NCBI RefSeq assembly: GCF_028416635.1
Contig: NZ_CP114013.1
Coordinates: forward strand, 1,302,001 to 1,366,000
Length of the DNA: 64,000 nucleotides
From: Baekduia alba
GTDB lineage: Bacteria > Actinomycetota > Thermoleophilia > Solirubrobacterales > Solirubrobacteraceae
Direction of reading: 5' to 3'
Below, piece by piece: positions 1 to 64,000 of this stretch (its first letter is position 1; each line of letters begins with the position of its first letter). A program made the translations under genes and the position numbers. The notes under the pieces are model-generated. The model had not been told where the DNA came from. It did not search any database and was given only the letters and a program-made list of their open reading frames with translations.

Positions 1-1
1 C

Positions 2-148
2 GACGTCCTCGCCGGCGGCTCCGGCGACGACCGCATCAACGTCGTGCGCGGCGAGATCGACAGCGTCCGCTGCGGCTCGGGCCACGACGTCGTCCTGGCC
101 GACGCGGGCGACCACGTCGCGTCGGACTGCGAAGACGTCCGCCGCTAG
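2..148 (+). CDS. C-terminal end of an RTX-like calcium-binding repeat protein (partial)
   Basis: The open frame enters from the left edge and stops with TAG at 146-148; only the last 48 residues are visible. They contain a glycine/aspartate nonapeptide-type unit (AGGSGDDRI) and then a CGSGHDVV...AD...DCE pattern. This is the usual closing unit of secreted, calcium-binding beta-roll (hemolysin-type) proteins, which are abundant in Solirubrobacterales. The two cysteines (CGSG and DCE) could form a capping disulfide. The protein is probably extracellular, but its catalytic or adhesive part lies outside the window, so no function is assigned. Confidence 0.6.
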   Translation, partial: DVLAGGSGDDRINVVRGEIDSVRCGSGHDVVLADAGDHVASDCEDVRR

Positions 149-292
149 TTGTCGCGGCTGCTGGCCGCCGCGCCGCGCTTGACGGTCGCCACGGCGCTTG
201 ACGTGCCAGAGGCACGCCGGCGCTGCGCCGGCGACGTCAGCCACGATGCTGCGAGCCGCAGCCGCCACGGCGTGCTGCCACGATGTGGGCGT

Positions 293-709
293 ATGCCCGA
301 GGACGCCCTGCACCCGACGCGCTCCGTGCGCATCCCGCTCGACGAGGTCGTCGTGCGTGCGTCGCGGTCGTCCGGGCCGGGCGGCCAGCATGCCAACGTC
401 ACCGCGTCGCGCATCGAGGTGAGCTTCGACGTCGCGGCCTCGGCGTCGCTGAGCGATGCGCAGAAGCAGCGGGTCATCAGCCGCAGCGGGCCGGTCGTCC
501 GGGCCGTCGCCCAGGACGCGCGCAGCCAGACCCGCAACCGCGAGCTCGCGCTGCGGCGCCTTGAGGAGCGGCTGGGCCGGGCGCTGCACGTCGCCCGGCC
601 GCGGACCGCGACCAAGCCGACGAAGGGCTCTCGGCACCGGCGGCTGGAGGCGAAGTCCAAGCGCGGCGCGGTCAAGCGCGATCGGCGGAGGCCGAACGGG
701 GAGGACTGA
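293..709 (+). CDS. arfB: Peptidyl-tRNA hydrolase ArfB (YaeJ), ribosome rescue factor
   Basis: A 138-residue protein close to the usual 140 residues of ArfB. It has the release-factor domain-3 fold with the catalytic GGQ at residues 30-32 in the context SSGPGGQHAN, and a highly basic C-terminal tail (RHRRLEAKSKRG region) that in the family enters the empty mRNA channel of stalled ribosomes. It hydrolyses peptidyl-tRNA on non-stop ribosomes independently of a stop codon. The frame stays open back to 149, but that upstream stretch has no family similarity and the ATG at 293 gives the normal family length. It stands alone downstream of the RTX-like gene; no clear Shine-Dalgarno was seen. Confidence 0.88.
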   Translation: MPEDALHPTRSVRIPLDEVVVRASRSSGPGGQHANVTASRIEVSFDVAASASLSDAQKQRVISRSGPVVRAVAQDARSQTRNRELALRRLEERLGRALHVARPRTATKPTKGSRHRRLEAKSKRGAVKRDRRRPNGED

Positions 710-724
710 CGCCGCTCGGACACC

Positions 725-750
725 GTTTATCGGGTGGTCCGCACGGGAAC
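725..750 (+). promoter_or_regulatory. SigB/SigF-type promoter in front of the sigma factor gene
   Basis: GTTTAT at 725-730 and GGGAAC at 745-750 are separated by 14 bp. The general stress sigma-B/sigma-F consensus is GTTT(A/T)A, 12-15 bp, GGG(A/T)A(A/T). The next gene encodes a sigma factor of exactly this class, so the site suggests positive autoregulation. The predicted transcript start lies only a few bases before the ATG at 761, which also argues against the upstream GTG at 734 as the translation start. Confidence 0.55.
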
Positions 751-760
751 CTGGAAACGC

Positions 761-1549
761 ATGACGGCCGTGACCACGCACCGCTCCGCAGCGAACGAAG
801 CCCTGCGCGCGCCCCTGTCCGATGCGCACGTGCTCGAGCAGTTCGCCGAGACCCGCGATCCACGGCTCCGGGAGGCGCTCGTCGAGCGGTTCCTGCCGCT
901 GGCGCGCTCGATCGCCAAGCGCTACCGCAAGGCCGAGGAGCCTTTCGACGACCTGCTCCAGGTCGCGAGCCTCGGCCTCCTGAAGGCCGTCGACCGCTTC
1001 GATCCGGCCCGCGGGATCGCCTTCTCCTCGTTCGCCGTGCCGACCATCGTCGGCGAGCTGCGCCGCCACTTCCGCGACCGCTGCTGGTCGGTTCGTCCGC
1101 CGCGCGAGCTCCAGGAGCGCGCGCTGGAGGTCGATAAGTACCGCACCGAGCTGACCACGCGCTTCGGCCGCGCGCCGAGCGTGCGCGAGCTCGGCCAGGC
1201 GCTGGAGCTCGACGACGAGCAGGTCCTCGAGGCGCTGCAGGCTCAGCAGGGCATGCGCGCGACGTCGCTCGACGCGCCGCGCGGCAGCGGCGAGGACAAC
1301 GACGCGACGCTGGCCGACGCGCACGGCGTCGTCGACCCCGAGCTGACTCGCGCCGAGCACCGCGCGACGCTCGACCGGCTCTTCGAGCGCCTCGACGAGC
1401 GCGAGCAGCGCGTGCTGCGCCTGCGCTTCGAGGAGGACCTGACGCAGGAGCAGATCGGCCAGCAGGTCGGCGTCTCCCAGATGCAGGTCTCGCGGATCAT
1501 CCGTGGGGCGGTCGCGAAGCTCGCGGCCGCGCGCGGCGACACCGCTTGA
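761..1549 (+). CDS. RNA polymerase sigma factor, SigB/SigF/SigG subfamily
   Basis: A 262-residue group-3 sigma-70 factor. Region 2 is clear (DDLLQVASLGLLKAVDRF, then a GIAFSSFAVPTIVGELRRHF core-binding/-10 segment), followed by a region 3 with PSVRELGQALEL, and a region 4 helix-turn-helix (LTQEQIGQQVGVSQMQVSR). The WSVRPPRELQE linker is typical of SigB/SigF. These factors direct stress or sporulation-like regulons and are usually held by an RsbW-type anti-sigma, but no rsbW/rsbV gene lies beside it here. ATG at 761 follows GGAAAC and sits just after the SigB-like promoter at 725-750; the alternative GTG at 734 would lie inside that promoter. Confidence 0.9.
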   Translation: MTAVTTHRSAANEALRAPLSDAHVLEQFAETRDPRLREALVERFLPLARSIAKRYRKAEEPFDDLLQVASLGLLKAVDRFDPARGIAFSSFAVPTIVGELRRHFRDRCWSVRPPRELQERALEVDKYRTELTTRFGRAPSVRELGQALELDDEQVLEALQAQQGMRATSLDAPRGSGEDNDATLADAHGVVDPELTRAEHRATLDRLFERLDEREQRVLRLRFEEDLTQEQIGQQVGVSQMQVSRIIRGAVAKLAAARGDTA

Positions 1550-1602
1550 ACGCCGACGCCCTGACGACGCGCAGGCAGCGGGCGCGGGGGTAGGCTCCCG
1601 AC

Positions 1603-3108
1603 ATGGGCAGCAACCTCGCCACGATCCTGACCGACTCGGCGTCGAAGTTCGGCGACCGCCCGGCCATCAAGCTCGACGACGCCGTCTTCAACTACACGCT
1701 GCTCGACGAGGCTTCGGCCCGCGTCGCGACGATGTTGAAGTCCATGGGCCTGGAGCCCGGCGACCGCGTCGGGATCATGCTCCCGAACGTGCCGTACTTC
1801 CCGGTCGCCTACTACGGCATCCTCCGGGCGGGCGGCGTCGTGGTCCCGATGAACGTGCTGCTCAAGGGGCGCGAGGTCGGCTTCTACCTCAAGGACCCGG
1901 GCGCGAAGGTCGTCTTCGCCTGGCACGACTTCCTCGACGCCGCGCAGACCGGCGCCGACGACGCCGGCGCGCAGCTGATCGACGTCAAGCCAGGGGAGAT
2001 CGAGGGCCGGATCTTCGAGCACGAGCCCGACCTCGACGTCGCCGAGGTCGCCGACGACGACACCGCGGTGATCCTGTACACGTCGGGCACGACCGGCCAG
2101 CCCAAGGGCGCCGAGCTGACGCACGGCAACCTGATGAAGAACGCAGCGGCGTCACGCGCGCTCTTCGGCCTCGACGAGGACGTCGTCGTCCTCGGCGCGC
2201 TGCCGTTGTTCCACTCCTTCGGCCAGACGTGCGGCATGAACGCGACCATCGGCGCCGGCGGCTGCCTGTCCTTGATCCCGCGCTTCGACCCGGCCAAGGC
2301 GCTGGAGATCATCGAGCGCGACAAGGTGAAGGTCTTCGAGGGCGTGCCGACGATGTACGGCGCGATGCTGCACCAGCCCGACCGCGAGAAGCACGACACG
2401 TCGTCGCTCGAGATCTGCGCGTCCGGCGGCGCCGCGCTGCCCGTCGAGCTGCTGCGCGGCTTCGACGAGGCGTTCCACTGCAAGGTGCTCGAGGGCTACG
2501 GGTTGAGCGAGACCTCGCCGGTCGCGTCGTTCAACCACCCTGACAAGGAGCGCAAGCCGGGCTCGATCGGCACGCCGATCGCCGGCGTCGAGATGAAGGT
2601 CGTCGACGAGGACGGCAAGGACCTGCCGACCGGCGACGTCGGCGAGATCGTCATCAAGGGCCACAACGTGATGAAGGGCTACTGGAACAAGCCCGAGGCG
2701 ACGGCCGAGGCGATCAAGGACGGGTGGTTCCACTCGGGCGACCTCGCCAAGGTCGACGACGACGGCTACTTCTTCATCGTCGACCGCAAGAAGGACATGA
2801 TCATCCGTGGCGGCTACAACGTGTACCCGCGCGAGATCGAGGAGGTGCTCTACGAGCACCCGGCCGTGCGCGAGGCCGCCGTCGTCGGCGTGCCGCACGA
2901 CGACCTGGGGGAGGAGGTCGGCGCCGCCGTCGCCCTCAAGGAGGGCGAGGAGCTGAGCGCCGAGGAGCTCCAGGCCTACGTGAAGGAGAACGTCGCGGCC
3001 TACAAGTACCCGCGGCACATCTGGTTCGTGTCCGATCTGCCCAAGGGGCCGACCGGCAAGATCCTCAAGCGGGAGATCGACGTCCCGCAGCAAGCCGATA
3101 AGGCTTAG
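1603..3108 (+). CDS. Long-chain fatty-acid--CoA ligase (ANL superfamily)
   Basis: A 501-residue AMP-forming acyl-CoA synthetase. It carries the P-loop YTSGTTGQPKG (residues 159-169), the adenylate-binding GYGLSETSP (298-306), the hinge region HSGDLAKVDDDGYFFIVDRKKDMI near 378-400, and the C-terminal catalytic lysine in GPTGKILKR (Lys486). It activates a fatty or related carboxylic acid to the adenylate and then to the CoA thioester in the cytoplasm. Chain length cannot be read from the sequence. ATG at 1603 follows a GGGGG-rich stretch; no operon partner on either side, though an acyl-CoA dehydrogenase, thiolase and SDR elsewhere in the window could serve the same beta-oxidation route. Confidence 0.9.
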   Translation: MGSNLATILTDSASKFGDRPAIKLDDAVFNYTLLDEASARVATMLKSMGLEPGDRVGIMLPNVPYFPVAYYGILRAGGVVVPMNVLLKGREVGFYLKDPGAKVVFAWHDFLDAAQTGADDAGAQLIDVKPGEIEGRIFEHEPDLDVAEVADDDTAVILYTSGTTGQPKGAELTHGNLMKNAAASRALFGLDEDVVVLGALPLFHSFGQTCGMNATIGAGGCLSLIPRFDPAKALEIIERDKVKVFEGVPTMYGAMLHQPDREKHDTSSLEICASGGAALPVELLRGFDEAFHCKVLEGYGLSETSPVASFNHPDKERKPGSIGTPIAGVEMKVVDEDGKDLPTGDVGEIVIKGHNVMKGYWNKPEATAEAIKDGWFHSGDLAKVDDDGYFFIVDRKKDMIIRGGYNVYPREIEEVLYEHPAVREAAVVGVPHDDLGEEVGAAVALKEGEELSAEELQAYVKENVAAYKYPRHIWFVSDLPKGPTGKILKREIDVPQQADKA

Positions 3109-3122
3109 GTCCCAGGCCATTT

Positions 3123-3146
3123 GCCCCGGCCGTACCGGTACGGGGC
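3123..3146 (+). terminator. Possible hairpin after the acyl-CoA ligase gene
   Basis: GCCCCG at 3123-3128 pairs with CGGGGC at 3141-3146; the loop contains the alternative palindrome CCGTACCGGTACGG. There is no T tract. It may be a factor-assisted terminator or an operator for the downstream cold-shock gene. Weak call. Confidence 0.3.
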
Positions 3147-3264
3147 GTAGCGCTGAGCTTCACGGTCCATTCACGGACGGGGACGCTCGTTCCTGGTACG
3201 TTGCCCGCGACCGGCCGGGGATGAGATCCGGCGCAGCAAGCAGTACATGGAGGAACTCGCTGAC

Positions 3265-3468
3265 ATGGCCAGCGGAATCGTTAAGTGGTTCAGTGACGAC
3301 AAGGGCTTCGGCTTCATCACGCCGGATGAGGGTGGCAAGGACTTGTTCGTCCACCACAGCGCCATCGTCGCCGACGGCTACCGCTCCCTCCCCGAGGGGG
3401 CGGCGGTGACGTATGAGGAAGAGGCCGGGGACAAGGGCCCCAAGGCCGTCAACGTCGTCCGTTCCTGA
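3265..3468 (+). CDS. cspA: Cold-shock protein (CspA family)
   Basis: A 67-residue single cold-shock domain: the start [12 protein letters not shown]1 as KGFGFI and RNP2 as DLFVHHSAI. It binds single-stranded RNA/DNA as a chaperone. The frame is open from an ATG at 3247, but the ATG at 3265 is preferred: it gives the canonical N-terminus and is preceded by GGAGGA at 3249-3254. About 150 bp separate it from the previous gene, allowing a long 5' leader as in many cspA mRNAs. It is monocistronic, with a strong terminator at 3497-3524. Confidence 0.92.
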
Positions 3469-3496
3469 CAGCCGTCACGGCTTCGTCAGAGCAGCG

Positions 3497-3524
3497 CGAA
3501 GGCCCGCGTCCCAGCGGGCCTTCG
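3497..3524 (+). terminator. Rho-independent-type terminator after cspA
   Basis: A perfect 11-bp stem: CGAAGGCCCGC (3497-3507) with GCGGGCCTTCG (3514-3524), a 6-base loop, then TCGTTGTG. It lies 28 bp after the cspA stop and may also stop transcription coming from the minus-strand operon at 3.57-5.5 kb. Confidence 0.8.
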
Positions 3525-3567
3525 TCGTTGTGCTGCGAAGTCCTGCGCGGTCAGCCCTGCTCCTCGT

Positions 3568-3660
3568 CTAGGTGAGCAGGATCACGAGGATGATGATGAT
3601 CAGCAGGGTGCCGAGTCCGATGTACATGCCTTCGGTGTACCCCTGGGCGATGCGCGCCAC
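3568..3660 (-). CDS. Putative 30-residue single-pass membrane microprotein
   Basis: Reading leftward from a GTG at 3660, the frame encodes 30 residues ending at TAG (3568): a short polar head (ARIAQGYTEGMYIG) and a hydrophobic helix (LGTLLIIIILVILLT) that runs to the C-terminus. A GGAG lies about 13 bases before the GTG. It is 30 bp downstream of the rhodanese gene on the same strand and could be the third gene of the chemoreceptor-rhodanese unit. The composition (one clean transmembrane helix, tail-anchored form) is unlike random GC-rich sequence. An internal ATG at 3627 would leave only the helix. No family recognised; function unknown. Confidence 0.45.
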   Translation of the reverse strand: MARIAQGYTEGMYIGLGTLLIIIILVILLT

Positions 3661-3690
3661 GCAAGGTGGCGCTCCACAAAGCGGTGTGGC

Positions 3691-4035
3691 TCAGTGCTCG
3701 GCGACGCCCGCGTCGGGCGGGTCCAGCGGCAGGCCGAGGTCGTCCCACGCGAGCAGGCCGCCGGTCAAGCTGTAGGCCTCGTAGCCCGAGGCGCGGAAGG
3801 CCTGGGCCGCCATGAACGAGCGCGAGCCGGCACGACACTGGAAGACCACCGGCTGGTCCTTGTCGATGCTCGCGGCCTGGCCGGTGAGGTCGTTGAGCGG
3901 GATGTGGCGGACGTCGCCGGGGATCCGGCTCTGGTCCCACTCATAGCCCTCGCGCACGTCGACGAGCTGGATCTCGCCGGCCTCGAACCGCCGGCGAGCG
4001 TCCTCGGGGGTGATCTCGATGTCGTTGCTGCTCAC
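3691..4035 (-). CDS. Single-domain rhodanese (thiosulfate sulfurtransferase-like)
   Basis: A 114-residue single rhodanese domain with the opening VDVREGYEW segment, RIPGDVRHIPL (CH2A-like) and the active loop CRAGSRS with the persulfide-forming Cys67. The six-residue loop fits sulfurtransferases rather than Cdc25-like phosphatases. It likely moves sulfane sulfur in the cytoplasm; donor and acceptor are unknown. It starts 10 bp downstream of the chemoreceptor stop on the same strand, so co-transcription is likely. Confidence 0.87.
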   Translation of the reverse strand: MSSNDIEITPEDARRRFEAGEIQLVDVREGYEWDQSRIPGDVRHIPLNDLTGQAASIDKDQPVVFQCRAGSRSFMAAQAFRASGYEAYSLTGGLLAWDDLGLPLDPPDAGVAEH

Positions 4036-4045
4036 GCGCGGCAGT

Positions 4046-5512
4046 TTAGGACCGCACGAGCACGAACCGCCCGGCGAGCCGGTGCAGCTCCTCGGCGCTG
4101 CGCGTCAGCTCCTCGGCGGACGCGACGATCTGCTTGGTCGAGGCGACGGTCTGGTTCGACGACGCCGCGACCTGCTGGGCGGCGGCGCTGGACTGCTCGG
4201 CGACCGACGCGACCTCGCCGACGTCGGCGTCGACCTTCTGCGAGCTCTCGGCGATCGCGCCGATCGACGCGGCGATCTCCGCGACGCGGCCGGACGTGAC
4301 CTCGACGGCCTCGCCGATCTCGGCGAACGACGCGCGGGCGGCCTCGACCGTCGCGACGCCGTCCTCGGTGCGCGCCGCGCCGTCCTCGACGACGGTGAGC
4401 GCGCGCTCGGTCTCGGTCTGGATCTCGGCGATCAGCGAGGCGATCGACGACGCGGCCTGCTGGCTCTCGTCGGCGAGCTTGCGGACCTCCTCGGCGACGA
4501 CCGCGAAGCCGCGGCCCTGCTCGCCGGCGCGGGCCGCCTCGATGGCCGCGTTCAAGGCCAACAGGTTGGTCTGCCCGGCGATGCCGCCGATCGTGTCGAC
4601 CATCGAGCCGATGCGCGACGAGCGGTCGCCGAGCGAGCGGATCGTCGCGGTGACCTCGGCCGACGCGCCGCTGACGGCCATCATCGCCTCGGACGCCGCG
4701 CCCACCGCGGCCGCGCCCTCGTGGGCGAGCTCGCGGGCCCGGCCGGCCTGGTCGGCGGCGTCGGCGGCGCCGCGGGCGGAGTCCTGGGTCGCCGAGGCGA
4801 CGTTCGTGGACAGGCCGCGCACCTCGAAGACGGACGCGACCTGGCGCTCGGCGCCCGACGCGACCTCGCCGACGGCGCGGGCGATCTCGTCGACGGCGCG
4901 GCCGGCCTCGTCGGCGTCGACCACGACGCGGCTGGACACCTGGGCGACGGTCTCGGCGGCCTGCGACAGGTCGTGGACCATGCCGCGCAGGCCGGCGGTC
5001 ATCGCCGTGAGCGAGCGGCGCAGCTCGTCGCGCTCGGAGCGCGGGGCGAGCTCACCCGAGAGGTCGCCCTCGGCGACGCTGCCCGCGTGGTCGGCGATCA
5101 GGCGCAGCTCGGCGAGCATGCGCTGGACGGCGCCGGCCGAGCGGCCGACCTCGTCGAAGTCGTGGACGAGCAGGTGCACGTCGGGCTCCAGATCGCCGTC
5201 GGCGATCGAGTTGGCCGCGTGCGAGATCTCCGACAGGCGCTTCTTGATCTCGATCTGCGACCACAGCGACATCGCGACGACGCAGATCAGGAGCAGCACG
5301 GTGCCCGCGACGAACGCGGTCTTGGCGCTGCTGACCCCGTCCTCGACGTGGCGCGCGTCGATCGCTGAGATCTTGCTCAGGACGACGGTGATCTCCACGC
5401 TCACGAAGACGAGCAGCGCGACGACGGCCAGCAGGATCCGCATCCGCGTGGATGCGAGTCGGCTGACCTTGCGGGTCTCCTCCACCTCGGTCATACCCCG
5501 GGTTCTCGGCAT
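4046..5512 (-). CDS. Methyl-accepting chemotaxis protein without a sensing ectodomain
   Basis: A 488-residue receptor. TM1 is about residues 25-45 and TM2 about 66-86, leaving only some 20 residues outside, so there is no ligand-binding ectodomain. A HAMP domain follows (to about 140), then a coiled-coil signalling domain whose hairpin tip is clear ([38 protein letters not shown] in outline, the CheA/CheW contact). It probably senses an intracellular or membrane state, or gets its signal from a partner. No che or flagellar genes are in the window. ATG at 5512 or the internal ATG seven codons later are both possible. Confidence 0.9.
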
Positions 5513-5570
5513 GCGCGCACGGCCCTTGAGCGGTGGACCGCCTTCGTCAGCCCATCGTCGGGTCCGGAAG

Positions 5571-6410
5571 TCAGCCCCAGAACAGGTTGAACAGGCCGAA
5601 CTGGTGCTCGGGGTGCCAGCCGACGTCCGGGCCCAGGCGCATGCGCAGCGCGTCGTTGAGGCGGACGAAGCGCCAGGCGCGCAGCGCGTCGTTGGCGGCG
5701 AGGTTGCCGTCGGGGACGATGAGCGTGCCCGCCGCAGGGCCGCCGGTGGCGGCGGCCATCAGCGCGACGCCGGTCTCGGGCCGGGTGGCGGCGATCGCGG
5801 TCCCGGCGCCCCAGGGTGAGGCGATCGCCCAGCCGGTCATGCCGTTCACGACACCGCCCCACCCACCCGCGAAGACCCCGGCGAGCGGGTGGATGGCGTC
5901 CAGGACGGCGTCGCGGCGCTCGCCCGTGACGGCCTGGTCGAGCGCGCGGATGCGGGCGCGGTCGGCGTCGCCGAGGCGCTGGAGGTCGAGCGGCGGGGCC
6001 GCGCCCGCGACGCCGCGCCAGGCGATCGCGCGCTGCTCGGCGACGAAGCCGAGGCGCTCGTAGACGGGGCGGCCGGCCTCGGTGGCGTAGAGCAGCACGG
6101 TCTGGGCGCCGTGGTTGCGCAGCCACCGGACCGCGGCCTCGGTGAGCGCGGTGCCGAGGCCGGAGCGACGGGCCTCGGGCGAGACGCCGAGCGCGCCGAT
6201 CCAGCCTGAGGTCGCGAACGCCGCGCAGCAGGCGACGCCGACGATCGTGCCGTTGGCGCCCTCGGCGACGAGGATCGCGCCGTCCGGCGACCGGCGCGGG
6301 TACTCGAGCAGGCGGGCGACCTGGGTCCCGAAGCCCGCGCGCCGGAGGACGTCGACCGCGAGGGGCACCTCGCGGTCCATCGCCGGTCGTATCGCCGATG
6401 CCTGCCGCAC
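5571..6410 (-). CDS. GNAT-family N-acetyltransferase with C-terminal Acetyltransf_18-like domain
   Basis: A 279-residue protein. Residues 1-140 form a GNAT domain with the acetyl-CoA binding segment [20 protein letters not shown] and the YERLGFV beta-bulge near the domain end. Residues 150-279 form a second, degenerate GNAT-like half ([14 protein letters not shown]...LFNLFWG) of the type in YitH-like proteins. The substrate is not apparent. It is the second gene after the DUF6458 gene (25 bp gap) on the minus strand. Confidence 0.82.
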
Positions 6411-6435
6411 CGGCCGGACCCTACCCAGCGGAGGG

Positions 6436-6660
6436 TCAGCGGCGCGGCGGCGGCGGATCGACGTACCGATCGCGCGTGACGACCGTCTCCTGGCGCCGCG
6501 GGGCCATCAGCAGGAACAGGGAGATGATCAGGCCGAGGACGCCGACGATCATCAGGATCAGGCCGACGGTCGACAGCTCGATCCCGCTGACCTCGTCGGT
6601 CACCGCGAAGCGCAGGATCGCGCCGGCGGCGATGAGGAAGAGCGAGGTTCCGATGCCCAT
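6436..6660 (-). CDS. DUF6458 family small membrane protein
   Basis: A 74-residue protein with two hydrophobic helices (about 5-17 and 28-50) and a positively charged, proline-ended tail (RRQETVVTRDRYVDPPPPRR). The opening MGIGTSLFLIAAGAILRFAV is characteristic of this short actinobacterial family of unknown function. It is divergent from the acyl-CoA dehydrogenase gene with 37 bp between starts, and followed by the GNAT gene. Confidence 0.75.
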   Translation of the reverse strand: MGIGTSLFLIAAGAILRFAVTDEVSGIELSTVGLILMIVGVLGLIISLFLLMAPRRQETVVTRDRYVDPPPPRR

Positions 6661-6697
6661 GGAACCCGGTGTACCCGTGATGAATACGCTTCAGCCC

Positions 6698-7849
6698 ATG
6701 AGCACGATCGCCTCCGACGTCTACGAGATCCCGCAGGAGCACAAGGACTTCCGCGACTTGGTCCGCCAGATCGCCGTCGAGAAGGTCGGGCCCCGGGCGG
6801 CGGAGATCGACGCGTCCGACGAGTACCCGTGGGACCTCCGCAAGCTGCTGTCGGAGAACGACGTGCTGGCGTTGCCGTTCGCCGAGGAGTGGGGCGGGAC
6901 CGGCACCGGGACGATGATGTTGCAGATGGCGGTCGAGGAGCTCGCGAAGCAGAGCGCCGCGGTCGCGCTGCTGTTGATGGTGCAGGAGCTCGGGACGCTC
7001 CCGATCCAGCTGTTCGGGTCGGACGAGATGAAGGCGCGGTTCCTGCCCCGCTGCGCGACGGGCGAGTGGTCGCCGGCGTTCTGCCTGAGCGAGAGCGAGT
7101 CCGGGTCCGACGCGTCCGCGATGCGCACCACGGCGCGGCTGGACGGCGAGGAGTGGGTGATCAACGGGACGAAGTCCTGGATCACGAACGCGGGCGTCGC
7201 GGACTTCTACGTGGTCTTCGCGGTGACCGATCGGGAGAACCGGCGGGTGACGGCGTTCGTGGTCGAGAAGGACCGCGAGGGGTTCTCGGTGCCCAAGTAC
7301 GAGCACAAGCTCGGGATCCACGGGTCGCCGACCGGGCAGCCGGTGTTCGACGACGTGCGGGTGCCGGCGGCCAACGTCATCGGCGACGTGGGGCGCGGGA
7401 TGAGCGTCGCGCTGGGGACGCTCGAGCGGACCCGGCTGGGCGCCGCGGCGCAGGCCGTCGGGATCGCGCAGGGCGCCATCGACTACGCGGTGCAGTACGC
7501 GAAGGAGCGCCTGGCGTTCGGCAAGCCGATCATCGAGCTGCAGGGCCTGCAGTTCAAGCTCGCCGACATGCAGACCCGCACCGCCGCGGCCCGGGAGCTG
7601 CTGTACAAGGCCTGCGCGAAGATGGACCGCGGCGAGGCCGACAAGGCGATGTACTCCTCGATGGCGAAGCTCTTCGCGAGCGACACCGCGATGTACGTGA
7701 CCGTCGAGGCGGTCCAGGTCCTGGGCGGCTACGGCTACGTGACCGAGTACCCCGTCGAACGCATGATGCGCGACGCGAAGATCACGCAGATCTACGAGGG
7801 GACCAACGAGGTCCAACGCGTGGTGATCGCCCGGCAGCTGGCGAAGTAG
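6698..7849 (+). CDS. Acyl-CoA dehydrogenase
   Basis: A 383-residue flavoprotein of the short/medium-chain acyl-CoA dehydrogenase family. It has the FAD/substrate signature CLSESESGSDASAM near 129-142, WVINGTKSWITNA near 153-165, and the catalytic base Glu367 in YEGTNEVQR. It makes the alpha,beta double bond of an acyl-CoA and passes electrons to ETF. The frame is open to 6398, but the upstream part lies opposite the DUF6458 gene; ATG 6698 gives family length (ATG 6680 is an alternative). A hairpin at 7852-7873 closes the unit. Confidence 0.92.
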   Translation: MSTIASDVYEIPQEHKDFRDLVRQIAVEKVGPRAAEIDASDEYPWDLRKLLSENDVLALPFAEEWGGTGTGTMMLQMAVEELAKQSAAVALLLMVQELGTLPIQLFGSDEMKARFLPRCATGEWSPAFCLSESESGSDASAMRTTARLDGEEWVINGTKSWITNAGVADFYVVFAVTDRENRRVTAFVVEKDREGFSVPKYEHKLGIHGSPTGQPVFDDVRVPAANVIGDVGRGMSVALGTLERTRLGAAAQAVGIAQGAIDYAVQYAKERLAFGKPIIELQGLQFKLADMQTRTAAARELLYKACAKMDRGEADKAMYSSMAKLFASDTAMYVTVEAVQVLGGYGYVTEYPVERMMRDAKITQIYEGTNEVQRVVIARQLAK

Positions 7850-7851
7850 GG

Positions 7852-7873
7852 GCCGGCGGACGCGCCCGCCGGC
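7852..7873 (+). terminator. Hairpin terminator after the acyl-CoA dehydrogenase gene
   Basis: GCCGGCGG (7852-7859) pairs perfectly with CCGCCGGC (7866-7873) across a 6-base loop, three bases after the stop codon. There is only a weak T run (GCGTTCG). The 210 bp between it and the next gene hold no ORF I can support. Confidence 0.6.
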
Positions 7874-8087
7874 GCGTTCGCATCGCCCCGTCGGTACACG
7901 CGCCACACCGAATCACCGTTTCACCTCCTCGCCCCAGCCGCGGTCGACTTGGCTGGGTCATCCCCAGGCAACCCGACCGCGATCGACGCACCGGGCGCGT
8001 CGGGCGCCGCGGGCTCGTGCATACGCCAATTGGCCATGGCCTTCCCGAGACGCCGTTCGCGGGGCAGTAGTCTGATCGGCGATCGTC

Positions 8088-8714
8088 ATGTCGCTGCGCC
8101 GTACCGCTTTCGCCGCTGTGATCGCCATGAGCCTCGGGCTCACGATCATCGTGGTGCTCCAAGGTGGGTTCTCCACCATCGGCACCCTGCGGCTGCTCGA
8201 GATGGCCGGGGTGCTCGTCATGGCGGGTGCGGCGATGCTCGGCGCGATGGCGATCGTCGGCGTCCGGATGGCCGGCTGGAAGGAGCCGGAGTCCGAGGCG
8301 GACTTCGAGCGTGTCGTCCTGCGGGCCGAGCGGCTCGCGCGCGAGGGCACGGCCGCGGAGCCGTCCGAGGACGAGTTCATGGACCTCGACCCCTACGACG
8401 ACGGCGACTTCGAGGAGCTCGTCCGCGACGCGATGGACGACCTCCCGGACCTGCTCCGCACGGCGCTCGATCGCAACGTCGCGGTCGTCATCTCCGACGG
8501 CGGCCGCCGCCACGGCGCCTACGGCCTGTACAACGGCGACGGCGCCTCCCGCGACGACTACCCGGACAAGATCATCATCTTCCGCGACACGCTCCGCCGC
8601 GACTTCGGCCACGACGCCGACGTCCTGCGCCACCAGGTGATGATCACCGTCCGCCACGAGCTCGCCCACCACATCGGGTTCGACGAGCTCGGCGTCCGCG
8701 ACCTCGGCTTGTAA
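8088..8714 (+). CDS. Membrane-anchored zincin-like metallopeptidase (PF06262-type)
   Basis: A 208-residue protein with two N-terminal hydrophobic helices (about 7-28 and 37-60), an acidic linker, and a C-terminal minimal zinc-peptidase domain ending in VRHELAHHIGFDE. HELAH (residues 190-194) is the HExxH motif, and the third ligand would be the downstream acidic residue. PF06262 proteins are small zincins found across actinobacteria; the usual form is soluble, so the membrane helices here are a variation. No partner is evident; the neighbouring RDD gene is convergent. Confidence 0.82.
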   Translation: MSLRRTAFAAVIAMSLGLTIIVVLQGGFSTIGTLRLLEMAGVLVMAGAAMLGAMAIVGVRMAGWKEPESEADFERVVLRAERLAREGTAAEPSEDEFMDLDPYDDGDFEELVRDAMDDLPDLLRTALDRNVAVVISDGGRRHGAYGLYNGDGASRDDYPDKIIIFRDTLRRDFGHDADVLRHQVMITVRHELAHHIGFDELGVRDLGL

Positions 8715-8726
8715 CGCCGAAAGCCG

Positions 8727-9206
8727 CTACACCCGCGCCGGCGTGTGCACCACGACCGTCCCCGCCACGATGTCGTGCAGGCCGCGGCGGCGGTCGTCGA
8801 CCAGGGCGGGGAGGAAGCCCGCGAAGAGCGGGATGATGCAGAGGCCGAGCCAGAGGACGCGGACGATGGAGCGTGCGACGGTCGGCGGCGCGCCTTCGTG
8901 GGCGTAGACCGTGAGCTCCATCGCGCGCATGCCGATCGTCTGCCCGGTCAGCGACCAGCCGATGACGAAGTAGGCGGCGGTCGCCAGCAGCCACACGGCG
9001 CCGGCGATCACCTGGCCGGCGGTGTCGAGGTGCGGGCCGCCGACCAGCGACGCGACGAGGCCGAGCAGCGCCGCCACGAGCAGCAGCGACCCCTGGACGA
9101 TCGCGGCGTCCATGCCGAGCGCGATCGCGCGGCTGACGACGCCGGCGTAGGTGCCGGCGGCCGCCTCCTCGCTCACGACATCTGTGGGCGCGGTCGACGC
9201 AGCCAT
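8727..9206 (-). CDS. RDD family membrane protein
   Basis: A 159-residue protein with three or four transmembrane segments. The RDD signature is recognisable as SRAIALGMDAAIVQG near the first helix, and GQTIGMRAMELTVY and DDRRRGLHDIVAGT later. The start is uncertain: the ATG at 9206 overlaps the end of the upstream minus-strand gene by 34 bp, which suggests translational coupling. Function unknown; some family members are linked to ion exchange. Confidence 0.72.
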   Translation of the reverse strand: MAASTAPTDVVSEEAAAGTYAGVVSRAIALGMDAAIVQGSLLLVAALLGLVASLVGGPHLDTAGQVIAGAVWLLATAAYFVIGWSLTGQTIGMRAMELTVYAHEGAPPTVARSIVRVLWLGLCIIPLFAGFLPALVDDRRRGLHDIVAGTVVVHTPARV

Positions 9207-9868
9207 CGGCGGACGGTTCGCTCGGCGGCGTCGTCGAGGACGACGCTGCGGTTCCGGACGCCCTGCATCGTCTGCTCGGCGATGCCGGCGCTCTGCTCGG
9301 CCACCGCGCGGCGCAGCTCGGGGCTGGACGCGAGGTGGTCGATCGCGTGCTGCCACGCCGGGCCGCTCAGGACCCGGTCGGTCAGCTCGACGGTCAGCTG
9401 GCTGTCGATCGCCTCGAGCACGAGCCGTTCGAGCGCCGGGCTGTCCTTCAGCGCGTCGACGAGCGCGCGCGTCTGGGGATGGTCGAGCACGGCGTCGACG
9501 GTCGCGTCGACGTCGGTCGCCGCCAGCAGCTCGACCGCCACGCGCCGCGGGACGCCGTTGCGGGCCAGCGACTGCGCCACGGCCTCCGTCAGCGGACCGG
9601 CGACGAGGCGATCGATCAAGGCCGACAACTCGGGCGCCGCCATCACGCGATCGGCCGACGCGCCGAGCCAGCGCAGCGCCTCCTCCCGCGTCCGGCGGCC
9701 GTCGCCCGCGGCGCGCGCGGCGACCGCGCGCAGCGGCCGGCCGACGACCGGCGTCCGGGCCGCGATCTGCGCGGAGGCGAGCATCGCGCGCGCCGAGCCG
9801 CTGCCGACGCGCACGCCGACGACGGCCACGCCGACGAGGACGTCGGCGGCTTCCTCCCGGCGACTCAT
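9173..9868 (-). CDS. Conserved hypothetical protein
   Basis: A 231-residue, mostly alpha-helical protein without a signal peptide or clear transmembrane helix apart from a weakly hydrophobic N-terminal segment (DVLVGVAVVGVRVG). It contains repeated helical blocks with L-D-x-L patterns (VMAAPELSALIDRLV, VLDHPQTRALVDAL, HLASSPELRRAVAEQ), which may be an internal repeat of about 40 residues. No function assigned. It is first in an operon with the RDD gene, and divergent from the GntR operon with a large palindrome between them. Confidence 0.65.
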   Translation of the reverse strand: MSRREEAADVLVGVAVVGVRVGSGSARAMLASAQIAARTPVVGRPLRAVAARAAGDGRRTREEALRWLGASADRVMAAPELSALIDRLVAGPLTEAVAQSLARNGVPRRVAVELLAATDVDATVDAVLDHPQTRALVDALKDSPALERLVLEAIDSQLTVELTDRVLSGPAWQHAIDHLASSPELRRAVAEQSAGIAEQTMQGVRNRSVVLDDAAERTVRRWLRRPRPQMS

Positions 9869-9959
9869 GGTGCGACCACCGACGATGACCCAACGACCAT
9901 GCGACCACTTCCCTTCGCGCGCGAGTGACTCGCCGAGCCTCGCCGCCGATCGGGTGAGG

Positions 9960-9986
9960 CCGCGTCACCCCGATCGGGTGACGCGG
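9960..9986. promoter_or_regulatory. 27-bp palindrome in the divergent intergenic region
   Basis: CCGCGTCACCC (9960-9970) and GGGTGACGCGG (9976-9986) are perfect inverted arms around CGATC. A partial copy (CGATCGGGTGA) starts at 9947, giving a tandem pattern. The site lies just upstream of the -35 box of the GntR operon and upstream of the minus-strand gene at 9868, so it may serve either direction. The regulator is unknown. Confidence 0.55.
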
Positions 9987-9993
9987 TTCCCGC

Positions 9994-10022
9994 TTGACAA
10001 GAGTTCCGGTGTTCAGAACACT
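9994..10022 (+). promoter_or_regulatory. Leaderless promoter with embedded GTGTTCAGAACAC operator
   Basis: TTGACA at 9994-9999 is followed after 17 bp by AACACT (10017-10022), placing the expected transcript start at about the A of ATG 10030. A perfect 13-bp palindrome, GTGTTC-A-GAACAC (10009-10021), covers the spacer and -10 element. GntR/FadR dimers bind short palindromes of this kind, so autorepression of the operon is likely. It also fixes the start at 10030 rather than 9994. Confidence 0.6.
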
Positions 10023-10029
10023 GGCGCAC

Positions 10030-10713
10030 ATGGCCGTCGCACGCTCATCCCTGCCCGAGCAGGTCTTCCGCCAGCTCGTGGGCGCGGTGCTCGACGGCCG
10101 CTACGCACCCGGCGACCGGCTCCCGCCGCAGCGCACCCTCGCGCACGACCTCGGCGTCAACATGGCCTCGCTGCGCGAGGGCATCAAGCGGCTGGAGCAG
10201 CTGCGGCTGGTCGACGTCAAGCACGGCGACGCGATGCGCGTCCAGGACTGGCGGACGCAGTCCGGGCTGGACGTGCTCGCCTACGCCGTCACCGTCGATC
10301 CCGCCCTGACCGGCGCGCTGTTCGAGGCGCGCCGGCTGCTGCTGCGCGAGGCCGCACGCCTCGCCGCGGCGCGCCGCACCGACGACCACGTCCGGACGCT
10401 GGACGAGCTGGCCACCGCGTTCGCGGACGCGCCCGACGACACGACCGCCCAGATGATCGACCTCGCGTTCATGGGGACCGTCATCGACGCGGCCGACAAC
10501 CTCGTCTTCGGGCTGATCCTCAACTCGATCCGCGAGCTGTACCTCGGCCATCTCGAGCGCTTCCGGCCGATCGTCACCGACCGCGACGACCTGATCCCGC
10601 TGTACCGCCGCGCCGCGCGCGCGGTCGCCGCCGGCCACGACGGTCGCGCCGCCGCGGCGGTCGAGAAGCTCGCGGCCGCGCAGGAGCGGCGGATGGTCGA
10701 GGCGCACGGATGA
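10030..10713 (+). CDS. GntR family (FadR-type) transcriptional regulator
   Basis: A 227-residue regulator. The N-terminal winged helix is clear (EQVFRQLVGAVLDGRYAPGDRLPPQRTLAHDLGVNMASLREGIKRLEQ in outline, residues 8-60) and the C-terminal all-helical FCD-like effector domain runs from about 85 to 215. The wing is unusual in reading VDVKHGDAMRVQD rather than a G-x-G-T ending. It heads a run of five genes with 4-bp overlaps or short gaps and most likely represses it through the palindrome at 10009-10021. The ligand is presumably the substrate or product of the GMC oxidase. Confidence 0.85.
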   Translation: MAVARSSLPEQVFRQLVGAVLDGRYAPGDRLPPQRTLAHDLGVNMASLREGIKRLEQLRLVDVKHGDAMRVQDWRTQSGLDVLAYAVTVDPALTGALFEARRLLLREAARLAAARRTDDHVRTLDELATAFADAPDDTTAQMIDLAFMGTVIDAADNLVFGLILNSIRELYLGHLERFRPIVTDRDDLIPLYRRAARAVAAGHDGRAAAAVEKLAAAQERRMVEAHG

Positions 10714-11105
10714 CGGTGCTCTCACCGCGTGAGCAGTCGATCTTCGCCTGCGTCGCCGACACGCTGCTGGCGCCGGCGCCGCCGCTGCCGCCGATCCGGG
10801 AGACCGACGCCGTCATGGCCTTCGACGCCTGGCTCGCTCGCGCGCCCCGGATCAACCGCGTGGCCTTGCGCGCGGTGTTGCTCACGCTGGAGATCGCCCC
10901 GCGCCTGACCCGTGCCCGGACCCGGTGGCGCCGCCTGCCGGCCGCCCGCCGCCTGGCGATCCTCGACCGCGTCGCGGCGCGCCCGGCCGGCCACACGTTG
11001 GTCGAAGCGCTGCGCGCCGCGGCCGCCGTCAGCTACTACGGCGACGCGCGCGTGTCGGCGCTGCTGGGCTACGCGCCGCGCGCGCAGGAGCCGTTGGCGC
11101 GGTGA
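10710..11105 (+). CDS. Small subunit-like protein preceding a GMC oxidoreductase
   Basis: A 131-residue helical protein. Its start overlaps the gntR stop (ATGA) and its own stop overlaps the GMC gene start (GTGA). It resembles the small helical proteins or domains that accompany fatty-alcohol and gluconate-type GMC oxidases: an opening LSPREQSIFACVADTLL, a central AFDAWLARAPRINRVALRAVL, and SYYGDARVSALLGY near the end (compare the SYY..P..W.. segment of gluconate dehydrogenase subunit 3-like proteins). No signal peptide or Tat motif is seen, so a cytoplasmic complex with the flavoprotein is inferred. Assignment is by context. Confidence 0.55.
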   Translation: MTVLSPREQSIFACVADTLLAPAPPLPPIRETDAVMAFDAWLARAPRINRVALRAVLLTLEIAPRLTRARTRWRRLPAARRLAILDRVAARPAGHTLVEALRAAAAVSYYGDARVSALLGYAPRAQEPLAR

Positions 11106-12622
11106 GCCTCCTCGCCGAGCCCACCACCGGCGGCGTCGTCGACGGCACCCACATCACCGGCGAGCGCCGGCTGCGGGCCGACGTCGTGATCGTCGGCTCC
11201 GGCGCCGGCGGCGCGCCCGTGGCGCGGGCGTTCGCGCAGGCGGGGAAGCGCGTCGTCGTCCTCGAGGACGGTGCGCACTTCACGCGCGACCAGCTGACCG
11301 CCCGGCCGCGGGACATGACGGCGCTGCTCTACCGCGACGCCGGGCAGGCCGCGACGGTCGGGACGCCGTCGATCATGCTGCCGACGGGGCGGGCGGTGGG
11401 CGGGACGACGCTCGTCAACTCCGGCACGTGCTTCCGCGCGCCCCGGCGCGTCCAGGAGCGCTGGGCCGCCGACGAGCTGGGGCTCACCGAGCTCGGCCCG
11501 GGCGCGCTGGACGACGCCTACGACCGCGTTGAGCGCGACATCGGCGTCGCGCGCGTCCCCGAGCGCCTCGCCGGCGCCAACGCGCTGATCGCCAAGCGCG
11601 GCGCCGAGCGGCTCGGCTGGTCCGGGCGCTTCCTCGACCGCAACGCCGTCGGCTGCCAGGGCTCGGGCGTCTGCGCGTTCGGCTGCCCGACGGGCGCCAA
11701 GCAGCACGCGGGCGAGGTGTACATGAACGCCGCGCACGCCGCGGGCGCGACGACCTACACCGCGACCCGGGCGCGGCGGATCGCGCTCGACGCCGACGGC
11801 ACGGCCCGCGGCGTCGTCGCGCGCACCCGCGCCGGCGGCACGATCACCGTCACCGCGCCCACCACGGTCATCGCCGCCGGCACGCTCCACACGCCGCTGC
11901 TGCTCGCCGCCAGCGGCGTCCACAACGCGCACCTGGGCCGGCACCTCTCGATCCACCCCGCGACCGCCGCGTGGGCGATCATGGACGAGGTCGTCGACAT
12001 GGCCCGCGGCGTCCCGCAGTCCTACGGCATCGACGAGTTCGCGAGCGAGGGCATCATGTTGGAGGGCATCGCCGGCCCGCCCGACTACCTGGCGATGGCG
12101 GTGCCCTTCTCCGGCCCCGCGCACCGCGAGCTGATGCTCGACTACCGCCGCGTCGCGCAGTTCGGCCTGATGATCGAGGACACCTCGCGCGGTCACATCC
12201 CCGTCGGCCGCCTCGCGCGGCGCGCGGGGCGCCCGATCGTCCGCTACGACCTCAACGCCCGCGACGTCAAGACCATCAAGAACGGCGTCAAGCGCCTGGC
12301 GGAGCTGCTGTTCGCCGCCGGCGCGCGCCGCGTGATCCTGCCTCTGGCCAGCGTGCCCGAGCTCCGCGACGGCGACCTCACGCCGCTCACGCGCCACACC
12401 GCGACCGCCGCCGAGCTGAAGGTCATGGCCTTCCACCCACTCGGCACCGCGCGCATGGCCAAGGACCCCAACGACGGCGTGACCGACGCCGACAACAAGG
12501 TCCACGGCACGACCAACCTCCACGTGTGCGACGGCAGCGCCGTCCCCGGTCCGCTGGGCGTCAACCCCCAGCTGACGATCATGGCCCTCGCGACCCGGCT
12601 GGCCGACCGGCTGCTGGCGTGA
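11102..12622 (+). CDS. GMC family FAD-dependent oxidoreductase (alcohol/sterol oxidase-like)
   Basis: A 506-residue flavoprotein starting with GTG in a 4-bp overlap with the previous gene. The Rossmann motif is VVIVGSGAGGAPVARAF; the GMC signature segment is GRAVGGTTLVNSGTCFR; a cysteine cluster CQGSGVCAFGCPTGAK resembles long-chain-alcohol oxidases; and the C-terminal FHPLGTARMAKDP...DGSAVPGPLGVNPQLTIMALA holds the His/Asn catalytic pair. It oxidises a primary or secondary alcohol, probably hydrophobic. The substrate is not determined; relatives include fatty-alcohol oxidase and cholesterol oxidase. No export signal. Confidence 0.85.
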   Translation: MSLLAEPTTGGVVDGTHITGERRLRADVVIVGSGAGGAPVARAFAQAGKRVVVLEDGAHFTRDQLTARPRDMTALLYRDAGQAATVGTPSIMLPTGRAVGGTTLVNSGTCFRAPRRVQERWAADELGLTELGPGALDDAYDRVERDIGVARVPERLAGANALIAKRGAERLGWSGRFLDRNAVGCQGSGVCAFGCPTGAKQHAGEVYMNAAHAAGATTYTATRARRIALDADGTARGVVARTRAGGTITVTAPTTVIAAGTLHTPLLLAASGVHNAHLGRHLSIHPATAAWAIMDEVVDMARGVPQSYGIDEFASEGIMLEGIAGPPDYLAMAVPFSGPAHRELMLDYRRVAQFGLMIEDTSRGHIPVGRLARRAGRPIVRYDLNARDVKTIKNGVKRLAELLFAAGARRVILPLASVPELRDGDLTPLTRHTATAAELKVMAFHPLGTARMAKDPNDGVTDADNKVHGTTNLHVCDGSAVPGPLGVNPQLTIMALATRLADRLLA

Positions 12623-12689
12623 GAGCCTTCCCATCACGACCCACGGCGGGCAGAGCTGCCGCCGCCCCGAAGGAGCGACCCCGACCGCG

Positions 12690-13016
12690 ATGTCCTTCCT
12701 GATCGACCCGCCCTGGCTGTACGCCAACGGCCGCGCGCTGGCCAAGGCCACGCCGCCGCCCCAACGCGACAAGCTCGCCGCCGCGACGCTCGGCGTCTTC
12801 CTCGTCACGTCCGTCTCGCTCTACCTCGACAAGGGCTGGACGAAGCCGATCTGGCGCCTGTGCCGCGCCCGCTCCGGCCGCGACTGGATGCTGAACTCCG
12901 GCGTCTTCCGGCTGGACCCCGACCGCGCGAGCACATCGACGCACCTCGTCAGCGGCGCCCTGTTCGCCACCTACCCCCTCTGGCTGTGGCTCGGTCTGCG
13001 ACACGGTCGGGACTGA
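12690..13016 (+). CDS. Small hypothetical protein of the GMC operon
   Basis: A 108-residue protein with a hydrophobic helix at about 29-45 (AATLGVFLVTSVSLYL) and a second near the C-terminus (LVSGALFATYPLWLWLGL); it is likely a two-helix membrane protein. It starts 67 bp after the GMC gene and overlaps the next gene by about 31 bp. No family recognised. Its place suggests it serves the same lipid/alcohol pathway. Confidence 0.6.
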   Translation: MSFLIDPPWLYANGRALAKATPPPQRDKLAAATLGVFLVTSVSLYLDKGWTKPIWRLCRARSGRDWMLNSGVFRLDPDRASTSTHLVSGALFATYPLWLWLGLRHGRD

Positions 13017-13963
13017 CGACCCGCTTCCCGTACTTCGGCGCCGAAGGCGGGTACGAGTCGTTCTACGTCCGCGCGGTCGATCCCGACCGCGCGCGCTCGG
13101 TGTGGCTGCGCCACACCGTCCACCAGGAGCCCGACGGCGAGCCCGTCGGCTCGGCGTGGGTCACGGTCTTCGACGACAGCCTGCCTGCGCCGTTGGCCTA
13201 CAAGCAGTCGGCCACCGACCCGGAGCCGGACGGCTGGCTGCGCGTGGGCGACAGCGACTTCGGCCCGACCGGCGTCCACGGCAGCGGCGGCGCGGCGGCA
13301 TGGGACCTCGACTGGGCCGGCGACGAGCCCGGCCTCCGGCACCTGCCCAAGTCCATCATGTACTCAGCGCCGCTGCCGCGTACGAAGCTGGAGAGCCCGC
13401 GGCCGAACGTGCGGGTCGACGGGCAGGTCACCATCGACGACAACAAGACCGCGCTCCAGGCGTGGCCCGGCATGGTGGGGCACAACTGGGGCACGCAGCA
13501 CGCCGAGCGCTGGATCTGGCTGCACGGCGTCCTGTTCGACGACCGCCCGGACGCGTGGCTGGACATCGCGCTCGGGCGCGTCCGGCTCGGCCCGCTGCTG
13601 ACGCCCTGGATCGCCAACGGCGTCGTCTCGCTCAACGGCACGCGCCACCGCATCGGCGGGACCGCCGCGCGCGCGCACGTCACCGAGAACCCGACCGCGC
13701 TCGACCTGCGCGTCGACTCCCACGACGCGCGACTGCGCCTGACCGTGCACGGCAACCGCGCGCAGACCGTGGTCTGGCGCTACGCGGATCCCGACGGCCA
13801 CGAGCACCACGTCGCGAACTGCTCGATCGCCGAGCTCGAGGCCGTGGTCCATCCGCGCGGCGGGACGGCCAACGTGCTGCGCACGGCGCACGGCGGCGCG
13901 TACGAGCTCGGCGCGCGCGAGGTCCCAGCCGGGCTGGCGGTCCAGCCCTTCCCGGATCCGTGA
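12986..13963 (+). CDS. Lipocalin-like / CrtC (hydroxyneurosporene synthase)-like protein, tentative
   Basis: About 325 residues, nearly all beta-strand pattern. The key segment GMVGHNWGTQHAERWIWLHG resembles the conserved HNWG block of AttH/CrtC-type two-lipocalin-domain proteins, which bind or modify hydrophobic molecules such as carotenoids. No ATG lies near the apparent start of the domain (TTRFPYFGAEGGYESFYV); GTG 12986, inside the previous gene, is the nearest in-frame start and implies translational coupling. Catalytic residues cannot be assigned. It probably closes the GntR-GMC operon. Confidence 0.55.
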   Translation: MARSATRSGLTTRFPYFGAEGGYESFYVRAVDPDRARSVWLRHTVHQEPDGEPVGSAWVTVFDDSLPAPLAYKQSATDPEPDGWLRVGDSDFGPTGVHGSGGAAAWDLDWAGDEPGLRHLPKSIMYSAPLPRTKLESPRPNVRVDGQVTIDDNKTALQAWPGMVGHNWGTQHAERWIWLHGVLFDDRPDAWLDIALGRVRLGPLLTPWIANGVVSLNGTRHRIGGTAARAHVTENPTALDLRVDSHDARLRLTVHGNRAQTVVWRYADPDGHEHHVANCSIAELEAVVHPRGGTANVLRTAHGGAYELGAREVPAGLAVQPFPDP

Positions 13964-13988
13964 TCGCGCCGATCGCGCCGATCCGCAC

Positions 13989-14049
13989 TTGACGCCGCTG
14001 CGCCGCGGGAGTACGGTCGCCCCGAATAGCATTCGACAATGTCGAATGC
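13989..14049 (+). promoter_or_regulatory. Promoter and IclR-type operator of the dihydroxyacetone operon
   Basis: TTGACG (13989-13994), 17 bp, TACGGT (14012-14017) is a near-consensus housekeeping promoter. Downstream at 14029-14049 is a perfect palindrome with a central A; its core ATTCGACAATGTCGAAT (14031-14047) recurs at 18837-18853 in front of dhaM and the iclR gene. Placed at about +5 to +25, it would act as a roadblock or occlusion site for the IclR-type regulator encoded at 18.8 kb. Confidence 0.75.
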
Positions 14050-14076
14050 GGGTCACCTTCTCAAGGAGCAGCAGCG

Positions 14077-14859
14077 ATGGAGCATTCCCTCTCGCAGCGC
14101 GCGATCACCGAGGCTCTCGGGACCGCGCTGCTCGTCCTCGTAGGTCCTGGCTCGGTCGTGGCGACGCTCGTCCTCTCAGGGGACAAGACGCCGGCCATCA
14201 CGGGCGCGGACCTGCTGGGCATCTCGATCGCCTTCGGCCTCGTCATCACGGCGCTCGTCTACGCCATCGGCAAGGTCTCGGGCTGTCACATCAACCCGGC
14301 GGTGACGTTCGCGCTCGCCGCGACCAAGCGCTTCCCATGGCGCGAGGTCCCCGCCTACGTCGGCGGGCAGTTCGTCGGCGCGGTCCTCGGGGCGCTCGCG
14401 ATCTGGGCGGTCTTCGCCCACTCCGGGATCGACCTCGGCATGGGCCAGACGTCGTTCAACCAGGACACGACCACATGGGCGTCGGCGATGTTCGCCGAGG
14501 GTATTGGGACAGCGATCCTCATGTTCGCGATCCTCGGCATCGTCGACACCCGCTCGCCCGGCGACTTCGCCGGCCTCGTGATCGGCGGCGTCGTCGTCGC
14601 CATCATCATGGTCGTCGGCCCGATCACCGGCGCGTCGCTCAACCCGGCGCGCGCGTTCGGGCCGGAGCTCGTGTCCGCCATCGGCGGTGGCGCGACCCAC
14701 TGGAACCAGTACCTGCCGGTGTACCTGCTGCCCGGCCTGGTCGGCTCGGCCGTCGCGGCCGTGGCCTACGACTACCTCGCCACGCCGCGTCAGCAGACGA
14801 TGCCGATCGAGCATGCGGTGACCCACCCCGACCCCGACGACTACGTCGTCGCCAAGTAG
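14077..14859 (+). CDS. glpF: MIP family glycerol/dihydroxyacetone facilitator (aquaglyceroporin)
   Basis: A 260-residue, six-helix channel with both half-helix signatures: HINPAVTFAL after TM2 and LNPARAFGPEL after TM5 (NPA boxes). It provides passive entry of glycerol or dihydroxyacetone through the inner membrane. It opens the operon 15 bp before dhaK, with AAGGAG in front of the ATG. The genetic context (DHA kinase, no glycerol kinase) suggests dihydroxyacetone, or glycerol oxidised elsewhere, as the transported solute. Selectivity residues were not modelled. Confidence 0.88.
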   Translation: MEHSLSQRAITEALGTALLVLVGPGSVVATLVLSGDKTPAITGADLLGISIAFGLVITALVYAIGKVSGCHINPAVTFALAATKRFPWREVPAYVGGQFVGAVLGALAIWAVFAHSGIDLGMGQTSFNQDTTTWASAMFAEGIGTAILMFAILGIVDTRSPGDFAGLVIGGVVVAIIMVVGPITGASLNPARAFGPELVSAIGGGATHWNQYLPVYLLPGLVGSAVAAVAYDYLATPRQQTMPIEHAVTHPDPDDYVVAK

Positions 14860-14874
14860 GAGGAGCTGAACGAC

Positions 14875-15897
14875 ATGACCGTGGCATCGAGCTCGATGCG
14901 CAAGCTGCTCAACGATCCGGCGGACCTCGTCAAGGAGTCGCTGGCCGGCCTGGCCGCCGCTCACGGCGATCTGGTGCGCTACGACGCCGCCCAGCAGATC
15001 CTGGTCCGCGCCGACGCGCCGAGGGCCGGGAAGGTGGCGCTGATCTCCGGCGGCGGCTCGGGCCACGAGCCGCTGCACGGCGGCTTCATCGGGCACGGGA
15101 TGCTCGACGCCGCCTGCCCCGGCGAGGTGTTCACCTCGCCGGTGCCCGAGCAGATGCTCGCGGCGACCAAGGCCGTCGACGGCGGCGCCGGCGTCGTGCA
15201 CATCGTCAAGAACTACACCGGCGACGTGATGAACTTCAAGATGGCCGCGGAGGACGCGGCCGACGAGGGCATCGCGGTCGAGTCGGTGCTGATCGACGAC
15301 GACGTCGCGGTGCAGGACTCGCTGTACACCGCGGGGCGCCGCGGCGTGGGCGCGACGGTGCTGGCGGAGAAGATCGCCGGCGCCGCGGCCGAGCGGGGCG
15401 ACGACGTGGCCGCCGTCGCGGGCGTCGCCCGGCGCGTCGACGAGCGGGCGCGCTCGTTCGGGATCGCGCTGTCGTCGTGCACGCCGCCGGCGGCCGGCAA
15501 GCCGATCTTCGACCTGCCCGAGGGCGAGATGGAGGTCGGGATCGGCATCCACGGCGAGCCGGGACGGCGCCGCGCGCCGCTCGGGACGCTGGACGAGATC
15601 GCCGGGCTGCTCGTCGAGGCGGTGACCACCGACCTCAAGCTGGAGTCCGGGACGCAGGTCCTGCCGTTCGTCAACGGCATGGGCGGCACACCGCAGATCG
15701 AGTTGTACGCCTTGTACGGCGAGGTCGACCGGCTGCTGCGCGCGGCCGGGCTGGAGCCGGTCCGGCGGCTGGTCGGGTCCTACATCACCTCGCTGGAGAT
15801 GGCGGGCGCGTCGCTGACGCTGCTCGCGCTGGACGACGACCTGACCGCGTTGTGGGACGCTCCCGTGCACACCCCGGCACTCCGTTGGGGAGCGTGA
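14875..15897 (+). CDS. dhaK: PTS-dependent dihydroxyacetone kinase subunit DhaK
   Basis: A 340-residue protein with the DhaK fold. LISGGGSGHEPLHGGF (57-71) is the substrate loop and His226 in GIGIHGEPG is the residue that forms the hemiaminal with dihydroxyacetone. The phosphate comes from ADP bound to DhaL. It follows glpF in the same operon with a strong AGGAGG site. It is a single-domain K subunit, not the ATP-dependent DhaKL fusion, which matches the presence of DhaM, HPr and EI in the locus. Confidence 0.95.
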   Translation: MTVASSSMRKLLNDPADLVKESLAGLAAAHGDLVRYDAAQQILVRADAPRAGKVALISGGGSGHEPLHGGFIGHGMLDAACPGEVFTSPVPEQMLAATKAVDGGAGVVHIVKNYTGDVMNFKMAAEDAADEGIAVESVLIDDDVAVQDSLYTAGRRGVGATVLAEKIAGAAAERGDDVAAVAGVARRVDERARSFGIALSSCTPPAAGKPIFDLPEGEMEVGIGIHGEPGRRRAPLGTLDEIAGLLVEAVTTDLKLESGTQVLPFVNGMGGTPQIELYALYGEVDRLLRAAGLEPVRRLVGSYITSLEMAGASLTLLALDDDLTALWDAPVHTPALRWGA

Positions 15898-15905
15898 GCG
15901 AGAGG

Positions 15906-16550
15906 ATGTCGAGCGTGACCGCCGTAGTTCCGCAGACCGTCGTGGCGTGGTTGTCCGGCCTGGCCGAGGACGTCGCGGCGCAGGCCGACCACCTGACGCA
16001 GCTTGACGCGGCCATCGGCGACGGCGATCACGGCATCAACATGAACCGCGGGATGTCGGCGGTGGTCGCCACGCTCGGCGAGCAGGATGATGATGTCGCT
16101 CCCGGCCGGCTGCTGATCGTCGCCGGCAAGACGCTGGTCTCCACGGTGGGCGGCGCGAGCGGCCCGCTGTGGGGGTCGTTCTTCCGCGGCGCCGGCCGGG
16201 CCCTGGGCGACGCGCCGGAGCTGGAGGGCCCCGAGCTGGCCGAGGCGCTCGCCGCGGGCGTGAAGGCCGTGCAGGATCTCGGCGCCGCGGTGCCGGGGGA
16301 CAAGACGATGGTCGACGCGCTGCTGCCGGCGGTCGAGGCGCTCCGGGAGGCGCTGGCCGGCGGCGCGTCGTTGGCCGATGCCGCGCGGTCGGCGGCCGAC
16401 GCGGCGGCCGAGGGCGCGCGCGGGACCGTGCCGCTGCAGGCCCGCAAGGGGCGCGCGTCGTACCTGGGCGAGCGCTCCGTCGGCCACGAGGACCCGGGCG
16501 CCGCGTCCACCGTGCTCGTGATGACCGCCCTGGCCCGCGCGGTCGGATGA
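15906..16550 (+). CDS. dhaL: PTS-dependent dihydroxyacetone kinase ADP-binding subunit DhaL
   Basis: A 214-residue all-helical protein. The metal-ADP site is DAAIGDGDHGINMNRG (34-49) with Asp residues for two Mg2+ ions, followed by GGASGPLWGSFF near 80 and the GDKTMVDALLPA segment. The bound ADP is rephosphorylated by DhaM and hands phosphate to DHA on DhaK. It starts 8 bp after dhaK; its stop overlaps the ptsI start. Confidence 0.95.
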   Translation: MSSVTAVVPQTVVAWLSGLAEDVAAQADHLTQLDAAIGDGDHGINMNRGMSAVVATLGEQDDDVAPGRLLIVAGKTLVSTVGGASGPLWGSFFRGAGRALGDAPELEGPELAEALAAGVKAVQDLGAAVPGDKTMVDALLPAVEALREALAGGASLADAARSAADAAAEGARGTVPLQARKGRASYLGERSVGHEDPGAASTVLVMTALARAVG

Positions 16551-18244
16551 TGCGCGGCGTCCCGGCGTCGCCGGGGTTGGCGGCGGGGCCGGCGCGGGTT
16601 TCCGCCGCCGGCGCGGTCGACGCGGATGCGCGCCACGGCGGCGACGAGGCGGCCGAGCGGGCGCGCGCGGCCGCCGCGCTCGCGGCGGCCGGCGCCGAGT
16701 TGGAGGCGACCGCGTCGTCCTTGCGCGCGGGAGCTCATGGGGCCGAGGCCGAGATCGTCGAGGCCGGCGCGCTGATGGCGCTCGACCCGGCGCTGTCGGC
16801 CGAGGTCGACGCCGGCGTCGGCGCGGGCTTCACCGCCGCGGCCGCGATCGTCCGGGCGACCGGGAAGTACGCGGACACGATCGCGGCGCTGGAGGATCCG
16901 AACCTCGCGGCGCGCGCCGACGACGTGCTGTCCTTCGGCCGCCGGGCTTCGCGGCTGGCGACGCTCGACGGTGCGGCGCCGCCCTCCGAGATCCCCGCGG
17001 CCGGCGCGATCGTCGTCGCCGACGACCTCGGGCCGGCCGACGTCGCCGATCTCCAGGACGTCGCGGCGGTGGCGCTGGCCGGCGGTGGGCCGACGGCGCA
17101 CGCGGCGATCGTCGCGCGGTCGCTGGGCGTGCCGATGGTGGTCGGGCTCGGCACCGACCTGCTCGCGATCGCCGGCGGCACGCCGCTCGTCGTCGACGGC
17201 GCGACGGGCGACGTCCTCGTCGACCCCGATCGCGACCTGGTGCACAACGCGCGGGCGCAGATGGCGGTCGCCGCCGCCCGGCGCCGGCGGCAGTCCGCGG
17301 ACGCGGCGCTCCCGGCCGTCACGCGGGACGGCGTCAGGGTCCGGGTCCTCACCAACGCGGCAGGTCCCGCGGAGGTCGACGTCGGCCTTGCGGCCGGCGC
17401 CGAAGGTGTAGGCCTTCTCCGCACCGAGCTCGCGTTCCTCGACAGCGACAGCTGGCCGACCCGCGGCCAGCACGCCGCGCTGCTCGACGCCATCGACGCG
17501 CCGCTCGTCACCGTCCGCCTCCTCGACTTCGGCGGCGACAAGACCCCGCCCTTCCTGCGTGGCGTCCCCGAGCGCGGGATCGCGCTGCTGCTCGCCCACC
17601 CGGACGCGCTCGCCGCGCAGCTCGACGCCATCGGCGGGCGCATCCGCGCGGGCCGCGGCGCTGTCCGGGTCCTGATCCCGCTCATCGCGTCCGCCGACCA
17701 GGTCGACGCGGTGCGCGCCGCGCTGCCCGCGGGCGCGCAGGTCGGCGCGATGGTCGAGACGCCGGAGGCCGCGGGGATCGCGCCGGCGCTCGCGCAGCGG
17801 TGCGCGTTCCTGTCGGTCGGCACCAACGACCTCACCAACGCGACGCTCGGCACCGATCGCTTCAACGCCAACGCCTCGGTCGCCCACCACCCGCGCGTCC
17901 TGGCCGAGATCCGGCGCGCGGCGCAGGCGGCGCACGCCGCCGGCATCCCGATCGAGGTCTGCGGCGAGGCCGCGTCGGATCCGGTCGCGATGCCGATGCT
18001 CGTCGGCCTCGGCGTCGACGAGCTGAGCGTCGGCGCGGCGCGCGTCGGCGCGGTGCGCGCCTGGGTCCGCGCGCTCGATGCCGGGCAGGCCCGCGACCTC
18101 GCGCAGCGCGCGCTGCGGTGCGTGGAGCCCGGCGCGGTGGCCGACCTCGTGCGGGCGGAGCTAGGCGGGCGTCTCGACGAGGCCGGCGAGGAGCTCGGCG
18201 AGCCCGTCGACGGCGGCCGGCGCGTCGGGGCCGTCGGCCCGTAG
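16547..18244 (+). CDS. ptsI: Phosphoenolpyruvate-protein phosphotransferase (PTS enzyme I)
   Basis: A 565-residue EI of full length. The phosphohistidine is His185 in GGGPTAHAAIVARSLGVP; PEP-binding segments include GLLRTELAF (289-297), RLLDFGGDKTPPFL (324-337) and NDLTNATLGTDRFN (427-440); the active Cys472 is in VCGEAASDP. It transfers phosphate from PEP to HPr. The start ATG overlaps the dhaL stop, so it is part of the glpF-dhaK-dhaL operon. Its last 84 bp overlap the HPr gene on the other strand. The EI is separate, not fused to DhaM as in some enterobacteria. Confidence 0.93.
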   Translation: MMRGVPASPGLAAGPARVSAAGAVDADARHGGDEAAERARAAAALAAAGAELEATASSLRAGAHGAEAEIVEAGALMALDPALSAEVDAGVGAGFTAAAAIVRATGKYADTIAALEDPNLAARADDVLSFGRRASRLATLDGAAPPSEIPAAGAIVVADDLGPADVADLQDVAAVALAGGGPTAHAAIVARSLGVPMVVGLGTDLLAIAGGTPLVVDGATGDVLVDPDRDLVHNARAQMAVAAARRRRQSADAALPAVTRDGVRVRVLTNAAGPAEVDVGLAAGAEGVGLLRTELAFLDSDSWPTRGQHAALLDAIDAPLVTVRLLDFGGDKTPPFLRGVPERGIALLLAHPDALAAQLDAIGGRIRAGRGAVRVLIPLIASADQVDAVRAALPAGAQVGAMVETPEAAGIAPALAQRCAFLSVGTNDLTNATLGTDRFNANASVAHHPRVLAEIRRAAQAAHAAGIPIEVCGEAASDPVAMPMLVGLGVDELSVGAARVGAVRAWVRALDAGQARDLAQRALRCVEPGAVADLVRAELGGRLDEAGEELGEPVDGGRRVGAVGP

Positions 18245-18439
18245 CGCGACGGTGGTCCCCGCCTTGGCGCCCAGACCCAACACGGACAACAAGCTCTTGG
18301 CGTCCGCCTCGCGGTCGCCGGCGCTGATCGTCACCCGCGCGTCATACGCCATCGCGGCGCGGACGAACGTGGCGGCCGGGCGGGCGTGGAGGTCGACGTC
18401 GGCGGGCAGCGTGGCGGTGGTCTCAGAGCTTGCGGGCAT
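18161..18439 (-). CDS. ptsH: HPr phosphocarrier protein
   Basis: A 92-residue HPr. Active His18 lies in DLHARPAATFVRAA, and the segment DAKSLLSVLGLGAKAG holds the Ser46-equivalent (Ser49) and the second helix. It carries phosphate from EI to DhaM. It overlaps the dhaM 3' end by 17 bp on the same strand, so it is translated from the dhaM transcript, and overlaps the ptsI 3' end by 84 bp in antisense. The sequence lacks a strong HPr-kinase site context, so catabolite regulation by Ser phosphorylation is uncertain. Confidence 0.93.
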   Translation of the reverse strand: MPASSETTATLPADVDLHARPAATFVRAAMAYDARVTISAGDREADAKSLLSVLGLGAKAGTTVALRADGPDAPAAVDGLAELLAGLVETPA

Positions 18440-18809
18440 CGCGCGCCTCCTCGGCGGCCTTCAGGACGGTGGCGAGGTCGGCGCCGGCGGACGCGGTCAC
18501 CGCGGCGGTCACGGCGCCCTCGACGATCGGGGCGTCGGCGAGCTGGACGCGGCCGTTCTCCTGCTCCTCGAGCAGGGCGCGGACGGTGAGGATCGAGGAC
18601 CCGAGGTCCCCGAGCACCACGACGCCGTCGCCGTCGCGGCCGGCGCGCTCGATGGCCGCGCTGACCGCCTCGGCGTCGGTGCCCAGGCCGCCGCCGGCGA
18701 TGCCGCCGGCCGGCTCGATGGCCACGTCCGGCCCGGCCATCTGCGCGGCGAGGACCGACAGGCCGGAGGCGAGCTCCGCGCTGTGCGATACAACCACGAT
18801 TCCGACCAT
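18423..18809 (-). CDS. dhaM: DHA kinase phosphoryl donor subunit DhaM (EIIA-Man-like)
   Basis: A 128-residue protein with only the EIIA-mannose-type domain: MVGIVVVSHSAELASG with active His9, GGGLGTDAEAVSAAI and VLGDLGSS. It relays phosphate from HPr to DhaL-ADP. The ATG at 18809 gives the canonical start; the frame is open to 18845 but that part is inside the operator. The promoter lies between it and the divergent iclR gene, and ptsH follows with an overlap. Confidence 0.92.
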   Translation of the reverse strand: MVGIVVVSHSAELASGLSVLAAQMAGPDVAIEPAGGIAGGGLGTDAEAVSAAIERAGRDGDGVVVLGDLGSSILTVRALLEEQENGRVQLADAPIVEGAVTAAVTASAGADLATVLKAAEEARDARKL

Positions 18810-18816
18810 GCCGGCT

Positions 18817-18853
18817 AGTCTACAGTTCCGAAAGCCATTCGACAATGTCGAAT
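18817..18853 (-). promoter_or_regulatory. dhaM promoter with IclR-type operator
   Basis: Read on the minus strand, TTGTCG (18845-18840) and TAGACT (18822-18817) are separated by exactly 17 bp. The -35 box lies inside the palindrome ATTCGACAATGTCGAAT (18837-18853), identical over 17 bases to the one in front of glpF. Repressor binding here would block dhaM-ptsH and cover the start of the iclR gene itself. Confidence 0.75.
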
Positions 18854-19678
18854 AGCGACGACGTGTCCGAGACGACGGGCGCGCCCCGCGCGGGCGGCGC
18901 GCGGCGCGGCACGATCCAGTCCGTCGACCGGTCGGCGCGCATCCTCAAGCTCCTGGCCTCCGGCCCGCGCCGGCTCGGCGTCAGCGAGATCGCCGACCGC
19001 CTCGACCTCGCGCGGCCGACGGTCCACGGCCTGCTCCAGACGCTCCAGGCGCACGGCTTCGTCGAGCAGGACCGCGACAGCGACAAGTACCAGCTCGGCG
19101 CCGGCCTGCTGCATCTCGGCAACTCCTACCTCGACCTCAACGAGCTGCGCGGCCGCTCGATCGTCCACGCCGAGCGCCTGGCCCAGCGCGCGCAGGCCGC
19201 GGTCCGCGTCGGCGTCCTGCACGGGCCGACCGTCGTGGTCGTCCACCACGTCTTCCGCCCCGACGACCAGTTCCAGGTGCTGGAGGTCGGCGCCCAGCTG
19301 CCCGCGCACGCCAGCGCGCTGGGCAAGGCGATCCTCGCCTTCGGCCCGGCCCAGGCCGTCGACGACCTCACCGCCGACGAGCTGCCCAAGCTCACGCGCC
19401 GGACGCTGACCGCGACCGCGCTGCGCAAGGAGCTCGAGGACGTGCGCGAGCGCGGGATCGCCCGCGAACGCGACGAGGCGGTCCTCGGCGAGGCCTCGCT
19501 GGCCGCGCCGATCTTCGATCACGCCGGCCTCGCCGTCGGCGCGATCGCGCTGGTGGGGGAGACCTCGAAGATCCTGCCGCGCGCGCCCACGCGAGAGCTG
19601 ACGACGGCGGTGGTCGACGCGGCGCGCGGGGTGTCGCGGGAGCTGGGCGCGCCGCGCTGGCCGGCGGCGGGCGCCTAG
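18845..19678 (+). CDS. IclR family transcriptional regulator of the dihydroxyacetone system
   Basis: An IclR protein of up to 277 residues: N-terminal winged helix (QSVDRSARILKLLASG, LGVSEIADRLDLARPTVHGLLQTLQ) and a C-terminal GAF-like effector domain (LPAHASALGKAILAF is the family signature). It is divergent from dhaM, and a palindrome shared with the glpF promoter lies at its start. The first ATG (18845) is inside that palindrome; translation could be leaderless from there or begin at GTG 18863, which removes only six codons. The effector is likely dihydroxyacetone or a phosphorylated derivative. Its stop codon touches the repeat that follows. Confidence 0.88.
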   Translation: MSNSDDVSETTGAPRAGGARRGTIQSVDRSARILKLLASGPRRLGVSEIADRLDLARPTVHGLLQTLQAHGFVEQDRDSDKYQLGAGLLHLGNSYLDLNELRGRSIVHAERLAQRAQAAVRVGVLHGPTVVVVHHVFRPDDQFQVLEVGAQLPAHASALGKAILAFGPAQAVDDLTADELPKLTRRTLTATALRKELEDVRERGIARERDEAVLGEASLAAPIFDHAGLAVGAIALVGETSKILPRAPTRELTTAVVDAARGVSRELGAPRWPAAGA

Positions 19679-19830
19679 CGGGCGTGTGTGGCGCCCAGCG
19701 CGGATCGCGTTGGGCGCTGCGCGGCGTGGTCCGTCCCTTCATCAAGGGCGTGAAGTCGTGTTGGCGGCGCGACCGGGGTCGGTGTGGCTCGTCGTTGGTC
19801 GTGCTCCGGGGCGGGCGGTTCGGGCACGAA
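19675..19830 (+). repeat. Interspersed repeat, copy A
   Basis: About 155 bp, starting at the iclR stop codon. It aligns with copy B (inverted, 19914-20065) and copy C (inverted, 53660-53830). The most conserved core is CTGCGCGGCGTGGT (19717-19730), then CGTCC, CATCAAGG, and further on GGCTCGTCG, GGTCGTGCTCCGGGGCGGGCG. A hairpin GCGCCCAGCGC / GCGTTGGGCGC (19691-19717, one G-U pair) precedes the core and is kept in copy C. No gene is present; short frames inside read LRGVVRP in all copies but lack start signals. Confidence 0.75.
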
Positions 19831-19913
19831 AGGGAGGGTTCGAGCCTTCCGGGTCGTCTTTCCCCCACATATGAGGGCGAAATCGACCCGGATCCCCTGA
19901 GGGCGACGATTCG

Positions 19914-20065
19914 GCGCCGAACCCGCCCGGCGCGCTGCCACGAGGACGAGCCACACCAGCCAGGGTGGCGCCGCCTCCACACTCGCACGCCCTTGATGAG
20001 GGACGAACCACGCCGCGCAGCACCACACGCAAACGCACTGGTGACCAACCACTCCGCACCCTAAG
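19914..20065 (-). repeat. Interspersed repeat, copy B (inverted relative to A)
   Basis: Read on the minus strand from CTTAGGGTGCGG at the response-regulator stop codon, it carries the core CTGCGCGGCGTGGT (20020-20007), CGTCCCTCATCAAGGGCGTG, and GGTGTGGCTCGTCC, ending in GGGCGGGTTCGGCGCCGAA. It is more diverged than A and C, especially in the first 40 bases where the hairpin is weaker. With copy A it forms a large head-to-head inverted pair around an 83-bp centre (19831-19913) that has no recognisable gene. Confidence 0.7.
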
Positions 20066-20717
20066 CCGGATCCGACGCCCGCAGCCAGGCGAGCACCGCC
20101 AGCACCCGCAGGTTCCCGCCCGCCGCCGTGTGCAGCCCGAGCTTCCCGAAGATGTTCGTCACGTGCTTCTCGACTGCGCCGTCGGTGACCACCAGCTTCC
20201 CGGCGATCGCCGCGTTCGACAGGCCCTGGGCCATCAGCTCCAGCACCTCGCGCTCGCGTGGGGTCAGCTCTTCCAGTGGGTCGTCGGCGCGGCGGCGGGC
20301 GAGCAACTGCGACACCACCTCCTGGTCGATGGCGGTGCCGCCCGCGGCGACGCGGGCGACCTGGGCGACGAAGTCCGACGGGTCCGCGACGCGGTCCTTC
20401 AGCAGGTAGCCGACCGCGCCGGCGCCGTCGGCCAGCAGCTCGGCGGCGTAGGACTCCTCGACGTACTGCGACAGGACCAGCACCGGCGTCCCGGGGACCA
20501 GCACCCGCGCTTCCAAAGCGGCGCGCAGGCCCTCGTCGCGCTGCGACGGCGGCAGCCGGACGTCGACGATCGCGATGTCCGGCCGGTGCTCCTGGACCGC
20601 CGCGACCAGCGACGGCCCGTCGCCGACGGCGGCGACGACCTCGTGCTCGTGCGCCGTCAGCAGGCGCACCAGCCCGTCGCGCAGCAGCACCAAGTCCTCG
20701 GCGATCACGATCCGCAT
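20061..20717 (-). CDS. NarL/FixJ-family response regulator
   Basis: A 218-residue two-domain regulator: receiver domain with phosphoacceptor Asp52 (DIAIVDVRLPP), acidic pair ED at 7-8 and the K in YLLKDRV; and a LuxR-type DNA-binding domain (LTPREREVLELMAQGLSNAAIAGKLVVTDGAVEKHVTNIF in outline, 150-190). It is the output of the adjacent histidine kinase, whose gene overlaps its start by 13 bp. Target genes unknown. Its stop codon lies at the edge of repeat copy B. Confidence 0.93.
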   Translation of the reverse strand: MRIVIAEDLVLLRDGLVRLLTAHEHEVVAAVGDGPSLVAAVQEHRPDIAIVDVRLPPSQRDEGLRAALEARVLVPGTPVLVLSQYVEESYAAELLADGAGAVGYLLKDRVADPSDFVAQVARVAAGGTAIDQEVVSQLLARRRADDPLEELTPREREVLELMAQGLSNAAIAGKLVVTDGAVEKHVTNIFGKLGLHTAAGGNLRVLAVLAWLRASDPA

Positions 20718-21994
20718 GGCAGCTCCACGTGGAGGATGGTGCCGTGTCCAGGCCCGTCTGGATCACTCGGTCCAGCATCGGGCGCGCCGCGGTCGGTCAC
20801 GCGCATTCGGCCGTCGAGCGCCTCGACGCGCCCACGCAGCCCGGCGATCCCGGTCCCGACGGCCTCGTCGACGCCGCCGCGGCCGTCGTCACGCACCTCG
20901 ACGACCAACCACCCCGTGTCGATCGTCCCCGCGATCTCGCAGCGCGTCGCCTCGCTGTGCTTGGCGACGTTGGTCAGCGCCTCGGCGACCGTGAAGTAGG
21001 CCGCGGACTCGACCGCCGCGCTGAGCCGGCGGTCCAGGTCGATCGCGACCGTGCACGGCACCGGGCAGCGCGCCGCGAGCGCGCTCACCGCCGCGTCCAA
21101 CCCGCGATCGGTGAGGATCGCCGGGTGGATCCCGCGGGCGAGGTCGCGCAGCTCCGACAGCGCGGTCTTGGCGTCCTCGTGCGCGCCGGCCAGCAGCTGC
21201 GCCGCCGCCGCGGGGTCGCGCTCGATCTGCTCGCGCGCCATCCCGATCTCCATCGCCAGCGCCACCAGCCGCGCCTGCGCGCCGTCGTGCAGGTCGCGCT
21301 CGATGCGCCGCAGCTCGACGGCGGCCGCGTCGACCGCGCCGGCCCGCGACACCTGCAGCTCGACGATCCGCTCCTCGGCGTCGTCCTCCAACAGCACCTG
21401 CGCGAGCTTCGCCTGGATCCACGCGCTGCCGCGCAGGACCCACGCCGAGGCCACCAGCGTCGGCGGTCCGGCGACGACCGCGAAGACGACGTACTGCCAC
21501 ATCTCGGTCAGGTGCGTGAACCCCATCTCGACGCCTTCGTCGGGCAGCGACCAGCCCCACGCCGGCAGCGTGATGAACCCGAGTCCGATGCTGAACGCCG
21601 TCACGCCCGCGAGGAAGGAGCCCAGGCCGATCCCGAACATCAGGATCAACCACACCAGCTCGCGCCACGTCATCGGGTCGGTGACCGAGCTGCGCAGCCG
21701 GCGCAGGAACGTGTCGCCGGCCCAGACGCGCCGCGACCGCTCCAGCGGCACGCCGGCCAGCGCGCCGCGCCAGCGCTCGCCGTCGCACCACCAACGCGTG
21801 ATCCACATGTCGCCGTACAGCTTCGGGATGCCGATCAAGGTGATGATCAACATCAACGACAGCAGCGGGCCGACGAACAGCCACGTCAGGGCGAAGATCC
21901 CGGACACCAGGCCCAGCGAGATGTACGCGAGGTCCTTCCAGGGCTGGGCGGTCAGCGGGAGCTTGGCGATGCGCCAGAACACGGGATCCATCAT
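20705..21994 (-). CDS. Sensor histidine kinase (HisKA_3/NarX-type) with multi-pass sensor region
   Basis: About 429 residues from the ATG at 21994 (frame open to 22075). The N-terminal half has four transmembrane helices in two pairs flanking a cytoplasmic loop, the layout of the Sensor (PF13796-like) membrane domain common in actinobacterial kinases. Then comes a dimerisation helix with the phospho-His in RIERDLHDGAQARLVAL, and an ATPase domain with an N box (EALTNVAKHS) and G box (VRDDGRGG...GIAGLRGRVEALDG). It lacks a large extracellular domain, so it may sense the membrane or an antibiotic. Paired with the response regulator. Confidence 0.9.
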   Translation of the reverse strand: MMDPVFWRIAKLPLTAQPWKDLAYISLGLVSGIFALTWLFVGPLLSLMLIITLIGIPKLYGDMWITRWWCDGERWRGALAGVPLERSRRVWAGDTFLRRLRSSVTDPMTWRELVWLILMFGIGLGSFLAGVTAFSIGLGFITLPAWGWSLPDEGVEMGFTHLTEMWQYVVFAVVAGPPTLVASAWVLRGSAWIQAKLAQVLLEDDAEERIVELQVSRAGAVDAAAVELRRIERDLHDGAQARLVALAMEIGMAREQIERDPAAAAQLLAGAHEDAKTALSELRDLARGIHPAILTDRGLDAAVSALAARCPVPCTVAIDLDRRLSAAVESAAYFTVAEALTNVAKHSEATRCEIAGTIDTGWLVVEVRDDGRGGVDEAVGTGIAGLRGRVEALDGRMRVTDRGAPDAGPSDPDGPGHGTILHVELPCGS

Positions 21995-22086
21995 CACCAA
22001 CGCGGCGGTCGCGCACCATGCGGGCGGCCAGCGAACGCGGCCTGGGGAAATCCGCAACAGAACCCGGACTAGCATCCGCTAAGCCC

Positions 22087-23109
22087 ATGATGATCGTGAT
22101 GACCCCGCAGGCCAGCCAGTCCGAGATCGACGCCGTCGTCGCGCGCCTGGAGACCACCGGCGTGCACGTCCGGGTGATGCCGGGCGAGCTGACGACCGCG
22201 ATCGGCGCGATCGGCGATCCTGAGGGCGTCGCCGAGCTGGGCCTGGAGGGCATGCGCGGCGTGGATCGCGTCGTCCCGATCTCGCGCCCGTACAAGCTCG
22301 CGTCCTCGGAGCTCAGCGACCATGCGGCGACGACGCTCGACGTCGCCGGCCGCAAGGTCGGCGGCGGCACCACGTTCTGCCTCATCGCCGGCCCGTGCAC
22401 GGTCGAGACGCGCGAGCAGACGCTCGCGGTCGCCCACGCGGTCAAGGCCGGCGGCGCAGCGATGCTGCGCGGCGGCGCGTTCAAGCCGCGCACGTCGCCG
22501 TTCGCCTTCAAGGGCCTCGGCGCGCCCGCGCTGGAGATCCTCGCCGAGGCGCGCGAGGAGACCGGCCTGCCGATCGTCACCGAGCTGCTGGACTCCGCGC
22601 ACGCCGACGTCATCGCCCAGTACGCCGACGTCGTCCAGATCGGCGCGCGCAACATGCAGAACTACGCACTGCTCGAGGTCGCCGGCAAGCTCGGCAAGCC
22701 GGTCCTGCTCAAGCGCGGGCTGAGCAGCTCGCTGGACGAGCTCCTGATGGCCGCCGACTACGTGCTGAAGGAGGGCAACGAGGCCGTGATCCTGTGCGAG
22801 CGCGGCATCCGGACGTTCGAGACCGCGACGCGCTTCACGCTCGACCTCGGCGCGATCCCGTGGCTCAAGCTCCACACGCACCTGCCGGTGATCGTCGACC
22901 CGTCGCACGCCGCCGGCGACCGCCGCCTCGTCGCGCCGCTGTCGCGCGCCGCGGCCGCGGTCGGTGCCGACGGGATCATCGTCGAGGTCCACCAAGACCC
23001 CGAGCACGCGCTGTGCGACGGCCCGCAGTCGATGTTCGCCTCGACCTTCGACGCTTACGCGCGCGACGTCGCCGCGCACGCCGCCCTCCTGGGGAAGGCG
23101 CTGTCGTGA
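22087..23109 (+). CDS. aroF: 3-deoxy-7-phosphoheptulonate synthase (DAHP synthase, type I beta)
   Basis: A 340-residue enzyme of the AroF/AroG type I-beta class. An N-terminal ferredoxin-like regulatory domain (residues 1-75, [19 protein letters not shown]) is fused to the catalytic barrel. Barrel motifs are [43 protein letters not shown] and [11 protein letters not shown]; Cys/His/Glu/Asp metal ligands are in place. It condenses PEP and erythrose 4-phosphate to begin the shikimate pathway; the N-terminal domain normally binds an aromatic end product (Phe/Tyr or prephenate) for feedback. Divergent from the histidine kinase gene. Confidence 0.93.
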
Positions 23110-23164
23110 TCGTCCCTACGGCGCGCGTCTCGCACACGCGGCGGCTGGGCAAGACCTTGTCCTG

Positions 23165-23698
23165 ATGACCGAGCGCGCCTCCCTCACCCCGCGCGTGGTC
23201 GAGGCCGTCGAGGCGCAGCTGCGCCGGCGCGTCTCACCGCGGACGCTCCGGCTGGCCTACCGCGCCGGCTACCTCGCGCTGCGTCCGTGGTGGTTCGTCA
23301 TGCGGCCGCGGACGATCGGGATGAAGATCGTGGTCCGCTGCGGCGACGACGTCGTGCTTGTGCGCCACACCTACGCACGTCGTCACCACTGGGACATCCC
23401 CGGCGGGTTCGTCCGGCCAGGGGAGGACCTCGACGTCACGCTGCGCCGCGAGCTCGGCGAGGAGCTGGGCGTCGTCCCGACCGGGTCGTTCCAGATCGCC
23501 GAGGTGCCCTCGCGCAACGACTACAAGCGCGAGACGATCCACGTCTTCGCGGCCGAGATCGCGCCCGGGACGACGCTGGTCCCTTCGGCCGCCGAGATCG
23601 CGACCGTGCGGTGGGCCCGGCACGACGAGCTGCCGTCAGACACGACCGTGTTCGCGCGCCGGATGATCGCGCGCTCCTACTGGGAGCTCTTCCGCTAG
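23165..23698 (+). CDS. Nudix hydrolase
   Basis: A 177-residue protein. A full Nudix box is present (GFVRPGEDLDVTLRRELGEELG: Gx5Ex7REUxEExGU). An N-terminal helical extension of about 55 residues precedes the Nudix fold (starts at IGMKIVVRCGDDVVLVRHTY). It hydrolyses a nucleoside diphosphate linked to another moiety; the substrate cannot be read. It starts 55 bp after aroF on the same strand and may be cotranscribed. Confidence 0.85.
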   Translation: MTERASLTPRVVEAVEAQLRRRVSPRTLRLAYRAGYLALRPWWFVMRPRTIGMKIVVRCGDDVVLVRHTYARRHHWDIPGGFVRPGEDLDVTLRRELGEELGVVPTGSFQIAEVPSRNDYKRETIHVFAAEIAPGTTLVPSAAEIATVRWARHDELPSDTTVFARRMIARSYWELFR

Positions 23699-23718
23699 GG
23701 TCCCGCCCGGAGCGTCCA

Positions 23719-23813
23719 TAGCCCGATCGGGCTAGTGACTATCCTGAAAGCAGTAGGCCCCGTGGTGTGCGACCGCCGGGGGATAAACCTGCCCGTGGTG
23801 TGCGACCGCCGGG
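23719..23813 (+). promoter_or_regulatory. Palindrome and 22-bp direct repeats upstream of the thiolase gene
   Basis: TAGCCCGATCGGGCTA (23719-23734) is a perfect 16-bp palindrome just before a -10-like TATCCT (23740-23745). Downstream, a 22-bp sequence containing CCGTGGTGTGCGACCGCC occurs twice without mismatch, at 23759-23780 and 23792-23813, 33 bp apart (about three helical turns). The arrangement looks like an operator over a promoter plus two in-phase sites in the 5' leader. Confidence 0.6.
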
Positions 23814-23838
23814 CTTCATCTCCGAGAGGACCCATCTC

Positions 23839-25005
23839 ATGCCCGAAGCCGTCATCGTCGACGCCGTCCGGACGCCCGTTGGCCGAGCCTTCAAGGGCTC
23901 GCTCGCCTCGCTGCGCCCCGACGAGACCCTCGCGTTCGTGGTCGACCAGCTCCTGGAGCGCAACCCGGACGTCGATCCTGCCTCCGTCGAGGAGCTCATC
24001 GCCGGCTGCGGCCTCCCGCAGGGGCTGCAGGCCAACAACATCGCCCGAATCGCGGTGCTGCTGAGCGGCAAGCTCGGCCAGAACACCAACGGCTCGACGG
24101 TCTCGCGCTACTGCGCGTCCGGCCTCGACGCCATCCGCAACGCCGCCAACGCGGTCGTCGCGGGCCAGGGTGACGTGTACATCGCCGGCGGCGTCGAGTT
24201 CGTCTCGCGCTACAACGCCGCGCAGGAGGCCGCGCACCCCGAGGACCAGAACGAGAACCTCCAGGGCAAGCAGCCCGGCCAGCCCGACGCGTACATCGCG
24301 ATGGGCCTGACCGCCGAGAACGTCGCCGACAAGTACGGCGTCTCGCGCGAGGACCAGGACCGCTACGCCCAGCGCTCGCAGGAGCGCGCGGTCGCGGCCC
24401 AGGAGGCGGGCGTGTTCGACCGCGAGATCGTGCCGGTCACGCTCGCCGACGGCACCGTGGTGAGCAAGGACGACGGCCCCCGCGCCTCGTCGACCTACGA
24501 GAAGCTCGCGACGCTCGAGCCGGCCTTCAAGCCGGGCGGCACCGTGACGGCCGGCAACTCGTGCCCGCTCAACGACGGCGCCGCCGCCGCGCTGATCATG
24601 TCGGCCGAGAAGGCCGCCGAGCTCGGCCTCAAGCCGCGCGCTCGCGTCATCACCGGCGCCACGTGGGGCAACGAGCCCGAGTACATGGGCGTCGCGCCGA
24701 TCGGGGCGATCAAGAAGGCGCTGGACCGCGCCGGCATGAGCGCGTCGGACATCGACATCACCGAGCTCAACGAGGCGTTCGCGGCGCAGGTGCTGCCGAT
24801 CGCGTCGGAGGTCGGGATCGATCTCGACACGCTCAACCCGCACGGCGGCGCGATCGCGCTGGGCCACCCGTTCGGCATGACCGGCGTGCGCATCATGACC
24901 ACGCTGCTCAACGACCTCGAGACGCTCGACAAGCAGATCGGCCTCGAGACCATGTGCGTCGCCCAGGGTCAGGGCGAGGCGCTCATCGTCGAGCGGCTCA
25001 ACTAG
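23839..25005 (+). CDS. Acetyl-CoA C-acyltransferase (thiolase)
   Basis: A 388-residue thiolase. The acyl-accepting Cys92 is in TVSRYCASGLDAIRNA; the second signature AIALGHPFGMTG carries the catalytic His, and CVAQGQGEA the proton-shuttling Cys. It cleaves 3-ketoacyl-CoA (degradative) or condenses acetyl-CoA; FadA-type is most likely. ATG at 23839 follows GAGAGGA. A SRPBCC gene follows 18 bp downstream, and the direct repeats upstream suggest dedicated control. Confidence 0.93.
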   Translation: MPEAVIVDAVRTPVGRAFKGSLASLRPDETLAFVVDQLLERNPDVDPASVEELIAGCGLPQGLQANNIARIAVLLSGKLGQNTNGSTVSRYCASGLDAIRNAANAVVAGQGDVYIAGGVEFVSRYNAAQEAAHPEDQNENLQGKQPGQPDAYIAMGLTAENVADKYGVSREDQDRYAQRSQERAVAAQEAGVFDREIVPVTLADGTVVSKDDGPRASSTYEKLATLEPAFKPGGTVTAGNSCPLNDGAAAALIMSAEKAAELGLKPRARVITGATWGNEPEYMGVAPIGAIKKALDRAGMSASDIDITELNEAFAAQVLPIASEVGIDLDTLNPHGGAIALGHPFGMTGVRIMTTLLNDLETLDKQIGLETMCVAQGQGEALIVERLN

Positions 25006-25023
25006 TCGAAGGAGTCGGCGCTC

Positions 25024-25509
25024 ATGGCCTACAAGCTGCCGCCGGTCGACGACACGTTCTTCACGAGCGCGCCGTTGGTCGTCCCGGCCGTCGTCGACCT
25101 CGACGCGCCGCCCGCCCGCGTGTGGGACGCGCTGGGGTCCGACGCGATGTGGTCATGGGCGCCGATCATCGACCAGGTGGTGTGGCTGACCCCGCGGCCG
25201 CAGACGGTGGGGGCGACCCGCCGTCTGCGGTTGTTGAGGGTCAACACGATCGAGGAGGAGTTCTACCGCTGGGATCCGGACCCGCCCATCCGCCGCGCGA
25301 CCTTCCGCGTCACCCAGCAGACGCGCCCGTTGTTGAACGGGTTGGCCGAGGACTTCCTCCTGGACCCGCTGGACGGCGGGGCCCGGACGCGCCTGACGTG
25401 GACGATGGCCATCGCCCTGCGCGGCGTCCCGGCACCGCCCAAGGCGCTGCTCCCGGCGCTGGTCAAGGGCAACGCCGCGGCCATCGGCGGGATCAGGACG
25501 ATCCTGTAG
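25024..25509 (+). CDS. SRPBCC (START-like) family protein
   Basis: A 161-residue helix-grip protein: VPAVVDLDAPPARVWDALGSDAMWSW at the start of the fold and GGARTRLTWTMAIALRG in the last strands. Such proteins bind hydrophobic ligands or act as polyketide/aromatic cyclases. It follows the thiolase gene with a GAAGGAG site and is likely cotranscribed, suggesting a link to lipid metabolism. Its last 17 bp overlap the 3' end of the convergent efflux gene. Confidence 0.78.
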   Translation: MAYKLPPVDDTFFTSAPLVVPAVVDLDAPPARVWDALGSDAMWSWAPIIDQVVWLTPRPQTVGATRRLRLLRVNTIEEEFYRWDPDPPIRRATFRVTQQTRPLLNGLAEDFLLDPLDGGARTRLTWTMAIALRGVPAPPKALLPALVKGNAAAIGGIRTIL

Positions 25510-26989
25510 CGGTCGCGGGGACGCGCGTGGCGCCCTGCGCCTGCGCGTGGACCTGCGCGATCCGCTGCGGGCTCGGCAGCAGCCACGCGAGCGCGGCCGC
25601 CAGCAGCGTCGTCGCCGCCCCGACGAGGTAGGCGACCTGGAAGCCCTCGACGAGCGCGTGCGCGTCGGCCGGCCCGGCGCCCGCGACGTGCGCGGTGCGC
25701 GAGGACGCGAGCGTCGCCAGGACGGCGAGGCCGAGCGCGCCGCCCATCATCCGCGCGGTGTTCAACACGCCCGAGGCGAGGCCGTGCAGCTCCGCCGGAA
25801 CGCCCGCCGTCGCCGCGCCGATGACCGGCGGGAACGCGACGCCCGCGCCGAACATCACCAGCACGCCGGGCACGGCGACGCCGCCGAGGTAGCCGCTGCC
25901 CTCGTCGGCCAGCGCCAGCAGGACGAAGCCCGCGGCCGACAGCGCCAGCGACGCGCCGATCACGACGCGCGGGTCGCGCCCGCCCAGCCAGCGCGTCGTC
26001 ACCTGGGTCCCGCCGATGATCGCCAGCGTGTGCGGGAGGAACGCGGCGCCGGCCTGCAGCGGCGTGTAGCCGAGCACCTGCTGCATGTACAAAGTCAGGA
26101 AGAACCAGATCGCGAACAGCGCGCCGCCCGAGACGAGCATCACGGCGTTGGCGGCGGCGAGGCCGGGCAGGCGCAGGAGCGACAGCGGCATCAGCGGCTC
26201 GGCGGCGGTGCGCTGGGTCTGGACGAACGCGACGAGCAGGACCGCGGCGACCGCGACCGGGACGAGCGTCTGGGCCGACGTCCAGCCGTGCTGCTCGATC
26301 TGGGTGATGCCGAAGACCAGCGCGCCGAGGCCGACGGTCACGAGCGCCGCGCCGGGCACGTCGAGCCGCGGCCGGCGGTCGTTCAGCGCCGCCTGGTCGG
26401 GGAGGATGCGGAGCGCGGCGACGAGCGTCGCGACGCCGACCGGGACGTTGACGAGCAGCACCCAGCGCCAGGACAGCCACTCGGTCAGCGCGCCGCCGAC
26501 GAGGGCGCCGGTCGCGCCGCCGGCGGCGCCGATCGCCATCCACCAGCCCATCGCCGTCGCGCGCCGCGGCCCTTCGGGGAACGAGGCGAGCAGGATCGTC
26601 AGCGTCGCGGGCGACAGGACGGCGGCGCCGAGGCCCTGCACGATCCGGCCGGTGAGCAGGACGCCCGACGACGCCGCGAGGCCGCCGATCAGGCTGCCGG
26701 CGACGAACAGGCCGAGGCCGCCGACGAACGCCGGTCGCTGCCCGATGACGTCCGCCAGCCGGCCGCCGAGGAGCAGGAAGCCGGCGTAGGCGATGGTGTA
26801 GCCGTTGACGACCCACTGGAGGCCGGCGGAGCTGAGGCCGAGGTCGTCCTGCATCGCGGGAAGCGCGACGTTGACGACCGACACGTCGAGCACGACCAGG
26901 AACTGGCCGAGCAGCAGGAGGGCGAGCAGCGCCCGGGCTTCGCGGGACAGGGGAGGGGAGTGCGTGTGCGTAGCAGGGGAGGAGTCCAT
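25493..26989 (-). CDS. MFS transporter of the DHA2 (EmrB/QacA, 14-TMS) drug efflux family
   Basis: A 498-residue proton-driven exporter with 14 predicted helices. Motif A appears as GGRLADVIGQRPAF after TM2, the family motif in TM1 as QFLVVLDVSVVNVALPAM, and motif C-like glycines in TM5 (GGATGALVGGALTE). It probably exports a hydrophobic drug or lipid. It lies 35 bp downstream of an alpha/beta hydrolase gene on the same strand. ATG at 26989 follows AAGGA. Confidence 0.9.
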   Translation of the reverse strand: MDSSPATHTHSPPLSREARALLALLLLGQFLVVLDVSVVNVALPAMQDDLGLSSAGLQWVVNGYTIAYAGFLLLGGRLADVIGQRPAFVGGLGLFVAGSLIGGLAASSGVLLTGRIVQGLGAAVLSPATLTILLASFPEGPRRATAMGWWMAIGAAGGATGALVGGALTEWLSWRWVLLVNVPVGVATLVAALRILPDQAALNDRRPRLDVPGAALVTVGLGALVFGITQIEQHGWTSAQTLVPVAVAAVLLVAFVQTQRTAAEPLMPLSLLRLPGLAAANAVMLVSGGALFAIWFFLTLYMQQVLGYTPLQAGAAFLPHTLAIIGGTQVTTRWLGGRDPRVVIGASLALSAAGFVLLALADEGSGYLGGVAVPGVLVMFGAGVAFPPVIGAATAGVPAELHGLASGVLNTARMMGGALGLAVLATLASSRTAHVAGAGPADAHALVEGFQVAYLVGAATTLLAAALAWLLPSPQRIAQVHAQAQGATRVPATATGSS

Positions 26990-27024
26990 GGCCGGCCATC
27001 CTTGGGGTTCAAGTGCCCTTGAAG

Positions 27025-27873
27025 TCAAGCGCCAGCGTTCGTCGCCGCACCGAGCAGCCAGTCCAGCGCGACCGGGATCGCGGCGAGGATCGAGACGTGG
27101 CCGTCGCGGGGGCGCAGCCAGAGCTCGGCGGTGGGGACGAGGCCGAGCAGGCGCTGCGCGTGCGCGGCGGGGATGACGCGATCCTCGCCGCCCTGCACGA
27201 GCAGGACCGGCGTCGCGATCGCGCCGAGGTCGAAGCCCCACGGCGCGGCGAACGCGACGTCGTCGTCGATCAGCCCGTCCGGGCCGGCGGCGCCGGCGGC
27301 CAGCGCGTCGTCGCCGAGCGCGGTCCAGGCCGACTGCAGCGCCGCCCAGTCGCGGGCCGTGAACGACTCGGTGTCGAACGTCTCGGTCTCGGCGTGCGCC
27401 GCGCGGGCCGGCCGGCCGTCGAGGGCGGCGCGCAGCCCACCGGGGTCGCGCATGCCGGCGAAGAAGTCGACGGCCGGGTCGTAGGGCGCCGGGCAGGCCA
27501 GGCAGACCGCGCCGCTGACGCGCTCCGGACCCAGCAGCGCCGCGCACGCCAGCGCGTGCGGCCCACCGCCCGACGCCCCCATGACCGCGAATCGCGCGAC
27601 GTCCAGGGCGTCGGCGATCGCGGCGACGTCGGCCGCCGCGCTCGCGACGGTCCGGCCCGGCTGCGGCGTCGACCCTCCGTAGCTCGGGCGCGCGTAGGAG
27701 ATGTGCCGCAGCCCGCGCCGTCGCGCCGCCGCGACCACCGGCGGCAGCGGCGCACCGGTCTGCGGCGAGCCGGTGTGCCAGATCAGCGCCGGCGCGTCGG
27801 GCTCGCCGGGCGCGCTGTCGTAGACCCGCAGGCTGCGGCCGTCGGGGAGCGGGACGTCGTGGGCTTCGGTCAT
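27025..27873 (-). CDS. Alpha/beta hydrolase
   Basis: A 282-residue hydrolase. The nucleophile elbow is GASGGG (Ser101), the acid is in GGEDRVIP, and the catalytic His in RDGHVS near the C-terminus; the oxyanion segment is WHTGSPQTG. The fold is complete with a cap of about 60 residues. Substrate unknown. Upstream partner of the DHA2 exporter. Confidence 0.85.
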   Translation of the reverse strand: MTEAHDVPLPDGRSLRVYDSAPGEPDAPALIWHTGSPQTGAPLPPVVAAARRRGLRHISYARPSYGGSTPQPGRTVASAAADVAAIADALDVARFAVMGASGGGPHALACAALLGPERVSGAVCLACPAPYDPAVDFFAGMRDPGGLRAALDGRPARAAHAETETFDTESFTARDWAALQSAWTALGDDALAAGAAGPDGLIDDDVAFAAPWGFDLGAIATPVLLVQGGEDRVIPAAHAQRLLGLVPTAELWLRPRDGHVSILAAIPVALDWLLGAATNAGA

Positions 27874-27951
27874 GTACCGGTTCAGACGCTAGGCGAGCGC
27901 TCGGGTCATCGGCGGGACGCGCGGGCGGCGCCATCTGCGACGCTCCGTCCC

Positions 27952-28410
27952 ATGCGGCCGTCGCTCTTCGCGTTCGCCGGTGGAGAGCCCGCCTTCCTCG
28001 CGCTCGCCGAGGCGCACCACGCGCGGTGCCTCGCCGATCCCGAGCTCAACCACCCGTTCTCGCATCCGGACCAGCACCCCGAGCACGTCGCGCGGCTCGC
28101 GGCCTACTGGGCGGAGGTGCTCGGCGGGCCGCCGGACTACTCGACGGCGGCGCGCGGCACGCAGTCGCGGCTGCTGCTCATGCACGCCCACAACGGCGAC
28201 ATGGGCGATCTCGGCGAGCGCTTCCTGCGCTGCTTCGACGCGGCGCTGGACGACGCCGGCCTGCCCGAGGATCCCGCGTTCCGGGCCTGCCTGCACGACT
28301 ACATGCGCTGGGCGATCGACGACGTCCTCGTCTACGGGCCCAAGGACGCCGAGGTCCCGCGTGGCGCCGCGATGCCGCGGTGGGGGTGGGACGGGCTGGA
28401 GCGGAGCTAG
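27952..28410 (+). CDS. Truncated hemoglobin (group II-like)
   Basis: A 152-residue globin: FAFAGGEPAFLALAEAHHARCL at helix B, PFSHPDQHPEHVARLAAYWAEVLGGPPDYS in the E region, and the proximal histidine in LLMHAHNGD (His78 or His80). The pattern fits the TrHb2 group, which binds O2/NO and has peroxide or NO-dioxygenase roles. It is alone, ending within a hairpin shared with the convergent M15 gene. Confidence 0.82.
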   Translation: MRPSLFAFAGGEPAFLALAEAHHARCLADPELNHPFSHPDQHPEHVARLAAYWAEVLGGPPDYSTAARGTQSRLLLMHAHNGDMGDLGERFLRCFDAALDDAGLPEDPAFRACLHDYMRWAIDDVLVYGPKDAEVPRGAAMPRWGWDGLERS

Positions 28411-28427
28411 CCCCGCGATGGGCTAGC
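28406..28427. terminator. Bidirectional hairpin holding both convergent stop codons
   Basis: GCTAGCCC (28406-28413) and GGGCTAGC (28420-28427) form a perfect 8-bp stem. The TAG of the globin gene (28408-28410) lies in one arm and the TAG of the minus-strand M15 gene (28425-28423) in the other. There is no T tract; the symmetric shape could serve both transcripts. Confidence 0.6.
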
Positions 28428-29511
28428 CGAGCTGGACGTGATCGGCCTCGGCCGCGCCCGCGAACGGGCGGGTCAGGCCGTAGTGGCGCAGCGTCGCCTC
28501 GGGCACGCTCTCGACGCCCGGCGTGTCGGACGCCTCGCCGCGGGTGTGCGGGTCGTCGGCGAAGCCGCCGACCTCGACCGAGTGCTGCGGCGAGCGGTAG
28601 CCCGACAGGCCGATGAGGTGCAGGTGCAGCGCCTTGCCGAGGACGTCGAGGCGCGCCGCGAGCGCGGGCTCGTTGCCGACCGAGTAGTTGGTGCCCGCCG
28701 CCGGGAAGAAGCCGTAGGCGCCGGCGTGGCCGGCGAACGTCCCTGCGCCGCCGGCGGGCAGGCCGGGGCCGGCGTCGTCGAAGCCCGCGGCCTGGGCCTG
28801 GAGCTTGGCGAGCTGGTCCTCGAGGCCCTTGCGGTGCGCGCGCAGGCTGACGAGCTGCGCCTGCTTCTTCGCGCGCGACTGCTGCACGCCGATCTCCCGG
28901 CCGAGCAGCTCCTCCTTGATCTGGTCGACCTGATCGCGCTCGATCAGCGCCGCGGCCTTGACGCGCTGCTGCTGGGCGACGAGGGCGGAGAGCCGCTTCG
29001 TGGCGGTCGTCACCTCGCTGCGCGCGCGCTTGACCGAGACCGTCGTGGAGGTGTTGCGGTCGGCGACCGCGTGCATGTCGTCAGCGGTCTGGACGAGGTC
29101 GGAGAAGCTGTGGGAGCCGAGGACGACCGAGATGATGTCGGGCCGGTCGACCTCGTACTGCGCGACGAGCTGCTGGCTGAGGACCGACCGGTCGTGGGCG
29201 TAGGCGAGCTTGAGCTTGACCAGCCGGGCGCGCGCGGTCCGCAGCCGCGACTGGAGGCCGTTCAGCTGGACCTGCTCGATGTCGAGGCTCTGCTGGAGGC
29301 CGACGAGCCGCTGGCGGAGGTCGTCGACCCGGACCGCGTAGCGGTGGATCCGCTGCGCGTCGGACCCGATCTGCGACGAGAGCGACCGGTCCTTGCCCTT
29401 GGACGACGAGATCTGGCCCGACAGGTCGGCGGTGGCCGGGGCAGCGGCGAGCAGCGCGACCGAGACGGCCGCGGCGAACACGCGCGCGGAAGGACGAGCA
29501 CGGCCAGGCAT
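28423..29511 (-). CDS. Secreted coiled-coil protein with M15-type D,D-carboxypeptidase domain
   Basis: A 362-residue exported protein. The signal peptide runs to about 28 (ARVFAAAVSVALLAAAPATA-D). Residues 30-240 form long coiled coils, including SVVLGSHSFSDLVQ as in NlpC/CwlO-type cell-wall hydrolases. The C-terminal 100 residues are an M15 peptidase-like fold (LHLIGLSGYRSPQHS, HTRGEASD, final EADHVQL) with the His/Asp/His zinc pattern. It likely trims peptidoglycan. The next upstream gene on the strand is an L,D-transpeptidase, another wall enzyme. Confidence 0.82.
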   Translation of the reverse strand: MPGRARPSARVFAAAVSVALLAAAPATADLSGQISSSKGKDRSLSSQIGSDAQRIHRYAVRVDDLRQRLVGLQQSLDIEQVQLNGLQSRLRTARARLVKLKLAYAHDRSVLSQQLVAQYEVDRPDIISVVLGSHSFSDLVQTADDMHAVADRNTSTTVSVKRARSEVTTATKRLSALVAQQQRVKAAALIERDQVDQIKEELLGREIGVQQSRAKKQAQLVSLRAHRKGLEDQLAKLQAQAAGFDDAGPGLPAGGAGTFAGHAGAYGFFPAAGTNYSVGNEPALAARLDVLGKALHLHLIGLSGYRSPQHSVEVGGFADDPHTRGEASDTPGVESVPEATLRHYGLTRPFAGAAEADHVQLG

Positions 29512-29584
29512 CAGCGGCGCGCAACGCTAACCGGCGCGTGCGCGGATCCTGCGATCTGCCGTGCAGCCACGCCCGGCCGCCGCA

Positions 29585-31213
29585 CTAGTGCTCGATCGTG
29601 ACCAGCGTGCCGATCGGCGTGTACGGCCAGATCTTCTTCGCGGCCGCCTCGGGCAGCTCGACGCAGCCGAGGCTCTGCGGCGTGCCGAACGACGCGCGGT
29701 TGAACTGGTGCAGCGCGTCGCCGCCGTTGAAGTAGGACACCCAGCGGACGCCCGGGTCGTTGTAGTGCGAGCCGTCCGGGTTGGTGCCGCTCATCGTCGT
29801 CGACCGCAGGTGCTCGAACACCGGGAACGTCCCGAGCTCCGTCGGCGCGGCCGGCACGCCGGTGTTGCCCGGCGACGTGAGCACGACGTGGCCGTTGTGC
29901 CACAGCGTCAGCAGCTGCGGCGTGTCGCGGTGCACGTAGACGTAGGAGTAGCCCGTGTCCCGGCGCTTGCCGGCGATCGTGTCGGCCAGCAGCGCCTGCC
30001 AGACCGCCGGCCCGGCGAAGCCGTCGACGGTCAGGTGATGGTTGTCCTGGAACGTCATCAGCGCGCCGCGCAGGATCGTGTTGGGCTGGCCCTCGGACCA
30101 GAGCCGCTTGAGCTCGCGCGGCGTGTTGCCGTAGGTCCAGGAGAACGTCCCGGACGGCGCGTCGACCGCGGCCGCGGCCTGCGCCGCGCGGGTCCGCGCG
30201 ACGTCGGCGCCGTCGGCCGGCGCCCAGGACAGCGGCAGGTACCCGGCCTGGGCGAGCAGCTGCTCCAGGCGCAGCGTCGACGGCGCCGGCACCGTGTAGG
30301 TCAGCTGGCGCGTCGTGCGCGTCGTCGCCCCGGAGACGACCGCGAGGGCCTTGGGCAGCGTGACGTGCACCGTCCCGCCGCCGATCCCGAACCCGGAGCC
30401 CGAGGGGGTGAAGACGAGCGTGTGGTCGTCGGGCTCGGTGAACGTCCCGGACGTCTTGGGCGCGATCTTCGGCCGCTGGCCGTCGAAGACGTCGGCGACC
30501 TTGCCGGCGAACGTCATCCGGATCGTGCCCAGCGGCGAGAGCTTGGCGCCGGGCGCCGGCAGCACGCTCGCGGCGGGCTGGTCGGTCTTCGGGAACCACG
30601 TCACCTTCGTCGCCGGCTGCAGGCGCTCCCAGGTGCGGGCGGCGATCGCGACACTCGTCGTGCCGGCCGCGGCTCGGTCGCCGCCACTCAGGGCGATCGT
30701 CCGCGTCGCGGGCCGCAGCGTGCGGCGCGCGGCGCTCGCCCCGGTGACGACGCCGGCCGCCGCGCCGTCGAGCGCGACGGTGACGGGCGCGCCGTGGGCG
30801 ATGGTCAGCCAGTGCGACGCGACCGCGACCGTCGGTGTCGTGACGACGAGGTGCTCGCTGCGCGTCCGGCCCAGCGCCCAGCCGATCGCGCCCGGCCGGC
30901 GCACGACCGCGTCGAGGCTGATGCGCTCGCCGGGCGTGAGGCGGATCTCCGGCGTCAGCCGGCCGTCGCGCACGTCGAGCGGGACGGCCTTGCCGCTCGG
31001 CGTGGTGGCGCGCACGGACTGCAGGGAGCCGCCGAAGGTCTGGACGTCCAGGCGCGCGAGGGCCGTCCGGTCGCCGCGCAGCGCGACGCCGGCGTGGGCC
31101 AGCCCCGCCCAGGCCAGCCCGGCGAGGCCGAGCACGGGGACGAGCGCGAGCCAGTGCTTGCGCGGCCGCGGGAGCCGCTGCCGTCGAGGTGGTGGTGCCG
31201 TCCGTGTCGCCAC
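29585..31213 (-). CDS. L,D-transpeptidase (YkuD domain), membrane anchored
   Basis: A 542-residue protein with one N-terminal transmembrane helix (WLALVPVLGLAGLAWAGLAHAG), Ig-like regions, a peptidoglycan-binding-like segment (MTFQDNHHLTVDGFAGPAVWQALL) near 380-405, and a C-terminal YkuD domain with catalytic Cys517 in SLGCVELP and His in HYNDPGV region. It forms 3-3 cross-links in peptidoglycan. It is 73 bp upstream of the M15 peptidase gene and divergent from the copper/PKD protein. Confidence 0.9.
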   Translation of the reverse strand: MATRTAPPPRRQRLPRPRKHWLALVPVLGLAGLAWAGLAHAGVALRGDRTALARLDVQTFGGSLQSVRATTPSGKAVPLDVRDGRLTPEIRLTPGERISLDAVVRRPGAIGWALGRTRSEHLVVTTPTVAVASHWLTIAHGAPVTVALDGAAAGVVTGASAARRTLRPATRTIALSGGDRAAAGTTSVAIAARTWERLQPATKVTWFPKTDQPAASVLPAPGAKLSPLGTIRMTFAGKVADVFDGQRPKIAPKTSGTFTEPDDHTLVFTPSGSGFGIGGGTVHVTLPKALAVVSGATTRTTRQLTYTVPAPSTLRLEQLLAQAGYLPLSWAPADGADVARTRAAQAAAAVDAPSGTFSWTYGNTPRELKRLWSEGQPNTILRGALMTFQDNHHLTVDGFAGPAVWQALLADTIAGKRRDTGYSYVYVHRDTPQLLTLWHNGHVVLTSPGNTGVPAAPTELGTFPVFEHLRSTTMSGTNPDGSHYNDPGVRWVSYFNGGDALHQFNRASFGTPQSLGCVELPEAAAKKIWPYTPIGTLVTIEH

Positions 31214-31342
31214 GGGGCGACACGGTAGAGCCGCCGGCCCCGCTCCGGCTCCACTTGCACGATGTGCTGCAGCTTCCTCGCCAGTTCTGCGGGAACGGCG
31301 GAGGTGCGGGAAGGATCCGCGCGGCCCGGTGTCTCACGCTGC

Positions 31343-32374
31343 GTGAGGGCTCTGCGCGCAGCGGCGGCGGTCATCGCGGTCATGGCATCGACGGGCGCGA
31401 GCGCGCGGGCCGCGGACCAGACCATCACGTTCCCGACGGGCGCCGCGGCCGGGGCCTACGCACCGGCCGACGTCCACGTCGACCCCGGCGACGCCGTCAC
31501 GTTCAACGGCGCCTTCGCCAACCATCCGCTGGTCTGGAACGGCGGCGAGTTCGCCACCCAGAACGCCGGCATGACCATGTCGTTCACCTTCGGCGCGCCC
31601 GGCCTGCATCGCTTCCACTGCCAGATCCACGCGTCGATGGTCGGCAGCGTCGACGTCGCCGGCGACCAGCTCGGCACGCCGGACTTCACGTTCGCGCCCG
31701 CCCAGCCGCAGACCGGGCAGCTCGTGACGTTCAGCGCCACCGCGTTCACCGACCCCGACGGGTCGATCGCGCGCTACGAGTGGGACCTCGACGGCGACGG
31801 GACGTTCGAGGCCACCGGCCAGACCGCGACGCACCGCTACGACGCGCCCGGGTCGGTCACCGCGGCGCTGCGCTACGTCGACGATCGCAACGAGACGTCG
31901 TCCGCCACCACGCACGCCTTGACGATCGTGCGCGGCGCGGGCGGTGGGTCCGGTGGGACGGGAGGCGGCGCGCCGATCCAGCCGGGCGCGCCCGGAAGCC
32001 CGTCCTCGCCGGCCGGTGGGACGCAGGGCGCGGGCTCGGGCGACGCGGGGACGAAGGCACCACGCCTTCGCATCGCCGCCCGCGCCCTCGCGTTCCACCA
32101 CAACAAGGCGAGCGTCGCGCTCGCGGCGGTACCGGCCGGCGCCACGCTCACCGCGACGCTCGAGCGCGCCGGCGCCACGCTCGCGACCGGCCGCGTCGCC
32201 ACCGCGCGCGCCGGGACCAAGACCATCACCTTGAAGCTCACGCGCGCGGGGATGCGCGCGCTGAAGCGCGCACACGGACGGGTGCGCGCGACGCTCACGG
32301 TCGTCGCCCACGCCCGCAAGGGCGACGCGGCGACGACCGTGCGCAGGACGCTCAGCGTCTCGCGCCGGCGCTGA
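31343..32374 (+). CDS. Secreted cupredoxin-like protein with PKD domain
   Basis: About 343 residues from GTG 31343, which opens a signal peptide (AAAAVIAVMASTGASARA-AD); the frame is open to 31262 and the true start is unsure. Residues 25-115 are a plastocyanin-like domain with type-1 copper ligands in NHPLVW, FHCQIHASMVG (His, Cys, His, Met). Then a PKD domain (YEWDLDGDGTFEATG), a Gly/Pro-rich linker, and a basic C-terminal beta domain common in Solirubrobacterales exported proteins. It is probably a cell-surface electron carrier or copper-binding protein. Confidence 0.75.
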   Translation: MRALRAAAAVIAVMASTGASARAADQTITFPTGAAAGAYAPADVHVDPGDAVTFNGAFANHPLVWNGGEFATQNAGMTMSFTFGAPGLHRFHCQIHASMVGSVDVAGDQLGTPDFTFAPAQPQTGQLVTFSATAFTDPDGSIARYEWDLDGDGTFEATGQTATHRYDAPGSVTAALRYVDDRNETSSATTHALTIVRGAGGGSGGTGGGAPIQPGAPGSPSSPAGGTQGAGSGDAGTKAPRLRIAARALAFHHNKASVALAAVPAGATLTATLERAGATLATGRVATARAGTKTITLKLTRAGMRALKRAHGRVRATLTVVAHARKGDAATTVRRTLSVSRRR

Positions 32375-32383
32375 CCGGCGGCG

Positions 32384-33937
32384 TTACTTCCGCGGGCGCT
32401 CCCCCGCAGGGGCCAGGAGCGGCGCGACCTTCGCGGCGCTCTCGTCGACGACCGGGTCGACCTTCCAGTCCGGATGGCCCGGCATCGGCGGCGTCGTCGT
32501 ACCGTAGGCCCACGCGCGCAGGAAGCCGCTCAGGTCCTGGCCGGAGACGCGCGAGGCCAGCGCGATGAAGTCGTCGGTGCTCGCCGAGCGACCCTCGTAG
32601 GCCCGCAGCCACTCGCGCTCGATGCGCTGGAACGTCGCCGTCCCGACCTGCTGGCGCAAGGCGTACAACACGAGCGCGCCGCCGTGGTAGCGCTGGAGGT
32701 CGAACAGCGTGTCGCTGCTGGACGGCAGCGCGACCGGCCCGCTGTCGGCGCGCCACTGGTCGCCGTGCGCGTAGACGGCCTTCATCAGCTCGTCGAACGT
32801 CGCGTAGCCGTCGTCGTCGGGGTAGCCCGTCGTGTCGTCGACCAGCTCGCCCTTCTCCTCGGCGTACAGGAACTCGTACCAGCTGGCGTGGCCCTCGTTG
32901 AGCCACAGGTCGCTCCACGTCGCGGGCGACACGCTGTCGCCGAACCACATGTGCGACAGCTCGTGCAGCAGCGTCGGCTCCCACACGCCCTGACCGTAGT
33001 CGAACCACGTCGTGTCGACGAGCTCGAGCGTCTGGCTCTCCAGCGCGAACCCGATGTCGGCCTCGACGACGAGCGACCCGTACAGGTCGAACGGGTAGCG
33101 CCCGACGCGCTGCTGCATCCAGCCCATCTGCGGGCCGGTCACCGAGTCGACGAGCGGGCCGATGCTGTCGGTGACCGGCGCGGCCGTGACGTCGCGGATC
33201 GGGACGCCGGCCTGGACGCCGTGGGACTTCACGTCGAGGGCGCCGACCGCAAGCTGCAGCAGCTCGGTGGCCATCGGCTGGCGCTGGAGGTAGACGAAGT
33301 GCGCGCGGCCGCCGGCGGTCCAGCGCGCCACCGGCACGCCGTTGGAGACCGCGGTCTCGCCGGCCGGCACGTCCATGCGGACGTCCCACGTCGCCTTGTC
33401 GGACGGGTAGTCGTTGGACGGCAGGAAGGAGTGCGCCCAGTTCGGCTGCCCGGCGGTGGCCGAGCCGACCGAGTGCTGGAAGAACGCGGTCGTGCTCTCG
33501 TCGTTGCCGTCCGGCACCGTCGGGACCGCGACGAAGTTGGAGACCGTCACCAGGAACGGCGCGCCGTTGGCCAGCGGCTGGCGCGGCGTGATCACGAGCT
33601 CCTCGCCGTCGCGCCGCCACGCGGCGGCACGGCCGTTGACCGCCACGCCGCCGACCGACTGGCCGGCGAAGTCGAGGTCGAAGCGCGAGAGCGCCTGCGT
33701 CGCCCGGGCCAGCAGCGTGACCGTTCCCTGCATCGGCGACGACGGCGCGCTGGTGGCGTAACGGACGTCGACGTCGTAGTGCTGGACGTCGTAGCCGCCG
33801 TTGCCCAGCAGCGGGAAGAGGCGGTCGTCGAGCCCGGCGGCCCCGGGCGTCGGCGTGGCCGCGGGCGGTGCGGCGGCGGCGGCCGACGAGGCGAAGACGG
33901 CGGCCGCCGCGAGCGAGAGGACGAGTGCGCGAAGCAT
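32384..33937 (-). CDS. Secreted M1 family (aminopeptidase N-like) metallopeptidase
   Basis: A 517-residue protein with a signal peptide (ALVLSLAAAAVFASSAAAA). Zinc motif HELSH (325-329) with third ligand Glu348 in LWLNEGHASWYE. The substrate-binding GxMEN of classical M1 reads GFALES here (Glu300 kept), and the N-terminal beta domain is typical. It trims N-terminal residues from extracellular peptides. The protein is short compared with classical 800-residue forms, lacking the C-terminal helical domain, as in many actinobacterial homologues. Convergent with the copper/PKD gene, 9 bp apart. Confidence 0.88.
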   Translation of the reverse strand: MLRALVLSLAAAAVFASSAAAAAPPAATPTPGAAGLDDRLFPLLGNGGYDVQHYDVDVRYATSAPSSPMQGTVTLLARATQALSRFDLDFAGQSVGGVAVNGRAAAWRRDGEELVITPRQPLANGAPFLVTVSNFVAVPTVPDGNDESTTAFFQHSVGSATAGQPNWAHSFLPSNDYPSDKATWDVRMDVPAGETAVSNGVPVARWTAGGRAHFVYLQRQPMATELLQLAVGALDVKSHGVQAGVPIRDVTAAPVTDSIGPLVDSVTGPQMGWMQQRVGRYPFDLYGSLVVEADIGFALESQTLELVDTTWFDYGQGVWEPTLLHELSHMWFGDSVSPATWSDLWLNEGHASWYEFLYAEEKGELVDDTTGYPDDDGYATFDELMKAVYAHGDQWRADSGPVALPSSSDTLFDLQRYHGGALVLYALRQQVGTATFQRIEREWLRAYEGRSASTDDFIALASRVSGQDLSGFLRAWAYGTTTPPMPGHPDWKVDPVVDESAAKVAPLLAPAGERPRK

Positions 33938-33958
33938 CGCGCGACTCTACGCCTGGGT

Positions 33959-34720
33959 TCAGCGCGGCGCCATGCGAATCGCGCCGTCCAGACGGATCGT
34001 CTCCCCGTTGAGCATGGGGTTGGCGACGATCTGCTCGGCCAGCAGCGCGTACTCCGACGGGCGGCCCAGGCGGGGCGGGAACGGGATCGTCTTGCCCAGC
34101 GACTCGCGCGCCTCCTCGGGCAGCGCCGCGAGCAGCTGCGTGTCGAACAGGCCGGGGGCGATCGTGTTGACCCGGATCCCGTACTGCGCGAGGTCGCGCG
34201 CGACCGGCAGCGTCATCCCGACCACGCCGCCCTTCGACGCGCTGTAGGCCACCTGGCCGATCTGGCCGTCGAACGCCGCGACCGACGCGGTGTTGACGAG
34301 CACGCCGCGCTCGCCGTCGGCGTTGGGCTCGTTGGCGATCATCTTCGCGCTCGCCAGCCGCAGGACGTTGAACGTCCCGATCAGGTTGATGGCGATGATG
34401 ACCTGGAAGGGCTCCAGCGGATGCGGGCCCTTCGAGTTGGCGACCTTCTGCGCCCAGCCGGTGCCGGCGCAGGTCACCGCGATCCGCAGGCCGCCGTCGC
34501 CCTCGGCGGCCGCGTCGACCGCCGCCTGGACCTGGTCCTCCTCGCGCACGTCGACCGCGACGAACCGCGCGCCGATCTCGGCGGCCAGCGCCTCACCGCG
34601 CTCGGCGTTGACGTCGGCGATCGTGACCACCGCGCCGCCCTCCGCGAGCCGCCGCGCGGTCGCCTCGCCCAGCCCCGAGGCGCCGCCGACGACGAGCGCA
34701 CCACTCCCGTTGATCTCCAT
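33959..34720 (-). CDS. SDR family dehydrogenase (3-hydroxyacyl-CoA dehydrogenase type 2-like)
   Basis: A 253-residue short-chain dehydrogenase. Cofactor motif [19 protein letters not shown] and acidic ADVN for NAD+; [10 protein letters not shown] and the catalytic [16 protein letters not shown] after. The segment [20 protein letters not shown] matches the HSD17B10/HADH2 type that oxidises short-chain 3-hydroxyacyl-CoA. It fits the beta-oxidation enzymes elsewhere in the window. Confidence 0.88.
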
Positions 34721-34748
34721 GGGCGGGACCCTATGCGAGGAGGCCCTC

Positions 34749-35768
34749 CTAGGGCGCCGAGGGCGTGGGCGCGCGCACGAGCCCGTCCTTGCCCGCCGCC
34801 TTCGAGCCGCGCAGCGCCTGGTCGGCGCGCTCCAGCAGCTCGGCCGGACCCTCGGGCTCGACCCATTCGGCGACGCCGCAGGAGACCGTGATGCCCTCGT
34901 GGCCGCCGTCGGGCCGGGCGATGTGGATCTCGCGCAGGACGCGCAGCGCGCGCGCCGCCGCGATGTCGACTCGCGGCCCCTTGACGTTGGGGAGGATCAC
35001 GACGAACTCGTCGCCGCCGTAGCGGGCGACCTGGTCGAAGCTGCGGTACTCCGCGCGCAGCGCCTCGGCGACGTGGCGCAGCAGCGCGTCGCCGGTCCCG
35101 TGCCCGTAGGTGTCGTTGACGCGCTTGAAGTCGTCGAGGTCGAGGATCGTGACCGCCAGCGGCGTGCCCTGGCGCCGGGCGCGCGCGATCTCCTCGGACA
35201 GGCGCTCGCGCATCGCGCCGTGGTTCAGGCAGCCGGTGAGCGGGTCGATCGCGGCGGCCAGCCGCGCGTCGCGCAGCGCGATCGCGGTCCCGGCCAGGTC
35301 GGCCAGCGCCGACGCGGTGTGCAGCTCGCCCTCGGCCCACGCACGCGGCCGGCGCGCGCCGAGCAGGACGACCGCGCGGACCGTGCCGCCCGCGTTGAGC
35401 GGCAGCACCGCGGCGCTGACCAACCCATAGGCCTTGATCAGCTGCGCCGGCAGCGCGCCGTCGACCGAGGCGTCCGGGATCGTGACCGCCTGGCCCGCGT
35501 CGGCGACCCAGCGCAGCGCGTCCGGGACGTCGTCGCGGCGCAGCACGTACTCGTCGGCGCCGGGCGGGGCGCCGCCGTTGCCTGCGCGGTCGGTGGCTAC
35601 GACGCCGTACGCCGGCTGCCCGCCGGACAGCACGACGACGTGCGCCTGGTCCACGCCGAGGATCGCGACGAGCTCCTCGCCGAGGGCTCGTTGGATCGCC
35701 GGCAGGCCGGCGTCGCGCTGGGCAAGGCGCGCCAGTCGCTCAACGCTCTGCAAGAGGCGTCGCTGCAT
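34749..35768 (-). CDS. GAF-like/GGDEF diguanylate cyclase
   Basis: A 339-residue cytoplasmic protein. Residues 20-165 are a GAF-like sensor; the C-terminal 165 residues are a GGDEF domain with an intact active site ([12 protein letters not shown]) and [14 protein letters not shown] metal/substrate segment. It makes cyclic di-GMP from two GTP. I see no RxxD inhibitory site just before GGDEF. ATG at 35768 chosen; the frame is open further, but upstream has poor coding pattern. The 150 bp between it and egtD contain nothing I can call. Confidence 0.87.
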
Positions 35769-35920
35769 CCAGGATCTGTTCGCTCTCCCACCCGGCCGCG
35801 GCGCTGAACTCGCAGGTCGTCCGTGCCTGTGCGCCGCCTCGGACCGGTCTGATGGCGAACAGTCTAGAAGTAGAGCTTCGTGGTGGGAAGGGGAGGTTTC
35901 CGCACCATCGGCTAGGTGTT

Positions 35921-36940
35921 CTACGACGACGTGCTGCGAACGCGCGCGAGGTTCAGCGCGAAGAGCCCGTCGTCGTCGGTGAGCGAGTCGCACAGCTCCA
36001 TCCCGGCCGCCGCGAGGTCGCCGCGGATGCGCTCGGGCGTGAACTTCGCGCTGATCTCGGTCCGCAGCTCCTCGCCGGCGGCGAACGTCAGCCGCAGCCC
36101 GAGCTGGCCGACCGTGACGCGCTGCGGACGCCGGGCGCGCAGGCGCATCTCGATCCACTCTCGGTCGCGGTCGAAGAACGCGACGTGCTCGTAGGCGTCG
36201 ACGGCGAAGTCGGCGTCGAGCTCGCGGTTGAGCACGGTCAGCACGTTGCGGTTGAACGCGGCGGTGACGCCGGCGCTGTCGTCGTAGGCCGCCTCCAGGA
36301 CCGCCGGGTCCTTGACGAGGTCGGTCCCGATCAGGAGGAAGTCGTCCGGGCCGAGCAGGGCCGACAGCGACCGCAGGAAGCGGCGGCGCGAGCCGGGCGT
36401 GAAGTTGCCGATCGTCCCGCCGAGGAACGCGACGATGCGCGGCCGCCCGTCGACCGGCGGCGGGACGTGGCCGAGGTGGCGCTCGAAGTCGCCGACGATG
36501 CCGTGCACCCGCAGCCCGTCGAACGCCTCGACGAGCGTCTGCGCGCTGGACCTCACCATGGACTCGGTGACATCGATCGGCACGTAGCGGTCCAGCGTCC
36601 CCGCCTCATGCATCGCGGCCAGCAGCAGGCGCGTCTTCGCGGCCGTGCCGGAGCCCAGCTCGACGAGCTCGGCCGCGCCGGTGATCTCGACGATCTCGGC
36701 GGAGCGGTCGGTCAGGATCGCCCGCTCGCAGCGTGTCGGGTAGTACTCGGGCAGCTCGCAGATCTGGTCGAAGAGCTGCGCGCCGTGCTCGTCGTAGAAG
36801 TGCTTGGGCGGCAGCTCCTTGAAGGGGCGGGTGAGGCCGTCCAGGACGTCGTCGGCCAGCGTGCGGTGCTCGCCGCCGCCGAGGAAGGACTCGATGACGA
36901 CGCGCTCGTGCGTCGCCGCGGCCAGGGGAGAGGGGCTCAT
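35921..36940 (-). CDS. egtD: L-histidine N-alpha-methyltransferase EgtD
   Basis: A 339-residue SAM methyltransferase. It has the substrate-domain segment PPKHFYDEHGAQLFDQICELPEYYPTRCER, the SAM motif VELGSGTAAKTRLLL, and FLGGTIGNFTPGSR. It trimethylates histidine to hercynine, the first step of ergothioneine synthesis. Its start overlaps the egtB stop by 4 bp (ATGA). No egtA, egtC or egtE lies beside it. Confidence 0.95.
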   Translation of the reverse strand: MSPSPLAAATHERVVIESFLGGGEHRTLADDVLDGLTRPFKELPPKHFYDEHGAQLFDQICELPEYYPTRCERAILTDRSAEIVEITGAAELVELGSGTAAKTRLLLAAMHEAGTLDRYVPIDVTESMVRSSAQTLVEAFDGLRVHGIVGDFERHLGHVPPPVDGRPRIVAFLGGTIGNFTPGSRRRFLRSLSALLGPDDFLLIGTDLVKDPAVLEAAYDDSAGVTAAFNRNVLTVLNRELDADFAVDAYEHVAFFDRDREWIEMRLRARRPQRVTVGQLGLRLTFAAGEELRTEISAKFTPERIRGDLAAAGMELCDSLTDDDGLFALNLARVRSTSS

Positions 36941-38037
36941 GAGGTGGGGTCCTCGAGATCGCGGACCAACCGGACGCCGGCGAAGATCTGCCGGCGCTCG
37001 GGGAGGTCCCAGTTGCGGAACGTGGGGGTCGCCACGCGACGATGCGTCGCCCAGGACCCGCCACGCAGGACGTGGTGCTTGTCGCCGAAGAAGACTTCGG
37101 AGTACTCGCGGTACGGATGGGCGGCGAAGGCGGGGTAGCCGCGGAACGGCGAGGCGGTCCACTCCCACACATGTCCGACGCCGTCGAGGCGGTCGGCGGT
37201 CTTCTCCCATTCGGCCTCGGTGGGGAGCCGTGCTCCGCACCACCTGGCCATGGCGTCCGCCTCGAACCAGGAGACGTGGCAGACCGGCGCGTCAGCAGGC
37301 CCGGTCGCCACGCCAGCGTGGTGCGTGATGTCGTACTCCTCCTTCCAGGCCCAACCCTCGGCCGACCACCACTCGCGCCGGACGTAGCCGCCGCCCTCGA
37401 CGAAGCGCAGCCACGTGGCGTTGGTGACGGGGTGCTGGGCGATCTGGAAGCCGTCGAGGTCCACGGCGTGCCGGGGGCGCTCGTTGTCGTAGGAGAAGCG
37501 GCCGGGCGGCGCGCCGAGCGCGTGGGTGCCGGCGGGCACGACGAGCCAGCGGTCGGTGCCGTCGCCGCGCTGGGGCGACAGGCGCGGCTCGCCGGGCGGC
37601 AGCAGGCCGGCGAGCGCCATCGCCTGGCGCATCGTCTCGGTGTGCTGGAGCTCGTGCTGGAGCACCATCTCGTGGATCACGGGGTCGGTGCCATGGGCCT
37701 CGACCGCCGCGATCGTGCGGTCGCGCACCGCCTCCATGTAGACCAGCGCGTCGGCGTGGTCGAGGATCTCGAGGTCGCCGCGGACGGCCCGCGGCGTCTC
37801 GAACGCGTCGTACAGCGCGGCGAGGTCAGGGCGCAGCAGCGGCTGGTCGGCGTGCCGGTGGACGAGCCAGAGGTCCTCGTAGGCGGCGATGTGCCCGAGG
37901 TCCCAGACCAGCGGGCTCATGATCGGCGCGATCTGGCGCTCGAGGTCGGAGACCGGAAGATGGGACACGAGATCGAGCGTGCGCTGGCGCACCGCGGCGA
38001 GGTCTTCGATCAACGTGGCGGCTTCGGTGACCGTCAT
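36937..38037 (-). CDS. egtB: Ergothioneine sulfoxide synthase EgtB
   Basis: A 366-residue non-heme iron enzyme: an N-terminal DinB-like domain with the three-histidine iron site (His49 in WDLGHIAAYE, His128 and His132 in QHELQHTETM) and a C-terminal FGE-sulfatase domain (VCHVSWFEADAMARWCGARLPTEAEWEK, VLRGGSWATHRR). It joins hercynine with gamma-glutamylcysteine or cysteine using O2. It is shorter than mycobacterial EgtB (about 430). Divergent from the TetR gene; upstream partner of egtD. Confidence 0.94.
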   Translation of the reverse strand: MTVTEAATLIEDLAAVRQRTLDLVSHLPVSDLERQIAPIMSPLVWDLGHIAAYEDLWLVHRHADQPLLRPDLAALYDAFETPRAVRGDLEILDHADALVYMEAVRDRTIAAVEAHGTDPVIHEMVLQHELQHTETMRQAMALAGLLPPGEPRLSPQRGDGTDRWLVVPAGTHALGAPPGRFSYDNERPRHAVDLDGFQIAQHPVTNATWLRFVEGGGYVRREWWSAEGWAWKEEYDITHHAGVATGPADAPVCHVSWFEADAMARWCGARLPTEAEWEKTADRLDGVGHVWEWTASPFRGYPAFAAHPYREYSEVFFGDKHHVLRGGSWATHRRVATPTFRNWDLPERRQIFAGVRLVRDLEDPTS

Positions 38038-38164
38038 GGGTGGCCCTGTCCTGCCCTGCCGCCCAGACGTTACACGCGAACTTCGACGCTTCGACCTGCT
38101 CGACGCGACGGTGCGCCGATCGGGTGTGTGACGTACATGTAACAGTCTGGTACGGTTCCGTCCC

Positions 38165-38731
38165 ATGCTCCTCGACACCGACCGCCTCGCGCAGCTTCGC
38201 GACCAGCTCGGCCACCGCGACTGGCAGGAGCTCACCGTCGCCGAGATCGCGGCCGCGGTCGGCGTCTCGCGGATGACGATGCACCGCCACGGCGTGGGCA
38301 AGGACGAGGTGCTGGTCGCGCTCGCCGAGCTGCTGGAGCAGGAGTTCCGCGACGCCGCGCTGCCGGTGCTGGCCGCGGGCGGGACCGCGCGCGAGCGCCT
38401 GCGCGGCGCGCTCGCGTCGGTGTGCGAGATCGACGAGCGCTACCTCGGCGTCTTCGCGGCGCTGAGCACCGCGCTGGAGCGCGTCTTCCACGAGCAGGGC
38501 GACGGCGAGGTCCTGACGCGCGAGCTGTTCACCGGCACGCTGCGTCGGCTGCTGGAGGCGGGCGCGGAGGACGGCTCGATCGCCGGCGTGGCCGACCCGG
38601 CAGAGACCGCGACGCTGATCTTCAACGCGACCGGCCACACCTACCGCCACCTGCGCACCGGCCACCGCTGGCCAGCCGACAAGGCGCGCGAGCGGGTGGT
38701 GGCGCTGGTCGTAGACGGGCTGCCGGGATGA
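38165..38731 (+). CDS. TetR family transcriptional regulator
   Basis: A 188-residue regulator with an N-terminal helix-turn-helix (LTVAEIAAAVGVSRMTMHRHGVGKDEVL) and a helical ligand domain. Its stop overlaps the start of the following MFS gene by 4 bp, so it most likely controls that exporter. The 127-bp divergent region with egtB contains a partial palindrome around GTACATGTAA; not strong enough to call an operator. Confidence 0.88.
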   Translation: MLLDTDRLAQLRDQLGHRDWQELTVAEIAAAVGVSRMTMHRHGVGKDEVLVALAELLEQEFRDAALPVLAAGGTARERLRGALASVCEIDERYLGVFAALSTALERVFHEQGDGEVLTRELFTGTLRRLLEAGAEDGSIAGVADPAETATLIFNATGHTYRHLRTGHRWPADKARERVVALVVDGLPG

Positions 38732-39900
38732 GCCTGGACCGCCGCCGTCTGGGGATGCTCGCGGCCGGCCACGGCGCGGTCGACCTCTGCCAGGGCGCGG
38801 TGCCCGCGCTGCTGCCGTTCCTGATCGCGGCGCACGGGCTGAGCCTCGCGTCGGCGACCGCGCTGCTGACCGCGGCGACGATCGGCTCGTCGATCGTCCA
38901 GCCGCTCTTCGGGCTGTGGGCCGACCGGCTGTCCTCGCCGCTGCTGCTGCCCTTCGGCCTGGCGGCGGCGGGGCTCGGCCTCGGGGCCGTCGGCTTCTGC
39001 GACTCCTACATGATGCTCGCGGCCGCGCTGTTCGTCAGCGGCCTCGGCGTCGCGGCGTTCCACCCGGAGGCCGCGCGCCTGGCCGGCGCCGCGTCGGGCG
39101 ACGAGCGCGGCAAGGGCATGTCCTACTTCTCGGTCGGCGGGAACCTGGGGTTCGCGCTCGGGCCGCTGCTCACCGCGCCGGCGATCGCGGTGCTCGGGCT
39201 GGACGCGACGCCGCTGCTGGCGATCCCGGGCCTCGCGCTGGCGGTGGTCACCGCGCGCCGGCTGCCGGCGCTGGCGGTGGCGGAGGACGACGCCGCGCAC
39301 CCGACCGCCGCCGCGACGTCGCCGACCACCGAGCCCGCGCAGTGGTGGCCGTTCGCGCGCCTGATCGCCGCGGCCGTTTCGCGCACCGGCGCGTTCTTCG
39401 CGCTCCTGGCGTTCATCCCGGTGTGGGTGATCCACCACTTCGACGGCTCGACGGGCGGCGGCGACGCGATCCTGACCGTGATGCTCGTCTTCGGCGCGCT
39501 CGGCACGCTGATCGGCGGGCGCTGCGCCGATCGCTTCGGCCGCCGCTCGGTGCTCGTGACCGCGATGGCGCCGCTCGCGCTGCTGCTGCTCGCGCTGCCC
39601 CACGTCGGGCTCGTGCCGTTCGTGGTCCTGGTCGCCGCGATCGGCTTCACGGTCGACGGCCCGTTCTCGACGACCGTCGTGCTCGGCCAGGAGTACCTGC
39701 CGGGCCGCCACGGGCTGGCGTCGGGCGTGACGCTGGGGCTGGCGATCGGCCTTGGCGGCCTGGTCGCCGCCGGCCTCGGCGCGCTGGCCGACGCGACCTC
39801 GCTGGGGACGACGATGGCCGTGCTGCCGGTCATGGCGCTCGTCGCGCTGGCCAGCGCCGTGTCGCTTCCGGAGCCCGCGCGGGCAGCCCGGCGGGCATGA
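38728..39900 (+). CDS. MFS transporter, fosmidomycin-resistance (Fsr)-like
   Basis: A 390-residue, 12-helix transporter. AAGHGAVDLCQGAVPALLPFL in TM1 and FGLWADRLSSP after TM2, GLGVAAFHPEAARLAG in TM4-5, and ADRFGRRSVLVTA after TM8 are the usual Fsr-type features. Small toxic molecules may be exported. Coupled to the TetR gene. The 270 bp beyond it (39901-40170) hold no gene I can support. Confidence 0.88.
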   Translation: MSLDRRRLGMLAAGHGAVDLCQGAVPALLPFLIAAHGLSLASATALLTAATIGSSIVQPLFGLWADRLSSPLLLPFGLAAAGLGLGAVGFCDSYMMLAAALFVSGLGVAAFHPEAARLAGAASGDERGKGMSYFSVGGNLGFALGPLLTAPAIAVLGLDATPLLAIPGLALAVVTARRLPALAVAEDDAAHPTAAATSPTTEPAQWWPFARLIAAAVSRTGAFFALLAFIPVWVIHHFDGSTGGGDAILTVMLVFGALGTLIGGRCADRFGRRSVLVTAMAPLALLLLALPHVGLVPFVVLVAAIGFTVDGPFSTTVVLGQEYLPGRHGLASGVTLGLAIGLGGLVAAGLGALADATSLGTTMAVLPVMALVALASAVSLPEPARAARRA

Positions 39901-40170
39901 CAGCTCGCCGAGGCCCTCGAAGGCCACCGGCGGCTGGGTCTCCGACTTCCTCCGCCGTCGCGCCCGCCGGCCGACCCGCGGCCGATCGCGCTGCTCGCGA
40001 CGCAGGTGGCAGCGCGCATGCGCGCGGCCTGAACCAGGTGCTCCGCCGCGGGTCGCGCGTTCCTGCGGCCGGCATCGTCGTGGCTGACGTCGCTGGCGCA
40101 GCGGCAGCGTGCGCCCGCACGTGAAGCGCGTCAGCGACCGTCAGCGGGCGAGGCGGCCCGCAGGATCGCG

Positions 40171-42156
40171 CTACTCCGGGTTCTGCTGCTCGTCGCGGAT
40201 GACGTGCATGACCGCGTTGATGAGCGCCAGGTGCGTGAAGGCCTGGGGGAAGTTGCCGAGGTGGCGGCCCGTGGAGGCGTCGAGCTCCTCGGCGTAGAGG
40301 TCGAGCGAGGACGCCAGCGACAGCAGCCGCTCGCAGAGCTGGTGGCCGCGCTTGCGCTCGCCGATCTCGATCAACGCGCTGACCAGCCAGAACGAGCAGA
40401 TCAGGAACGTGCCCTCCTCGCCGGTGAGGCCGTCGTCGGTCTCCTCGGTCCGGTAGCGCAGGACCAGGCCCGCCTCGGTGAGCTCGTCCGCGATCGCCAT
40501 CACGGTGTTGCGGACGCGCTCGTCGTCGTGGGGCAGGAAGCGGACGAGCGGGATCAGCAGCAGCGACGCGTCGAGGTTCTTGGACCCGTAGTACTGCGTG
40601 AAGCGCCCGTTCTCGTCGACGCCGCGCTCGAGGATCTCGGCGTGGATCTCGTTGGCGACCATGCGCCAGCGGTCGGCGAGGTCGTCCTTGCCGCGGCGGG
40701 CGGCCAGGCGCGCGCCGCGGTCCAGCGCGACCCAGCACATCAACTTGCTCGAGACGTAGTGCTGGGGGTCGCCGCGCGACTCCCAGATGCCCTGGTCGGA
40801 CAGCCGCCACGAGGCGATCGCCTGCTCGACCTGGTCGTGGATGACCGGCCACAGCCGCGCGCTGTTGTGCCCGTACTCCTTGGCGTGCAGCCAGAGCGAG
40901 TCGAGCACCGCGCCGAAGACGTCGTTCTGGCGCTGGCGGTAGGCGTCGTTGCCGACGCGGACCGGCCGGGCGCCCTCGTACCCGGTGAGATGGTCGAGCG
41001 TCTCCTCCTCCAGCACGCGCTCGCCGCCGATCCCGTACATGATCTGGAGCGCGCCGTCCTCGTTGCGGCCGAGGTCGGCGACGAACTGGATGAAGTCGTC
41101 GGCCTCCCAGTTCAGGCCGAGCGAGTGCAGGCCGCTCAGCGTGAACGTCGCGTCGCGCATCCACGTGTAGCGGTAGTCCCAGTTGCGCACGCCGCCCGGC
41201 GTCTCGGGCAGCGACGTCGTCGGCGCCGCGACCAGCGCGCCGGTCGGCGCGTAGGTCAGGCCCTTCAGCGTCAGCGCGCTGCGCTCCAGGTGGTTGCGCC
41301 AGCGGTGGTCCGGGAAGTCGGCGTCGGCCAGCCAGCCGCGCCAGTACTCCGACGTGTGCTGCAGCGCGGCGCTCGCGTCCTCCGAGGTCCGCGGGCCGTC
41401 GAGCAGCCGCGACCACGACAGCGCGCAGAACCGCGTCTCGCCCTTCTCGAGGCGATGGCGCGCCCGCGCGAGGCCGCCCTCGATGCCGAGGTTCATGTCC
41501 GACATCAGCCGGACGGTCCTGCCGCCGTCGGTGGCGTCGAAGGCGAAGGAGTCGTTGGGGACCGTCGACCACGTCGCCGGGATGCGGCCGTAGTCGAACA
41601 TCGGCTCGCAGAGCATCTCGATCTGCGCCTGGCCGTGGATGCACGTGATCGTGCGGACCAGGACGTGGTGGGCCTCGAAGTCGGTGGGCGGCCGCGTGTG
41701 CGCGGTCGCCGAGCCCTGCGTGCGCTCGCGCCACGGGCCGATGACGAGCGCGTCGCGGACGACGACCCAGCCCGTCGGCGTCATCCACGTGGTCTCCAAG
41801 ATCATCGTGCCGGGCTCGTAGCGGCGGCCGGCCGGGACGCCCATGGCCGACGGGCCGAGGCGGAAGCCGCCGGCGCTGCGGTCCAGGATCGCGCCGAAGA
41901 CCGACGGCGAGTCGAAGCGCGGCGGGCACAGCCACTCGATCGTGCCGTCCGGCGCGACCAGCGCGCCGGTGTGGCAGTCGCTCAGGTAGCCGTAGTCGGC
42001 GATCGGCGGGAACGCGGAGCGGACGGGCGTGCGCTCGACGAACGGCGTCGTGTCGCGGACCTCGACGCGGCCCGGGTCCATCGCGCCCGCGCGCGGCGGG
42101 TGGCCGTTGGGCGTCGTCTTGGTCGGAGCGCTGGCGATCTCGGTGTGCGGGTCCAT
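40171..42156 (-). CDS. Glycoside hydrolase family 15 protein (trehalase/glucoamylase-like), paralogue 1
   Basis: A 661-residue cytoplasmic GH15 protein: N-terminal beta-sandwich (FPPIADYGYLSDCHTGALVAPDGTIEWLCPPRFDSPSVFGAIL in outline) and an (alpha/alpha)6 barrel with ETPGGVRNWDYRYTWMRDAT and the catalytic base segment GLTGEEGTFLICSFW. Family relatives include mycobacterial trehalase. About 60% identical by eye to the protein at 51217-53133 over the barrel. An N-terminal extension of 50 residues is extra here; the internal ATG at residue 26 is a possible start. Confidence 0.9.
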   Translation of the reverse strand: MDPHTEIASAPTKTTPNGHPPRAGAMDPGRVEVRDTTPFVERTPVRSAFPPIADYGYLSDCHTGALVAPDGTIEWLCPPRFDSPSVFGAILDRSAGGFRLGPSAMGVPAGRRYEPGTMILETTWMTPTGWVVVRDALVIGPWRERTQGSATAHTRPPTDFEAHHVLVRTITCIHGQAQIEMLCEPMFDYGRIPATWSTVPNDSFAFDATDGGRTVRLMSDMNLGIEGGLARARHRLEKGETRFCALSWSRLLDGPRTSEDASAALQHTSEYWRGWLADADFPDHRWRNHLERSALTLKGLTYAPTGALVAAPTTSLPETPGGVRNWDYRYTWMRDATFTLSGLHSLGLNWEADDFIQFVADLGRNEDGALQIMYGIGGERVLEEETLDHLTGYEGARPVRVGNDAYRQRQNDVFGAVLDSLWLHAKEYGHNSARLWPVIHDQVEQAIASWRLSDQGIWESRGDPQHYVSSKLMCWVALDRGARLAARRGKDDLADRWRMVANEIHAEILERGVDENGRFTQYYGSKNLDASLLLIPLVRFLPHDDERVRNTVMAIADELTEAGLVLRYRTEETDDGLTGEEGTFLICSFWLVSALIEIGERKRGHQLCERLLSLASSLDLYAEELDASTGRHLGNFPQAFTHLALINAVMHVIRDEQQNPE

Positions 42157-42329
42157 GGTCGGTTCTCCGGTGATCGGCCGGAGACTAGCGAGGATCCAGC
42201 GCGGTTCCGGGCGGTGACCTGCGCTCTCAGGGTCATCCCGACCGAACCCCTACGGGTGGGGATTCCCCCACGCACACCCGCCAGTCGCCCGCATGGCGGT
42301 GCGGTGGTCCCGCGGCGAAGCTTGCGGTC

Positions 42330-44642
42330 ATGACCTCCTCTCCTCCTCCCGCGCAGCACTCCCCGTCGCTCGCAGCGCGCATCGGCCGCTGGAGCACGCG
42401 GCATCGCGGCAAGGCGATCGCCGGCTGGCTGGCCTTCGTGCTGGCCGCTCTGGTGATCGGCAACGCCGTCGGCACCATCACGCCCAGCGACGACGGCTCC
42501 GGCCACGGCGACTCGGCCACCGCCGATCGGATCGTCAACGACGCCTACCCCGACCAGGCGTCCGAGACCGTCCTCGTTCAAAGCGAGCACGGCAGGAAGG
42601 CGACGGACCCAGAGTTCAAGGCCACCGTCAACGCGGTGATCAAGGGCGTCACCGGCAAGCCCGGCGTCGTCGAGGTGCAGTCCCCGTACGGCAAGGGCGC
42701 CGGCGGCCAGATCTCCCCCGACGGCCGCAGCGCGCTCGTGCAGCTCAAGATCGACGGCGACGACGACCTGACCGAGAAGCGCGTCGACGCGGTCGAGGCC
42801 GGCGTCAAGGCCGCGGCCGCCGCCCACCCGGCGCTGTTCGTCGGGCAGTTCGGCGACGCATCGGCCGACAAGGCGTTGAACAAGGCCTTCGGCGACGACT
42901 TCGCCAAGGCCGGCATGCTGTCGATCCCGGTCACGCTCGTGATCCTCGTCCTGACCTTCGGCGCGCTGATCGCCGCGGGCGTCCCGCTGCTGCTCGGCGT
43001 CACCGCGGTCGTGGGCACGATCGGCCTGCTCGGCCCGATCAGCCACGTCGTCTCGCTCAACGACTTCATCAACGAGGTCGTCCTGCTGGTGGGCCTGGCC
43101 GTCGGTGTCGACTACTCGCTCTTCTACCTGCGTCGTGAACGCGAGGAGAAGGCGCGCGGGCACTCACCGAAGGACGCGGTGGCGATCGCCGCGGCGACCT
43201 CGGGCCGTGCCGTCCTGATCTCCGGCGTCACCGTGATCACGGCGATGGCCGGGATGCTGCTGGCGGGCGACTCGACGTTCACCGCCCTGGGCATCGGCGC
43301 GATGTTGGTGGTGTTGGTCGCGATGCTCGGCTCGGTCACCGTGATCCCCGCGCTGCTGAGCGGCTCGGGCAAGTGGCTGGAGCGCGGGCGCATCCCGTTC
43401 CTGGGCAAGCGCATGGCCAAGGCGCGCGAGCGTGACGTCGAGACCGGCGGCAAGGGCTGGAACCTGATCCTCAACCCGGTCCTGCGCCACCCGGTCGTCT
43501 CGGTCGTCTCCGCCACCACGCTGCTGCTGGTGATGGCGTCGCCGCTGCTGCACATGCACACCGCCGACAGCGGCGTGGACGCGATCCCGCGGAACCTGCC
43601 GGTCATGAAGGTGTACGACAAGATGCAGGCCGCGTTCCCCGGCGGCGAGATCCCGGCGACCGTGGTCATCAAGGCCAAGGACGTCCGGACCGAGAAGATC
43701 GCCAAGGCGGTCGACGGGCTGAAGCGCGACGCCCTGGCCAGCGGCCAGGTCAAGCGGCCGATCGACGTGTCGATCTCGCCCGACCACCACGTCATGTCCA
43801 TCGACCTGCCGATCGTCGGCAACGGCAACAACGCCGCCTCCAACGGCGCGCTGGCGACGCTGCGCGGCGACGTCGTTCCGAAGTTCGCCGCTGCGGCCGG
43901 GACCAAGGCGTACGTGACGGGCGACACCGCGGGGTCCAAGGACTTCAACGACCTCATGAAGTCGCGCTGGCCGATCGTCTTCGGCTTCGTCCTCAGCCTC
44001 GCGTTCCTGCTGCTGCTGATGACGTTCCGCTCGATCGTGATCCCGATCAAGGCCATCGTGTTGAACCTGCTGTCGGTCGGCGCCGCCTACGGCGTGCTGA
44101 CCTGGGTCTTCCAGGACGGCCACGGCGAGAAGCTGCTCGGCTTCAACTCCACCGGGTCGATCACCAGCTGGCTGCCGATGTTCCTGTTCGTGATCCTCTT
44201 CGGGTTGTCGATGGACTACCACGTGTTCATCCTCAGCCGGATCCGCGAGGCCTACGACCGCGGCATGAAGACCGAGGACGCGGTCGCGAGCGGGATCCGG
44301 ACGACGGCCGGGACCGTGACCAGCGCGGCGATCGTGATGGTGGCGGTGTTCGCGATCTTCGCCACGCTCAGCTACTTGGACTTCAAGATGATGGGCGTGG
44401 GCCTGGCGACCGCGATCCTGATCGACGCGACGATCGTCCGGGCCGTCCTGCTGCCGGCGACGATGAAGCTGCTCGGCGACTGGAACTGGTACCTGCCGAA
44501 GTGGCTCGAGTGGCTGCCGTCGCTGGGCCACGAGGAGTCGGCGGTCGCCGCCGCCGCGGGTCCCGCGCCCGTGCGGATCCCGTCGCGCGACGTGCTCGAC
44601 GATGAGCGCGACGACGACCGGGAGGCCGCCGGCGTCGCCTGA
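42330..44642 (+). CDS. MMPL/RND family transporter
   Basis: A 770-residue membrane protein with 12 helices and two large external loops. The MMPL signature GVDYSLFYLRREREE after TM4 and the second-half equivalent GLSMDYHVFILSRIREAYDRG are clear. MMPL proteins export lipids or siderophores, powered by protons. It stands alone between divergent GH15 and a small hypothetical gene. Confidence 0.92.
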   Translation: MTSSPPPAQHSPSLAARIGRWSTRHRGKAIAGWLAFVLAALVIGNAVGTITPSDDGSGHGDSATADRIVNDAYPDQASETVLVQSEHGRKATDPEFKATVNAVIKGVTGKPGVVEVQSPYGKGAGGQISPDGRSALVQLKIDGDDDLTEKRVDAVEAGVKAAAAAHPALFVGQFGDASADKALNKAFGDDFAKAGMLSIPVTLVILVLTFGALIAAGVPLLLGVTAVVGTIGLLGPISHVVSLNDFINEVVLLVGLAVGVDYSLFYLRREREEKARGHSPKDAVAIAAATSGRAVLISGVTVITAMAGMLLAGDSTFTALGIGAMLVVLVAMLGSVTVIPALLSGSGKWLERGRIPFLGKRMAKARERDVETGGKGWNLILNPVLRHPVVSVVSATTLLLVMASPLLHMHTADSGVDAIPRNLPVMKVYDKMQAAFPGGEIPATVVIKAKDVRTEKIAKAVDGLKRDALASGQVKRPIDVSISPDHHVMSIDLPIVGNGNNAASNGALATLRGDVVPKFAAAAGTKAYVTGDTAGSKDFNDLMKSRWPIVFGFVLSLAFLLLLMTFRSIVIPIKAIVLNLLSVGAAYGVLTWVFQDGHGEKLLGFNSTGSITSWLPMFLFVILFGLSMDYHVFILSRIREAYDRGMKTEDAVASGIRTTAGTVTSAAIVMVAVFAIFATLSYLDFKMMGVGLATAILIDATIVRAVLLPATMKLLGDWNWYLPKWLEWLPSLGHEESAVAAAAGPAPVRIPSRDVLDDERDDDREAAGVA

Positions 44643-44674
44643 ACGCCACGCCGCGCGGGGGGTACGGTTGGCTC

Positions 44675-45127
44675 GTGACCAGCGAGCTGCCGCCCCCGCG
44701 TCGCGTCGCCCCGCCGTCGGGGATGGCGCCGCCCAGCGCGGCGCCATCGCCCGTTCCGGGGTCGGACGCCGTCGTGGATCTCGTCGCGCTGGCCGCCGCG
44801 GTCTGCGAGCGGTACTACGCGGAGTTCGCCGACGAGGACGCCGTCTATGGCGACGTCGGCCGGCTCTGGTGCCAGCACGACCTCCAGCACCTGCTCAACT
44901 GGGCGGCGCTGGAGGTGGCGGGCGGCGGTCCACTGGGCCCCGAGGTCGCCTGGCTGGCGCGCGTGCTCGAGGCGCGCCGGTTTCCGATCCTGCGCCTGGC
45001 GTGGTCGCTGGACCTGGGCGCCGACGTGGTGCTCGACGAGCTGGGCGAGGGCGCGGCGCCGATGGCCGAGGCGCTGCGCGGGGCGGCGCGGATGATCCGC
45101 GTGCGCGGGACGTTCTTGGAGGACTAG
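44675..45127 (+). CDS. Hypothetical protein
   Basis: A 150-residue protein with a proline/serine-rich start (about 30 residues) and a helical remainder. DVGRLWCQHDLQHLLNWAALE contains closely spaced His residues. No family recognised. It begins 32 bp after the MMPL gene and may be cotranscribed. Its stop and that of the convergent gene share CTAG (45124-45127). Confidence 0.6.
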   Translation: MTSELPPPRRVAPPSGMAPPSAAPSPVPGSDAVVDLVALAAAVCERYYAEFADEDAVYGDVGRLWCQHDLQHLLNWAALEVAGGGPLGPEVAWLARVLEARRFPILRLAWSLDLGADVVLDELGEGAAPMAEALRGAARMIRVRGTFLED

Positions 45128-45375
45128 CGGTTGGCGTAGTCCTCGTCCTCGCCGTGGCGGGCGATGCCGGCCGGCGTCGCCGACCAGGAGGCGGCGTCGA
45201 CCTGCTCGACGAGGCCCTCGGCGGCGAGCGAGGCGAGGTTGAGCGTCGTGCGCAGGTCGGCGCGCCCGCGGCCGAGGCGCTCGTCGAGGTCGGCGACGGC
45301 GACCGGGACGCCGGGCGCGTTGCCCGCGAGCTCGGCGAGGGCGGTCAGGACGTGGAGGAGATCGCGGCGGCTCAT
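45124..45375 (-). CDS. Small winged-helix-like hypothetical protein
   Basis: An 83-residue protein with a helix-turn-helix look (DLDERLGRGRADLRTTLNLASLAAEGLVEQVD, then a wing-like WSATPAGIARHG). A marR/arsR-type fold is possible. Its ATG overlaps the TGA of an upstream open frame with no start codon (see 45372-45534), as translation-coupled genes do. Function unknown. Confidence 0.55.
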   Translation of the reverse strand: MSRRDLLHVLTALAELAGNAPGVPVAVADLDERLGRGRADLRTTLNLASLAAEGLVEQVDAASWSATPAGIARHGEDEDYANR

Positions 45376-45534
45376 GGGGGACCGCAGATGGTGGCGGTCT
45401 TCAGCCAGCCTGTCACGTCGAGCTGCGTCCGGACCTTTGTCCAGGCGCCGTCGCGCCGGACGATCCGCAGCGCCTGGCCGAGGCGGACCGAGCCGTCACC
45501 CCAGCGACCGGGCGGTAGGCGACGACGGTCCGGC
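45372..45534 (-). pseudogene. Start-less coding fragment with SH3-like look
   Basis: On the minus strand a frame runs from the end of the GGDEF gene to TGA at 45372, encoding about 54 residues ending in RLGQALRIVRRDGAWTKVR...GWLKTATICGPP. The regular alternation of beta-type residues and Trp looks like a real SH3-type domain end. No ATG, GTG or TTG lies in frame before this segment outside the GGDEF gene, so it is likely a truncated remnant or part of a gene expressed by another mechanism. The stop overlaps the next gene's ATG. Confidence 0.4.
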
Positions 45535-46497
45535 TCAGCGGGCGTGCTTGATCGCGTAGAGCTCGCGGTCGGCGCGCTCGAGGCAGGCCGCGAGCGGCTC
45601 GTCGGCGTCCCAGCCGGTCACGCCGGCCGACCAGGCGACCGGGTGCGCGGCGCGCAGGCGCAGCAGGACGGCGCGGGCCTCGTCCGGATCGGTGTCGGGC
45701 ATCAACACGATGAACTCGTCGCCGCCGGTGCGGGCCAGGACGTCGTCGGCGCGCAGGGCGTCGCGCCAGGCGGCGGTCGCCTCGGCCAGCAGGCGGTCGC
45801 CGGACGCGTGGCCGCGCTGGTCGTTGACCGCCTTGAAGCCGTCGAGGTCCAACGCCGCGACGGTCACGACCCGCTCGCGCCGGCGCCGGCGCAGATGCAT
45901 CCGGCGCGCCGCCTCCTGAAGCCCGGAGCGGTTCAGCGTGCCGGTGAGGTGGTCGGTCGACATCCGGCCGAGCATGATCCGGCTGACCTGGCTGACGACC
46001 GCGCCCGCGGTGACGACCGACAGCGACAGCAGCAGCCACGCGGTGAAGAGCCCCGGCAGGCCGGCCGCCAGCAGGCCCGCGCCGAAGCCGGCCGCGACCA
46101 GCGCGCCGAACCACGCCCACGCGCTCGGGAAGAACGCCGCGACATAGACCGTGAGCCAGACGTAGGCGAACGCGTCCGCCATGGCGCCGCCGGCCGTGTG
46201 CGCCCGCGTGACCAGGAACGAGTTCAGCGCGCAGACGACGCAGACCTCCGCCAGCAACGCGCCGCGCCGAACACGGTCGCCGAAGACGAACGTCCCCGCG
46301 GCCAGCGCGAGGGCGACGACGACCATCACCGCGCCCAGCGTCCGCGGCGCCTGGTCGCTCATCGGGAACGCGACGCCCGACGCCAGGCACGCGGCAGCGC
46401 CGCCTAGCAGGGCGGTGAGCGCCTTGACCTCGGGCGACCGGGCGCGGCGCCGGCGGGCGGCGGGATCGATGGGCGAGTCGGCGGCGACGCTGGCCAT
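45535..46497 (-). CDS. Membrane-bound GGDEF diguanylate cyclase
   Basis: A 320-residue protein. Five or six transmembrane helices occupy residues 25-165, followed by a GGDEF domain (DLDGFKAVNDQRGH; RTGGDEFIVLMP) with an intact active site. It makes c-di-GMP in response to a membrane signal. The C-terminus ends soon after the last helix, as usual. Followed by the start-less fragment and the small winged-helix gene on the same strand. Confidence 0.87.
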   Translation of the reverse strand: MASVAADSPIDPAARRRRARSPEVKALTALLGGAAACLASGVAFPMSDQAPRTLGAVMVVVALALAAGTFVFGDRVRRGALLAEVCVVCALNSFLVTRAHTAGGAMADAFAYVWLTVYVAAFFPSAWAWFGALVAAGFGAGLLAAGLPGLFTAWLLLSLSVVTAGAVVSQVSRIMLGRMSTDHLTGTLNRSGLQEAARRMHLRRRRRERVVTVAALDLDGFKAVNDQRGHASGDRLLAEATAAWRDALRADDVLARTGGDEFIVLMPDTDPDEARAVLLRLRAAHPVAWSAGVTGWDADEPLAACLERADRELYAIKHAR

Positions 46498-46614
46498 CTA
46501 CCCCCGCTTGTCGGCCGAGCGATGCGGAACTTTGACGCCCCGTCTTCGCGCTGACCCCGGAACCTGGACCATCGGCGGGGCGAGAACGCTCAGCGTTCCC
46601 TTAGCGTCCGCCGC

Positions 46615-46869
46615 ATGTCCTCACGCTTCGCTGTCGTGGCCCTGTCCATCTGCGCGCTCGCGGCCGTGACCGCGCCCAGCGCCGCCACCGCCAAGCAGAA
46701 GTGCGACCCGGCCTACAAGGGCCGCTGCCTCAAGCCCAACGTGTCCGACTACGACTGCGCCGGCGGCTCCGGGAACGGCCCCTACTACGTGTCCGGCCCG
46801 TTCCGCGTCGTCGGCAACGACCACTACCGCCTCGACGCCGACCACGACGGCATCGCCTGCGAGAGCTAG
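46615..46869 (+). CDS. Small secreted excalibur-type calcium-binding protein
   Basis: An 84-residue exported protein: signal peptide to about 26 (SICALAAVTAPSAATA), then CDPAYKGRCLKPNVSDYDCAGGSG with cysteine pairs, and a C-terminal DADHDGIACES, the DxDxDGxxCE excalibur motif that binds calcium. A disulfide-stabilised surface module. It ends 3 bp before the convergent DUF1501 gene. Confidence 0.85.
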   Translation: MSSRFAVVALSICALAAVTAPSAATAKQKCDPAYKGRCLKPNVSDYDCAGGSGNGPYYVSGPFRVVGNDHYRLDADHDGIACES

Positions 46870-46872
46870 GCG

Positions 46873-48237
46873 CTACGCCGCCACCAGCGTCGGGCGGGCG
46901 AAGGACGCTGCGCCCGGGATGACCGGGGCGGCGTCGACGCCGAACCACTGCTCCAGCAGGGAGCAGTAGACGCCGCGGAAGTCGCTGGTCACCTTCAGGT
47001 TGGACTGCGGGTCCAGCGAGGTCAGGCCCGGGAAGGAGCCGACCATCTGGCCCTTGGCCTTGGTGCCGATGATGAAGGACGAGCCCGCGGCGCCATGGTC
47101 GGTGCCGCCGGCATTCTCCTGCGGGCGGCGGCCGAACTCGGTCCAGACGTGGACGAGCACGCGGTCGGCGACGCCGCGGGCCTCGAGGTCGCGCTGGAAG
47201 GCCAGCAGCGTGTCGAACGCGTTCTTGACGTCACGGCCGATCGTGTTCGCCTGGTCGGCGTGCGAGTCCCAGGCGCCGGGCGCGTCGACCGCGACCGCGC
47301 GGACCGGGACGTTGGCCGACAGCATCGCGGCCAGGACCTCCAGCTTGCGGCCGAAGTCGCCGGTCGGGTACGTCGGCGAGTGCGTCACGGCCGCGCCCTG
47401 GTAGGGCAGCAGCGTGGTCCGGATGGAGTCGACCTCGGTCGCCACCAGCCGCGCCTGCGCGATCGCGCCGTCGCCCGACGGCAAGGCGCCGAGCCCGCCG
47501 ATCGCGCTGTACATCGAGCCGAGGATCGGGTTGCTGACGCCCGGCACGAACAGGCCGAACTGGTCGGGCCGGTAGACCGACGCGACCGGGACCTGCGCCG
47601 CCGCCAGCCCGGGCGACAGGTACGAGTTCATCGACAGCCCCTGCAGCGGGTTGTCCGCGACGCCGTAGTGGTCCAGGAAGCGGCCGAGCCACCCGAAGCT
47701 GCCGTCGACGCTGAGCTCGCCGACCTCCCAGAAGTGGCGGCTGGTGAAGTGCGATTGGTTGGGATGGTCGTAGCCGATCGCCGGCATCACGGTGACCTTG
47801 CCCTCGCCGTGCAGCGTGCGCAGCGAGTCCGCGGCCCCCGTCCACTGCAGGGTCGGGTCCTCGGCGAACGTGCGGGTCCCGTCGACCGCGGTCGCGAGCG
47901 TCGGGCGCAGCGCCGCGTAGCGGCTGTCGCCGACCGGCGCCAGGACGCTCAGCCCGTCCATCCCGCCGCCCATGAACACGGAGACGAGCACGCGCGACGG
48001 ATCGGCCGCGGCGTTGGCGATGCCCGCCTCGAACGCGTCGATCCCGAGCCGCGAGCCGCCGTAGACGGCCAGCGCGCCGCCGAGCGTGCGCGACAGGAAC
48101 GTGCGCCGCGACAGGCCGGTGCCCGCCGGCGCGGGCATACCCGCCTCGATCGCGGGCAGGCCGCTGCCGGCCGTCGCGGCGGAGCGCTGCAGGAAGCGCG
48201 CGCGGGTGAACTCGTTGCAGCAGTTGCGGGGGGCCAT
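46873..48237 (-). CDS. DUF1501 family protein (Tat-exported)
   Basis: A 454-residue protein with a twin-arginine start at residues 43-50 (LSRRTFLSR) and a hydrophobic GALAVYGGSRLG, then an alkaline-phosphatase-like DUF1501 fold (VFMGGGMDGLSVLAPVGD, HFTSRHFWEVGE, WDSHADQ, VWTEFGRRPQENAGGTDHG). It carries the metal-ligand type of the sulfatase/phosphatase superfamily but has no known substrate. DUF1501 and DUF1800 proteins are regularly encoded side by side, as here. Confidence 0.85.
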   Translation of the reverse strand: MAPRNCCNEFTRARFLQRSAATAGSGLPAIEAGMPAPAGTGLSRRTFLSRTLGGALAVYGGSRLGIDAFEAGIANAAADPSRVLVSVFMGGGMDGLSVLAPVGDSRYAALRPTLATAVDGTRTFAEDPTLQWTGAADSLRTLHGEGKVTVMPAIGYDHPNQSHFTSRHFWEVGELSVDGSFGWLGRFLDHYGVADNPLQGLSMNSYLSPGLAAAQVPVASVYRPDQFGLFVPGVSNPILGSMYSAIGGLGALPSGDGAIAQARLVATEVDSIRTTLLPYQGAAVTHSPTYPTGDFGRKLEVLAAMLSANVPVRAVAVDAPGAWDSHADQANTIGRDVKNAFDTLLAFQRDLEARGVADRVLVHVWTEFGRRPQENAGGTDHGAAGSSFIIGTKAKGQMVGSFPGLTSLDPQSNLKVTSDFRGVYCSLLEQWFGVDAAPVIPGAASFARPTLVAA

Positions 48238-48252
48238 CTCGTGGTCTCCGTG

Positions 48253-49944
48253 TCAGCAGGTCTGCGCGTCCGCGGACGTCGCGATCAGGAGGCGCAGCGC
48301 GTTCTGGCGCATGGCCCGGTAGGTCCGCTTCTGGGTGGCGTTCATCGTCCCCGGCAGGGCCGTGTCGGCGAAGGCCTTCACCTTGGTCGCGGTCTCGGCG
48401 GTCAGCGTCGGGTTGCCGACCGCGGCGATCGCCGCGGCGACGGCGGTCGCGCCGTCCTCGACGTCGCTGTAGCTCGACGGCGCGCCGGTCGGCACCTGCG
48501 TCGGCTGCAGGGCGACGCCGGTCACGTGCCAGCGGCCGCGCCACGTCGAGGTGTCCATCCAGCGCTCGTCGTCCCACCCGGCCACGTTGGGCGGGTAGAA
48601 CAGCGTCTGGCCGGTCTCGCCGCTCAGGTAGGCCCAGTCGTCGGTGTCGACGAAGCGCCCGATCCCGCGCAGCAGCCCCGCGTTGGCGACGACCGGCGGC
48701 TTGACCATCGCGGGCCCGTCGAGGAACGTCGGGTGGCGGAAGATCAGCTCCAGCACCGGCGCGACCTGATAGCCGCTGTTGACGTAGGCGGCCTGCAGCG
48801 TGGCCTGCGTCGGCTGGTCGGGCGGCACCGGGACGAAGTAGGACCACAGCTTGGTCACGAAGAACGACGCGTGGTACGGGTTCTCCAGGCACAGCTGGCA
48901 GAGGTCCTGCCACGAGTAGTTCCCCGCCTTGCCGAAGACCGTCTTGACCGTCGTGTCGTGGTAGCTGTTGTCGAAGCGGAAGTTCGTGAAGCCGATGCCG
49001 TCGACGTAGTCGACGCGCCATCCGGTCAGCGCCTTGGCGGCCTGACGGATGTCGTTCTCCGTGTAGGCCCCGCGGTCGGCGCCGAGCGTGAACAGCTCCA
49101 TGACCTCGCGGGCGTAGTTCTCGTTCGGCGACCCCTTGCGGTTGTCGATGCCGTCCAAGAACACCAACATGGCCGGGTCGACCGTGATGTCGCGCAGGAG
49201 GTTCGCGAACGACCCCAGCGCGGCACGCCGGAAGAGCGCGTTCTGCCCCAACATGAGGTCGGCCTGGACCTTGTCGCGTGAGCATGCGAACCAGTCGTGC
49301 CAGACGAGCGCCATGCGCTCGACCAGCGGCTGGTTGGAGCGCACCATGCGATCCAGCCACCACAGGTGGTCGTGGCCGTAGAGGTCGTAGGGCTGCAGCG
49401 CGACGCCGGCGTCGTCGTGCGGCGCCGGGCCGACGAGCGTCGGCTCGCCGACCGGGTGGACGAGCTCGGCGATCGCCGCGTCCAGCCCCATCGCGGCGAA
49501 GCGCGCGACGTCGCCCGGCTTGGGCCCGAAGCCCGCCCGCCACAGCAGCCGCTCGGCCTGGCGCGCGCTCATCGGCTGCGCCGCCGGCGGCGTCCACGAC
49601 CCGCCCGGGGCCGCCGGCGGGTTCGGCGACGGGCCGCTGCCGGGGCTGATCGGCGTCGACGGCGGGAACGCGGGCGCGGTCGGCTTGTACCCGACCGGCT
49701 GCGCCGCGGGCTTGCGGACCGCGGGCTTCTTCTTCTTGGCCTTGACCGGCGTGCAGACCTTCACCCGCTTCTTCTTGCCGTGCACCTTCTTGGTGACGAC
49801 CTTGCAGGTGCGCTTGGGCGCGGTCGCGTGCTTCTTCTTGACCGGCTTGCGCTTCTTCTTGGCGGCGTGGACGGTGGGCATGGCCGCCGCACAGTGTCCA
49901 GACGCGGACATCCGGGATCGTACGGACGTCCAACCGCGTGTCAC
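48253..49944 (-). CDS. DUF1800 family protein
   Basis: Up to 563 residues. The first 100 residues are a lysine/proline-rich segment (CKVVTKKVHGKKKRVKVCTPVKAKKKKP), then the helical DUF1800 domain (ARQAERLLWRAGFGPKPGDV; RMALVWHDWFACSRDKV; NENYAREVMELFTLG; YPPNVAGWDDERWM). The start is uncertain: ATG 49944, 49911 or 49881. It is 15 bp upstream of the DUF1501 gene. No signal peptide is obvious in the longest form. Probable joint export/surface role is an inference. Confidence 0.82.
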   Translation of the reverse strand: MTRGWTSVRSRMSASGHCAAAMPTVHAAKKKRKPVKKKHATAPKRTCKVVTKKVHGKKKRVKVCTPVKAKKKKPAVRKPAAQPVGYKPTAPAFPPSTPISPGSGPSPNPPAAPGGSWTPPAAQPMSARQAERLLWRAGFGPKPGDVARFAAMGLDAAIAELVHPVGEPTLVGPAPHDDAGVALQPYDLYGHDHLWWLDRMVRSNQPLVERMALVWHDWFACSRDKVQADLMLGQNALFRRAALGSFANLLRDITVDPAMLVFLDGIDNRKGSPNENYAREVMELFTLGADRGAYTENDIRQAAKALTGWRVDYVDGIGFTNFRFDNSYHDTTVKTVFGKAGNYSWQDLCQLCLENPYHASFFVTKLWSYFVPVPPDQPTQATLQAAYVNSGYQVAPVLELIFRHPTFLDGPAMVKPPVVANAGLLRGIGRFVDTDDWAYLSGETGQTLFYPPNVAGWDDERWMDTSTWRGRWHVTGVALQPTQVPTGAPSSYSDVEDGATAVAAAIAAVGNPTLTAETATKVKAFADTALPGTMNATQKRTYRAMRQNALRLLIATSADAQTC

Positions 49945-49951
49945 ACGCCGG

Positions 49952-50515
49952 TCAGAAGTTCCAGGCCCGGATCACCCGCGTCTCGCGCTCGAAGCCCAGG
50001 CGGCACAGCGCGCCCGTGCTCAGCGCCAGGCGGCCGCCGAGCGCCGCCGGCTGCTCGACCCAGCGCGCGCCGAGCACGCGCAGGACGTGCCCGTGGGCGA
50101 AGAGCGCGACGTCGCCGTCGCTCTCCAGCACCTTGGCGATGACGCGGTCGGTACGGGCGCCGACGTCGTCCGGCGTCTCGCCGTCGGGGACGCCGTCGCG
50201 CCATAGGAACCAGTCGGGGCGCTGCTCGCGGATCTCCGGCGTCGTCAAGCCCTCGTAGTCGCCGTAGTCGTACTCGAGCAGGTCGTCCAGCAGCTGAGCC
50301 CGGTCGCCGTAGCCGGCGATCTCCGCCGTCTCGCGCGCTCGCGACAGCGGGCTGGCGTAGACCGCGGCGAACCGCTGACCGCTCAGCCGTTGCGGCAGGC
50401 TCGCGGCGTGGGCGCGGCCGTCGTCGTTGAGCGGGACGTCGGTGCGCCCGGTGTGCTTGCCCGCCTTGGCCCAGTCGGTCTCGGCGTGGCGGACGAGCCA
50501 GACCTCGCCGGGCAT
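49952..50515 (-). CDS. Histidine phosphatase family (phosphoglycerate mutase-like) protein
   Basis: A 187-residue protein with the RHG motif as WLVRHAETDW near the start, the NDDGRAHAASLPQRL segment and the second catalytic site FAHGHVLRVL. It hydrolyses a phosphate monoester; substrate unknown. The ATG overlaps the pgl stop by one base (TGATG), so it is translationally coupled to pgl. Confidence 0.88.
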   Translation of the reverse strand: MPGEVWLVRHAETDWAKAGKHTGRTDVPLNDDGRAHAASLPQRLSGQRFAAVYASPLSRARETAEIAGYGDRAQLLDDLLEYDYGDYEGLTTPEIREQRPDWFLWRDGVPDGETPDDVGARTDRVIAKVLESDGDVALFAHGHVLRVLGARWVEQPAALGGRLALSTGALCRLGFERETRVIRAWNF

Positions 50516-51183
50516 CAGGCCGGGAGGGCTGCGTTGTCGGCCATGACCAGCAGCTTGGCGCGGTCCAGCAGCGACGCCGGATAGACGCGGTCCGGCCCGG
50601 CCATGACGCGCGCCAGCGCCTCCGACTTGCCCTCGCCGGTGACCAGCAGGACGATCCGGCGCGACTCGTTGATCTTCGGCAGCGTCAGCGTGATCCGGTC
50701 CGGCGGCGGCTTGGGCGAGTCCGTGATCCCGACCGCGACGCCGTGCGCGCCGAGCAGCTCGTGGTTCGGGAACAGCGACGCGGTGTGCCCGTCGGGGCCC
50801 ATCCCCAGGTGCGTGACGTCGAGGACGGTCGCGCCGAGCGCGCGGGAGTACTCGATCGCGCCCTCCGACGGGCCGAGCGTCGCGGGCATCGGGTGCCAGA
50901 CCGCGCCGCGTGCGCGCAGGCGCTCCTTGACCTGGCCGTGGTTGGACTCCGGGTCGTCGAACGGCACGCAGCGCTCGTCGCCGTACCAGAGGTGCACGTC
51001 GGCCCAGTCGTCGAGCTGGCCGTCGAGCAGCTCGTAGCAGCGCATCGGCGTCGAGCCGCCGGCGAGGCAGACGTGGGCGGCGCCGCGCGCGGCGCGGGCG
51101 TCCTGGATCGAGGCGATCAGGTCGCGGGCGGCGTGGCGCGCGAGCATCTCGGGATCGGGTTGGCGGACCAGTTGGACGGGCAT
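50515..51183 (-). CDS. pgl: 6-phosphogluconolactonase
   Basis: A 222-residue enzyme of the DevB/Pgl type: LAGGSTPMRCYELLDGQ near the N-terminus, WADVHLWYGDERCVP, and HLGMGPDGHTASLFP. It opens 6-phosphogluconolactone in the oxidative pentose phosphate pathway. In related genomes it follows opcA; here a GH15 gene, a nitroreductase gene and a repeat lie between them. Confidence 0.93.
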   Translation of the reverse strand: MPVQLVRQPDPEMLARHAARDLIASIQDARAARGAAHVCLAGGSTPMRCYELLDGQLDDWADVHLWYGDERCVPFDDPESNHGQVKERLRARGAVWHPMPATLGPSEGAIEYSRALGATVLDVTHLGMGPDGHTASLFPNHELLGAHGVAVGITDSPKPPPDRITLTLPKINESRRIVLLVTGEGKSEALARVMAGPDRVYPASLLDRAKLLVMADNAALPA

Positions 51184-51216
51184 GGAACGGGCTCCTTCGA
51201 GCGTCTGCGTCGAGCG

Positions 51217-53133
51217 TCAGCGCCGGCGGCTGGCGTCCAGCGGCTGCTGGGCGGCGGCGAGCTCTTGGTCGGCGCGGATGACGTGCATGACGGCGTTGAT
51301 CAAGGCGAGGTGGGTGAAGGCCTGTGGGAAGTTGCCGAGGTGGCGACCCGACTTGGGGTCGATCTCCTCCGCGTACAGCAACAGCGGCGAGGCATACGAC
51401 AACATCTTCTCGCACAGCTCGCGGGCTCTCCGCGTTTCGCCGATCTCGGCCAGCGCGGACACGAGCCAGAACGAGCAGATCGCGAACGTGCCCTCCTCGC
51501 CCTCCAGGCCGTCGTCGGTCTCCTCGACCTTGTAGCGCAGGACGAGCCCGTCGACCGTCAGCTCCTCGTCGATCGCGTTGACGGTCGCGACGATGTGCGG
51601 GTCGTCGGCGGGCAGGAAGCGCACGAGCGGCATCAGCAGGCAGGACGCGTCCAGCGCGTCGGAGCCGTAGTGCTGGACGAACACGCCGCGCTCGTCGACG
51701 CCCTTGTCCAGGACCTCGGCGCGGATCTCGTCGGCCGCCGCCTGCCAGCGCTCGGCGCGCTCGTGGTCCTCGCGCAGGGCGGCCAGGCGGGCGCCGCGGT
51801 CGCACGCGACCCAGCACATGACCTTGGAGGACACGAAGTGCCGCGGCTCGCCGCGCACCTCCCAGATGCCGCGGTCGGGCAGGCGCCAGTGCTCGATCGC
51901 CGCCTCGACCAGGCGACACAGCAGCGGCCACACGGTCTCGGGCAGCTCGTCGCGCGACTTGGTGTGGAGGTAGATCGAGTCCAGGACCGCGCCCCAGACG
52001 TCGTGCTGCTGCTGGTCGAAGGCGCCGTTGCCGATCCGGACCGGGCGCGCGCCCTCGTAGCCGTCGAGGTGCTCGAGGACCTGCTCGGTCAGCTCCTTCT
52101 CGCCGCCGATCCCGTACATGACCTGCAAGCCGGCCTGGTCCTCGCCGGCGACGTCGGCGATGAAGTAGAAGAAGTCGTTGGCCTCCCAGTCGAAGCCGAG
52201 CGTGTACAGGCCCCAGAGCGCGAACGTGGAGTCGCGGATCCACGAGTAGCGGTAGTCCCAGTTGCGGACGCCGCCGGGCGTCTCGGGCAGCGAGGTCGTC
52301 GACGCGGCGACGATCGCGCCCGTCGGCGAGTACGACAGGCCCTTGAGCGTGAGCGCGCTGCGCTGGAGGTAGCCGCGCCAGGGGTGGTCGGGGAACTCGC
52401 CGTGCGCGAGCCACTCGTGCCAGTAGTCGGCGGTGCCGACGAGCCGCTGGTAGGCCTCGTCGTAGCTCTGCGGCGCCCCGTGCGTGGACCACGACAGCGC
52501 GACGAACGCCGTGTCGCCGTCGCGCAGCGTGGTGCGCGCGCGGGCGCGGTGGCCCTCGAAGCCGATCCGCAGGTCGGTCGTCAGGTGCAGCTCGGTCCGG
52601 ACGCCGGGCGCCGACGCCTTCGCGCGGTGATAGCCCGACGACGTGTACTCCCACTCGGGGTGGACCGCGCCGTACTCGAAGACCGGCGAGCACTCCATGT
52701 TCATCTCGACCGACCCGTTGACGCAGCGCAGCGTGCGCAGCAGCACGTGGTCGGCGTCGAAGTCGGTGGGGGATCGGCGGTGCGTCTGGGACCGGTCCTC
52801 CTCGTGGTGCCAGGGGCCGACGAGCAGGAGGTCGCGCACGATCACCCAGCCCGTGCGGGTGCCCCAGGTGGTCTCCAGGATCATCGTGCCCGGCACGTAG
52901 CGCCGGCCGGCCGGGACCGACTGGTCCACCGGCGCGAGCTTGAAGCCGCCCGCGTCGCGGTCGAGGATCGCGCCGAACACGGACGGGCCGTCCATGCGCG
53001 GCAGGCACAGCCACTCGATGTTGCCGCTCGGGGCGACAAGCGCGGTCGTCTCGCAATCCGAGAGGAACGCGTACTCAGCGATGGGCGGGAACGGGCTCCC
53101 GCCTAGGGGGACGTCACCGGCTATCTGCCGCAT
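51217..53133 (-). CDS. Glycoside hydrolase family 15 protein, paralogue 2
   Basis: A 638-residue paralogue of the protein at 40171-42156. Same layout: FPPIAEYAFLSDCETTALVAPSGNIEWLC beta-sandwich start, ETPGGVRNWDYRYSWIRDST and EGEEGTFAICSFW in the barrel. It lacks the N-terminal extension. It is 33 bp upstream of pgl on the same strand, so it joins glucose release to the pentose phosphate genes. Confidence 0.9.
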   Translation of the reverse strand: MRQIAGDVPLGGSPFPPIAEYAFLSDCETTALVAPSGNIEWLCLPRMDGPSVFGAILDRDAGGFKLAPVDQSVPAGRRYVPGTMILETTWGTRTGWVIVRDLLLVGPWHHEEDRSQTHRRSPTDFDADHVLLRTLRCVNGSVEMNMECSPVFEYGAVHPEWEYTSSGYHRAKASAPGVRTELHLTTDLRIGFEGHRARARTTLRDGDTAFVALSWSTHGAPQSYDEAYQRLVGTADYWHEWLAHGEFPDHPWRGYLQRSALTLKGLSYSPTGAIVAASTTSLPETPGGVRNWDYRYSWIRDSTFALWGLYTLGFDWEANDFFYFIADVAGEDQAGLQVMYGIGGEKELTEQVLEHLDGYEGARPVRIGNGAFDQQQHDVWGAVLDSIYLHTKSRDELPETVWPLLCRLVEAAIEHWRLPDRGIWEVRGEPRHFVSSKVMCWVACDRGARLAALREDHERAERWQAAADEIRAEVLDKGVDERGVFVQHYGSDALDASCLLMPLVRFLPADDPHIVATVNAIDEELTVDGLVLRYKVEETDDGLEGEEGTFAICSFWLVSALAEIGETRRARELCEKMLSYASPLLLYAEEIDPKSGRHLGNFPQAFTHLALINAVMHVIRADQELAAAQQPLDASRRR

Positions 53134-53175
53134 CGCGCGTGCAAACTACTCGACGATCGCCGGATCGCTGCAACG

Positions 53176-53646
53176 ATGCCGCCCATGCAACGCGCGCTCG
53201 CCCTGTTCACGCACCACACCGCGCGCCTGCGGCCGGCGGCCGCGGTCTGGGCCAGGATCCACTCCGAGACGCTGATCCGCACCCGTGGGCGCGTCGGCGC
53301 CGGCTGGTTCGGCGCGCCCGTCCTGGTGCTCGTGACGACCGGGCGCAAGAGCGGCAAGGTCCGCCACACCCCGCTGATCTACCGGCGTGACGGCGACGCC
53401 CTGGCCCTGCTCGCCGCGAACGCCGGCAACGACCGCACGCCGGCGTGGTGGCTGAACCTGCGCGCGAGCGACACGGTGGACATCCTGCTCGGCGGGCGGC
53501 GCCAGACGATGACGTGGCGCGAGGTGCCGCCGGGGGCGGAGTACGACCGGCTGTTCGCGGCGATGGTCGTCGCCTATCCGCCGGGCGCGCACTACCCGGA
53601 CATGACCGCGCGGCACCTGCCGATCGTGGAGCTGAGCCACGCCTGA
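53176..53646 (+). CDS. Deazaflavin (F420)-dependent nitroreductase family protein
   Basis: A 156-residue split-barrel protein of the DDN type. VLVTTGRKSGKVRHTPLIYRRDGDALALLA is the family signature, and AAWWLNLRASDTV-like segment (TPAWWLNLRASDTVDIL) follows. It reduces nitro or quinone groups with F420H2. It is divergent from the GH15 gene. Its stop is next to repeat copy C. Confidence 0.88.
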   Translation: MPPMQRALALFTHHTARLRPAAAVWARIHSETLIRTRGRVGAGWFGAPVLVLVTTGRKSGKVRHTPLIYRRDGDALALLAANAGNDRTPAWWLNLRASDTVDILLGGRRQTMTWREVPPGAEYDRLFAAMVVAYPPGAHYPDMTARHLPIVELSHA

Positions 53647-53659
53647 CACCATTGCGGTG

Positions 53660-53830
53660 TTGAGATGGCGGTTCGGCCCCGAATCGCCCGCCCCGGAGCA
53701 CGACCAGCGACGAGCCCCACCGACAGCGGTCGCGCCCGCCCCAGCGCCTTCACGTCCTTGATGCGGACGCACCACGCCGCGCAGCACCCAACGCAACCCG
53801 CGCTGGGCGCCACAAACGCCCGCCCCTAAG
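53660..53830 (-). repeat. Interspersed repeat, copy C
   Basis: Read on the minus strand it begins CTTAGGGGCGGGCG at the opcA stop and carries GGCGCCCAGCGCGGG, core CTGCGCGGCGTGGT (53784-53771), CATCAAGGACGTGAAG, GGGGCTCGTCGCTGGTCGTG and CTCCGGGGCGGGCG. It is closer to copy A (19.7 kb) than A is to B. It fills the whole gap between the convergent nitroreductase and opcA genes. Confidence 0.75.
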
Positions 53831-54895
53831 CTAAGGCAGCAGCGACGCCGCCGCTGCCAGCGCCGGCGCGTACGTCTGGTCCCGCAGCAGCGCCTGGCGA
53901 ATGCCTTCGCCCAGGATCCCCGCCTCGCCGCGCGAGGCGCCGAGGATCGTCCAGTCGCGCACCTCGCCGCGGCGGTTCTCGAAGTGGGCGCGCAGGCCGC
54001 CCGGCCCGCGCTCCAGCGAGTAGGTCCGGCCCGAGGCGGTCGCCAGCGTCAGGCCGGAGAGGCCGCGGACCTGCAGCCGCGGGTCGGGCTCCAGGCGAAC
54101 GCGTACATCTTGGCGGCGCGCATGGACCGAGCCTTCGGTCACGCCGCCGCGCTGGGCCATCAGCGGCGCGCAGCGCCAGTCCAGCCGGGAGGCGAGCCAG
54201 CCGACGAGCAGCAGCGCGCTCGCGGCGCTGTCGGGGTGGTGGCGGATCGTCACCGACGAGATCGTGCGCAGCTCGGGCCGCACCGTGTCGGGGTCGAACG
54301 TCGCGGCGATCCGCTCGCGCCATGGCGTCGAGCGCAGCCACGCGAGGTCCACCACGTACACCTTCTCCGAGAGCTGCCGGGCGCGGTGGATCGCGTCGGC
54401 CGGCTCGGGGTCGTCGACGCTGTCGGTCAGCACGATCTGCGCCAGGTCCAGCAGCGAGTCGACCGCCTCGTGGTGGCCGTGCGGCGCCCACACGCAGGTC
54501 AGCAGGTCGGTGACGACGAGCGGGTCGACGATGCTGTCGAGGTGCCTGAGGTGGCGCTCGCCGCACTCGACGACGACCGTCTCGCGCAGCAGCCCGATGT
54601 CGCCCTCGCGGACCTCGGAGGGCCCCGCGATCGTCGCGACCGCGTCGAGCGTCGTGCGCTTCGGGTCGACCGAGCAGACGATCGTGCGCGACGGGTGGTA
54701 GCGCCCGACGCGCCGCAGGCGGTTGGCGATCTCGCCGGAGTACTGCTTGTCGACCACGCACACCAGGTTGAGCACGCGCGCCGGCACGTAGCCGGCGTTC
54801 TCGCGGTGGACCTGGGAGAGCGCGGCGCGCAGCGCGGCGTCGATGGCGCCCGGGTTCGTGTCCGAAGCGCGCCAGACGGTGTCGACGGTGGCCAT
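53831..54895 (-). CDS. opcA: Glucose-6-phosphate dehydrogenase assembly protein OpcA
   Basis: A 354-residue OpcA. Recognisable by RVLNLVCVVDKQYSGEIANRLRRVGRYHPSRTIV, ETVVVECGERHLRHLDSIVDPLVVTDLLTCVWAP and the ELRTISSVTIRHHPDSAASALLLVGWLASRL part. It modulates or assembles Zwf in cyanobacteria and actinobacteria. 21 bp downstream of zwf on the same strand. Confidence 0.94.
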   Translation of the reverse strand: MATVDTVWRASDTNPGAIDAALRAALSQVHRENAGYVPARVLNLVCVVDKQYSGEIANRLRRVGRYHPSRTIVCSVDPKRTTLDAVATIAGPSEVREGDIGLLRETVVVECGERHLRHLDSIVDPLVVTDLLTCVWAPHGHHEAVDSLLDLAQIVLTDSVDDPEPADAIHRARQLSEKVYVVDLAWLRSTPWRERIAATFDPDTVRPELRTISSVTIRHHPDSAASALLLVGWLASRLDWRCAPLMAQRGGVTEGSVHARRQDVRVRLEPDPRLQVRGLSGLTLATASGRTYSLERGPGGLRAHFENRRGEVRDWTILGASRGEAGILGEGIRQALLRDQTYAPALAAAASLLP

Positions 54896-54916
54896 GTGAT
54901 CGGGTGCCTGGTCGTC

Positions 54917-56467
54917 CTAGATCGCGCGCCAGCGCGCGCCGTCTTCAAGCAGGCGATCGGCCGCCGGCGGCCCCTGCGTCCCGGCCTCGTACTGCGGCAG
55001 CGGACCCGGCGTCGCCTCCCACTTGCGGACGATCGGGTCGCAGATCTCCCACTGCGCCTCGACCTCGTCGTTGCGGGTGAAGAGCGTCGCGTCGCCGCGC
55101 ATCGCGTCGAGGATCAGCCGCTCGTAGGCCTCGGGCGACTGCGACATGAACGACGTGCCGTACAGGAACTCCATGTTGACCGGCCGGATGCGCATGCGCG
55201 TGCCCGGGATCTTCGCGCCGAGCGACAGCGACACGCCCTCGTTGGGCTGCATCGTGAGGATCAGCTGGTTCGGGCGCACGCCGACCGAGCCCTCCTGCTG
55301 GAACGCGAGATGCGGGACCGGCTTCAACGTGATGGCGATCTCGGTCACCTTGCGCGCCAGCGACTTGCCGGTGCGCAGGTAGAACGGGACGCCGGCCCAG
55401 CGCCAGTTGTCGATCTCCAGCCGGATGGCGGCGTAGGTCTCGGTGTTGGAGTCCGGCGGGACGCCGTCCTCCTCCAGGTAGCCCTTGACGTCGACGCCGC
55501 CGATCGTGCCCGCCGCGTACTGCGCGCGGACCGCGATCTGGTCGATGGTCTCCGCCGTCGGCTTGAGCACCGACCGCAGGACCTTGACCTTCTCGTCGCG
55601 GATCTCGTCGGCCTCGAAGTGGACCGGCGGCTCCATCGCGACGTTGCACAGCAGCTGGAGCATGTGGTTCTGCACCAGGTCGCGCAGCGCGCCCGCGTTG
55701 TCGTAGTAGCCGGCGCGCGTCCCGATCGTCAGGTCCTCGGCCGCGGTGATCTCGATGCGGTCGATGTAGTTGCGGTTCCACACGGGCTCGAACAGGCCGT
55801 TGGCGAACCGGAACGCCATGACGTTCTGAACGGTCTCCTTGCCCAAGTAGTGGTCGATGCGGAAGATCTGCTGCTCCGCGAAGACCGCCAGGACGCGCCG
55901 GTTGAGCTCCATGGCCTCGGCCAGCGTGGTGCCGAACGGCTTCTCGATGACCGCGCGGACCTCGGCGCCCTCGTGGCCGTTGAGCCCGTGCTTGCCCAGC
56001 TGCTCGATGATGACCGGGAAGAACTCCGGCGCGGTCGACAGGTAGAACGCGCGGTTCAGCGGCTGGCCCGCGGTCTCGTCGAACTCGTCGAGGTGCTCGG
56101 TGAGGCTGTCGTAGACGCCGTCCCGGTCGAACGTGCCCGCGACGTAGCGGACGTTGGACAGCAGCTCCTTGAGCACCGTCTCGTCCGGCGGCCGGCGGCT
56201 GAACTGCTTGATCGCCTCGGCCGCCTGCTCGGCGAACTCGTCGTGCGCCATCTCGCTGCGCGACGACCCGATCAGGTTGAAGCGCTCGGGCAGCGCGCCC
56301 TCGTGGGCGAGGTTGTAGATCGCGGGAAGCAGCTTGCGACGGGCGAGGTCGCCCGTCGCGCCGAAGATCACCAGCGTCGTGGGGTGGACCGGAAGCCGCT
56401 CCAGTCCCTCGATGAGCGGGTTGTGGTCCGGGGCCGCGTCGCCGAGCTTGACGTCGGTGGTCGCCAT
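54917..56467 (-). CDS. zwf: Glucose-6-phosphate 1-dehydrogenase
   Basis: A 516-residue enzyme: the NADP fold TLVIFGATGDLARRKLLPAIYNL, substrate lysine/His segment RIDHYLGKETVQN, and GVPFYLRTGKSLARKVTEI. It is the first step of the oxidative pentose phosphate pathway. It starts 9 bp after gnd and precedes opcA; a compact single operon. Confidence 0.96.
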   Translation of the reverse strand: MATTDVKLGDAAPDHNPLIEGLERLPVHPTTLVIFGATGDLARRKLLPAIYNLAHEGALPERFNLIGSSRSEMAHDEFAEQAAEAIKQFSRRPPDETVLKELLSNVRYVAGTFDRDGVYDSLTEHLDEFDETAGQPLNRAFYLSTAPEFFPVIIEQLGKHGLNGHEGAEVRAVIEKPFGTTLAEAMELNRRVLAVFAEQQIFRIDHYLGKETVQNVMAFRFANGLFEPVWNRNYIDRIEITAAEDLTIGTRAGYYDNAGALRDLVQNHMLQLLCNVAMEPPVHFEADEIRDEKVKVLRSVLKPTAETIDQIAVRAQYAAGTIGGVDVKGYLEEDGVPPDSNTETYAAIRLEIDNWRWAGVPFYLRTGKSLARKVTEIAITLKPVPHLAFQQEGSVGVRPNQLILTMQPNEGVSLSLGAKIPGTRMRIRPVNMEFLYGTSFMSQSPEAYERLILDAMRGDATLFTRNDEVEAQWEICDPIVRKWEATPGPLPQYEAGTQGPPAADRLLEDGARWRAI

Positions 56468-56476
56468 GTTGTCGTC

Positions 56477-57409
<933 letters not shown>

Positions 57410-57413
57410 GGGG

Positions 57414-59033
57414 TTACAGGTTCTCCTTGATGATGCGCAGCGCCGCGACGGGGTCGCCCTGGAGCACGATGCGCTCCGCCGGCAGCCCGTGGTCGCGCAG
57501 GACGAGCAGGTCGCCGTCCGCCTGCGCGCGCTTGAGGGTCTCGAATGATGCCGGGCCGCCCGCCCCGCCGCCCGGGATCGTCACGTCCTCGTCGGCGACG
57601 TGCAGCAGCTGCAGGAACCGGCCCTCGGGCGGGCCGCCCTTGTGGAGCTGGCCGGTCGAGTGCAGGTAGCGCGGGCCGTAGCCGAAGGTGGTGGCCATGG
57701 TCGTACGGTCGCGCAGCTTGGCGCGCACGTCGGCGATCTCGTCGTCGAACTCCGGCGTGGGGGCGAGGTAGCCCTGGATCGCCAGGTAGGACGCCGGGCC
57801 GTCGTCGAGCAGGGCCTTCAACTTGGCCGCGTCGGCCTCCGGGATGTCCGGCGGCGACGCCATCGCCAGGACCTCCTTGGTCTTGTCCTTGGCCGCCTGC
57901 ACGTTGGGCTGGTCGAACGGGTTGATCTCCAGCACCCAACCGGCGACCGCGGTGGCGAACTCGAAGAGCAGCATGATGCGGCCGAGGTCGGCCGCGCCGT
58001 GGGCGGGGATCGTGATCACCGGCTGGCCGGCGTCGATCAGGCGCTGCACCGCGCCGGCGTCGGCGGGATGGTGGCCCGCGTCGTGGAGGTGGACGAAGAC
58101 GCGGTCGCTGCCGTAGGCCTCAGGCGCGCCGACCGGCTCGTCGGCGACGGGCAGGATGCCCTTGCCGTGCTTGCCCGTCGACTCGGCGATCAGCTGCTCG
58201 ACCCACAACCCATAGGACTCGATCGGCGGGTCGACCAGGAACGTCAGCTTGTCGCGCCGGGCGAGCGACAGCTCGCCCAGGACGGAGCCGAGCCACAGGC
58301 CGGGGTTGTTGGCGGGGTCGCGCTCGCGCAACGCGGGGCCGAGCGCGGTCGCGCCGCCGAGCAGGGCCTTCAGGTCGGCGCCGAGCAGGGCCGCCGGGAC
58401 GATCCCGAAGTACGACAGGGCGCTGTAGCGCCCGCCGATGTTGGGGTCGTTGGCGAAGACGCGCCGGAAGCCGTGCTCCTCACCGAGCGTGGCGAGGCCC
58501 GAGCCCGGGTCGGTGACGGCGACGAACTGCGAGCCGTTGCCGCCCGTCTTGTCCCAGAAGTAGTGGAAGGCCGACAGCGTCTCGACCGTCCCGCCGGACT
58601 TCGAGGACACCACGAACAGCGCCTTGGCGACGTCGATCTCGGCCTCGACGTCGCGCACGGCGTCGGCGTCGGTGGAGTCGAGGACATGGAGGATCAGCCC
58701 GTCCTCGTGCGTGCCGAACGAGCGCCGGAAGACCTCGGGCGCCAGCGACGAGCCGCCCATGCCGAGCACGACGGCCTCGGTCAGGCCGTCGGCCCGCGCC
58801 TGCCTGGCGAACGCGTGGAGGTCTTCGGCCTCGGCGAGCAGGCGCTCGTGCACGTCGAGCCACCCGAGCCGGTTGGCGACCTCCGGCTGGCCCGCCGCGC
58901 CCCAGAGCGTGTCGTCGCGGGCGGCGATGCGCCCGGCGACGTCGTCGCTCGCGGCGCGCGACAGGCGCGCGTCGATCGCCGGCGCGTAGGCGTCGGGGAT
59001 CGCCGCGTCGATGCCGTCGGCCGCCGACATCAA
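57414..59033 (-). CDS. pgi: Glucose-6-phosphate isomerase
   Basis: A 539-residue isomerase with the sugar-isomerase fold: VVLGMGGSSLAPEVFRRSFG, VVSSKSGGTVETLSAF and NIGGRYSALSYFGIVPAALLG. The C-terminal half has KDKTKEVLAMA and GQLHKGGPPEGRFLQL. It interconverts glucose 6-phosphate and fructose 6-phosphate. Position in the PPP operon is the same as in other actinobacteria with a tal-pgi order. Confidence 0.94.
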   Translation of the reverse strand: MMSAADGIDAAIPDAYAPAIDARLSRAASDDVAGRIAARDDTLWGAAGQPEVANRLGWLDVHERLLAEAEDLHAFARQARADGLTEAVVLGMGGSSLAPEVFRRSFGTHEDGLILHVLDSTDADAVRDVEAEIDVAKALFVVSSKSGGTVETLSAFHYFWDKTGGNGSQFVAVTDPGSGLATLGEEHGFRRVFANDPNIGGRYSALSYFGIVPAALLGADLKALLGGATALGPALRERDPANNPGLWLGSVLGELSLARRDKLTFLVDPPIESYGLWVEQLIAESTGKHGKGILPVADEPVGAPEAYGSDRVFVHLHDAGHHPADAGAVQRLIDAGQPVITIPAHGAADLGRIMLLFEFATAVAGWVLEINPFDQPNVQAAKDKTKEVLAMASPPDIPEADAAKLKALLDDGPASYLAIQGYLAPTPEFDDEIADVRAKLRDRTTMATTFGYGPRYLHSTGQLHKGGPPEGRFLQLLHVADEDVTIPGGGAGGPASFETLKRAQADGDLLVLRDHGLPAERIVLQGDPVAALRIIKENL

Positions 59034-59118
59034 CGCCCGTCCTCTCGGCGGCCGCTCGAGCGAGCCCCTGGGCGAGCTCGTGCCCGGAACGCGAGCCGCC
59101 AGGCGAGCCGTTCCGCGG

Positions 59119-60225
59119 TCACGCGATGGCCTTGCGCTTGGCGTCGATGCCCTCGAGCAGCTTCTCCATCGGCGTGACGAACGCGTCGACGCCGTCCTTG
59201 AGGAGCTTGTCGGTGACGTCGGTCATGTCGATGCCGGCGTCGGCCAGCGCCGCGAGCTCCTTGCTCGGGTCGATCGCGACCTCGTCGCCCTTGGCCTCGC
59301 TCTGCTCGCGCGCGGCCTCGAGCGTCGCGACCGGCATGGTGTTGACGGTCTCCGGGCCCGCGAGGCCATCCACGTACAGCGTGGCCGGGTACTTGGGGTT
59401 CTTGACCCCGGTCGACGCCCACAGCGGGCGCTGGACCGGCGCGCCGGCGGCGGCGAGCTTGGCGAACGCGTCGCCCTTGAAGTACTTCAGGTACAGCTGG
59501 TAGGCCGCGCGGGCGTTGGCCAGGCCGGCCTTGCCCTGCAGGTCGGTGTTGCCGAGCGCGTCGAGGCGCTTGTCGACCTCGGTGTCGACACGCGAGACGA
59601 AGAACGACGCGACCGAGTGGATGCCGTCCACCGGCTTGCCCTCGTCGAGGCGGCGGGTCAACCCCTTCAAGAACGCCTCGATGACCTTCTCGTACTGCTC
59701 GACCTTGAAGAGCAGCGTCACGTTGATGTTCAACCCGGCGTACAGGGACTCCTCGATCGCCGGCAGGCCCTCGTCGGTGCCCGGGATCTTGATCATCAGG
59801 TTGGGGCGGCCGACGCGACCCCAGTACTCCTGGGCCTGCGCGATCGTCTTGTCGGTGTCGAAGGCCAGGTCCGGGTCGACCTCGAGCGAGACGTAGCCGT
59901 CGTAGCCGTTGGTCTCGTCGTAGACGCTGCGCAGCACGTCGGCGGCGTTCTGCACGTCGCGGATCGCGACCGCCTGGTAGATCGAGCGCGCGTCGGCGTC
60001 GTCGGCGGCGAGCTGCTGGATCTGGTCGTCGTACTCCTCGCTGCCGAGGATGGCCTTCTCGAAGATCGCGGGGTTCGACGTCATGCCCCGGAGGGAGTCC
60101 TCGGCGACCAGGCGGGCGAGCTCGCCGCCCTCGACGAGCTTGCGCTCGATCTGGTCCAGCCAGATGCTGGTGCCCAGCGCGGTGAGCCGCGCGAGGCGCT
60201 CGTTGACGGATGCTGCGTTGCTCAT
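59119..60225 (-). CDS. tal: Transaldolase
   Basis: A 368-residue class-2-type transaldolase: TSNPAIFEKAI near residue 50, the Schiff-base Lys in PNLMIKIPGT, NINVTLLFKVEQYEKVIEAF, SVASFFVSRVDTEVD and PLWASTGVKNPKYP. It starts at ATG 60225 after a strong AGGAGG. It is 68 bp downstream of the ROK kinase gene. Transketolase is not in the window. Confidence 0.94.
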   Translation of the reverse strand: MSNAASVNERLARLTALGTSIWLDQIERKLVEGGELARLVAEDSLRGMTSNPAIFEKAILGSEEYDDQIQQLAADDADARSIYQAVAIRDVQNAADVLRSVYDETNGYDGYVSLEVDPDLAFDTDKTIAQAQEYWGRVGRPNLMIKIPGTDEGLPAIEESLYAGLNINVTLLFKVEQYEKVIEAFLKGLTRRLDEGKPVDGIHSVASFFVSRVDTEVDKRLDALGNTDLQGKAGLANARAAYQLYLKYFKGDAFAKLAAAGAPVQRPLWASTGVKNPKYPATLYVDGLAGPETVNTMPVATLEAAREQSEAKGDEVAIDPSKELAALADAGIDMTDVTDKLLKDGVDAFVTPMEKLLEGIDAKRKAIA

Positions 60226-60293
60226 GGTGTTGCCTCCTGGAATATCTCTCTCGATCGATCCTAGGGCCGCGCCAGCAGAGGCAACCCCGGACT

Positions 60294-61202
60294 TCACGAG
60301 TTGAGCACTTCCTGACCAGCCAAAAGGGCTGCTCCGCGCACTCCGGCCTTGGGGCCGTAGCGCGCCAGACGGATCTCGGTGCGGGTACCCACGCCCGGCA
60401 GGACGAAGCGCCGGGCGACGGCGCGCGCGGGCTCGAGCAGGAGCTCGCCCGCCGCGCTGACGCCACCCCCGATGACGACCTGCTCGGGATCGAAGACGTT
60501 GATGGCGTTCGCGATGCCGACGCCGAGCCGCTCGCCGAGGATGTGGATGGCCTCCAGGGCGGAGGCGTCCCCGGCACGGGCGGCGGTCACCACGGCCGGT
60601 CCGTCGGGGAACCCGCGCTCGCGGCCCAGGGCGTCCAGCGCGCGGCCCGCCGCGAGGCGCTCCAGCGAGCCGGGCTGCGGCGCCGCGTCGCTGTGCGGCG
60701 GCTGGCCGGCCGACAGGTCGGCGCCGATCAGCTGGTGGCCGAGCTCGGCCGCGCCGCCGGTCGCGCCGCGGTAGATGCGCCCGCCGATGACGATGCCGCC
60801 GCCGACGCCGGTGCCGATCGTGAAGAGCACGAGCGACTGGGCGACCTGATGGAGATCGTCGTCGTGGGCCTCCGCGAGCGCCGCGACGGTCGCGTCGTTG
60901 TCGACGAACACGGGCATCGACAGGCGCTCGGTGAGCAGGCGGCGCAGCGGCACGTCGCGCAGCGGCACGTTGACCGAGTGCCGCGCGGTGCCGGTCGCGA
61001 AGTCGATCACCGACGGCATGCCGATGCCGACCGCGTCGGCCGGGCCGGCCGCCTCGATCACCTCGATGAGCTGGTCGATCAGCGCCTCGGTGCTGGAGAG
61101 GGCGGTTGGTTGGAGGGTCGGCTCGGAGAGCTTGTGGCCCTCGAGCACCGCCACGGAGACCTTCGTGCCCCCAACGTCAACCCCGATGAAACGCTGCGCC
61201 AT
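60294..61202 (-). CDS. ROK family sugar kinase (glucokinase-like)
   Basis: A 302-residue protein: VDVGGTKVSVAVLEG ATP loop, VDNDATVAALAEAHD with catalytic Asp, IGTGVGGGIVIGGRIYRG, AELGHQL with His156, and INVFDPEQVVIGGGVSAAGE. The C-x-C-G-x2-G-C-x-E zinc motif of most ROK proteins is missing; the equivalent segment (about residues 160-182) has no cysteine. It likely phosphorylates glucose for the following pgi-zwf route. Opposite strand to the ECF sigma gene. Confidence 0.88.
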   Translation of the reverse strand: MAQRFIGVDVGGTKVSVAVLEGHKLSEPTLQPTALSSTEALIDQLIEVIEAAGPADAVGIGMPSVIDFATGTARHSVNVPLRDVPLRRLLTERLSMPVFVDNDATVAALAEAHDDDLHQVAQSLVLFTIGTGVGGGIVIGGRIYRGATGGAAELGHQLIGADLSAGQPPHSDAAPQPGSLERLAAGRALDALGRERGFPDGPAVVTAARAGDASALEAIHILGERLGVGIANAINVFDPEQVVIGGGVSAAGELLLEPARAVARRFVLPGVGTRTEIRLARYGPKAGVRGAALLAGQEVLNS

Positions 61203-61260
61203 GTACCCGCACCTTCTCACGCCGAACGACCCGTCGGCGTGCAGGCTATTGTCGCGACGG

Positions 61261-61893
61261 ATGCCGTCCTTCCCGCCCGCCGACGACCAGAGCCTGGTCG
61301 AGCGCGCGCGTGCGGGCGACGAAGACGCGTTCGCGGCGCTCGTCCGGCGGTACTCGCCCATGTTGATGCGGTTGGCCCGGATGTACGTCCCGACCGACGC
61401 GCTCGCCGAGGACGTGGTGCAGGAGACGTGGGTCGCGGTGCTGCGCGGCCTCGAGCGCTTCGAGGGCCGCTCGTCGTTCAAGACCTGGCTGTTCCGGATC
61501 CTCACCAACCGCGCCAAGACGCGCGGGGTGCGCGAGCACCGCTCGATCCCGTTCGCCTCGGTCGGCGGCGGCGAGGGGATGGAGGACGGCGAGGGCCCGA
61601 CGGTCGACCCGTCGCGGTTCACCAGCGAGGGCGCGTGGACGAGCGCGCCGGCCGACTGGCACGACGACCCGGAGGCGTCGCTGGAGAGCGAGGAGGTGCT
61701 GCGGATCGCGCGCGAGGCGATCGCCGAGCTGCCCGAGCGCCAGCGCATCGTCATCAGCCTTCGCGACCTCGAAGGGCTGTCGTCGGACGAGGTGCGCAAC
61801 GTCTTGGACGTCACGGAGACCAACCAGCGCGTGCTCCTCCATCGCGCCCGCGCCAAGGTGCGCAAGGCGCTCGAGGAGTGGATCGCCTCATGA
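61261..61893 (+). CDS. ECF-type RNA polymerase sigma factor
   Basis: A 210-residue sigma factor: region 2 VERARAGDEDAFAALVRRYSPMLMRLARMYV, then DALAEDVVQETWVAVLRGLERFEGRSSFKTWLFRI, an acidic linker of about 60 residues, and region 4 ELPERQRIVISLRDLEGLSSDEVRNVLDVTETNQRVLLHRARAKVR. Its stop overlaps the anti-sigma ATG (ATGA), the typical sigma/anti-sigma pairing. No promoter of its own was identified in the 58-bp divergent gap. Confidence 0.92.
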   Translation: MPSFPPADDQSLVERARAGDEDAFAALVRRYSPMLMRLARMYVPTDALAEDVVQETWVAVLRGLERFEGRSSFKTWLFRILTNRAKTRGVREHRSIPFASVGGGEGMEDGEGPTVDPSRFTSEGAWTSAPADWHDDPEASLESEEVLRIAREAIAELPERQRIVISLRDLEGLSSDEVRNVLDVTETNQRVLLHRARAKVRKALEEWIAS

Positions 61894-62183
61894 CCCCACC
61901 ACGTTGGCTCACCTTCTGGCGCAAGGACCCGTCTCCGGACTGCGGCGGGCTGTCGTGTCGCGAGATGGTGGAGCTGGTCACCGACTACCACGAGGGCGTC
62001 ATGACCGTGGACGTACGCGCCCGGTTCGAACGGCACGTCGACACCTGTGGGTGCTGCTCGCGCTACATGGTGCAGATGCGCGAGACGCTCGAGGTCGTGG
62101 GCCACATCGATCCTGAAGGACTTGATCCACGCGTCGAGGCCGAGCTGCTCGACGCGTTCCGCGACTGGAAGGCCGGCGCGTGA
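61890..62183 (+). CDS. Zinc-binding anti-sigma factor (ZAS domain)
   Basis: A 97-residue protein. LSCREMVELVTDYHEGVM is the sigma-binding helix, and HVDTCGCC provides the HX3CX2C ZAS motif; with Cys in LSCRE it can bind zinc in a redox-sensitive way. Translation is coupled at both ends (ATGA with sigma, GTGA with the next gene). No transmembrane helix, so it acts in the cytoplasm. Confidence 0.9.
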   Translation: MTPPRWLTFWRKDPSPDCGGLSCREMVELVTDYHEGVMTVDVRARFERHVDTCGCCSRYMVQMRETLEVVGHIDPEGLDPRVEAELLDAFRDWKAGA

Positions 62184-63574
62184 GCGAGATCCGCGAGGTC
62201 GACGTGGTCGTGCTGGGCGCGGGCCCTTCCGGCGAGGTGATCGCCGGGCGCCTGGGCGGCCGCGACCTCGAGGTCGCGATCGTGGAGGACCGGCTCGTCG
62301 GCGGCGAGTGCTCGTTCTGGGCGTGCATGCCGTCCAAGGCGCTGCTGCGCCCGGCCCAGGCGCTGGCCGAGGCGCGGCGCGTGCCGGGCGCGCGCGAGGC
62401 GGTCACCGGCCCGCTGGACGTGGCCGCGGCGCTCGAGCGCCGGACCGAGGTCGTGCACGGCTGGGACGACAGCGCGCAGCTGCCGTGGCTCGAGGAGCGC
62501 GGCGTGATGCTCGTGCGCGGCCACGGGCACATCGCGGGCAAGCAGGTCGTCCATGTCGGCGACGTCATCCTGCGGGCGCGCCGCGCGGTCGTCGTGTCGG
62601 TCGGCACGGCGCCGCTGATCCCGCCGATCCCCGGCCTGGCCGAGGTCGATCCGTGGACCAACCGCGAGGCGTCGCAGGTCCGCGACGTGCCGGCGTCGCT
62701 GATCGTGCTCGGCGGCGGCCCCGTCGGGTCCGAGCTGGCGCAGGCGTTCGCGACGCTCGGCGCGCGCGTGACGCTGCTGGAGCGCGAGGACCACCTGCTC
62801 GGGCGCGACGAGCCGTTCGCGGCGGAGCTCGTGGCGGAGGGGTTGGTCAGGGCGGGCGTCGACGTCAAGTGCGGCGTGAGCGCGACCGCGGTGTCGCGCG
62901 GTGCCGACGGGCGCGTGACGGTCGCGACGTCGGCGCACGGCGCGATCGAGGCCGACGAGATCCTGGTGGCCTCGGGCCGGCGGCATCTGACCGAGGACCT
63001 GGGGTTCGAGGCCGTCGACGTCGCGATCTCCGCCCACCCGCCCGGCTCGGTCGAGGTCGGCGACGACCTGCGCGTCGCGGGCCACGACTGGCTCTACGTC
63101 GTCGGCGACGCCAACGGCCGCGCGCTGCTCACCCACGAGGGCAAGCACCAGGCGCGCCTGGCCGCCGACCAGATCTGCGGCGACGCCGGCGCGCTTCTGC
63201 GGACCACGACCCCGCCCACCCCGCCGCCGCGCGTGACGTTCACCGAGCCCCAGGTCGCGGCCGTCGGGCACACCGAGGCCAGCGCGCGCGAGGCCGGGCT
63301 GCATGTGCGGGTGGTCGACGTGTCGACCGACGGCACCGCCGGCGCGTCGTTCCACGGCAAGGGCGGCGGCGGGACCTCGCGCATCGTCGTCGACGAGGAC
63401 CGGCGCGTGATCGTCGGCGCCACGTTCGTCGGCGTCGACGTCGCCGAGTGGCTGCACGCGGCGACGATCGCGATCGTCGGCCAGGTGTCGCTCGACGACC
63501 TCTGGCACGCCATCCCGGCGTTCCCGACGCGCAGCGAGGTGTGGTTGAACCTCTTGCAGGCATACGGGTTGTAG
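62180..63574 (+). CDS. Pyridine nucleotide-disulfide oxidoreductase
   Basis: A 464-residue flavoprotein: FAD motif VVVLGAGPSGEVIAGRLG, redox cysteines Cys44 and Cys49 (GGECSFWACMPSKALL), NAD motif IVLGGGPVGSELAQAFATLGA, FAD motif YVVGDANGRALLTHEG, and the C-terminal PAFPTRSEVW similar to the mercuric reductase/lipoamide dehydrogenase dimer end. The substrate is probably a low-molecular-weight or protein disulfide. It is third in the ECF operon and starts at GTG overlapping the anti-sigma stop. A hairpin closes the unit. Confidence 0.88.
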   Translation: MSEIREVDVVVLGAGPSGEVIAGRLGGRDLEVAIVEDRLVGGECSFWACMPSKALLRPAQALAEARRVPGAREAVTGPLDVAAALERRTEVVHGWDDSAQLPWLEERGVMLVRGHGHIAGKQVVHVGDVILRARRAVVVSVGTAPLIPPIPGLAEVDPWTNREASQVRDVPASLIVLGGGPVGSELAQAFATLGARVTLLEREDHLLGRDEPFAAELVAEGLVRAGVDVKCGVSATAVSRGADGRVTVATSAHGAIEADEILVASGRRHLTEDLGFEAVDVAISAHPPGSVEVGDDLRVAGHDWLYVVGDANGRALLTHEGKHQARLAADQICGDAGALLRTTTPPTPPPRVTFTEPQVAAVGHTEASAREAGLHVRVVDVSTDGTAGASFHGKGGGGTSRIVVDEDRRVIVGATFVGVDVAEWLHAATIAIVGQVSLDDLWHAIPAFPTRSEVWLNLLQAYGL

Positions 63575-63588
63575 GGGCCGGGAAGGGC

Positions 63589-63616
63589 GGAGGGCATGAG
63601 CACGCTCACGCCCTCC
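63589..63616 (+). terminator. Hairpin closing the ECF operon
   Basis: GGAGGGC (63589-63595) pairs with GCCCTCC (63610-63616); inside, TGAG/CTCA extends the stem after one mismatch. It begins 14 bp after the oxidoreductase stop. There is no T tract. The ATG inside this stem (63596) opens an Arg-rich frame that I do not call. Confidence 0.5.
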
Positions 63617-63757
63617 AGCGACCTCGTCTGCTGGGCGCGGTCGCCATCGGCGCGGAGGCGGCGCTGGTGTCGGTCGACGCGGCGCTGGCGCAGGAGAGCT
63701 TCCGCTCCTCGCCGCCGCGGCGGCGCGGGCGCCGCGGGTGAGCCAGCCGGCCGGCCC

Positions 63758-63786
63758 TTGAGCCCGCCGGAGCCGTCCGGTACCGT
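63758..63786 (+). promoter_or_regulatory. Promoter of the leader ORF and final gene
   Basis: TTGAGC (63758-63763), 17 bp, TACCGT (63781-63786). The expected start is about 63793, only a few bases before the ATG at 63797, so the leader peptide would be translated from an almost leaderless mRNA. Confidence 0.6.
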
Positions 63787-63796
63787 TGCCCGCCAC

Positions 63797-63838
63797 ATGC
63801 AGCACCTCCTTCGAGTAGCGATCACCAGCGCCCCTTAG
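63797..63838 (+). CDS. 13-residue leader peptide (sORF)
   Basis: ATG at 63797 opens 13 codons (MQHLLRVAITSAP) ending at TAG 63836-63838. Codons 3-7 contain CACCTCCTTCGAGTA, which includes a perfect match to the ribosomal anti-Shine-Dalgarno (ACCTCC) and the left arm of the stem with the next gene's RBS region. A ribosome on this ORF would open that stem. CTT, CGA and GTA codons, rare in this GC-rich genome, are clustered at positions 5-7. No known attenuation peptide is recognised; it has no run of one amino acid. Confidence 0.55.
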   Translation: MQHLLRVAITSAP

Positions 63839-63899
63839 CGGCCCGCGGAAGCGGGTCCGGCGACTGGCCGTTCTCGCTCCTACTCGAAACTCCGGAGGT
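63804..63899 (+). ncRNA. Structured 5' leader sequestering the ribosome binding site
   Basis: Outer pairing: ACCTCC (63804-63809) with GGAGGT (63894-63899), the RBS of the gene at 63905. Next: TTCGAGTAG (63810-63818) with CTACTCGAA (63880-63888), 9 perfect pairs, contiguous with the first on the 5' side and separated by a 5-base bulge on the 3' side. Inner: CGA/TCG (63819-63821/63874-63876), CCAGCGCC (63825-63832) with GGCGACTGG (63859-63867, one bulged A), and GGCCCGC/GCGGGTCC with a GGAA loop (63840-63858). A long coaxial hairpin with the leader ORF stop in it. Confidence 0.7.
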
Positions 63900-63904
63900 A
63901 CCTC

Positions 63905-64000
63905 ATGTCCATGTCGTTGTCCTACGCCAACGACCTGCGGGCGGCGCCGAACACGTTCCGCCCGTTCCGTCCCGACCCCGTCCAGCCGGCCGCGCTGAGC
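63905..64000 (+). CDS. Unknown protein, N-terminus only (cut by the window edge)
   Basis: ATG at 63905 (or the ATG two codons later) opens a frame that stays open to the end: 32 residues beginning MSMSLSYANDLRAAPNTF and continuing with FRPFRPDPVQ. The GGAGG at 63894-63898 is six bases away and is the sequence hidden by the leader structure. No signal peptide. The fragment is too short to place in a family. Confidence 0.6.
   Translation, partial: MSMSLSYANDLRAAPNTFRPFRPDPVQPAALS

What the first reader, a model, noticed from the sequence alone, without database searches (positions are those of the whole stretch)
63758..63999. Leader ORF and RBS-sequestering RNA hairpin upstream of an uncharacterised gene
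Seen: a promoter-like TTGAGC-17-TACCGT, a 13-codon ORF starting within a few bases of the predicted transcript start, and a 15-base left arm inside that ORF that is complementary (6+9 bp) to the RBS and the sequence before it of the next gene. Two inner helices with small bulges lie between. Known: pairing of RBS with ACCTCC blocks initiation. Inferred: translation of the leader, or stalling at a codon in it, unfolds the hairpin and frees the RBS; or the inner helices form a ligand-binding RNA. I do not recognise it as a described riboswitch or attenuator class. The signal is strong because independent elements agree in position.
Basis: partly seen in the sequence, partly recalled or inferred. 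Interest (0 to 1): 0.85.

Follow-up and report, generated by a model that had tools for sequence, protein, structure and literature searches.

The report
Conserved leader ORF with RNA hairpin
Just before an enzyme operon in some soil actinobacteria sits a tiny conserved reading frame folded into an RNA hairpin, which probably lets the ribosome control how much enzyme is made; it looks like an undescribed member of a known kind of gene switch.

Summary
In detail: hexamers, 13-codon ORF (63797-63838) and 6+9 bp pairing to the RBS are present. The element is conserved. The next gene (63905) is nitroreductase-like and is followed by a KAT-II/LysN-type PLP aminotransferase. The leader occurs once per genome in 5 of 7 genomes held of the window's genus and 7 of 7 of Solirubrobacter (two are one strain). 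In Solirubrobacter it lies directly before the aminotransferase, with no nitroreductase between. All 11 distinct copies have a 10- or 13-codon ORF, peptide ...RVAxxx[AT][PL]*, stop codon in an internal loop, and a hairpin (P2/P3) with compensatory changes. CGAGTAGC is identical in all; its codons CGA and GTA are almost absent from the genes examined. An exact-pattern scan of 84,980 species gave 8 loci, all known copies. Masking of the start site by the leader is strong in the window but clear in only 4 of 11 copies, and swap tests give it little support as a co-evolving feature. Best reading: a ribosome-controlled translational attenuator of the aminotransferase operon. Translation, stalling and the signal are inferred. 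No Rfam match; the paper searches made found no description.

The parts
63758..63786 (+). promoter-like TTGAGC-17-TACCGT; the -10-like box ends 10 nt before the leader start
   Evidence: sequence; TTGAGC/TTGAGT-17 also in L004 and L006, a TAC -10-like box in all 5 loci of the genus (my reading); the strict scan finds none
63797..63838 (+). leader ORF, 13 codons, MQHLLRVAITSAP*, predicted leaderless (start 0-4 nt from the predicted transcript start)
   Evidence: frame, start (ATG/GTG) and stop (TAG/TAA) kept in all 11 distinct leaders; upstream in-frame peptide not conserved
63812..63819 (+). invariant CGAGTAGC, codons CGA GTA GC(N)
   Evidence: identical in all 11 rows of A3; CGA 1 of 175 Arg and GTA 0 of 195 Val codons in 6 genes of this genome
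63804..63818 (+). left arm of P1 (anti-RBS ACCTCC + TTCGAGTAG)
   Evidence: fold and duplex tests
63825..63832 (+). P2 left strand (CCAGCGCC), inside the leader ORF
   Evidence: covariation
63833..63839 (+). asymmetric internal loop with the leader stop codon (its last base may pair)
63840..63857 (+). P3 hairpin (GGCCCGC-GGAA-GCGGGTC) right after the leader stop codon
   Evidence: covariation
63859..63867 (+). P2 right strand (GGCG-A-CTGG)
   Evidence: covariation
63880..63899 (+). right arm of P1 (CTACTCGAA 63880-63888) and Shine-Dalgarno GGAGGT 63894-63899
63905..64000 (+). start of the 171-aa nitroreductase-like gene (continues past the window; a PLP aminotransferase follows 52 nt after it)

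Best explanation
A cis-acting leader of the nitroreductase/aminotransferase operon, working as a ribosome-controlled translational attenuator. Shown by sequence comparison and computation: a conserved 10- or 13-codon ORF starts at or next to the predicted transcript start; its 3' half is one strand of the covarying P2 helix, its stop codon lies in a loop beside P3, and its 5' half can pair with the translation start region of the next gene. Inferred: when no ribosome is on the leader, the hairpin closes and the next gene is poorly started; a ribosome that dwells on the leader (at the CGA-GTA codons, or at the [AT][PL]-stop end) keeps the helices open and frees the start site. No intrinsic terminator was found in the window's copy, so control is more likely at translation. 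The signal that makes the ribosome dwell is unknown.
For: ORF frame, start, stop and C-terminal pattern kept in all 11 distinct leaders. P2/P3: 96.2% of 132 cells paired, 5 of 12 pairs with two-sided changes, covariation score reached by 0 of 500 shuffles, slid controls 33-48% paired. In the window the leader raises the cost of opening the start region to 19.8 kcal/mol (12.5 with the leader occupied), reached by 0 of 100 shuffled leaders; occupying the leader lowers the cost in 10 of 11 leaders, by 0.3 to 7.3 kcal/mol. Same aminotransferase downstream in two genera although the gene order differs. CGA and GTA are among the rarest codons in the genes examined, and none of the 45 tRNA genes that ARAGORN confirmed has a UCG anticodon for CGA; CGA is translated more slowly than CGC/CGU in Salmonella (PMC4046918, passages). 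No terminator-like site. Mechanistic precedent: toiL (PMC12121999, passages).
Against: Occlusion of the start region by the leader is not seen in L005 (91 of 100 shuffles as high), L083 (49) and L085 (38), and is weak in L006, L043, L080 and L081 (9-16 of 100). P1 duplex is not significant in L043 (p 0.42 and 0.24) and borderline or worse in L005-L007 (0.047-0.17). Swap tests: a left arm prefers its own right side in L003, L004, L006, L007 (by 0.2 only) and L043, not in L005; but a right side prefers its own left arm only in L004 and L043, and swapping whole leader ORFs often masks the start region as well as or better than the native one. A right arm of Solirubrobacter type occurs in L057, which has no leader. 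No transcript-start, expression or ribosome data. Pro before the stop is Leu in L080, L081 and L085.
Confidence: 0.45

Rival explanations
1. The leader is translated constitutively and the hairpin has a fixed role: it sets the basal start rate or mRNA stability, and senses nothing.
For: Occlusion differs widely among homologues and leader swaps mask as well as native ones; orthologous aminotransferase genes in related genera do without the leader.
Against: The invariant rare codons CGA-GTA and the fixed distance to the stop codon are hard to explain by a passive hairpin.
Confidence: 0.25
2. A ligand-binding riboswitch, with the ORF incidental.
For: Covarying helices, start-region pairing in the window; a pyrimidine-rich segment after P2 is similar in several leaders.
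Against: No Rfam family; the P3 loop varies in length and sequence, and the conserved unpaired bases coincide with the stop codon; start, frame and stop are kept in all 11 leaders.
Confidence: 0.12
3. Binding site of an RNA- or DNA-binding protein centred on CGAGTAGC.
For: CGAGTAGC is invariant while its pairing partners differ in place and sequence.
Against: Only one copy with the structure per genome; not palindromic; lies in frame as R-V-A with only the last base of GCN varying.
Confidence: 0.1
4. Chance: GC-rich DNA folds easily and the ORF is accidental.
For: One leader (L007) folds only somewhat better than shuffles (11 of 200 as low).
Against: Conservation in two genera with covariation, and six of the seven Solirubrobacter leaders were found by gene order, not by the RNA model.
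Confidence: 0.03

Closest known systems
toiL-topAI uORF of E. coli (and the ermCL/ermC type of translational attenuation)
   Same: Short ORF whose own bases pair with the next gene's ribosome-binding site; ribosome stalling in it is proposed to free that site (PMC12121999, passages read).
   Different: No related sequence was seen; here the ORF is predicted leaderless, precedes an aminotransferase operon and has invariant CGA-GTA codons; stalling not shown.
Leaderless short-ORF cysteine attenuators of mycobacteria (Canestrari 2020)
   Same: Leaderless short ORF as attenuator of an operon in an actinobacterium (seen here only in passages and the reference list of PMC9094748).
   Different: No Cys codon in any of the 11 leaders here.
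ilvB-II motif uORF of Corynebacterium
   Same: Conserved RNA motif with a uORF before an amino-acid gene in Actinomycetota (PMC10272879, abstract only).
   Different: ilvB-II is described as a transcription attenuator with peptides enriched in branched-chain residues; here no terminator was found.

Membership tests
ribosome-mediated translational attenuator (ermC/toiL type) | short translated leader ORF upstream of the gene | tested here: inconclusive
   ORF conserved in all 11 distinct leaders; translation itself not testable
ribosome-mediated translational attenuator (ermC/toiL type) | leader or spacer bases mask the next gene's start region | tested here: inconclusive
   clear in 4 of 11, weak in 4, absent in 3; swap test mixed
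ribosome-mediated translational attenuator (ermC/toiL type) | signal-dependent ribosome stalling in the leader | not testable with these tools
   needs toeprinting or ribosome profiling
transcription attenuator (trp/his/ilvB-II type) | intrinsic terminator between leader and gene | tested here: not met
   0 terminator-like sites in L002 1600-2100, window's genome only
transcription attenuator (trp/his/ilvB-II type) | several codons for the regulated amino acid | tested here: inconclusive
   no long run; 2-4 Arg per leader in Solirubrobacter, 1-2 in the window's genus (peptides); the enzyme's substrate is unknown
mycobacterial leaderless cysteine attenuators | polycysteine leader | tested here: not met
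   no Cys in any of 11 leaders
known riboswitch or RNA family (Rfam 15) | match to a covariance model | tested here: not met
   no match to the leader with E up to 10 among 4227 families; the one listed hit lies at 63541-63616 with 18.4 bits against a cut-off of 80

The most novel reading that the evidence does not exclude
The invariant CGA-GTA pair is a dedicated decoding-speed sensor: where the genes examined almost never use these codons and CGA is read only through a tRNA with anticodon ACG (inosine, by established knowledge), the leader gates the aminotransferase operon by how fast that pair is decoded, so the switch reports charging or anticodon modification of two specific tRNAs rather than the product amino acid.
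Probability: 0.12. Interest if true: 0.7.

Novelty: new member of a known kind. Interest (0 to 1): 0.5.

Why it matters
It appears to be an undescribed leader-ORF RNA family in Solirubrobacter and a related genus, a group for which the paper searches made here found no described leader peptide or riboswitch. It gives a compact case for asking whether rare codons themselves are the sensor, and it suggests translation-dependent control of an aminotransferase operon whose substrate is unknown.

Tried and rejected
Rfam search of 63500-64000: no family for the leader. R1 order search (232 genomes): besides the 5 genus loci and L043, five weak hits (L044-L048, E 0.0037-0.094) were rejected because they lack CGAGTAGC (alignments). 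R2 class search (399 genomes): 8 strong hits, all known leaders; 7 weak ones (L095-L101, E 0.0017-0.08) rejected on score; of these only L095 was read (it looks like the inside of a coding region). A second weak hit in the own genome (27.9 bits) lies in what reads as a moeA-like coding sequence (my recognition). R2 phylum search (396 genomes): only the window's genome. The large searches score 12-16 candidates per genome (150) under strict filters, so absence is not proof; a leader with another core than CGAGTAGC could be missed. A longer in-frame ORF (63596-63838) was rejected: its upstream part is not conserved and other leaders have other in-frame stops. A model in which freed P2/P3 strands mask the RBS when the leader is occupied was not supported: occupation lowers the opening cost in 10 of 11. 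In some searches most minus-strand loci were read in the wrong orientation; corrected. Of the 26 aminotransferase loci without leader, the printed stretch of L070 lay inside the gene and L075 was not printed; all 26 were covered by the motif search and R2, but L075 holds only about 230 nt upstream. One search printed nothing (wrong file).

Full report
What is there. The window ends inside a gene; in the whole genome it is G000:C1:1302001-1366000. The gene that starts at 63905 encodes 171 aa, weakly nitroreductase-like (PF00881, E=3.1e-4, 21.4 bits against a cut-off of 23.5). A 404-aa PLP aminotransferase follows 52 nt later, nearest in the PDB to KAT-II/LysN-type enzymes (aminotransferase II homologue 1x0m 2.3e-91, alpha-aminoadipate aminotransferase 2egy 4.6e-87). 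Rfam has no family for the leader.

Conservation in the genus. Relatives of the nitroreductase-like protein were found in 30 of 146 genomes of the family (E up to 0.001). In the window's genus, 5 of 7 genomes held have it preceded by the same leader: MQHLLRVAITSAP, VRHLLRVAITSAP, VMQVLRVAHAGTP, MPQVLRVAIASAP, MQHLRRVANASAP (V = GTG start). G007 has the aminotransferase orthologue but no nitroreductase match and no leader; G009 (65% complete) has no nitroreductase match, no leader and only a distant aminotransferase. The five RNAs share the inner hairpin; z runs from -4.2 to -1.7, and the outer stem of L005 differs.

A second genus. A covariance model from these five found one leader outside the genus, in G136 (E=1.6e-4). 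There the leader (MSRIRRVARTTAP) stands directly before the orthologous aminotransferase, with no nitroreductase between. I then read upstream of the aminotransferase orthogroup (38 genomes at E<1e-129). All 7 genomes held of genus g23 carry the leader there; 26 other orthologues (25 from other genera, and G007) show none: no GAGTAG close upstream and at most 16.1 bits with R2 against 67-83 for the leaders. In G008 leader and aminotransferase lie on different contigs. Six of the seven g23 leaders were found by gene order, not by the RNA model. Named records show that g23 is Solirubrobacter. Two of the seven (G132, G133) are one strain, CPCC 204708, with the same leader, so there are 11 distinct leaders. 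On the aminotransferase tree the leader label (12 of 39 rows) needs 2 changes, against 10.5 for shuffled labels; the backbone is unresolved and one origin is not ruled out.

How far it reaches. A pattern common to all the leaders gave 8 loci in the genome collection (84,980 species), and all 8 are leaders already seen. Four known genomes (G000, G005, G010, G134) were not among the 8; the tool says that records near the window's genome may be left out. With R2, 12 of the 14 genomes of the two genera have one hit of at least 67 bits and nothing else above 28 bits (R2 was built from these leaders, so scores are not independent). Class and phylum searches (399 and 396 genomes) gave no further convincing copy.

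What is conserved. (a) CGAGTAGC, identical in all 11 rows. (b) The frame: eight codons from CGA on, R V A x x x [A/T] [P/L], then the stop, with TAG/TAA changes and synonymous changes in Ala and Pro codons. (c) P2 and P3: 96.2% of 132 cells paired, 5 of 12 pairs with changes on both sides (1 of 500 shuffles as high), covariation score 0.283 against 0.118 in shuffles (0 of 500), and 33-48% paired when slid. With one gap moved by hand, 149 of 154 cells pair and 7 of 14 pairs have two-sided changes. (d) The stop codon lies in the 5' internal loop between P2 and P3 in the folds, its last base pairing in some. (e) The leader start lies 7-10 nt after a -10-like TAC or TAG box (my reading), hence predicted leaderless.

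Rare codons. In six genes of this genome CGA is 1 of 175 Arg codons and GTA 0 of 195 Val codons; in six Solirubrobacter aminotransferase genes CGA is 2 of 184 and GTA 0 of 122. Of 46 tRNA hits, ARAGORN confirmed 45; the Arg anticodons are CCG, UCU, CCU and ACG, so CGA is presumably read by the ACG tRNA. In Salmonella CGA is translated more slowly than CGU and CGC (PMC4046918, passages).

The start-site pairing. In the window, opening the start region costs 19.8 kcal/mol, 12.5 with the leader occupied, and no shuffled leader reaches this (0 of 100). Shuffles as high, of 100 each: L003 0, L082 0, L004 2, L007 3; L006 9, L080 9, L043 13, L081 16; L085 38, L083 49, L005 91 (L084 was not run; its leader equals L083's). 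In Solirubrobacter GAGGCGAG pairs with CUCGCCUC (codon 3 to 6) and GCC with GGC at the start codon (p 0.004-0.017 against shuffled right sides, not independent); L043 is not significant (0.42). The leaderless orthologue L057 has UCUCGCCUC near its start too. In swaps, a left arm prefers its own right side in L003, L004, L006, L007 (barely) and L043, not L005; a right side prefers its own left arm only in L004 and L043; whole-leader swaps show no general advantage of the native pair. So masking is real in the window's model and plausible in several relatives, but it is not the most conserved part.

Mechanism. No terminator-like site follows and no riboswitch family matches. The best reading is a translational attenuator in which a ribosome on the leader opens the helices. 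What makes the ribosome dwell (slow CGA-GTA decoding, the [AT][PL]-stop end, Arg supply in the Arg-richer Solirubrobacter leaders, or an inhibitor) is inferred. The closest worked-out case is toiL, whose ORF pairs with the next RBS and whose stalled ribosomes free it (PMC12121999, passages). Leaderless attenuators are known in mycobacteria (cited in PMC9094748, passages), and a uORF motif before ilvB in Corynebacterium (PMC10272879, abstract).

Literature. Leader peptide with Solirubrobacter gave 1 paper, unrelated by its title and not read; riboswitch with Thermoleophilia 0; uORF with Solirubrobacteraceae 0; leader peptide with translation attenuation, ribosome stalling and aminotransferase 0. 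Broader searches were seen as listings, apart from the papers named above. The library holds open-licence papers only.

Noticed in passing
L081, L082, L085, shortly before the -10-like box of the leader: An inverted repeat TCCGATTGACGGA lies just before the -10-like box in three Solirubrobacter leaders; a possible operator.
   Followed up: no
L005-L007, L043, L080, L081, L085, just 3' of P2: A segment like YGTCCCYGY follows P2 in both genera (altered in L003, L004, L082, L083); role unknown.
   Followed up: no
L080-L083 and L085, codon 5 of the aminotransferase: The rare Pro codon CCT (7 of 194 Pro codons in six genes) sits in the right arm of P1 in these Solirubrobacter genes; L043 has CCC there and a different left arm.
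   Followed up: partly
L002 3707-4129: 141-aa protein after the aminotransferase, before a GlpX-like gene (my recognition), has no Pfam or NCBIfam match at E up to 1.
   Followed up: no
L106 and L108 (G132 and G133): Two species entries of the genome collection bear the same strain name, CPCC 204708, and the same leader.
   Followed up: partly
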